Source: a virus
Virus record (IMG/VR): IMGVR_UViG_3300029915_000144
Location: 1-24,182 of that record
Strand: one strand, 5' to 3'
Length of the DNA stretch: 24,182 bases
The translations under genes were made by a program, and so were the position numbers. Positions 1 through 24,182 of the stretch are shown here, one piece after another. Within the stretch, counting starts at the first letter, position 1. Every line of letters starts with the position of its first letter. The notes under the pieces were generated by a model. The model had not been told where the DNA came from. It was given only the letters and a program-made list of their open reading frames with translations, and did not search any database.

Positions 1-86
1 CCCCTGCTGTTCCTGTTACAGCGCCAGCGCCAGCACCAGCACCAGTCGTTGAAGTTCCTACACGTATTGGACCTCTAGTTTCCTAA
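1..86 (+). CDS. C-terminal end of a Pro/Ala/Val-rich protein (5' truncated)
   Basis: An open frame enters from the left edge (first complete codon at 3) and ends at TAA 84-86. The 27 visible residues are a low-complexity APAPAPAP-type tract followed by VVEVPTRIGPLVS. Such a tail is often a flexible linker or extension, but no domain is visible, so no function can be assigned. It lies 15 bases upstream of the metallophosphoesterase on the same strand and probably belongs to the same transcription unit. Confidence 0.5.
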   Translation, partial: PAVPVTAPAPAPAPVVEVPTRIGPLVS

Positions 87-101
87 TAAAGGGATTTGTA
101 A

Positions 102-1181
102 TTGATTTATACCAGAGAAGACTGCCTTCAAGATATTCTTATTGTTAATGAATCTCTTGAAGGAAAGCCCATGACGCGGAACTTCTTTAGGGAAAATTCT
201 AATATTCCAGAGTCGGTGTGGTCAAGGTTTTTCGGCACCTTTCAGGAATTCAAGAGAGCAGCCGAACTTGCACCGACGCAATTTAGTAATCAACTAAATA
301 ATGCCGTCGCGAAGCATTCTTCGCTTGATAAGCTGAATAATTTTAATAATGAAAAGGCCGACTGGTCTGACCGTTATAATAGACCTTCAGGAAAGCGTTT
401 TCAAACTGTCATGGTTTGTAGCGATATTCATGATATCAACGCCGACCCTTTCTATATTCGTACCTTCCTCGATACGGCAGGGCGTGTTCAGCCTGAGAAG
501 ATTATCCTCAATGGTGACATCTTCGACATGACCGAATTTTCAAAGTACACGATGGACCCGCGTGAATATGACGTGATCGGTCGTATCAAGTGGGTGCATA
601 GATTTTTAGATGCTTTACGTGGTGTTTGTCCCGAAACAGAAATTGATTTTGTGGAGGGAAACCACGAATTCCGGCTCCTACGCAGTCTTTCAGAGTCGAA
701 TCCCGGTCTTCAGATCATCTTATCTGACTTGCATGGATTTACGATTCCTAAGCTGCTAGGGCTGGATCAATTTGAAATTAATTATTTCGCCCGAGCCGAT
801 CTGAAGGCCTTTAATAAGACGGATGTTAATAGTGAATTGTCAAAGAATTATGTGATTATCAAAGATCAGGTTCTTTTTCATCACTTTCCGACTGGCAAGG
901 ATTTTGGTTATCCCGGAGCCCACGGCCATCACCACAAGCATCTGGTCTGGAATAGTTTCAGTCCTGTTTTCGGGTCTTACGAGTGGCATCAGCTAGGTTG
1001 TGGTCACAAACGTCAGGCTTCCTACACTCCCGGTGAGAAGTGGTCTAACGGCTTCCTGCTGGCCCATCTCGACATCCATTCTAAAAAGACTCAGTTTGAA
1101 TATATCGACACTTCACATGATCATGTTGTTATTGGTGGAAAATTTTACACAAGAACGGCATTGGAGGGAAGTGGTTGTTAA
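102..1181 (+). CDS. Metallophosphoesterase with N-terminal HNR-like DNA-binding domain
   Basis: This 359-aa protein carries the calcineurin-like metallophosphoesterase signature in order: D108-x-H110 (SDIHD), G137-D138 (NGDIFD), G185-N186-H187-E188, a histidine pair at 259-260 and G274-H275 within HGHHHKH. These are the two-metal ligands, so phosphodiesterase or phosphatase activity is expected; the substrate is unknown. Residues 3-56 (TRE...GKPMTRNFFRE...RFFGTFQEFKRAA) resemble the homing-endonuclease-associated repeat (HNR), a small DNA-binding module, so the enzyme may act on nucleic acid. The TTG start at 102 is chosen because AAGGGA lies 7 nt upstream. The 3' end overlaps the ClpP-like gene by 7 nt, implying translational coupling. 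Confidence 0.85.
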   Translation: MIYTREDCLQDILIVNESLEGKPMTRNFFRENSNIPESVWSRFFGTFQEFKRAAELAPTQFSNQLNNAVAKHSSLDKLNNFNNEKADWSDRYNRPSGKRFQTVMVCSDIHDINADPFYIRTFLDTAGRVQPEKIILNGDIFDMTEFSKYTMDPREYDVIGRIKWVHRFLDALRGVCPETEIDFVEGNHEFRLLRSLSESNPGLQIILSDLHGFTIPKLLGLDQFEINYFARADLKAFNKTDVNSELSKNYVIIKDQVLFHHFPTGKDFGYPGAHGHHHKHLVWNSFSPVFGSYEWHQLGCGHKRQASYTPGEKWSNGFLLAHLDIHSKKTQFEYIDTSHDHVVIGGKFYTRTALEGSGC

Positions 1182-1741
1182 AAGTCATAGATCAATCCTT
1201 AGAAGAAACAATTGAAGATTATAATGTTTGTTTTGTGAATGGTCCTGTGGATGCCGATATGACAAATTATGTTTATCGATTCATCATGGAAAAGAATCTT
1301 ATCGACACCGGCAAGCCGAAGCCGGATCACCTGAAGATGGTGATCAACTCCCCCGGTGGAATCATCTCGGATTGTCTGGCGATGGTGGATTTAATGAATG
1401 CCTATCCTATCCCGATCTGGACGTATGGTATGGGGATGGTGGCTTCCTGTGGTCTGATCCTGTTCCTGTCTGGTCAGAAGGGCAACAGGTATATATTTAA
1501 AAATGCCTCGGTTCTCTCCCACCAGTGGTCGGGAATGGCCGAAGGTAAGGAACACGAAATCCGCGCCTCGGAGAAGGAAAATAAAATGATCACGAAGCGG
1601 ATGTATAATATTTACGAATCCGCCACTGGTCTGTCCAAGGAAGACATTCACAAGCATTTACTGCCCCCGGAAGACGTTTGGTTATCGCCCTCTGAAGCAG
1701 TAAAGTATCATTTGGCCGACAAGGTGGTTACGAAGTTCTAA
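1175..1741 (+). CDS. clpP: ClpP-like serine protease (peptidase S14 family)
   Basis: This 188-aa protein has the ClpP fold landmarks: the INSPGG segment (57-62), nucleophile S91 in GMVASCG, H116 in LSHQW, and D167 in the PEDVWLS segment, which aligns with the catalytic Asp of ClpP, followed by SEAVKYHLAD. The triad therefore looks intact. Bacterial ClpP forms a barrel fed by AAA+ unfoldases; no unfoldase is visible here, so the phage enzyme could borrow a host ATPase, act alone, or serve in capsid maturation as some phage S14-type proteases are proposed to do. GGAGGG upstream supports the TTG start at 1175. The stop codon overlaps the end of a convergent minus-strand gene. Confidence 0.88.
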   Translation: MLKVIDQSLEETIEDYNVCFVNGPVDADMTNYVYRFIMEKNLIDTGKPKPDHLKMVINSPGGIISDCLAMVDLMNAYPIPIWTYGMGMVASCGLILFLSGQKGNRYIFKNASVLSHQWSGMAEGKEHEIRASEKENKMITKRMYNIYESATGLSKEDIHKHLLPPEDVWLSPSEAVKYHLADKVVTKF

Positions 1742-1884
1742 GCGGCGTCTCGGTACTCGCCATCCCAGATATATAAGAGTTGGACGTTTCCATCCTTATC
1801 AACGTAGACAACGATACCATCGAAAATGTTCGTACATATTTCCGAAAGATATTTTTCTTCGTTATACCTTAGAAATTTGTTCAT
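1738..1884 (-). CDS. Small hypothetical protein (48 aa), last gene of minus-strand operon 1
   Basis: On the minus strand an ATG at 1884 opens a 48-aa frame ending at TAG 1740-1738. The protein begins MNKFLRYNEEKYLSEIC and ends YIWDGEYRDAA; it is acidic and tyrosine-rich with no recognisable domain. It starts 3 nt after the stop of the preceding minus-strand gene, as expected for an operon. Its stop codon overlaps the stop codon of the plus-strand ClpP-like gene, so the two units converge with no room for a terminator. Coding status is inferred from tight operon spacing and protein-like composition. Confidence 0.6.
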   Translation of the reverse strand: MNKFLRYNEEKYLSEICTNIFDGIVVYVDKDGNVQLLYIWDGEYRDAA

Positions 1885-1887
1885 TTG

Positions 1888-2181
1888 CTAACTCACTTTC
1901 ATTGAGTAATGCCGACGGGTCGGATCAGGGAAAACGTGTTTACGTTCCTCCGACTTGTCAAAGATGATGCCGATGCTTTTTCCACTGACGGAATGCGACA
2001 TCTCATCCGCGTCAAGGTATCTAAATCCCCCATAGTTATTGGCGAGAAGGAGGATTTGTTCGATGGCGTCGATCATACCTTCTCTCTGATAATTATAATC
2101 ATCAGGAGTATTAAGAAGATATTCATTTGCTACACAAAGAATCGACGCCACATTGAGGGTTTCTTGCCGTTCGGGTTTCAT
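1888..2181 (-). CDS. Hypothetical protein (97 aa), minus-strand operon 1
   Basis: A 97-aa acidic protein of unknown function, beginning MKPERQETLNVASILC. The ATG at 2181 overlaps the upstream gene's stop as TAATG, and AAGGAG sits 8 nt ahead of it, so start and coupling are well supported. The centre (DDYNYQREGMIDAIEQILLL) looks helical. That Shine-Dalgarno lies inside a 33-bp tandem duplication at the end of the upstream gene. No domain recognised. Confidence 0.7.
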   Translation of the reverse strand: MKPERQETLNVASILCVANEYLLNTPDDYNYQREGMIDAIEQILLLANNYGGFRYLDADEMSHSVSGKSIGIIFDKSEERKHVFPDPTRRHYSMKVS

Positions 2182-2471
2182 TATCTCAACTCCTTGCGCC
2201 TATAGACGTTGAATTTCAACTCATCCTTGCGCCTATAGACGTTGAATTTCAACTCATCCGCCGTCTTGGTGCCTTTAAGGTAGGTGCATTCCTCGTAGCC
2301 GAAGGAACAGATGACGCCCCCGGCATATGAGAAATGTTGGGTGATGACGTAGGGGCGAAGAAACGTTACGGTGTCGCCCTCAATTTTTTTCACCGTGGCG
2401 GTGCTATATTCGCCCTTGAAGAGTTGGACGACATCCGCAAGTTTCAATTCTGAAAGTTTTAGGGTTTGCAT
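2181..2471 (-). CDS. Hypothetical protein (96 aa), first gene of minus-strand operon 1
   Basis: A 96-aa protein starting MQTLKLSELKLADVVQLF. The start at 2471 is preferred over an in-frame ATG at 2489 because AAGGAG lies 7 nt upstream. The N-terminal part (ADVVQLF...YSTATVKKIEGDTVTFLRPY) looks like a small beta-barrel with a KIEGDTVTF strand pair; function unknown. The C-terminus is extended by a perfect 11-residue tandem repeat (DELKFNVYRRK twice) encoded by a 33-bp DNA duplication. It is the first gene behind the promoter at 2497-2525. Confidence 0.7.
   Translation of the reverse strand: MQTLKLSELKLADVVQLFKGEYSTATVKKIEGDTVTFLRPYVITQHFSYAGGVICSFGYEECTYLKGTKTADELKFNVYRRKDELKFNVYRRKELR
2191..2259. 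repeat. 33-bp in-frame tandem duplication
   Basis: Bases 2191-2226 are identical to 2224-2259, giving two perfect 33-bp units plus 3 bp. The unit encodes DELKFNVYRRK on the minus strand and is an exact multiple of three, so the frame is kept. The outer copy also supplies the AAGGAG ribosome-binding site of the next gene. Perfect identity suggests a recent slippage event. Confidence 0.97.
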
Positions 2472-2496
2472 GTTAAATCTCCTTTTCAATATCCAG

Positions 2497-2525
2497 AATA
2501 TAAATCATTCGAAATGAAATGTCAA
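2497..2525 (-). promoter_or_regulatory. Minus-strand sigma70-like promoter 1
   Basis: Read on the minus strand: TTGACA (2525-2520), 17-bp spacer, TATATT (2502-2497). The spacer ends in AATGATT, identical to two sister promoters at 3378-3406 and 4170-4198. It lies just upstream of the gene starting at 2471. Its -35 box contains the TGA stop of the upstream gene. Confidence 0.85.
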
Positions 2526-2710
2526 GTCTCCTTTTCGGGCAAATGACACAATCCTGCATCGATCAGGTCTTGTGCGGTTCGGCCAAAGAAGCCCTGAAGC
2601 TGCCAGACCACGCCGCTGTCAATGAGAAGTTGATAGGCGTCGATCCATTCCTCGTCGGTCTCGACTTCATCGACGCCTTCGGCTATCATGCAGGCCTGAA
2701 AAATGTCCAT
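2522..2710 (-). CDS. Small conserved phage protein (62 aa), last gene of minus-strand operon 2
   Basis: A 62-aa acidic protein beginning MDIFQACMIAEGVDEVETDE and containing WQLQGFFGRTAQDLIDAG. This pattern (acidic N-terminus, A-x-Q-x-LIDSG, then WQLQG-FGR) matches a small protein found in many unrelated phages, which I recall as a DUF (possibly DUF7417; not verified). Function unknown. The start at 2710 is chosen over the longer in-frame ATG at 2785 because GGAGG precedes it and it overlaps the upstream stop as TAATG. The gene ends within the -35 box of promoter 1. Confidence 0.75.
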   Translation of the reverse strand: MDIFQACMIAEGVDEVETDEEWIDAYQLLIDSGVVWQLQGFFGRTAQDLIDAGLCHLPEKET

Positions 2711-2883
2711 TAGTAGAACCTCCGATTGCCGCAGATGGGCGAGAACGTGGCGACGAGTTTCTTCTTCTCGTCGTAGACCGTGCATTCGAGGCAGATGACC
2801 TTGCAGGCATCCAGCGCCGCCTCGACCGTGACATAAAGCTGGTCTTTAAAGTAGCCGAAGTTGGTGAGATAAATCTGATACAT
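2710..2883 (-). CDS. Small hypothetical protein (57 aa), minus-strand operon 2
   Basis: A minus-strand ATG at 2883, with GGAG 7 nt upstream, opens a 57-aa frame ending at TAA 2712-2710. The protein starts MYQIYLTNFGYFKDQLYVTV and contains four cysteines (one in DACKV, two in VICLECTV, one in PICGN), possibly a small zinc-binding or disulfide-bonded protein, though no known motif fits exactly. It overlaps the next gene as TAATG and follows the previous gene after 1 nt. Coding status is supported by ribosome-binding site, spacing and composition. Confidence 0.7.
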   Translation of the reverse strand: MYQIYLTNFGYFKDQLYVTVEAALDACKVICLECTVYDEKKKLVATFSPICGNRRFY

Positions 2884-2884
2884 A

Positions 2885-3019
2885 TTATTTCTCCATAATA
2901 ATTTTAATTGTACCGTTTTTTACACCTTTTGCAAACATACCGATTGATCCACCTGACTCAGCCCACATGTCAAATGTGATATATTTGATTTTTTTAGTAT
3001 TTTTTTTCATAATTTTCAT
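2885..3019 (-). CDS. Small basic hypothetical protein (44 aa), minus-strand operon 2
   Basis: A 44-aa lysine-rich protein starting MKIMKKNTKKIKYITFDMWA. The start at 3019 is chosen because GGAG sits 7 nt upstream; an ATG at 3025 is too close to the Shine-Dalgarno. The initiation block is shared with the gene starting at 3620. The early codons are two runs of A (seven or more), a slippery stretch in which sequencing or translational frameshifts could occur. No domain recognised. Confidence 0.6.
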   Translation of the reverse strand: MKIMKKNTKKIKYITFDMWAESGGSIGMFAKGVKNGTIKIIMEK

Positions 3020-3030
3020 GATCATTCTCC
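3017..3030 (-). promoter_or_regulatory. Duplicated translation-initiation block GGAGAATGATCATG (also at 3618-3631)
   Basis: The 14 bases ending in the start codon are identical ahead of the genes starting at 3019 and 3620. In both, the block contains the TGA of the preceding gene, the GGAG ribosome-binding site and a decoy upstream ATG. The coding sequences that follow are unrelated. Confidence 0.8.
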
Positions 3031-3351
3031 GTCGTGGGGAAACATAACAAAGGTGTCGAAGGCGCAAGCGGCGACGACATGAAACATGCAGCGATGTTCT
3101 TTCTCGACTTTGAGAACATCACCGACCGACGTGGAGCGGCACGGATTTTCCGTGTTCCAAGCCTTGTCGATATTCTGGGTAATCGCGTAGGCCTCATCCA
3201 GATCATAGGCCTCGACCGTCGCCACCAGAGTATAATCCTTGTCACGCATATGCTGGATGACATCCAAGAGGCTAAAAATATTTCCGTTCTTGGAGTAAAA
3301 GAAGCTGTTTTTGACGATGTGTTTATTAGCCTGCCAGACTTGGATTTTCAT
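3022..3351 (-). CDS. Conserved phage protein with RSTSVGDV motif (109 aa), first gene of minus-strand operon 2
   Basis: A 109-aa protein beginning MKIQVWQANKHIVKNSFF. The segment LDEAYAITQNIDKAWN followed by RSTSVGDVL is a signature of small phage and plasmid proteins (YodL-like; family recalled, not searched). The biochemical role is unknown. GGAG with 7-nt spacing supports the ATG at 3351. It directly follows promoter 2 and overlaps the next gene's decoy ATG. It is the most recognisable member of the minus-strand block, which otherwise holds orphan small genes. Confidence 0.75.
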   Translation of the reverse strand: MKIQVWQANKHIVKNSFFYSKNGNIFSLLDVIQHMRDKDYTLVATVEAYDLDEAYAITQNIDKAWNTENPCRSTSVGDVLKVEKEHRCMFHVVAACAFDTFVMFPHDGE

Positions 3352-3377
3352 GGTGTGTCTCCGTTTCCTATGATCAG

Positions 3378-3406
3378 AATATAAATCATTCAGATTGAGT
3401 TGTCAA
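3378..3406 (-). promoter_or_regulatory. Minus-strand sigma70-like promoter 2
   Basis: Minus strand: TTGACA (3406-3401), 17-bp spacer ending AATGATT, TATATT (3383-3378). It lies 27 nt ahead of the start codon at 3351 and just downstream of the stop of the previous operon. Confidence 0.85.
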
Positions 3407-3407
3407 C

Positions 3408-3620
3408 TCAAAACCAATAAAAATCCTCGGCTCCGGTATTTAATTTTTCATCACATATGCTGTTCCAAATCCGAATGGCGTCGGCACGAGGAATTTCTTT
3501 TGAGGCCTTCCTGATGGCGATAAGGGACTTGTGACCAGACGTGTAATGTCGGTGGTCGTCGGAGTAGGCGAAGGTCAGATCGTGGCGACGCACCATCTCT
3601 TCGAATTCTTTCAATGTCAT
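3408..3620 (-). CDS. Hypothetical protein (70 aa), last gene of minus-strand operon 3
   Basis: A 70-aa protein starting MTLKEFEEMVRRHDLTFAYS, with a histidine-rich centre (DDHRHYTSGHKS) and a C-terminus ending in EDFYWF. No domain recognised. The start at 3620 is set by GGAG 7 nt upstream, in an initiation block identical to that of the gene at 3019. The longer in-frame ATG at 3659 has no ribosome-binding site. It follows the upstream gene with 2 nt between stop and start. Confidence 0.68.
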   Translation of the reverse strand: MTLKEFEEMVRRHDLTFAYSDDHRHYTSGHKSLIAIRKASKEIPRADAIRIWNSICDEKLNTGAEDFYWF

Positions 3621-3622
3621 GA

Positions 3623-3910
3623 TCATTCTCCATACTTTTTGTGTTGCTTGATGAACCACTTTTCGTAGACGGGCATACCCTTTTCGTTTTCGTCCACGAT
3701 AACATAAGCCACGGTCTTTTCAACCGTCGCATAACGAAATTGGCCGTTGTCCAACGCGATTTTGTGAGGTATCATGCGGTAAAAATCGTGATCAACATCG
3801 GTGTTGGCAGAATATTCAAAGAGAACATTCGTCTCCTTGTTTTTGAAGGCACCGAGGATACGGCCCTTGGCGTCGGTCAGTTCGGCGTTGTGATATCCAA
3901 AGTAGGCCAT
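3623..3910 (-). CDS. Hypothetical protein (95 aa), minus-strand operon 3
   Basis: A 95-aa protein beginning MAYFGYHNAELTDAKGRILG. It has alternating strand-like segments (NVLFEYSAN, YATVEKTVAYVIV), suggesting a small beta-rich fold; function unknown. The start at 3910 is chosen because GGAG lies 8 nt upstream; the preceding stop TGA is one base from the ATG. The initiation block is repeated at 4140-4154. It is the middle gene of the operon driven by promoter 3. Confidence 0.7.
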   Translation of the reverse strand: MAYFGYHNAELTDAKGRILGAFKNKETNVLFEYSANTDVDHDFYRMIPHKIALDNGQFRYATVEKTVAYVIVDENEKGMPVYEKWFIKQHKKYGE

Positions 3911-3922
3911 GTCACAATCTCC
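3908..3922 (-). promoter_or_regulatory. Duplicated translation-initiation block GGAGATTGTGACATG (also at 4140-4154)
   Basis: The 15 bases up to and including the start codon are identical ahead of the genes at 3910 and 4142. At 3910 the block also supplies the TGA stop of the upstream gene; at 4142 there is no upstream gene, so the identity is not explained by coding constraint. Confidence 0.8.
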
Positions 3923-4142
3923 AGCAGTTGGCGAGATATTCACCCTTGCGGGGCATGGAAGCGTATTTGACGGGGCCGAAGGTGTTCCAAGCGGTGATCT
4001 TCACCCAATTACGGGCTTCGTCGTAAGTTGTGAAACGATTGCGGGTAACTTCGCGAGTCGCCTCATCACGGATAGCGCCAGAAAAATCACCATACTTGTT
4101 TTCGAAAACCATGATCGTCGCAACGTGTGAAGTGGTGGTCAT
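3912..4142 (-). CDS. Hypothetical protein (76 aa), first gene of minus-strand operon 3
   Basis: A 76-aa protein starting MTTTSHVATIMVFENKYGDF. It has a strand-rich N-terminus and an amphipathic region (TYDEARNWVKITAWNTFG) resembling the alpha-beta layout of small phage modifier proteins, but no named family is recognised. GGAG 8 nt upstream defines the start at 4142, against a longer in-frame ATG at 4181 that would lie inside the promoter. First gene behind promoter 3. Confidence 0.7.
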   Translation of the reverse strand: MTTTSHVATIMVFENKYGDFSGAIRDEATREVTRNRFTTYDEARNWVKITAWNTFGPVKYASMPRKGEYLANCWRL

Positions 4143-4169
4143 GTCACAATCTCCTTCGTCCATGCTCAT

Positions 4170-4198
4170 AATATAAATCATTTAGAAGTTAGAGTCAA
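4170..4198 (-). promoter_or_regulatory. Minus-strand sigma70-like promoter 3
   Basis: Minus strand: TTGACT (4198-4193), 17-bp spacer ending AATGATT, TATATT (4175-4170). It is divergent from the plus-strand gene at 4226, so 4143-4225 is a bidirectional regulatory region. Confidence 0.82.
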
Positions 4199-4225
4199 GC
4201 GATAAATATCAAAAAAGAGGAAAAA

Positions 4226-4942
4226 ATGTTCGAATTTAAAGATTTCTTGGAAGAAAAATTAACGTTAAAATATCACGGCAAGCTGAATCAGAAGTTATTT
4301 CAAGATGATAAGCTGAAGGAAGAGGTTCGGGTCAAGATGCTGGAAGTCGCGCAGGCATGGCAGCACTTCGCCAAGATTCCTGATAGCCTCGTGAAGGATG
4401 TGATTTTCACAGGCGGATGCGCCAATTATAATTACACAATTTACAGTGATTTGGATATCCATATCGTGATGGATCGTTATAAACTTTTCGCGGATAAGGT
4501 ATATGTGGACGACTATCTATCTGATAAGAAAACACTTTGGTCCCTCACTCGCAAGATCAAAATCAAGGGATATCCGGTGGAGCTATACGCGCAAGATTCT
4601 AAGGACATCCTAGCGGCATCGGGCGTCTACTCCCTCCGATATAACAAGTGGCTTGCCAAGCCGATCCACGGCTCTTATAACTTCAGCCACGATGAGGCCC
4701 TAGAAAAAAAGGTTGACGAATTCACCGAGATGGTGGATACTATGATTTCTAACAAGGCCTCGGAGGTAGAATTCAAGACACTGAGGGATAAGATCAAAAA
4801 TATGCGGAATGCAGCCCTTGCCTCTGGGAACGAGTTTAGTTTTGATAATAATTTATTTAAATCACTCAGAAATGATGGTGTTTTAGATAGAATGAATAAA
4901 TACGTCGAAAGTATCAGGGATAAGGATTTGAGTCTTGATTGA
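4226..4942 (+). CDS. Nucleotidyltransferase-fold protein (pol beta superfamily)
   Basis: A 238-aa protein with a pol beta-type nucleotidyltransferase core: FTGGCANYNYTIYSDLDIHI at 61-80, that is GG (63-64) followed by S74-D75-x-D77, the metal-binding acidic pair. A third acid is plausibly E119 in the GYPVELYAQD strand. Such enzymes transfer a nucleotide to RNA, protein or a small molecule; the substrate here is unknown. The C-terminal half is helical and charged. AGAGG about 6 nt upstream supports the ATG. The gene opens a plus-strand block and is divergent from minus-strand promoter 3. Annotated only as a predicted nucleotidyltransferase in comparable phages, as far as I recall. Confidence 0.75.
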   Translation: MFEFKDFLEEKLTLKYHGKLNQKLFQDDKLKEEVRVKMLEVAQAWQHFAKIPDSLVKDVIFTGGCANYNYTIYSDLDIHIVMDRYKLFADKVYVDDYLSDKKTLWSLTRKIKIKGYPVELYAQDSKDILAASGVYSLRYNKWLAKPIHGSYNFSHDEALEKKVDEFTEMVDTMISNKASEVEFKTLRDKIKNMRNAALASGNEFSFDNNLFKSLRNDGVLDRMNKYVESIRDKDLSLD

Positions 4943-5099
4943 GTTGGGTGTTTTCATGTTTTTGGTGGCTTGTGGGTTTATCATCGCCCATAATTTCACC
5001 GCCGCCTTCATGGAAGGTGTGGTTTATAAAAAACTTTTGAATCACCTTTTTCTCTTGACAATTTTCACATCCTTCTATATCCTTGGGCGTCTTAATTAG
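4935..5099 (+). CDS. Small membrane protein (54 aa)
   Basis: The frame starting at TTG 4935 encodes MIELGVFMFLVACGFIIAHN and a second hydrophobic stretch near the C-terminus (LLNHLFLLTIFTSFYILG), so two membrane segments are predicted. The start overlaps the stop of the nucleotidyltransferase gene by 8 nt, and AAGGAT lies 7 nt upstream; an internal ATG at 4956 would remove only seven residues. Small two-span proteins are common phage inner-membrane factors (lysis timing, superinfection immunity), but nothing identifies the role. Stop TAG at 5097-5099. Confidence 0.5.
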   Translation: MIELGVFMFLVACGFIIAHNFTAAFMEGVVYKKLLNHLFLLTIFTSFYILGRLN

Positions 5100-5109
5100 G
5101 GAGAGAAAT

Positions 5110-5163
5110 ATGAAAGAAGTAATTTTGTATAATCAACCATGGATTCCGATTGGTATGGTATGA
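5110..5163 (+). CDS. 17-aa micro-ORF, possible leader peptide
   Basis: A strong ribosome-binding site (GGGAG, 6-7 nt spacing) precedes ATG 5110, which encodes MKEVILYNQPWIPIGMV and stops at 5163. The stop overlaps the ATG of the next ORF as ATGA. With so good an initiation site the micro-ORF is probably translated and may couple translation of the lipoprotein-like ORF. It is too short to assign as a protein with confidence. Confidence 0.4.
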   Translation: MKEVILYNQPWIPIGMV

Positions 5164-5300
5164 GTATAAATAAGCGGGTTCTGTGGTTCGGAGTCGCCAT
5201 TGCGGCGCTGGGGATTATCCTGTTGGCGCTGTCTGGATGTTTTGGTGAGGTTGGAATTGCTCTTCTGTGTATAAGAAGCAGTAATGCATCATGTAATTAA
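5160..5300 (+). CDS. Small putative lipoprotein or membrane protein (46 aa)
   Basis: ATG 5160 opens a 46-aa frame starting MSINKRVLWFGVAIAALG. It has a basic N-terminus (K5, R6), a hydrophobic core (7-25) and a lipobox-like L24-S25-G26-C27, which together fit a prokaryotic lipoprotein signal; after the cysteine only 19 residues remain. If lipidated it would be a tiny envelope peptide, such as those used for superinfection exclusion or lysis control; this is inference. It is coupled by ATGA overlap to the 17-aa ORF. It has no independent ribosome-binding site of note. Confidence 0.45.
   Translation: MSINKRVLWFGVAIAALGIILLALSGCFGEVGIALLCIRSSNASCN
5165..5172 (+). promoter_or_regulatory. T4-type late promoter-like TATAAATA
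   Basis: A perfect match to the T4 late promoter core lies at the start of the small lipoprotein ORF, 144 bp upstream of the tRNA pair. It could transcribe the tRNAs and downstream small genes. No late sigma factor is visible in the window, so use of this promoter class is inferred. Confidence 0.25.
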
Positions 5301-5316
5301 TAAATAATAAAAGTTT

Positions 5317-5391
5317 GCTTTTCAAACATAGGTAGCGATGTAATCGCCTTGTAAGCGATAAAGCTCGGCGCAAATCCGGGGAGAAGCTCCA
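5317..5391 (+). tRNA. tRNA-Thr (UGU), divergent T-loop
   Basis: All four helices form. The acceptor is GCTTTTC/GAGAAGC with one GU pair; the D-stem is ACAT/ATGT around AGGTAGCG. The anticodon stem is ATCGC/GCGAT with loop CTTGTAA (anticodon UGU at 5350-5352), and the T-stem is CTCGG/CCGGG. CCA is encoded at 5389-5391. The T-loop is CGCAAAT rather than TTCAAAT and position 8 is A, so standard scanners may score it low. A T-run follows directly. Confidence 0.72.
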
Positions 5392-5415
5392 TTTTTTTAG
5401 ATAATAATTAAATAC

Positions 5416-5492
5416 GGCGCGGTAGTCCAACGGCAGGAGACGAATGCCTTAGAAGCATTACAGTGTGGGTTCGAATCCCTCCCGCGCCACCA
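5416..5492 (+). tRNA. tRNA with anticodon UAG, formally Leu (CUA)
   Basis: A clear cloverleaf: acceptor GGCGCGG/CCGCGCC, anticodon stem AATGC/GCATT with loop CTTAGAA (anticodon UAG at 5450-5452), T-loop TTCGAAT with GTGGG/CCCTC, and encoded CCA at 5490-5492. The anticodon reads CUA leucine codons, but the variable loop is only 5 nt (ACAGT), whereas bacterial tRNA-Leu has a long variable arm. Charging identity is therefore uncertain. Confidence 0.85.
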
Positions 5493-5518
5493 ATTCATAA
5501 TTTTCAACGGGAGTAATC

Positions 5519-5710
5519 ATGAAAAATAAGGCGAAGTTGAAGGTTCTGTGTAAGGAACTGTATTATCAGTTTCCCGTCAGGAACATCGTCGTGGAGGCTG
5601 TTGAAGACCATATCCATGTGAAGGTTCGTTTTTCCGACTGGAAGAATATTGGACAGAAGCCTGCCTCCTACTGTGGGGTTCCCATTGATTATTTTGTTTT
5701 AGAAGATTGA
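5519..5710 (+). CDS. Hypothetical protein (63 aa)
   Basis: A 63-aa protein with a basic N-terminus (MKNKAKLKVLCKELYY) and an alternating strand pattern (RNIVVEAVEDHIHVKVRF), ending YFVLED. No family recognised. GGGAG about 7 nt upstream of ATG 5519 is a good ribosome-binding site. It is the first gene after the tRNA pair and overlaps the next frame's possible TTG start, suggesting a short operon reaching 6370. Confidence 0.65.
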   Translation: MKNKAKLKVLCKELYYQFPVRNIVVEAVEDHIHVKVRFSDWKNIGQKPASYCGVPIDYFVLED

Positions 5711-5715
5711 ATCTG

Positions 5716-6045
5716 ATGAACACAACATCAAAACAAGACGAACTTTTCGACGCACTGTCGTCAGAAATCAGTTGTCTATTGACGGAAAGAGATGAACTTG
5801 AGTTCAAACTTGGACCACTCGCATATTCATCCGAGATATCTGGTATGTCTTGGTCTGGGTTCAATGTTATCGGAGATAAGAAGAGTATTAACGAAGTTAA
5901 ACGAATATTACATCGTTCCGCGCAACTGGAAGAGTTTCAGAAGTCATTTGATGACAGAGTTGCATCCATAGAGAGAGAACGGGACGAGGCGAGGGCTGAT
6001 ACTCAGAAGTTGTTCGACGCGATGGATGAATATGGAAGCACATGA
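5716..6045 (+). CDS. Hypothetical coiled-coil protein (about 109 aa)
   Basis: An acidic protein starting MNTTSKQDELFDALSSEISC. Its C-terminal third (EEFQKSFDDRVASIERERDE and beyond) is strongly helical and heptad-like, so a coiled coil is likely. ATG 5716 is used; an in-frame TTG at 5707 overlapping the preceding TGA would add three residues and cannot be excluded because neither start has a strong ribosome-binding site. Function unknown; it lies between two other small genes of the same style. Confidence 0.62.
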   Translation: MNTTSKQDELFDALSSEISCLLTERDELEFKLGPLAYSSEISGMSWSGFNVIGDKKSINEVKRILHRSAQLEEFQKSFDDRVASIERERDEARADTQKLFDAMDEYGST

Positions 6046-6046
6046 T

Positions 6047-6370
6047 ATGAGCGGTATTCTTGAAGAATTAGCCAGAAAACTTACAAACATGGAGTGCTTT
6101 CCATGTGATTCTGATAATGACACGTCTGTTGACTGCGGCAAGCAGTACAGCGCCATCCTCTCTGCCCTTAAATCCGCCAAGACCACGGCTGCGGAGGATA
6201 TGCGGGAGGAATGTGCTTATTTTGCCGAAAATTCATCGTTTGAATTTGATATAGACATTTGGATGAACAGCACGAAAAAGGAAATGACGGCACTTATGGC
6301 CACCGCTATCGCCGCTGGTCAACGCTCCATACCGATTGACAACCTTTTAGAAGTTCCAAAAAACACTTGA
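6047..6370 (+). CDS. Hypothetical protein (107 aa)
   Basis: The reading frame starts at ATG 6047 (MSGILEELARKLTNMECFPC), with GGAAG 8 nt upstream, one base after the previous stop; an in-frame ATG at 6026 has poorer context. The layout resembles the phage small proteins in which an N-terminal helix is followed by an AEDMREECAYFAE-type helix and a short C-terminal AIAAGQRSIPID segment. No biochemical role is known. Its TGA stop is embedded in the -35 box of the promoter for the next operon. Confidence 0.68.
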   Translation: MSGILEELARKLTNMECFPCDSDNDTSVDCGKQYSAILSALKSAKTTAAEDMREECAYFAENSSFEFDIDIWMNSTKKEMTALMATAIAAGQRSIPIDNLLEVPKNT

Positions 6371-6395
6371 CACTTCTAAAAATGTAGGGCATAAT
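6367..6395 (+). promoter_or_regulatory. Plus-strand sigma70-like promoter
   Basis: TTGACA (6367-6372), exact 17-bp spacer, CATAAT (6390-6395). It is positioned 28 nt before the start codon at 6424. The -35 box includes the stop codon of the preceding gene (TGA 6368-6370). Confidence 0.85.
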
Positions 6396-6423
6396 GGTCC
6401 CTTAAAAGTCGAAAGGGGAAGTT

Positions 6424-6588
6424 ATGGCCAAGAATCGTGTGATTTACAGCATCAAAGACGAGAAGAATCGTTTGGTGGAGAAGGTTAAGGTTCTCGATGA
6501 TGTACAATCGGCCTGCACCTTTTTTCAAAGCATTAAGCATTTATCGGTCACCAAGCCGATCATCGAAGAGGTAAATATAATTGGTTGA
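6424..6588 (+). CDS. Small hypothetical protein (54 aa)
   Basis: ATG 6424, preceded by AGGGGA at good spacing, opens a 54-aa frame (MAKNRVIYSIKDEKNRLVEK ... EEVNIIG) ending at TGA 6588. It is a basic small protein with one or two predicted strands and a helix; no family recognised. It is the first gene behind the 6367-6395 promoter, and the following gene starts at TTG 6581 within its end. Confidence 0.7.
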   Translation: MAKNRVIYSIKDEKNRLVEKVKVLDDVQSACTFFQSIKHLSVTKPIIEEVNIIG

Positions 6589-6895
6589 AGTAGTTAAGGC
6601 GCTGAAGGACATCTTTTTAGGCAAGGTCGAGAAGGATGATGAGCCGAGAACAAGCGGGATCACAATAAGTTCCCTAGAAAGGTTTCTCGATAATTACAAG
6701 ACCATTTTTGACGACCTTAGAAATGAAAATTCAGATGTTGAGTACCACGTCCTGCTAGGAAGAGTTTTCGATCTTCAACTTGAAATTCCGTACAGCTATT
6801 ACAAGCAACTCGGCTGGGAAGACCCAAAATTTTTATCGGCAATCGTGGCGTCAACATCGTTTTTCATGGAAGCCCGTAACAAGAAGGAGGATTGA
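6581..6895 (+). CDS. Hypothetical protein (104 aa)
   Basis: A 104-aa acidic, mostly helical protein, beginning MVEVVKALKDIFLGKVEKDD. The TTG start at 6581 has GAGG 9 nt upstream and overlaps the previous gene by 8 nt, the same arrangement as other gene pairs here. The central region (YHVLLGRVFDLQLEIPYSYY) shows no known motif. It ends one base before the next gene's ATG, so the three genes from 6424 to 7133 behave as one operon. Confidence 0.68.
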   Translation: MVEVVKALKDIFLGKVEKDDEPRTSGITISSLERFLDNYKTIFDDLRNENSDVEYHVLLGRVFDLQLEIPYSYYKQLGWEDPKFLSAIVASTSFFMEARNKKED

Positions 6896-6896
6896 G

Positions 6897-7133
6897 ATGG
6901 CCGAAATCATCCAGTTTGCCGACTATAAAAAGAAGGGTAAGATCGATATGATAGTGCCTTTTAATAGAAACGTCAGTTTCTTTACCATGGTTCAGGAGAC
7001 CCTGAGCCAAGAAGACTATTTAGAATTTCTAGAGGCCTCGCTGGATGCCCAAAGGTATCAAGAGGTTGATCAAGAAATTCGTGACCTTGTGGATGCATTC
7101 TACGATGTCAAACAACCATTTGTCAGTGCTTGA
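6897..7133 (+). CDS. Hypothetical protein (78 aa)
   Basis: A 78-aa protein starting MAEIIQFADYKKKGKIDMIV. Start 6897 is fixed by a strong AAGGAGG; the longer open frame to 6780 lies inside the preceding gene. The N-terminal IIQFADYKKK motif (short hydrophobic strand followed by lysines) is common in small phage proteins of unknown function. The C-terminal 45 residues are acidic and helical. The stop TGA is embedded in the TTGACA of the next candidate promoter. Confidence 0.7.
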   Translation: MAEIIQFADYKKKGKIDMIVPFNRNVSFFTMVQETLSQEDYLEFLEASLDAQRYQEVDQEIRDLVDAFYDVKQPFVSA

Positions 7134-7158
7134 CAAATCTGAAGAATCGGAATAGGTT
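7130..7158 (+). promoter_or_regulatory. Candidate plus-strand promoter for the HTH gene
   Basis: TTGACA (7130-7135), 17-bp spacer and a poor -10 hexamer TAGGTT (7153-7158). The -35 again overlaps a gene stop (TGA 7131-7133). The weak -10 suggests activator dependence or a false match. Confidence 0.45.
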
Positions 7159-7186
7159 CGGTTCTAAATTTAGGAGAAAAATAAAT

Positions 7187-7354
7187 ATGAGTAAGAAGTT
7201 GTCGCCAATTGAGATTCGTGATCGTAAGGTTCTACGGGCTCTTGATCGTGGTCTGTCATATCGTCAGATCGAAACCAAGATCGGTGTTCCGAAGTCTACC
7301 GCGTTTGATATCTCAGTCCGTTACGGCGCTACCTCGGTTAACGTAGCCTACTGA
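7187..7354 (+). CDS. Small helix-turn-helix DNA-binding protein (55 aa)
   Basis: A 55-aa basic protein beginning MSKKLSPIEIRDRKVLRALD. Residues from about 16 to 45 (ALDRGLSYRQIETKIGVPKS then TAFDISVRYGA) form a classic helix-turn-helix of the resolvase/sigma region 4 type, with the G-x-S-Y-R-Q-I-x-x-x-x-G-V-P-K-S-T signature. It is therefore a likely sequence-specific regulator, perhaps of phage gene timing. AGGAG with 10-nt spacing supports ATG 7187; an in-frame TTG at 7130 would lie inside the promoter. It stands alone behind its own candidate promoter. Confidence 0.75.
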   Translation: MSKKLSPIEIRDRKVLRALDRGLSYRQIETKIGVPKSTAFDISVRYGATSVNVAY

Positions 7355-7380
7355 TTTCTATCCCCGTATAAGGTCCAATA

Positions 7381-7539
7381 ATGTTTAATAATTTTTCTGA
7401 AGACAAGCCTAAGCCTCGCCTACAAGAAGTTGAAATAAAGGACTTGCAAAAGGACGAGGTTCAGGGCAAGAGAAACCCAAAGAAGAAAGACAAGGACTAT
7501 CAAAAGAAATATGGGGATAGAGAGGATAATTGGAATTAA
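7381..7539 (+). CDS. Small highly charged hypothetical protein (52 aa)
   Basis: ATG 7381 with AAGG upstream opens a 52-aa frame, MFNNFSEDKPKPRLQEVEIK and then KDLQKDEVQGKRNPKKKDKD, ending at TAA 7539. It is rich in Lys, Asp and Glu, lacks hydrophobic segments and is probably disordered. It may be an accessory factor of a nucleic-acid complex, but nothing specific is visible. It is the last gene before the non-coding structured region. Confidence 0.62.
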   Translation: MFNNFSEDKPKPRLQEVEIKDLQKDEVQGKRNPKKKDKDYQKKYGDREDNWN

Positions 7540-7559
7540 AGAGGCCGGTGTTTTTCTTA

Positions 7560-7707
7560 TCACTTCTTATTCATCCTCAATGTGGCGAGTATAAAAAAAA
7601 GAAGTGACGTTTCCTAGTTTAGAGTAAAAACTAGGTGGTGGAGGCGCTAGGTGCAAAACTAGCTCCCTAATGGGGATTGGGAAGTACATCTCCCAATCCC
7701 CTTTTTT
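7560..7707 (+). ncRNA. Candidate structured small RNA between two coding blocks
   Basis: No ORF covers 7540-7723. The stretch folds into four successive helices: TCACTTCTT/AAGAAGTGA (7560-7568 with 7599-7607), CCTAGTTT/AAACTAGG (7613-7620 with 7628-7635), GCTAG/CTAGC (7646-7650 with 7659-7663), and an 11-bp terminator hairpin. The motif AAACTAG occurs twice (7628 and 7656), allowing alternative pairings. No convincing promoter was found inside the gap, so it may be processed from the upstream transcript or be a leader element of the deformylase gene. Confidence 0.45.
7672..7707 (+). terminator. Rho-independent terminator
   Basis: An 11-bp perfect stem, GGGGATTGGGA (7672-7682) with TCCCAATCCCC (7691-7701), with an 8-nt loop is followed by six T residues (7702-7707). 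It sits just ahead of the deformylase ribosome-binding site and separates the early-style small-gene block from the polymerase operon. Confidence 0.93.
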
Positions 7708-7723
7708 ATTTTAGGAGAATTAA

Positions 7724-8254
7724 TTGAAATTAGAATATGGTTCACACCACAAGCTGCTGGTTCCCGGTCAGCCATGGGACTTTGAAAATCCTCCGTATGA
7801 CGTTATTGATCTAGCCGAGAGCATGGTAGAATTCATGCAAAATGAGAAGGGTTTAGGGTTGGCCTATAACCAGCTTAATCTTCCCGGCAGCTTCAACGTC
7901 TTCTGTATGCAGGGATCACCAGAAAATTTCTTCCTCATTAATCCGCGCCTCGTCTATCAGTCTGCGGAAAAGATCGAGCTAGATGAATCATGTCTCTCGT
8001 TTCCCGGTCTGATCTTTCCCATTACACGCGCGAGACACGTCAAGGTGCGGTTTCAAGGTCCAGATCAAAAGACCTATACCAAGACCTTCGTGGACCTGAC
8101 GGCGCGAGTCGTGCAACACGAGATGGATCACCTTGCTGGTCGTCCTTTCTGGAATAGTCTTTCTAAATTACAGTTTGACAGATATGTGAAGAAGGCCTAT
8201 AAGAATGCCTATAAGAAGCCTCGGTCCTTCCCGGATATCACATACAAGGGATAA
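7724..8254 (+). CDS. def: Peptide deformylase
   Basis: A 176-aa protein with the three deformylase motifs: GLGLAYNQ (43-50; canonical GxGLAAxQ), ESCLSFPG (88-95; canonical EGCLS) with metal ligand C90, and QHEMDHLAG (131-139) with H132, catalytic E133 and H136. It removes the N-formyl group from nascent proteins; phage-encoded versions are known in marine T4-like phages. Length matches bacterial enzymes (about 170 aa), though the C-terminal tail (KKAYKNAYKKPRSF) is unusually basic. The TTG start at 7724 has AGGAG 7 nt upstream. It follows the terminator directly and leads into the polymerase operon. Confidence 0.93.
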   Translation: MKLEYGSHHKLLVPGQPWDFENPPYDVIDLAESMVEFMQNEKGLGLAYNQLNLPGSFNVFCMQGSPENFFLINPRLVYQSAEKIELDESCLSFPGLIFPITRARHVKVRFQGPDQKTYTKTFVDLTARVVQHEMDHLAGRPFWNSLSKLQFDRYVKKAYKNAYKKPRSFPDITYKG

Positions 8255-8256
8255 TC

Positions 8257-8490
8257 ATGAAGATTGTTGGAATCACCGAGCAGAATAGGTTCGTTCTCTC
8301 AGGCATCTTTAAATTCTTTGAAACCTACGGTCTTCCGCTTGACATGATTGCGGAAGAGTTGTTGAAAAAAAACTACGTCATCGCGTGGGATCAGTTCCGC
8401 GATGACGCCTCTCTGGCTGGTCTTTCTGAAAAGAAAATCCAGCTAAGAATTGATGAAGTTTTAAATTTATATAAAAGGGCTCTCTATTGA
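8257..8490 (+). CDS. Hypothetical protein (77 aa)
   Basis: A 77-aa mostly helical protein, beginning MKIVGITEQNRFVLSGIFKF. AAGGGA sits ahead of ATG 8257, which follows the deformylase stop by 2 nt; its own stop overlaps the TTG of the polymerase gene as TTGA. The constant association with the polymerase start suggests co-regulation. The sequence shows an LPLDMIAEELLKKN helix and a C-terminal IDEVLNLYKRALY helix; no known family. Confidence 0.7.
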   Translation: MKIVGITEQNRFVLSGIFKFFETYGLPLDMIAEELLKKNYVIAWDQFRDDASLAGLSEKKIQLRIDEVLNLYKRALY

Positions 8491-10985
8491 AATTCTTCAC
8501 AAATGTTAAGCGCAAGGGTGGATTGCTGCTCGTGCGTGGCTACAACGACGGTCAGCCATATACTGAGAAGGTGGAATATCAGCCTTATCTTTTCACGCCG
8601 ACCAGCCGCGAGTCGGTATATAAGACGATCCATGGTCAGGCCGTCGAGAAGAGGGAATTTTCCTCCATCTCGGAGGCCTATCAGTTTATACAACGTTATG
8701 AGGGTGTCGAGGGTCATAAAATCTATGGCCTGACCGATTACCAGTATGTCTATCTTTATGATAACTTTAAAGAGGGTTTCGAGTACGATTTCAACCTTCT
8801 AAACATCATATCCATCGATATCGAGACGGATTCCTCAAGCGGCTTTCCTAATATTGATACCGCCGACAAGGAGATTACCGCCATCACGCTGGTCAACAAG
8901 GGCCAGACAATTTCCTTTGGATATTATGACTATGCCTCGATTAAGGGCCGTCTGTATGTCAAATGTCAAGATGAGGAAGAGCTACTTAAGCAGTTTCTAA
9001 AGTTCTGGAATCAGCCGGAATGGTTGCCGGATATCGTCACAGGCTGGAATATTGAGTTCTTTGATATTCCCTATCTAATTAATAGAATTAAGCGGGTTTT
9101 GTCGGAGCGGCAGGCCAAGTGCATGTCGCCGTTCGGGATCATCGAAGATCGTAATGTACGTTGGAAGAATGGTAAAGAATTCAAGACCTACCAGATTGGT
9201 GGGTTATCGATTATCGACTATATGGCTGCATATAAAAAATTCTCCATGGGAGAGAAGGAAAGCTACAGCCTGAACTTCATCGCCCTCGTGGAGTTGAAGG
9301 AGCAGAAGCTTGATTATTCCGTATACAAGACCCTTGATCGGCTCTACAAGGAAAACTTCAAGCTGTTCATGGATTATAACATCCATGATGCCCTGCTGGT
9401 CGAGAAGCTTGAAAAGAAGCTTCATTATATCGCCCAGATGGTGTCGATTGCCTACGTTCAACGGGTGAATTTCGAGGATACGGTTTCCACGGTCAAGCCT
9501 TGGGATGTTATCATTCATAATTATCTGATGGACAAGAAAATCGTCGTCCCTCCGATGGAAATGTCTGAGTCCACGCAGACCATCGTAGGAGGCTATGTGA
9601 AGGAGCCTGTTCCCGGCCTATACGAATGGGTAGCCTCGGTGGACTTTACGTCCCTGTATCCTTCTCTGGCGATGCAATACAACATCTCGCCTGACAGCTA
9701 CCATGGCATGTTGGATTTCCGCCCCTCGCTGACTGAAATCATGTTCGAAGACATCTCGGATTTCACCAAGGAATTGGTCGAGCGTGATCTGTGCATGGCA
9801 CCGAATGGTTGCCTTTACCGCCGCGCCGAGCGTGGTTTCTTTCCCACCATCCTGAAAAAATTCTTCGATGGACGAAAGATTTATAAGAAGCAGATGATCA
9901 AGGCGAAGCAGGAGTATGAGAATGATCCCGACAATGAAGAAAAGGGAAATCTTTATGCCGCGCTGAATAACCTTCAGAATGCCTACAAGCTGATTGGCAA
10001 CTCAGGATATGGAGCCTTCCTGAACAAATATTTCCGTTGGTTTGCTGCCTATCTGGGGGAGAGCATCACGCTGTCGGGCCAAATGACGACGCTGTTCATC
10101 ACCGACAAGGTTGATAAAAAATTGAACACCTTGTTTGGAACAAAAGACGAAAATTACGTGATTTATTCGGATACAGACAGTGCCTATATCCGGCTCGATC
10201 CCGTCGTCAAGAAGCTGGGTCTGACCGATCAGAAGGAAATTCTTGACGTTCTGATTAAGGTTATGCAGGGAACCGTGGTTCCTTTCATTAACGACTCATG
10301 TAAAATCCTTGGTGAGAAGTTGAATGTTTTTGAGGTCACCACCGAAGTCAAGCTTGAAAAAATTTGTGACAAGGTGATCTTCAAGGGCAAGAAGCGTTAC
10401 GTCCTGAACGTCCTTTATGACGAAGGCGTCTTCATGACCCATCCTGAGATTAAGGTGACGGGCATGGAGACCGTTCGATCCAACACGCCGATCATGTCGC
10501 GGGACCGGCTGAAGGAATGCTTCAAGATCATCATGAACAAGGACAACGAGGCGTTGTGGAAGCTGGTAGCCGAATTCCGTAAGGACTTCGACAAGCTTTC
10601 ATTCGAGGAAATCGGCAAGCCTTCCGGCGTCAATGGACTTGAAAAGTATTATGATCCGAAGACCCTTTACAAGAAGGGAACACCGGCCCAAGTCAAGGCC
10701 TCGCTGGTCTTCAACAAGGTGATCAAGGATTATGGTCTGGAAGACAAATATGAGCCGATCCTTGATCACGACAAGGTGAAGATGTGTTATCTTGTCGCGG
10801 AAAATCCCTTTCATGAAGGTGCTATCGCAACAAAGGCCGAAATGCCGGAAATTCTTGACATTTCTAAATTCATCGACTATGATAGGCAATTCGAGGCAGT
10901 CTTTCTAAAACCATTGAAAGACTTGTGTGCGGTTATTGGATGGTCTGTCGAGAAGACAGATAATTTGGAGGATATTTTCGGATGA
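8487..10985 (+). CDS. 43: DNA polymerase, family B (T4 gp43-like) with 3'-5' exonuclease
   Basis: An 832-aa replicative polymerase, slightly shorter than T4 gp43 (898 aa) and uninterrupted by introns or inteins. Exonuclease motifs are intact: Exo I D111-x-E113 (IDIETD), Exo II TGWNIEFFDIP (185-195), Exo III Y297-x3-D301. Polymerase motifs are also intact: A, DFTSLYPS at 386-393; B, K501 to G509 (KLIGNSGYG); C, YSDTDS at 560-565 with D562 and D564. It copies phage DNA together with a clamp, which should be encoded outside this window. TTG at 8487 with AAGGG 9 nt upstream is the start. It overlaps the following gene by ATGA. Confidence 0.97.
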   Translation: MKFFTNVKRKGGLLLVRGYNDGQPYTEKVEYQPYLFTPTSRESVYKTIHGQAVEKREFSSISEAYQFIQRYEGVEGHKIYGLTDYQYVYLYDNFKEGFEYDFNLLNIISIDIETDSSSGFPNIDTADKEITAITLVNKGQTISFGYYDYASIKGRLYVKCQDEEELLKQFLKFWNQPEWLPDIVTGWNIEFFDIPYLINRIKRVLSERQAKCMSPFGIIEDRNVRWKNGKEFKTYQIGGLSIIDYMAAYKKFSMGEKESYSLNFIALVELKEQKLDYSVYKTLDRLYKENFKLFMDYNIHDALLVEKLEKKLHYIAQMVSIAYVQRVNFEDTVSTVKPWDVIIHNYLMDKKIVVPPMEMSESTQTIVGGYVKEPVPGLYEWVASVDFTSLYPSLAMQYNISPDSYHGMLDFRPSLTEIMFEDISDFTKELVERDLCMAPNGCLYRRAERGFFPTILKKFFDGRKIYKKQMIKAKQEYENDPDNEEKGNLYAALNNLQNAYKLIGNSGYGAFLNKYFRWFAAYLGESITLSGQMTTLFITDKVDKKLNTLFGTKDENYVIYSDTDSAYIRLDPVVKKLGLTDQKEILDVLIKVMQGTVVPFINDSCKILGEKLNVFEVTTEVKLEKICDKVIFKGKKRYVLNVLYDEGVFMTHPEIKVTGMETVRSNTPIMSRDRLKECFKIIMNKDNEALWKLVAEFRKDFDKLSFEEIGKPSGVNGLEKYYDPKTLYKKGTPAQVKASLVFNKVIKDYGLEDKYEPILDHDKVKMCYLVAENPFHEGAIATKAEMPEILDISKFIDYDRQFEAVFLKPLKDLCAVIGWSVEKTDNLEDIFG

Positions 10986-11311
10986 AAACAGAAAGAGTTT
11001 ATACATACACATTAGATAGTCAGATGTTGAAAAATTTTATGCCAATGCGGCTTGGATTTATTTTTGACGAAACAAAGTGCGTCGGAAAAACCTGCGTTGC
11101 GATGGATTCAAAAATTCGCGCGGGTAAGAGGTCTGTTTATAATCTGAATATTATAAGAGACAATCATTCGAATCCATTAACAATACGTTTTGGTAACGTT
11201 GTATACCCTTTGAAGATTATTAGATATTATGGAACTGTTGATACTACTGATTTAACTCCTGAAAGAGAAGTTGAAATAGAACAGGATTTGAGAATCTGCG
11301 GAGTGAAATGA
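10982..11311 (+). CDS. Hypothetical protein (109 aa)
   Basis: A 109-aa basic protein beginning MKTERVYTYTLDSQMLKNFM. The ATG overlaps the polymerase stop as ATGA and is preceded by GGAGG 10 nt upstream, so it is the translationally coupled next gene. Beta-type segments (LTIRFGNVVYPLKIIRYYG) dominate, with two cysteines (ETKCVGKTCVAMD) in the first half. Base composition is AT-richer than the polymerase gene, which may indicate a separate origin. No family recognised. Confidence 0.7.
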   Translation: MKTERVYTYTLDSQMLKNFMPMRLGFIFDETKCVGKTCVAMDSKIRAGKRSVYNLNIIRDNHSNPLTIRFGNVVYPLKIIRYYGTVDTTDLTPEREVEIEQDLRICGVK

Positions 11312-11664
11312 GAAATGTATTTGTCTTTGGTTCGAATCTGGCAGGGAGGCACGGCAAAGGAGCCGCCCTCTATGCCAAACAACATCATGGCGCTATCTAT
11401 GGTCAAGGATATGGATTACAAGGAACATCCTTCGCCATTCCAACCAAGGATACTCGTTTGATATCACTTCCTTTAAGAGTTATTGATTGTTATGTAGAAT
11501 TATTCATTACATTCGCGATAAATAACCCAGAACTGACGTTTGAGTTGACACCTATCGGGTGTGGTCTGGCTGGTTTTAAACCAGAAGATATTGCTCCATT
11601 ATTTAAGGATGCTCCCTCTAACGTCATCTTACCGATGGAGTTTAAAGAAATATTAAATGGATGA
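11308..11664 (+). CDS. Macro-domain-like phage protein (A1S_2505-type)
   Basis: A 118-aa protein with the landmarks of the A1S_2505 phage family: FVFGSNLAGRHGKGAA (5-20), GQGYGLQGTSFAIPTKD (32-48) and TPIGCGLAGFKPEDIAPLF (81-99). These Gly-rich loops resemble ADP-ribose-binding macro domains, so binding or removal of ADP-ribose or a related nucleotide is plausible. This would be of interest because bacteria use ADP-ribosylation and NAD-derived signals in phage defence; that role is inference. ATGA overlap couples it to the preceding gene. Confidence 0.75.
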   Translation: MRNVFVFGSNLAGRHGKGAALYAKQHHGAIYGQGYGLQGTSFAIPTKDTRLISLPLRVIDCYVELFITFAINNPELTFELTPIGCGLAGFKPEDIAPLFKDAPSNVILPMEFKEILNG

Positions 11665-11884
11665 TCTGAGTATGTCAGAAGATTATTATCTTCCCACGCC
11701 GACCCCCATGCAGGAATTTAAAGAAGTCATCAAGGATGATATTCCTTTATCCAAATTCATGGAGCGTGTTTCCAACAATTCCATATGTAAATATCATTAT
11801 GATGAGTGTGGTTATCTCCAACATATGATAATCACCATGAAAAATGAAGTTACCTACAGAAAAATTTTAAGGAGTACAAATTGA
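11657..11884 (+). CDS. Hypothetical protein (75 aa)
   Basis: A 75-aa protein with an acidic N-terminus (MDDLSMSEDYYLPTPTPMQE) and a more basic C-terminus (MKNEVTYRKILRSTN), plus HYDECGYLQHM around its middle. ATG 11657 overlaps the macro-like gene by 8 nt; an alternative ATG at 11672 is also possible and neither has a strong ribosome-binding site. No domain recognised. It shares a TTGA overlap with the next gene. Confidence 0.6.
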   Translation: MDDLSMSEDYYLPTPTPMQEFKEVIKDDIPLSKFMERVSNNSICKYHYDECGYLQHMIITMKNEVTYRKILRSTN

Positions 11885-12156
11885 GCGACGACGAAAAACT
11901 TGAAATATTCGACTATGGCTTCTCACTCATGTCTGAGGAAGAAGTCAAGAAGGCCGAGAAAGACCTGATTGATGAACAGAAAGACCAGCTTACCGAGACG
12001 CAGCGTAAGCTTCTAGGACTAAAGGCGATGATCTGGCCGTTATTCGAACGTCTCCGTCAAGACCCCCTGAAGCCCTATCTGTTTTGGCCGACCCGCGCGG
12101 AAAAGATTTCCGATCTGATGAACCGCGCCATCAAGTTTATCGAGGAAGAAAAATGA
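11881..12156 (+). CDS. Conserved T4-like phage hypothetical protein (91 aa)
   Basis: A 91-aa protein whose second half, ending in WPLFERLRQDPLKPYLFWPT followed by RAEKISDLMNRAIKF, matches a pattern seen in many T4-like phages (KAM-IWPLL-NL...PYI-WPNR). Function is not known. The first half is an acidic helix with EKDLIDEQKDQLTE. The TTG start at 11881 has AAGGAG 6 nt upstream and overlaps the previous stop. It is coupled to the next gene by ATGA. Confidence 0.75.
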   Translation: MSDDEKLEIFDYGFSLMSEEEVKKAEKDLIDEQKDQLTETQRKLLGLKAMIWPLFERLRQDPLKPYLFWPTRAEKISDLMNRAIKFIEEEK

Positions 12157-12698
12157 ATATTGATGATCTGATTAACGGTCCTGATCCACTTCTGGAGGAA
12201 CCTTCTGAGGAAGTCGAGCTACACAAGATCAAATTCAATATCGAACTTGATGGTAAGCAACAGAAGTCTTTAGATAATCTAATCGCCGTCATCAAGGACA
12301 TTGGTGACACGGAAGACGGAGAACTTCGCGCAGAAAAGAATCGAGATAATTATATCAAGTGCATCGAAATTCTTCTAGAAGTCAAACAGAATTTCCTCAA
12401 GGGAAATATGTATATGTTTATGACATCCGGCTTCGACGCCCTATCTGAAATTCCTTTTTTTGATCCTGATAGTCAGCAAGTAGTTAAGGTGACGATGAAG
12501 GATATTGAATTCACTTTCGAGGCGAAGGACGATGAGCCAATCCCCGAGGAAGAACTGAAGCAGATGGTAGAATTTATTTCCATTGAGCAGGAATTAATCA
12601 AAAAGAATAGGGAGAATATTAAGAATAAGAAGAAGCTTCCAACCGCCGAGGATATCAAGGCTGCACGAGCCAGATTAGAAGCGAAGGGATTCGTCTAA
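12153..12698 (+). CDS. Hypothetical protein (181 aa)
   Basis: A 181-aa acidic protein beginning MNIDDLINGPDPLLEEPSEE. The ATG overlaps the previous stop as ATGA, and GAGG lies 8 nt upstream. An in-frame upstream ATG at 12084 would lie inside the preceding gene. Helical, charged segments run throughout, with a basic C-terminus (KNKKKLPTAEDIKAARARLE). No family recognised with confidence, but its position just before the coil-containing protein and UvsX suggests a replication-associated or structural accessory role. The stop overlaps the next start as TAATA. Confidence 0.72.
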   Translation: MNIDDLINGPDPLLEEPSEEVELHKIKFNIELDGKQQKSLDNLIAVIKDIGDTEDGELRAEKNRDNYIKCIEILLEVKQNFLKGNMYMFMTSGFDALSEIPFFDPDSQQVVKVTMKDIEFTFEAKDDEPIPEEELKQMVEFISIEQELIKKNRENIKNKKKLPTAEDIKAARARLEAKGFV

Positions 12699-13498
12699 TA
12701 TTTGTCGCAATCTTTACCCTGCTGGCTGCTCTAAGCATCTCAGCAACCAGCGCATGGTACTCCATCACAGGACTAACCACGATATTTCCCGGTGCCTTCA
12801 TCGCGGTTATTATCATGGGCGTTGTATTTGAAATAGGCAAGATTTCGGCTGTCATTTTCCTTCATAAAAATTGGAAGGCACCGCTGCTCATCCGGTCCTA
12901 TCTGATGATTGCCATCTTTATTCTGATGTTTATCAACTCGATAGGCATCTTCGGATTCTTGTCGAAGGCCCATATCGAGCAGGAAGTAATAAATAATAAT
13001 CAAATATCCCAGACGGAGATCGTACAGTCTAAAATTGATAATGAAGATTCGATCATCAAGGATTTGAGTAATCAGGTCATGCAGATCGATAATGCGATTA
13101 CAAAACTGACCGATCAAGGAAAGGCAAATACATCACTGGCGCAAGCCGCAGCACAACGTAAACAGAGAGATAATCTTACCAAACAGAAAACAGATCATCT
13201 CAAGATTAAACAGGATTTAACGCAGGAAAGGATCAACGATGATAACAATAACGCTAAGATTGCTTCTGATTTCGGTCCTTTACTTTACATTGCTGACTTC
13301 ATGTACGGTAATGCTTCCAAAGGACAACTCGAATCAACAGTTCGTGGAATCATTAGCACACTTGTATTTGTATTCGACCCCCTAGCCCTCGTCCTTCTTA
13401 TCGCCTCACAATTTGCCTTTGATGCTTCCAGAAAACCCTTGACAAGACCCAAGGATGAGGATATATTTGACTTCGATAATCAAGTTTTGAAACTCTAA
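12698..13498 (+). CDS. Coil-containing membrane protein, probable ATA start (about 266 aa)
   Basis: Predicted layout: TM1 about residues 2-22, TM2 30-55 (IFPGAFIAVIIMGVVFEIGK), TM3 64-84, a long Gln/Asn/Lys-rich coiled coil 90-190, and a C-terminal hydrophobic segment (STLVFVFDPLALVLLIASQF). Comparable coil-containing proteins sit near uvsX in T4-like phages; function unknown. The first ATG (12815) would delete TM1 and half of TM2, although the frame upstream is clearly coding. No ATG, GTG or TTG is available there, so the likely start is ATA 12698, overlapping the upstream stop as TAATA with AAGGGA 8 nt before it. ATT 12689 is a weaker alternative. Confidence 0.72.
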   Translation: MFVAIFTLLAALSISATSAWYSITGLTTIFPGAFIAVIIMGVVFEIGKISAVIFLHKNWKAPLLIRSYLMIAIFILMFINSIGIFGFLSKAHIEQEVINNNQISQTEIVQSKIDNEDSIIKDLSNQVMQIDNAITKLTDQGKANTSLAQAAAQRKQRDNLTKQKTDHLKIKQDLTQERINDDNNNAKIASDFGPLLYIADFMYGNASKGQLESTVRGIISTLVFVFDPLALVLLIASQFAFDASRKPLTRPKDEDIFDFDNQVLKL

Positions 13499-13515
13499 AA
13501 AGGAAGTATTTTAGT

Positions 13516-14535
13516 TTGGCCAAAGAAGAAAAGAAGAAGCTGACCGGCTCCCTTAAGGAGCGGCTGCTAAAGAACAGTACCATTAAAGATGCATATGTCT
13601 TGTCCGAAAGTCGGCTTTTCGAGGCCAAGGATATCGTCACAACCAACGTTCCGGCCCTGAATATCGCCCTTTCCGGCGACGCCTTCTTTGGTGGAATGGT
13701 TCCCGGCCTCGTTCAAATCGCTGCCGAGTCGCAGCACTTTAAGTCGAAATTTGCCATCGAACTTGTTGGTGCCTTCCTGAATAAATTTCCTGCTGGTATC
13801 GTGCTGTTTTATGATTCCGAGTTTGGAACTCCCGAGTCTTATTTCAAGGACATCAACATTGAAAACATCATCCACTGTCCTGTTCTAAATTTAGAACAAT
13901 TTAGAAGTGATATTGTCAAGCAGTTGAACGAAATTACCCAAGAAGATAGGGTTCTAATTCTTGTTGACAGTCTCGGAAATATGCCGACAATCAAGGAATT
14001 AACCGACGCTGCCGACGAGAAGGTGACACAGGACATGACCCGCGCCAAGGTCATGAAGTCTGTTTTCCGCATGATCATGCCTTTGATTAATTCGAAGGAT
14101 GTCTATGGTGTCATGGTAAATCATACTTACAAGACCATCGAAATGTACAGCAAGGATGTTCCGACTGGTGGTACCGGTTCAATTTATAATTCCAACGTCA
14201 TCTGGACCATCACCAAGGCCAAGGAAAAGGAAGAAAAGGAAACTAAGGGTTTCCAGTTCACCATCTGCACCTACAAGTCCCGATTCATTAAGGCAGACAC
14301 CAAAATCCCGATCATGGTCTACTTCGATGAGGGTATCAAACGGTGGTCAGGTATGCTTGATCTGGCCGTGGAGGCGGGTTACGTGATCCGGCCTACCGCA
14401 CAGTCCTACGCCCGTAAGGACAAGCCTGACGAAAAGTATAAGGCCAAGGATATCGAAGATAATGAAGAATTCTGGATGGCTCTTTTTAATGAAACGGATA
14501 TTAACGAATGGATCAAGAAAGAATTCAAGATTTAG
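13516..14535 (+). CDS. uvsX: UvsX-type RecA-family recombinase
   Basis: A 339-aa RecA-fold protein close to T4 UvsX (391 aa). The Walker A region is A70-ESQHF-K76-S77, where the usual first glycine is alanine; VLFYDSEFGTPESYF (96-110) and Walker B VLILVDSLGN (146-155) match UvsX. It forms filaments on ssDNA and drives strand exchange for recombination-dependent replication and repair. The TTG at 13516 follows an AGGAAG site. The polymerase, RNase H and UvsX in this window form the expected T4-type replication set. UvsY and the helicase are not in view. Confidence 0.95.
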   Translation: MAKEEKKKLTGSLKERLLKNSTIKDAYVLSESRLFEAKDIVTTNVPALNIALSGDAFFGGMVPGLVQIAAESQHFKSKFAIELVGAFLNKFPAGIVLFYDSEFGTPESYFKDINIENIIHCPVLNLEQFRSDIVKQLNEITQEDRVLILVDSLGNMPTIKELTDAADEKVTQDMTRAKVMKSVFRMIMPLINSKDVYGVMVNHTYKTIEMYSKDVPTGGTGSIYNSNVIWTITKAKEKEEKETKGFQFTICTYKSRFIKADTKIPIMVYFDEGIKRWSGMLDLAVEAGYVIRPTAQSYARKDKPDEKYKAKDIEDNEEFWMALFNETDINEWIKKEFKI

Positions 14536-15158
14536 ACCATCATCGATGGGATATTCATCCTAAAGGTCATAAAAACGCGGGAAAGTGTCATCATATACTT
14601 TCCCAAAGAGACCTCAATATGGCCTATCATCAGGCACTTCTCCGTATATCTGAATGCAACGATCAAGGTGTTCCTGATGAAAATAGAGAAAAAAATCCTT
14701 TTGAAAACTTTATACAGGATTTAAGAGCAGCCAGAGCAGAAATCGCCGTTGCACATTGTTTTAATCTTTGCTGGTCAGGGATGTCTTCTAAAAATAATAT
14801 CGATGTAGGTTTTACGATTGAAGTCAGGTCTATCAACAATTCTTCTTATAATTTAATTGTAAAACCACAAGATAAAGTCGGCCTGCCCATTTTTCTTCTT
14901 CTTGAGGAATATCTTGAAGACGGTTCTGTGGATATGACCGTCTTGGGGTGGCACGAAAAACCAGAATCTAAAAGATTCTGTAATGATGATTATTGGCTCG
15001 TGCGTCAGAGATATCTAATAGATATAAAGGAATTCTTCTCATTGAAGAAATATTATATGAATCTAGCCAGAGAATTAGAAAATAAAGATAATGAATTGGC
15101 AGAAGCTAATCTTGAAAGGAGAAAAAAAATTGATCAGACGAATTTTATCACAGGGTGA
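14508..15158 (+). CDS. Putative PD-(D/E)xK-type nuclease-like phage protein (216 aa)
   Basis: The centre of this protein (ARAEIAVAHCFNLCW ... NIDVGFTIEVRSINN ... YNLIVKPQDKVGLPIFLLL, then MTVLGWHE) matches a phage family with a D-V-G-x-x-x-E-V-R core. It resembles restriction-endonuclease-fold enzymes, with R in place of the usual lysine, so catalysis is uncertain. The C-terminus is a charged helix. The start is unclear: ATG 14508 overlaps uvsX by 28 nt with no ribosome-binding site, ATG 14619 is internal, and an 8-bp hairpin lies between them. Its location next to uvsX suggests a role in DNA processing. Confidence 0.6.
   Translation: MDQERIQDLDHHRWDIHPKGHKNAGKCHHILSQRDLNMAYHQALLRISECNDQGVPDENREKNPFENFIQDLRAARAEIAVAHCFNLCWSGMSSKNNIDVGFTIEVRSINNSSYNLIVKPQDKVGLPIFLLLEEYLEDGSVDMTVLGWHEKPESKRFCNDDYWLVRQRYLIDIKEFFSLKKYYMNLARELENKDNELAEANLERRKKIDQTNFITG
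14579..14604 (+). other. Perfect 8-bp hairpin near the 5' end of the nuclease-like gene
   Basis: GGGAAAGT (14579-14586) pairs with ACTTTCCC (14597-14604) across a 10-nt loop, just after the uvsX stop. There is no T-run, so it is not a simple terminator. It may modulate translation of the downstream frame or serve as a processing site. Confidence 0.5.
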
Positions 15159-15255
15159 CAAGAAGTGGTTTGCCGACTTTCATAAGAGGTATCCCGGTTG
15201 GCAGATTTTTAGACTAGAGGATAATTCTCTCGTCTTCATCAAGCCGGTGCATTGA
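15130..15255 (+). CDS. Small basic hypothetical protein (41 aa)
   Basis: TTG 15130, with AAGGAG 8 nt upstream, opens a 41-aa frame: MIRRILSQGDKKWFADFHKR and a C-terminus with strand-like character ending FIKPVH. It overlaps the nuclease-like gene by 29 nt and its stop overlaps the next ATG as TGATG. The strong ribosome-binding site and coupling favour a real gene; no family is recognised. Confidence 0.55.
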   Translation: MIRRILSQGDKKWFADFHKRYPGWQIFRLEDNSLVFIKPVH

Positions 15256-15479
15256 TGATTTGGGGTAAAACTCAGCAAGAGAGGAAAATAGCCGCCGTAG
15301 CCAAACTTCAAAAGGAAACTTCAGGATACTATCGCTTTGCATGGCATCCAGTTATACTTTCTGATGGAAGGTGGGTATGGTTGGAACGTGTATTCTGGAG
15401 ACTAGAATATATCGATAGATTAGGTTCACGTATATTAAGTGGTTTCGAATGGAAAAGGAGCATAGAAAATGAGTATTAG
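15255..15479 (+). CDS. Hypothetical protein (74 aa)
   Basis: A 74-aa basic, tryptophan-rich protein starting MIWGKTQQERKIAAVAKLQK, with the segment FAWHPVILSDGRWVWLERVF. ATG 15255 overlaps the preceding stop as TGATG; an adjacent TTG at 15252 would only add one residue. The pattern W-x-x-x-x-x-x-x-G-R-W-V-W-L-E recurs in small phage proteins of unknown role. It overlaps the next gene by 11 nt. Confidence 0.62.
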   Translation: MIWGKTQQERKIAAVAKLQKETSGYYRFAWHPVILSDGRWVWLERVFWRLEYIDRLGSRILSGFEWKRSIENEY

Positions 15480-15852
15480 AAATAAAGCAATTTATGAGAT
15501 GGATAAGGCCGGTTTTGAAGAGACCGATAAGGATGCGGTGAAAAAAATCCTTGACATCTTTTTTGAAACATGGGATTCTGGCGGCGCAGTATGGGCCATG
15601 GCACCTGTTCTAAATCGTCTGATTTGTAGCAAGTGTCTGACTCCCCTGACGGGCGAAGATGACGAATGGATGAACATCACCGAGCATTTAAATGGTCAGG
15701 ATATTTATCAAAACATCAGAATTAGTAGCGTTTTCAAGGAGCCTGACGGTCTTGTCCATGATCTGGACAATCCAAAGGGTCCAAGAGAGCCTATTACCTT
15801 CCCCTACTTCCCGAGAGAAGCCGTGGTGGCCGATCCGGTAATTTCTTTCTAA
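15469..15852 (+). CDS. Conserved phage hypothetical protein (127 aa)
   Basis: A 127-aa acidic protein with AVWAMAPVLNRLICSKCLTP directly followed by LTGEDDEWMN, then YQNIRISSVFKEPDG. This combination (helix, then PLTG-DDEW, then QN-R-S-VFK-DG) is widely conserved among diverse phages but has no known function. The CSKC pair might bind metal, though no second pair is evident. AAGGAG 10 nt upstream supports ATG 15469. Confidence 0.75.
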   Translation: MSIRNKAIYEMDKAGFEETDKDAVKKILDIFFETWDSGGAVWAMAPVLNRLICSKCLTPLTGEDDEWMNITEHLNGQDIYQNIRISSVFKEPDGLVHDLDNPKGPREPITFPYFPREAVVADPVISF

Positions 15853-15862
15853 GGAGATGATA

Positions 15863-16015
15863 ATGTTGTCTGAAACGACGGATGGATTTACAAAAGAATT
15901 TAATACGTGGTTATCGAATCGGTATCACGTACTTTCCGACTTGATGCCGGTGACACCTATCGTGGAGGCTAAAGCTGTTTATGATATGTTTAGTACTGGT
16001 CTTATTTTTGGATGA
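15863..16015 (+). CDS. Small hypothetical protein (50 aa)
   Basis: AAGGAG lies 6 nt before ATG 15863, which opens a 50-aa frame, MLSETTDGFTKEFNTWLSNR then YHVLSDLMPVTPIVEAKAVY, ending at TGA 16015. It is helical and slightly acidic. No family recognised. The excellent ribosome-binding site and gap-filling position argue for a real gene. It overlaps the next frame by 35 nt. Confidence 0.6.
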   Translation: MLSETTDGFTKEFNTWLSNRYHVLSDLMPVTPIVEAKAVYDMFSTGLIFG

Positions 16016-16190
16016 TGGTAAGCCTCTTTTGGCTAGTCATAAGAAATTCAAGTCGAAGTCTGATATCGAAGAATTTGTACTTTATCCAATAGATGCACGT
16101 TTTATTCTTCTGGATTATTGGTACGATCCAAAAGAAGATGAATACACAATTAGATACAGCAAAGAAGATAATTTCTTCAAAGGAGTTTAA
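15981..16190 (+). CDS. Hypothetical protein (60-69 aa, start uncertain)
   Basis: The C-terminal 60 residues (DDGKPLLASHKKFKSKSDIE, then YPIDARFILLDYWYDPKEDE) read as a coherent small protein. With ATG 15981 the product is 69 aa and begins MICLVLVLFL, with GGAGG 12 nt upstream; an in-frame TTG at 16008 would give 60 aa but has no ribosome-binding site. It ends two bases before the GapR start, within the same operon. Confidence 0.55.
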   Translation: MICLVLVLFLDDGKPLLASHKKFKSKSDIEEFVLYPIDARFILLDYWYDPKEDEYTIRYSKEDNFFKGV

Positions 16191-16192
16191 AA

Positions 16193-16462
16193 ATGGTTGA
16201 TGGTTTTAATGACGTGGTAACGGGTACCGAGGATGTCAATGCTGGTCATCTACGCGCCTTCGTGGAGCGTATCGAGCGTCTCGCTGAAGAGCAACAGGCC
16301 TTGAAGGACGATATGAAGGAAATCTATGCGGAGGCCAAGGGAACCGGCTTCGACACGAAAATTATTCGTAAGATTATCTCGATCCGTAAGCAGGATCGTG
16401 AGATTCGACGTGAGGAAGAGGAAATCTTAGACCTCTACATGGATGCTCTGGGTATCAACTGA
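16193..16462 (+). CDS. gapR: GapR-like nucleoid-associated protein (DUF2312)
   Basis: An 89-aa protein that matches the whole GapR/DUF2312 family: AGHLRAFVERIERLAEEQQA, then a MKEIYAEAKGTGFDTKIIRK core, then IISIRKQDREIRREEEEILD and LYMDALGIN. In Alphaproteobacteria GapR tetramers clamp overtwisted DNA, for example ahead of replication forks, and stimulate type II topoisomerases. A phage copy could manage supercoiling during phage replication or displace host GapR; this is inference. AAGGAG 7 nt upstream supports ATG 16193. It closes the operon ahead of the second tRNA region. Confidence 0.93.
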   Translation: MVDGFNDVVTGTEDVNAGHLRAFVERIERLAEEQQALKDDMKEIYAEAKGTGFDTKIIRKIISIRKQDREIRREEEEILDLYMDALGIN

Positions 16463-16491
16463 GATTGTCATTGATATTCCTATTTTTTTCG

Positions 16492-16499
16492 TATAAATA
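16492..16499 (+). promoter_or_regulatory. T4-type late promoter-like TATAAATA ahead of tRNA cluster
   Basis: A perfect TATAAATA lies in the gap between gapR and the first tRNA, with predicted initiation about 6 nt downstream (near 16505), just before tRNA-Asn at 16514. A weak sigma70 reading (TTGATA at 16471, spacer 15) is also possible. Confidence 0.4.
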
Positions 16500-16513
16500 G
16501 GATGTAGAATTAT

Positions 16514-16592
16514 TCCTAGGAAACCAAGCTTGGTGCAAGGTCTTGCCTGTTAAGCAATGATTAGCTGGGTTCGATCCCCAGACTAGGAGCCA
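16514..16592 (+). tRNA. tRNA-Asn (GUU)
   Basis: Acceptor TCCTAGG/ACTAGGA has one G-A mismatch at the base. The anticodon loop CTGTTAA carries GUU at 16549-16551, with four paired bases (TTGC/GCAA). The T-arm CTGGG-TTCGATC-CCCAG is perfect, and discriminator G and encoded CCA follow (16589-16592). G73 and the loop sequence match bacterial tRNA-Asn. The D-stem is short (ACC/GGT). Confidence 0.82.
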
Positions 16593-16600
16593 GTTTAGAA

Positions 16601-16670
16601 GTTAACTTATTCTAGTGGTAGCAGATACCGCGCCAAGCGGAGGCAGAGTGTTCGATTCCTCTAGTTAACT
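16601..16670 (+). tRNA. tRNA-like element 1, 13-bp extended acceptor, anticodon unresolved
   Basis: Acceptor GTTAACT/AGTTAAC is perfect and continues outward as TTAGAA/TTCTAA (16595-16600 with 16670-16675). The D-arm is TCT/AGA around AGTGGTAGC, and the T-loop is TTCGATT. The T-stem AGAGG/CCTCT needs one bulged base (T16649). The anticodon arm is irregular: CCGC/GCGG leaves only a 5-nt loop (GCCAA), while a 7-nt loop would give CCA with G at position 33. No CCA is encoded. It could be a degenerate tRNA-Gly or a decoy. Confidence 0.5.
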
Positions 16671-16686
16671 TCTAATACATTTAGAA

Positions 16687-16758
16687 TGATAGTTTAGTTT
16701 AAAAGATAAAACTTCGGCTTTATATCCACGAAATGTGGCTCAGTCCCACAACTATCAT
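16687..16758 (+). tRNA. tRNA-like element 2, about 18-bp extended acceptor, anticodon unresolved
   Basis: Acceptor TGATAGT/ACTATCA is extended by TTAGAA/TTCTAA and, after a one-base bulge, five more pairs (out to 16675 and 16768). The D-arm GTTT/AAAC and T-arm TGTGG-CTCAGTC-CCACA form, but the D-loop lacks GG and the T-loop lacks T54 and A58. Only about 20 nt remain for the anticodon arm and no regular 5-bp/7-nt arm can be drawn. No CCA is encoded. Confidence 0.45.
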
Positions 16759-16766
16759 TCTAATGT

Positions 16767-16815
16767 ATCATAAATGAGACGTAAGGCCGGATAATGCATC
16801 ATATATGAGACATAA
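16767..16815 (+). repeat. Imperfect 18-bp direct repeat spanning two start codons
   Basis: Bases 16767-16784 and 16798-16815 match at 16 of 18 positions, 31 bp apart. Each copy contains ATGAGA: the first opens a 6-codon dead-end ORF, the second is the start of the deaminase-like gene. Confidence 0.75.
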
Positions 16816-17212
16816 CGAGATTTACGACACCATGTTCAACATGGCCCTCGCCGTCGAAAAGACATCCAACGCCAAGATGGTTTCAGGAATTTTTAGAAGA
16901 ACTAAACTGATTTCCTTCGGCGTCAACTCCAAGAAATCCCATCCCTTCCAGAAGAGGTTCGGCTCCATCGAAGAATGTATTTACCTACATTCTGAAATTG
17001 ATGCTATCAAAAATGCCCTGCGTGTGATATCCTTGGATGATCTAAAAAGGTGTTCGATTTACGTTTCTAGGGTGAAAAAGGACAAGCCGAGGGGAAAATA
17101 TGTCTCAGGCCTCGCCAAGCCATGTGCCGGATGTATGAATGCCATCGCCGCCTTTGAAATTAAAAGCGTCTTCTACACAGAAGATGATAAAAGAGGCTTT
17201 ACATGTCAATAA
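16805..17212 (+). CDS. Cytidine/deoxycytidylate deaminase-fold protein (135 aa)
   Basis: Zinc-deaminase motifs are present: H62-S-E64 (HSEIDAIKNA) and P106-C107-A-G-C110 (PCAGCMNAI), giving His/Cys/Cys zinc ligands and a catalytic Glu. In T4-like phages dCMP deaminase feeds dTTP synthesis; this protein is shorter than T4 Cd (193 aa) and could instead act on another nucleotide or on RNA. The last is worth considering because the gene sits between tRNA genes. ATG 16805 lacks a good ribosome-binding site and is inside a direct repeat. Confidence 0.72.
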   Translation: MRHNEIYDTMFNMALAVEKTSNAKMVSGIFRRTKLISFGVNSKKSHPFQKRFGSIEECIYLHSEIDAIKNALRVISLDDLKRCSIYVSRVKKDKPRGKYVSGLAKPCAGCMNAIAAFEIKSVFYTEDDKRGFTCQ

Positions 17213-17228
17213 ATATCGTATATATTAT

Positions 17229-17302
17229 TCCCTTGTCGTCTAATGGTAGGACACTGGTCTCTGAAACCTGAAACTGTGGTTCGACCCCACACGAGGGAGC
17301 CA
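17229..17302 (+). tRNA. tRNA-Gln (CUG)
   Basis: Acceptor TCCCTTG/CGAGGGA, D-arm GTCT-AATGGTA-GGAC, anticodon loop CTCTGAA (anticodon CUG at 17260-17262), T-arm TGTGG-TTCGACC-CCACA, discriminator G and encoded CCA. The anticodon stem has one T-T mismatch. It reads CAG codons. Confidence 0.9.
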
Positions 17303-17325
17303 TTTAAATTTTTTGAAGGATTAAT

Positions 17326-17511
17326 ATGATCTACCTTTCGATTTATATCCCCCTGTTTCTGACAGTTTTCTTTACGTTGATCGGAACATATGGTATCGCG
17401 AAGATTGATGACGCTTTCGGTTGGGTCATTGGACTTGGTGGTTTATCCGCATTATTCGTGATGGTGTTTTTGTTTCGTCTTGTTAATGTTAATGTGGTTG
17501 GAGGAGGTTGA
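17326..17511 (+). CDS. Small membrane protein (61 aa)
   Basis: A 61-aa protein with two hydrophobic segments, YLSIYIPLFLTVFFTLIGTY near the N-terminus and GLGGLSALFVMVFLFRLV in the second half, separated by an IAKIDDAFGW hinge; it ends in GGG. It is probably a two-span inner-membrane protein. GAAGGA 6 nt upstream of ATG 17326 supports translation. It overlaps the next frame, so it may be co-transcribed with the kinase. No family recognised. Confidence 0.7.
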   Translation: MIYLSIYIPLFLTVFFTLIGTYGIAKIDDAFGWVIGLGGLSALFVMVFLFRLVNVNVVGGG

Positions 17512-17513
17512 TC

Positions 17514-18008
17514 ATGTTTAAATATGTGCATGTTATTGTTGGCCTTCCCGGCAGCGGCAAGTCCACTTGGATCAAGGAAAATGTCTTTGATCCGAAAGTT
17601 CGTGTTCTTTCGACGGATAACATCATTCAGGATTATGCCAACACGCATGGCATGACTTATAACGAATGCTTCGAAGATCAAATTGGTGAAGCCACCAAGA
17701 CCTTCTTCAACAGCATCAACGAGGCCGTCAAGGATGGTGTAAGCTTCATCGTGGACCGTACTAATCTCAACAAGAAGTCTCGCAAGAGAATTATGGACAT
17801 GATACCGGATGATTATATCAAGGTGTGTGTTTATGTTACCTGTGAGAATGATATCTGTCATGAATATCGTCTTCAAAACCGACCGGGGAAGACTATTCCC
17901 TCTAGAATTGTCGAGAGCATGAAAAAGTCTTTCGAAATGCCCACCGCCGACGAGGGATTCAAATCTATCGTGCATATCGAGACGGCACCCAACTTAGAAT
18001 CAGCTTAA
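17514..18008 (+). CDS. P-loop polynucleotide kinase-like protein (no phosphatase domain)
   Basis: A 164-aa P-loop kinase: GLPGSGKST at 10-18, STDN with D35, and a VDRTNLNKKSRKRI motif near 84-97 equivalent to the T4 polynucleotide kinase DTNLN-R-R segment. In T4 Pnkp this half phosphorylates 5'-OH RNA or DNA ends, and a second half removes 3' phosphates; here the protein stops after the kinase domain (T4 enzyme 301 aa). The role could be tRNA or nicked-DNA repair with a ligase encoded elsewhere. GGAGG 6 nt upstream makes ATG 17514 the start. Confidence 0.85.
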   Translation: MFKYVHVIVGLPGSGKSTWIKENVFDPKVRVLSTDNIIQDYANTHGMTYNECFEDQIGEATKTFFNSINEAVKDGVSFIVDRTNLNKKSRKRIMDMIPDDYIKVCVYVTCENDICHEYRLQNRPGKTIPSRIVESMKKSFEMPTADEGFKSIVHIETAPNLESA

Positions 18009-18016
18009 GGAGAAAA

Positions 18017-18991
18017 ATGTTAACTAAAAATAAAATTCCTCTTGGAGGGACGGAACTTTTGATGAATCGTCTGAAGGAAGCCGTACCCGAAGATTTGATG
18101 AGTAATTTTCAAATTATTCCGACGAGACTCACCGAGTCTCTGGACGAAACAAAAATTAGAATTGCCTACATCCACGACCTTGCCGGTGATCCGTCGCTGG
18201 ATTATCTGAAATATTCTGGATGGAAAAAGTTCCACCTTCTGGTGTTTGTTTCAAACTGGCAGATGCAATCCTTCATCAAGGAATATAACATTCCATGGTC
18301 GAAGTGCATCGTCATCGAGAATTCGATTCTTCCGATTGAAGGCGTGGACGTTAACAAGCCCACCGACACGGTTCGGCTGATCTACACGCCCACTCCCCAT
18401 CGTGGTCTGAACATTCTCGCCACAGTCTTCCCTAGCCTCTTGGAGAAGTATCCTAATCTAGAGCTAGACGTGTTCTCGTCGTTCGACCTTTATGGATGGT
18501 CAGAGCGGGATAAGGAATACGAGGCGCTGTTCGACTTCTGCCGCCAACATCCCAAGATTAATTATCATGGGTCTCAATCTAATGATATTGTGAGAGAAGC
18601 CCTTGCCAAGTCTCACATCTTCGCATATCCTTCTACATGGCAGGAAACTTCTTGTTTGTGTCTGATCGAGGCGATGTCGGCAGGGTTGACGTGTGTTCAT
18701 TCGAACCTCGGGGCTCTTTATGAAACCTCCGCAAATTGGACCTATTCCTACCAATTTCAAGAAGATATCAACAAGCACAGTCTGTCCTTTAAGTCGATGC
18801 TTGATATCGCCATTTCAAATTATACCGATGGTTACAACATCGGTGCGAAGCTTCAAAATCAGAAGTCCTATGTAGATCAAATCCATAACTGGAACTTCCG
18901 TAAAATTCAGTGGAATAATCTACTGACCCAGATGGTCGGCCTTCCCCGCGAGATGGAGAAGGAAGAGGCCGTTTTCAACTATAAAACCTAA
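18017..18991 (+). CDS. GT4-type (GT-B fold) glycosyltransferase
   Basis: A 324-aa protein with the group 1 glycosyltransferase plan: N-terminal glycine loop GGTELLMNRL (10-19), a central VFVSNWQMQSFIKEY segment, TPTPHRGLNIL at the start of the C-terminal domain, and the E-x7-E motif in ETSCLCLIEAMSAG. It transfers a sugar from a nucleotide donor. In phages the acceptor may be hypermodified DNA bases (protecting against restriction), a virion protein or a host surface glycan; the sequence does not say which. AAGGAG precedes ATG 18017. Confidence 0.88.
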   Translation: MLTKNKIPLGGTELLMNRLKEAVPEDLMSNFQIIPTRLTESLDETKIRIAYIHDLAGDPSLDYLKYSGWKKFHLLVFVSNWQMQSFIKEYNIPWSKCIVIENSILPIEGVDVNKPTDTVRLIYTPTPHRGLNILATVFPSLLEKYPNLELDVFSSFDLYGWSERDKEYEALFDFCRQHPKINYHGSQSNDIVREALAKSHIFAYPSTWQETSCLCLIEAMSAGLTCVHSNLGALYETSANWTYSYQFQEDINKHSLSFKSMLDIAISNYTDGYNIGAKLQNQKSYVDQIHNWNFRKIQWNNLLTQMVGLPREMEKEEAVFNYKT

Positions 18992-19000
18992 AGGTGTATT

Positions 19001-19285
19001 ATGTCTCTTAAGTTGCGGTTTCATTCGAACGACAAGGGTGCCGAGATTTTAGAAATTCTATCTAATCGCCCTCCAAATATTAAGGATTTGATCCCTAACA
19101 TTATCCGGCGTCTGGAGAGTGATGAAAATACTTATTACGAACTTGAGAGTTGGGTACATGATTTTGTCGGAGAATACAACGAAATGATGATCCGTAAGGC
19201 GTCGAAATTAGAATTACTAGCGGCAGAGCAAGCCGCAGACGACGACGCTGTATATGGTGGAGCCTATGGGGAATTTTATCTATGA
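19001..19285 (+). CDS. Hypothetical protein (94 aa)
   Basis: A 94-aa acidic helical protein, MSLKLRFHSNDKGAEILEIL to an alanine- and tyrosine-rich C-terminus (AAEQAADDDAVYGGAYGEFY). AAGGTG lies upstream of ATG 19001, ten bases after the glycosyltransferase stop. It overlaps the next gene as ATGA. No recognisable domain. Confidence 0.68.
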   Translation: MSLKLRFHSNDKGAEILEILSNRPPNIKDLIPNIIRRLESDENTYYELESWVHDFVGEYNEMMIRKASKLELLAAEQAADDDAVYGGAYGEFYL

Positions 19286-19554
19286 ATGCACAAGTTATCC
19301 TGACAGATGAAAATATTTTTATAACAATTCCTATAAGTGCTTTGAAATTTGCTGCTGCTGTAGCCTTCAATAATGAATGTGGATTTGAAAATCATAAATA
19401 TTTCATTGAAGATGAAAAGGAATTTGCAAAGAGTCTTTATTATGAACTGACCAGAGAAGAGGAAAATGGTGATACATTAGTTGATCTAATGTTGGATAAG
19501 GCAACAATAAATGCCCTTGAACAGGGAGCCGAAGGAATTGGTGGAATAGAATGA
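19282..19554 (+). CDS. Hypothetical protein (90 aa)
   Basis: A 90-aa strongly acidic protein, beginning MNAQVILTDENIFITIPISA. The composition (EDEKEFAKSLYYELTREEEN) suggests a soluble helical fold. ATGA overlaps occur at both ends, with the preceding gene and with rnh, so it is tightly coupled to the RNase H gene and may act with it. No domain recognised. Confidence 0.68.
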   Translation: MNAQVILTDENIFITIPISALKFAAAVAFNNECGFENHKYFIEDEKEFAKSLYYELTREEENGDTLVDLMLDKATINALEQGAEGIGGIE

Positions 19555-20387
19555 TCCTTCTTGACTTCTCTGGCACGATGGTAGCCGCCGTCATGCAGTA
19601 TCTTTTTATGAACGATACGGTGGAGCTAAACGAAGACCTGATCCGCCACATGGTCCTGAAGTCAATTCAGGCCGTTAAGCGTAAGCATCGTGACTATGGG
19701 AACGTGATTATTTCCTGCGACTCTCACACTTATTGGCGCAAGGATTTATTTCCTTACTACAAGATCGGAAGGAAGAAGACCCGCGAAGAGTCCCTGATCA
19801 ACTGGTCTGACGTGTATAAGTACATGCGGAAGATCAAGGAAGAAATTAATGAAAACTTTTCTTATCCGCTGATCGAAGTGGAAGGCGCGGAGTCGGATGA
19901 TATCATCGCCACCTTGGTAAGGCTTGTTTTTCTCGAAGAGCCCGTCATGATCGTCTCGCGTGACCATGATTTCATGCAACTTCAGCGGTATAAGAACGTC
20001 AAGCAGTACAGTTCGGTGGATAAAAAGTTCCTAGAAACGGATGATCCGAACAAATATCTCTTCGAACACATAATTAAAGGCGATTCTGGTGACTCAATCC
20101 CCAATATCTTCTCGCCCATCAATTCTGTCGCATTAAATATAAGACAGAAGCCAGCGCATAAGAAAAAGATCGACCTGTGGTGGGAAGATAAAAGGGTGCC
20201 TGACGAATTGAAGGAAAGATTTGATCTGAATAGACAATTGATTGATCTGAGCAAGACTCCGATGGAGTTGCAAAAGAAGATCGTAGAGACCTATTTTGTC
20301 CAAAAAGATAAACCCAAGAAAAACCTGATGAATTATTTCATGGAGCATAATTTATCAGAACTATTACCAGACATCCAGAACTTTTAA
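19551..20387 (+). CDS. rnh: T4 RNase H-type 5'-3' nuclease (FEN-1 family)
   Basis: A 278-aa protein (T4 Rnh is 305 aa). Metal-binding acids are in the expected places: D5 (LLDFSG), D57 (ISCDSH), the E111-G-A-E114-S-D116-D117 cluster, D138-x-D140 (SRDHDF), and the helix-hairpin-helix GDSGDSIPN with D178 and D181. It removes RNA primers and flaps from lagging-strand fragments, cooperating with the polymerase and, in T4, with the single-strand binding protein. ATGA overlap couples it to the preceding gene. Confidence 0.93.
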   Translation: MILLDFSGTMVAAVMQYLFMNDTVELNEDLIRHMVLKSIQAVKRKHRDYGNVIISCDSHTYWRKDLFPYYKIGRKKTREESLINWSDVYKYMRKIKEEINENFSYPLIEVEGAESDDIIATLVRLVFLEEPVMIVSRDHDFMQLQRYKNVKQYSSVDKKFLETDDPNKYLFEHIIKGDSGDSIPNIFSPINSVALNIRQKPAHKKKIDLWWEDKRVPDELKERFDLNRQLIDLSKTPMELQKKIVETYFVQKDKPKKNLMNYFMEHNLSELLPDIQNF

Positions 20388-20397
20388 GGAGAATATT

Positions 20398-21090
20398 TTG
20401 AGCCAGCCTACCGCCATCTCGCTATTGCTGAAGACAGCATCCGACATCAAGAAGACCCACACACGAGCCGACCAGATTCTTTATCTCCGCACGGTATTCA
20501 ACGAGCCCTTACGTTTCATCGTGCAGGGTGCTCTTCATCCCGGCGTCGAATGGCTGCTCCCCAAGGGTCGAATCGACTACAAACCGGCCAGCCGTGATGG
20601 AGACTTGGATTCGAAGCTGTATCGTGAATATCGTAAGCTTTACATCTTCTGTAAGGGTGGAGTTGATAACCTTGACCAGCGCAAGCGCGAGAATCTTTTT
20701 AAACAGCTTCTTGAATCTGTTCATCCAGATGATGCCGAACTTCTTCTTGCCGTCAAGGACAAGTATCTTCCCTATCCCGGAATTGACTATGAACTATTTC
20801 AGGAAGCCTATCCCGGCATTCTCCCTGACCCTGTGAAGGCCCCTGTGGCCGAAGATGTTAAGGCTATCATCACAGGTACCGATGAACTTACTGACGAGGC
20901 TCTACAGGCCCTTTACTCCAAGCGTTTCAAGCCTGCCGCAGCGCCGGTATTCGAGCCCGGCGACGACGCTGGCCCTGTAATTGGAACAAATACAAATAAG
21001 GGAAAGGTTGTGGTTAATGACGGCGTGAAAAATTTTTTGGTATCGAAGGAAGAAGCTGGAAAGTGGAATCCCGGAAGATTAAAGAAGTAA
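20398..21090 (+). CDS. DUF6433-like conserved T4-like phage protein (230 aa)
   Basis: The protein resembles a family found after RNase H in T4-like phages: N-terminal helix, FIVQGALHPGVEWLLPKGRI, a FKQLLESVHPDDAELLLAVK segment, then a FQEAYPGIL motif. I recall it as DUF6433 (not verified). Function unknown; conserved linkage to rnh suggests a replication role. The C-terminal 70 residues are a low-complexity Pro/Ala/Gly linker ending in a basic GKWNPGRLKK. TTG 20398 has AAGGAG 6 nt upstream. Confidence 0.72.
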   Translation: MSQPTAISLLLKTASDIKKTHTRADQILYLRTVFNEPLRFIVQGALHPGVEWLLPKGRIDYKPASRDGDLDSKLYREYRKLYIFCKGGVDNLDQRKRENLFKQLLESVHPDDAELLLAVKDKYLPYPGIDYELFQEAYPGILPDPVKAPVAEDVKAIITGTDELTDEALQALYSKRFKPAAAPVFEPGDDAGPVIGTNTNKGKVVVNDGVKNFLVSKEEAGKWNPGRLKK

Positions 21091-21144
21091 TCTACACCAA
21101 TCTATACAAACTCGTAATGTTTCTCAATCCATAGGAAGTTTAAA

Positions 21145-21405
21145 ATAAATCTTGAAAAGAACACCTACCTCTATAACAAAATTGTCGAATATCGTCAAAA
21201 ATATTGTGGCGGTGAAGACGGTAATGGCAAAATTAATTATGTCATTGATTTGAATAGTGATGGAAATATAATCGTGTCGGATTCCGGCAGTTGTCTTACA
21301 CTTAATACGTCTCTTAATATTTCTGATATATTTGAACAAAAGGATGTGAATGATAAAAATATTACTACTGAGGTTGATATTCTTGAAGGTCTGATGATTG
21401 TTTGA
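21145..21405 (+). CDS. Hypothetical protein (86 aa), probable ATA start
   Basis: An open frame from 21118 to TGA 21405 reads as a credible protein (NLEKNTYLYNKIVEYRQKY, then INYVIDLNSDGNIIVSDSG, then TTEVDILEGLMIV) but contains no upstream ATG, GTG or TTG. AGGAAG at 21133-21138 lies 6 nt before ATA 21145, the best candidate start. The codon-level coherence, lack of another frame and overlap with the next gene argue for coding. No domain recognised; the DLNSDGNIIVSD stretch resembles a short beta hairpin. Confidence 0.55.
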   Translation: MNLEKNTYLYNKIVEYRQKYCGGEDGNGKINYVIDLNSDGNIIVSDSGSCLTLNTSLNISDIFEQKDVNDKNITTEVDILEGLMIV

Positions 21406-21535
21406 ACGTGTAGACACATATAATTTAACTTATGATACGATGTTCTCATATGACATAAGAGACGCCCGTCTAGATCAACAAATTTATTCGAACGTATATG
21501 ACATTATCAAAAAAGTAAGGAACATAAATGCCTAA
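21398..21535 (+). CDS. Small hypothetical protein (45 aa)
   Basis: TTG 21398, with GAAGG 8 nt upstream, opens a 45-aa frame: MFERVDTYNLTYDTMFSYDI, then RDARLDQQIYSNVYDIIKKV. It overlaps the previous gene by 8 nt and the next gene's ATG by 8 nt, the same packing used throughout this region. It is tyrosine- and aspartate-rich, with no known family. Confidence 0.55.
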   Translation: MFERVDTYNLTYDTMFSYDIRDARLDQQIYSNVYDIIKKVRNINA

Positions 21536-21758
21536 CAACTATACGCTGCTTGACAAGACCACGAACGAAGAGTATGATGTAACAATGTCATACGATGACT
21601 TCGTGGCCTTGCTTGAATTTGATAAGAATATTCAACAAGTCTTCCGACCCCTTAACTATGCCTATCGCATCGGAGGCCTCAAGGTTTCCGAGGCTTGGCG
21701 TAGCCGTCTGAAGGCGATGAAGAAGGCAAATCCTCGCTCAACGATTCAAATTCCATAA
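21528..21758 (+). CDS. Conserved T4-like phage small protein (76 aa)
   Basis: A 76-aa protein beginning MPNNYTLLDKTTNEEYDVTM and ending KKANPRSTIQIP. The pattern (a TxxxY-x-x-xMS-x-x-x-x-x-x-L motif and a K-ANPRSTI tail) matches small proteins next to phoH in T4-like phages, some labelled FmdB-like regulators; the zinc ribbon expected of true FmdB is not visible here. AAGGAA 5 nt upstream supports ATG 21528. Confidence 0.72.
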   Translation: MPNNYTLLDKTTNEEYDVTMSYDDFVALLEFDKNIQQVFRPLNYAYRIGGLKVSEAWRSRLKAMKKANPRSTIQIP

Positions 21759-21809
21759 TACACTATAGAAGTGTAAAATACCTTGGAATAAGGGAAAGTA
21801 TAAATAACA

Positions 21810-22577
21810 ATGTCGCCAGAAATTAAGGAAAGGACTTCATTGTTGTCGGTACGTAGTAAGAAAGACCCAATCGTAAAAATTAAAGCGGTAAAGCCTTCTA
21901 AGCCATTCATTATACGAGAAATAAAACCAGCAACCATCAACCAAAATAAAGCCTTCAAATCCTACAATAAAGACAAAAATCTGCTGTTCCATGGCATGGC
22001 CGGAACCGGAAAATCCTTCATCTCCATATATCTCGCACTTGAAGAAATCATGGATCAACATGATCCAAGTCCATATGAAAAGTTGATTATTGTGCGAAGT
22101 GTCGTGCCTACCCGAGATGTCGGATTCCTACCGGGTAGCGTGGTCGAGAAGGCTCAAGAATATGAGGCACCTTACGAGAGCATCGCTGTCGAATTATTTG
22201 GTGTCCATGACGCCTACAAACAGCTTAAAAATCGGGAACTTCTTCAATTCAAGACGACTTCCTTCATACGCGGTATTACCCTTAATAACTCCATCATTCT
22301 GGTCGATGAGATTCAGAACATGGATGCGGATGAGCTAAGAAGTATCATCACCAGAACAGGCGACAACTGTAAGATTATCTTCTCAGGCGACTTCCGCCAA
22401 TCCGACTTCCGAGGCCGTGATAAAGAATACAAGCATGACGTGGTAAGCTTCATGGAAATTATCAAGACCATGCCGAATGATTTCGACATCATCGAGTTTG
22501 GAATTGATGACATCGTTAGATCGAAGCTTGTCAAGAACTTCTTGATTGCCGAGGATAACTATCTAAAGAATGTCTGA
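21810..22577 (+). CDS. phoH: PhoH-like P-loop ATPase
   Basis: A 255-aa ATPase with Walker A GMAGTGKS (62-69), Walker B ILVDEIQN (163-170), and the PhoH core FSGDFRQSDFRG after it; the TRDVGFLPGSVVEKAQEYEA segment is also diagnostic. PhoH proteins are common in marine and T4-like phages; proposed roles involve RNA metabolism, but none is settled. AAGGGA about 11 nt upstream supports ATG 21810. The N-terminal 45 residues are a basic extension. It overlaps the Seg-like gene by 8 nt. Confidence 0.93.
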   Translation: MSPEIKERTSLLSVRSKKDPIVKIKAVKPSKPFIIREIKPATINQNKAFKSYNKDKNLLFHGMAGTGKSFISIYLALEEIMDQHDPSPYEKLIIVRSVVPTRDVGFLPGSVVEKAQEYEAPYESIAVELFGVHDAYKQLKNRELLQFKTTSFIRGITLNNSIILVDEIQNMDADELRSIITRTGDNCKIIFSGDFRQSDFRGRDKEYKHDVVSFMEIIKTMPNDFDIIEFGIDDIVRSKLVKNFLIAEDNYLKNV

Positions 22578-23043
22578 TCCTTGGCTGCTAGACGGTAAAC
22601 CTTTCGAAGAAGAGGATATCCCCGAGGGAAAGATTGGATTTGTTTATCTGATCACCAACCTCGTGGATAACCGTAAATATATTGGGAGGAAAATTTTTTA
22701 CTCCACCAAGCGGCTTCCGCCCCTGAAGGGAAAGACCCGAAAGCGAAAAAAAATCACAGGCTCCGACTGGCAAAATTATTATGGTTCCTCCGACGAAATG
22801 AAGGAATTGATATTGACAATCGGAAAAATTTCCTTTAGAAGAGAGATATTGCATCTCTGTGGTTCTAAATCCGAGATGTCATATTTAGAAACGAAAGAAA
22901 TATTCGTTAGAGATGCGCTTTTAAAGGAAGAATTTATAAATCGATGGGTCACGGTTCAGATCAACGGTAATAATTTAAAGGGAATGATAATTGATAAACA
23001 TTGGTGTGAAAGTGAAGGAAGACAAGAGCCTCTCACAGACTGA
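22570..23043 (+). CDS. Seg-like GIY-YIG nuclease-domain protein (157 aa)
   Basis: The GIY-YIG core is visible: G23-FVYLITN and KYIGRK (37-41 region), followed by a basic linker (KTRKRKKITGSDWQNYYGSS) and a conserved FRREILHLCGSKSEMSYLET, whose Glu near 107 may be the metal ligand. T4-like phages carry this protein next to PhoH, usually labelled Seg-like homing endonuclease. Because it is conserved in place rather than mobile-looking, it may instead be a fixed DNA-processing enzyme. ATG 22570 overlaps phoH by 8 nt. Confidence 0.82.
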   Translation: MSDPWLLDGKPFEEEDIPEGKIGFVYLITNLVDNRKYIGRKIFYSTKRLPPLKGKTRKRKKITGSDWQNYYGSSDEMKELILTIGKISFRREILHLCGSKSEMSYLETKEIFVRDALLKEEFINRWVTVQINGNNLKGMIIDKHWCESEGRQEPLTD

Positions 23044-23299
23044 TCGGCTTGCCATCGCCCTCAACAATCTTTTTAATGATAGTGGTGAAATAAATCGCAC
23101 CTATCATGGCGTATTTTCTGAACCGTATAATCTCTACACAGGCAAGGGCGAGGAAAACAAAGATTCCAACGTTGAGGCCTTCTGTGATGTGATGATCGAC
23201 GGCCAGCCGCATTCGTTCGGTTGGCGCTGGTGGGGTAAACGTGCCGAAGTCCTCATCGAAGAGATGAAAAAGACGGCACTTGAACTGAAGGATATATAA
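22991..23299 (+). CDS. Hypothetical protein (102 aa)
   Basis: A 102-aa acidic protein starting MINIGVKVKEDKSLSQTDRL, with a VMIDGQPHSFGWRWWGKRAE segment containing a WRWW cluster. The TTG at 22991 has AAGGGA 7 nt upstream and overlaps the Seg-like gene by 53 nt, so later starts (GTG 23006, 23012) remain possible. No family recognised. Confidence 0.62.
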   Translation: MINIGVKVKEDKSLSQTDRLAIALNNLFNDSGEINRTYHGVFSEPYNLYTGKGEENKDSNVEAFCDVMIDGQPHSFGWRWWGKRAEVLIEEMKKTALELKDI

Positions 23300-23304
23300 A
23301 ATAA

Positions 23305-24182
23305 ATGAATGATAATGTAAAACGTGGTTTCAAGCGGAAGACGATTGTCGAGACGATTGAACGGAAGATGAATAAGTGGATCAAGTCGATTGACGACGAG
23401 AAGCTTCAGAAGCGTGTCAAGGCTGATTATATCGTGACGGGCGGCGCAATCGCCTCCATGCTGCTAGGTGACATGCCCAACGACTATGACGTGTATTTTC
23501 AGACGCCAGCCGTTGCCCTCGATCTTGTTAATTATTATCTTGGCAAGGTCACCAAGTCTGATAAGGTCAGCCGAATTTACGCCGAGGAAAGTAATCGTGG
23601 TGGCGTCAAGGTAATGATCAAGTCGGCAGGCATTATCCGTTCCGAAGAAGAAGATTTCAAGGATTATGATTATTTCGAGGCCACCAATGGCACGAATATC
23701 GAATCCTATCTGGATAAGGAGTCTTTCAAGTCCAAGACGCCTTACACCGTGGCGATGATTTCTTCCAATGCCATTTCTCTGCATGGTGACGTACAGATTA
23801 TCACCCGCTTCGTCGGTCGTCCCGATGTCATCCATGAGAACTATGATTTCGTGCATGTCACCAATTGGTTTACGGAGGCCTCTGGACTGGTTCTTAACGA
23901 TGAGGCGCTAGAAGCCATCCTCGCGCGTGAACTTCGCTACGTAGGGTCTCTATATCCAATCTGCACCATGTTCCGCATCAAGAAGTTCCTGAACCGTGGC
24001 TGGACCATCACCGCAGGCGAGATGCTGAAGATTGCGTGGGATATTTCGAAGCTTGATCTGGATGACATGGCAGTTCTCTATGATCAGTTGATTGGCGTCG
24101 ATGCAGCCTACTTCCACCAGCTTATCACCATCCTGAAGAAGGTCGATAGGACCGAACTGGATCGTACCTATCTATTCGAGGC
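23305..24182 (+). CDS. Poly(A)-polymerase-head nucleotidyltransferase (3' truncated)
   Basis: ATG 23305 opens a frame of at least 292 codons that runs off the right edge. The core YIVTGGAIASMLLGDMPNDY-DVYF (about residues 43-66) has the GG...PNDYDVY pattern of class II nucleotidyltransferases (poly(A) polymerase or CCA-adding head), with the D-x-D pair; the usual R-D after GG is replaced by A-S. The substrate is unknown. A CCA-adding or RNA-tailing role would fit the CCA-less tRNA-like elements in this genome, but that is speculation. There is no strong ribosome-binding site; the start follows the previous stop by 5 nt. Confidence 0.75.
   Translation, partial: MNDNVKRGFKRKTIVETIERKMNKWIKSIDDEKLQKRVKADYIVTGGAIASMLLGDMPNDYDVYFQTPAVALDLVNYYLGKVTKSDKVSRIYAEESNRGGVKVMIKSAGIIRSEEEDFKDYDYFEATNGTNIESYLDKESFKSKTPYTVAMISSNAISLHGDVQIITRFVGRPDVIHENYDFVHVTNWFTEASGLVLNDEALEAILARELRYVGSLYPICTMFRIKKFLNRGWTITAGEMLKIAWDISKLDLDDMAVLYDQLIGVDAAYFHQLITILKKVDRTELDRTYLFE

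What the first reader, a model, noticed from the sequence alone, without database searches (positions are those of the whole stretch)
16595..16768. Two tRNA-like elements with extended acceptor helices sharing an outer TTAGAA/TTCTAA clamp
Elements at 16601-16670 and 16687-16758 have good acceptor pairing and recognisable D and T arms. Their acceptor stems continue outward for 6 more pairs with the same sequence (TTAGAA with TTCTAA), and the second continues for 5 further pairs after a bulge. Neither encodes CCA and both have irregular anticodon arms. Shared outer pairing in two adjacent elements suggests a processing signal or a deliberate tRNA mimic, for instance a decoy for host anticodon nucleases (inference), rather than random decay.
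Basis: partly seen in the sequence, partly recalled or inferred. Interest (0 to 1): 0.72.

Follow-up and report, generated by a model that had tools for sequence, protein, structure and literature searches.

The report
Phage tRNA-like genes with clamped ends
Two odd tRNA-like genes in a T4-like phage have their two ends zipped together by an extra helix; the same build recurs in a minority of tRNA genes of other T4-like phages, where the helix is kept by matching mutations, so it is probably a selected step in making these RNAs and not decay, although what these two particular RNAs do is unproven.

Summary
Two tRNA-like elements (e2, acceptor 16601-16669; e3, acceptor 16687-16757) have acceptor stems continued outward by TTAGAA/TTCTAA, and e3 by five more pairs after a bulge. 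Neither encodes CCA and both have irregular anticodon arms. Random windows gave no such structure (0 hits in 60).

Direct evidence at the locus is thin. Three sister contigs are identical. One relative (L005) has a single related element with the same clamp and one mismatch. A third (L013) lacks the slot's contents.

The architecture is real elsewhere. Among 368 distinct phage tRNAs, outer pairing is bimodal: 343 have 0-2 contiguous outer pairs, none 3-5, and 25 have 6-14. In KVP40-like phages two such outer helices are 99-100% paired, with both-side changes at 4 of 14 and 4 of 13 pairs. Clamped tRNAs mostly lack encoded CCA (19/25 against 32/343). Several are ordinary-looking tRNAs (Asn, Arg, CAU).

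I read the clamp as a leader-trailer processing or protection helix of CCA-less phage tRNA genes. e2/e3 are divergent, probably non-decoding members. The anticodon-nuclease decoy idea has no specific support.

The parts
16492..16499 (+). TATAAATA, like a T4 late promoter, upstream of the tRNA array
   Evidence: 3 in the window, 1.15 expected by chance; conserved in L005
16514..16592 (+). e1: tRNA-Asn(GUU) with encoded CCA, divergent D arm, missed by ARAGORN and Rfam
   Evidence: identical in L005, and compensatory acceptor (A-T to G-C) and D-stem (A-T to T-A) changes in L013
16595..16600 (+). e2 outer clamp, 5' strand TTAGAA
   Evidence: repeat I5
16601..16669 (+). e2: tRNA-like core, acceptor 16601-16607/16663-16669, bulged T stem, 5-nt (or C32-G38 closed) anticodon loop, no CCA
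16670..16675 (+). e2 outer clamp, 3' strand TTCTAA
16675..16680 (+). e3 outermost 5' strand (16675-16679) and bulged T16680
16681..16686 (+). e3 outer clamp, 5' strand TTAGAA
   Evidence: repeat I4
16687..16757 (+). e3: tRNA-like core, acceptor 16687-16693/16751-16757, non-consensus D and T loops, broken anticodon stem, no CCA
   Evidence: Rfam tRNA 28.4 bits, below the cut-off of 29
16758..16763 (+). e3 outer clamp, 3' strand TTCTAA
16764..16768 (+). e3 outermost 3' strand TGTAT
16805..17212 (+). deaminase-family ORF downstream of the array (context)
   Evidence: Pfam PF00383, E 4.8e-8
17229..17302 (+). tRNA-Gln(CUG) with CCA (context), no outer helix

Best explanation
e2 and e3 belong to a minority class of T4-like phage tRNA genes whose leader and trailer pair and extend the acceptor stem by 6-14 bp. 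The clamp most likely acts on the precursor RNA. It closes the ends, which should hinder RNase P (pairing of the 5' leader with the 3' end is known to inhibit it) and 3' exonucleases. The RNA would then be released by endonucleolytic cutting of, or at the base of, the helix (RNase III- or RNase Z-type), and CCA would be added afterwards. Shown: the pairing; recurrence as a separate class; compensatory change in relatives at other loci; association with missing CCA. Inferred: action as RNA, the nuclease route, CCA addition, and that e2/e3 still use it. With disturbed anticodon arms, and in e3 also D and T loops, e2 and e3 are probably divergent, non-decoding members.
For: Perfect helices and chance control. 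L005 keeps the clamp with a one-base shortening of each strand. 343 of 368 distinct phage tRNAs have 0-2 contiguous outer pairs, none 3-5, 25 have 6-14, most often 13-14. Outer helices in KVP40 relatives: 99.3% and 100% of cells paired, both-side changes at 4 of 14 and 4 of 13 pairs; slid registers give 31-60% paired and at most one such pair. Aeromonas phages carry the clamp on tRNAs with normal anticodon loops, with a compensatory T-A to A-T change in the CAU tRNA clamp. Same architecture inside tRNA clusters of L137 and L138. CCA missing in 19/25 clamped against 32/343 others. Leader/3'-RCCA pairing inhibits RNase P (PMC9433436).
Against: At the window locus the clamp sequence is invariant, so there is no covariation for e2/e3 themselves. 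Their clamps (6 and 7+5 bp) are shorter than the usual 13-14. e3 has lost tRNA consensus in several arms. Six of 25 clamped genes do encode CCA. The 25 are not phylogenetically independent, and KVP40 and Aeromonas relatives were fetched because they carry the helix. No RNA data were available.
Confidence: 0.55

Rival explanations
1. e2 and e3 are decaying tRNA genes. The clamp is inherited by tandem duplication from one ancestral clamped tRNA like that of L005 and has no present function in this phage.
For: Irregular anticodon arms, e3 non-consensus D and T loops, Rfam score below cut-off. L005 holds one better-formed element (44.7 bits) in the same slot. tRNA content of the locus turns over: unrelated tRNA-Gln in L005, empty slot in L013.
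Against: Acceptor and outer helices are perfect in both elements although the acceptor sequences differ. The e3 helix is longer and better paired than that of L005. Decay should break helices as readily as loops.
Confidence: 0.25
2. e2 and e3 are tRNA mimics that stay unprocessed and bind host tRNA-processing or tRNA-cutting enzymes, for example as decoys for anticodon nucleases.
For: No CCA and abnormal anticodon loops; helix-closed ends would resist trimming (inference); the C32-G38 pair gives a tight loop in e2 and L005; phage tRNAs with altered anticodon loops are reported to evade tRNA-targeting defences (PMC10264068, title and abstract only).
Against: Clamped genes elsewhere have normal anticodon loops, so the clamp is not tied to mimicry. 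e3 lacks the loop contacts a good mimic needs. No target nuclease was identified.
Confidence: 0.12
3. The inverted flanks act as DNA: ends of an exchangeable tRNA cassette, a recombination site or a cruciform.
For: The slot differs between close relatives (two elements, one element, none) with the same flanking TTTAGAA/TTCTAA; compensatory change would also preserve a DNA inverted repeat.
Against: In KVP40-like phages the inverted repeats stay at the same locus and always abut the acceptor stem in register. No recombinase or target duplication was seen. The IMG/VR search for the clamp gave only two further tRNA-like cases with paired acceptors among 69 hits.
Confidence: 0.08

Closest known systems
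Clamped tRNA genes of Aeromonas T4-like phages (Aeh1 tRNA-Asn and CAU tRNA, phiAS5 Arg); annotated as plain tRNAs where annotated, phiAS5 Arg unannotated
   Same: tRNA core in a tRNA cluster, leader and trailer extend the acceptor, no encoded CCA
   Different: 12-14 outer pairs and normal anticodon loops; e2/e3 have 6-7 (+5) and abnormal ones
KVP40-like tRNA-like genes near gene 57B (unannotated or annotated as pseudo/other tRNAs)
   Same: Extended acceptor helix on a tRNA-like gene with a disturbed anticodon arm
   Different: The disturbance is a structured insert that makes the interior about 105 nt; e2/e3 interiors are 55 nt; KVP40 element 1 encodes CCA
T4 stable RNAs C and D (rnaC, rnaD)
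   Same: Non-tRNA RNAs in a T4-type tRNA cluster; rnaC ends in a T-arm
   Different: 119-139 nt; my descriptor finds no extended acceptor helix in them
L137 and L138 elements (IMG/VR)
   Same: CCA-less, clamp containing TTAGAA/TTCTAA, irregular anticodon arm, inside tRNA clusters
   Different: Otherwise unrelated sequences; the clamp match is by the search pattern; L137 helix is about 20 bp

Membership tests
canonical bacterial-type tRNA | reaches the Rfam RF00005 gathering score (29 bits) | tested here: not met
   e3 28.4 bits, e2 no hit up to E 1
canonical bacterial-type tRNA | 7-nt anticodon loop with U33 on an intact stem | tested here: not met
   e2 loop CGCCAAG has G33 and can close to 5 nt; e3 stem is broken
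canonical bacterial-type tRNA | 7-bp acceptor and 5-bp T stem with a TTC-type loop | tested here: inconclusive
   acceptors perfect; e2 T stem has one bulged base; e3 T loop is CTCAGTC
canonical bacterial-type tRNA | encoded CCA, or CCA added after processing | tested here: inconclusive
   not encoded; addition needs RNA data
clamped phage tRNA class (defined in this report) | six or more contiguous outer pairs beyond a 7-bp acceptor | tested here: met
   e2 6, e3 7 plus 5 after a bulge; threshold from the gap
clamped phage tRNA class (defined in this report) | outer helix kept by compensatory change | tested here: inconclusive
   shown in KVP40 relatives, not testable for e2/e3, where the clamp is invariant
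T4 rnaC/rnaD | length and fold of rnaC or rnaD | tested here: not met
   no extended acceptor in rnaC/rnaD; e2/e3 about 80 nt
anticodon-nuclease decoy | binds or is cut by a host tRNA nuclease | not testable with these tools
   no target identified

The most novel reading that the evidence does not exclude
Clamp-ended tRNA-like RNAs with dead anticodon arms form a separate kind of phage non-coding RNA that never becomes tRNA: the clamp keeps them as stable, CCA-less, uncharged tRNA-shaped molecules that act on the host's tRNA-processing or tRNA-cutting enzymes.
Probability: 0.15. Interest if true: 0.8.

Novelty: new variant of a known kind. Interest (0 to 1): 0.5.

Why it matters
Standard tRNA finders ignore the flanks, so a class of phage tRNA genes with conserved leader-trailer helices has apparently been annotated as ordinary tRNAs, as pseudogenes, or not at all; my limited searches of open papers found no description of it. 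If the clamp directs maturation, it shows a CCA-independent route by which phages make tRNAs inside infected cells, at a time when phage tRNAs are being linked to evasion of tRNA-cutting immunity. It also makes testable which 'pseudo' tRNAs are live RNAs.

Tried and rejected
Sister contigs L002-L004 are identical over the array and uninformative. blastn of e2 and e3 against phage records gave only short chance-like matches; L005's element matched a cyanophage tRNA-Gly at 80%. A general terminator role was rejected: only L039 and some KVP40 elements are followed by T runs. The cellular-tRNA isotype of e2/e3 could not be settled (Gly-, Glu-, Lys- and Trp-like readings all need indels). T4 rnaC/rnaD as homologues were rejected. 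Of 69 clamp-pattern hits in IMG/VR only two new ones have paired acceptors; the rest look like chance matches. Relatives of a virus record cannot be drawn by the genome search. The L092 tRNA-Trp 'extension' was a register artefact.

Full report
OBSERVATION. The helices are perfect: 16595-16607 with 16663-16675 and 16681-16694 with 16750-16763. Five more pairs outside e3 (16675-16679 with 16764-16768) follow a bulged T16680; A16675 is shared with the e2 clamp. Folding z-scores are -3.5 and -4.6. A descriptor of T-arm plus a helix of at least 13 bp hits only these two places in the window and nothing in 60 random windows.

THE LOCUS IN RELATIVES. Three contigs are identical (L002-L004). L005 has an identical e1 and a 97% identical deaminase, but one element instead of two. 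It keeps the clamp TTTAGAA/TTCTAA and shares 14 nt of the 5' half of e3; each clamp strand is one base shorter than in e3, leaving one G-A mismatch. ARAGORN calls it tRNA-Lys(UUU); Rfam gives 44.7 bits. L013 (68-69% deaminase identity) has e1 with compensatory changes and nothing in the e2/e3 slot. tRNA-Asn and tRNA-Gln flank the deaminase in the more distant L035 and L039 too. So e1 is stable and the e2/e3 slot turns over. Because the clamp does not vary in sequence, covariation cannot be tested here.

THE ARCHITECTURE ELSEWHERE. In 189 ARAGORN tRNAs from contigs chosen only by gene homology, nearly all have no outer pairs; the exceptions are L005 and the tRNA-Asn of L039/L103, whose acceptor continues to about 17-19 bp and which lacks CCA. 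A scan of IMG/VR for the clamp around a T-loop gave 69 hits, of which two new ones have paired acceptors, in L137 (about 20-bp helix, inside a 13-tRNA cluster) and L138 (14 bp, inside a tRNA cluster on a contig with a gp43-like polymerase; its tRNA-His is clamped too). Phages picked for their tRNA clusters then showed the same: several genes in Aeh1 and two in KVP40, none in T4 or Felix O1. Across 368 distinct tRNAs the contiguous outer pairing is 0-2 in 343, 3-5 in none and 6-14 in 25. That count includes relatives fetched for carrying the helix, so it shows a separate class, not a frequency.

SELECTION ON THE HELIX. Twelve KVP40 relatives keep both outer helices. Element 1: 99.3% of cells paired, both-side changes at 4 of 14 pairs; element 2: 100%, 4 of 13; slid registers give 31-60% paired and at most one such pair. 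In Aeromonas phages the CAU tRNA clamp shows one compensatory change, and clamps sit on normal tRNAs such as phiAS5 Arg(UCU) and Aeh1 Asn(GUU). Clamped genes lack encoded CCA in 19 of 25 cases, others in 32 of 343 (not phylogenetically independent).

MECHANISM. Pairing of the 5' leader with the 3' RCCA inhibits bacterial RNase P before catalysis (PMC9433436). A 6-14-bp clamp should therefore delay RNase P and shield the 3' end, so release would need an endonuclease acting on or beside the helix, with CCA added later. The usual total of about 20-21 bp would fit a double-strand-specific enzyme such as RNase III; this is inference. e2 and e3 have shorter clamps and damaged decoding parts, so they may be late or lapsed users of this route.

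LITERATURE. Searches of open papers found tRNA pseudogenes noted for Aeh1 (PMC1524935) and phi-pp2/KVP40 (PMC3468402), but no mention of leader-trailer helices. Absence in this library is weak evidence of novelty.

Noticed in passing
L180 (Aeh1), L181 and L185-L196 (KVP40-like), L198, L199, L201 (Aeromonas phages): Many 'pseudo' tRNAs carry 25-50-nt structured inserts in the anticodon loop; phiAS5 has an uninterrupted tRNA-Arg counterpart, and PX29's tRNA-Lys is annotated as a join of two pieces. They look like very small introns, far below group I size. In KVP40 relatives the insert hairpin itself varies in a paired way.
   Followed up: partly
window 17229-17302 and L005 1294-1369: The tRNA-Gln(CUG) slot holds two unrelated tRNA-Gln(CUG) genes in otherwise near-identical phages: swap of the gene with the decoding kept.
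   Followed up: no
L039 3858-3946 and 2561-2648: The tRNA-Gln and tRNA-Asn of this contig have hairpin-like insertions in the variable loop.
   Followed up: no
window 16514-16592, L013 3158-3238: The tRNA-Asn T-loop changes from TTCGATC to ATCGTTA in L013 (positions 54 and 58 both changed); e3 has CTCAGTC. The 54/58 letters stay complementary in all three.
   Followed up: no
window 4226-4942: ORF with a weak nucleotidyltransferase match (PF01909, below cut-off; phrog_36119 of unknown function) just upstream of tRNA-Leu; could bear on tRNA end repair.
   Followed up: no
L180 (Aeh1) 16650-16779: A 14-bp helix encloses what looks like two tRNA 3' halves in tandem (two T-arms), possibly a fused or duplicated tRNA.
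   Followed up: no
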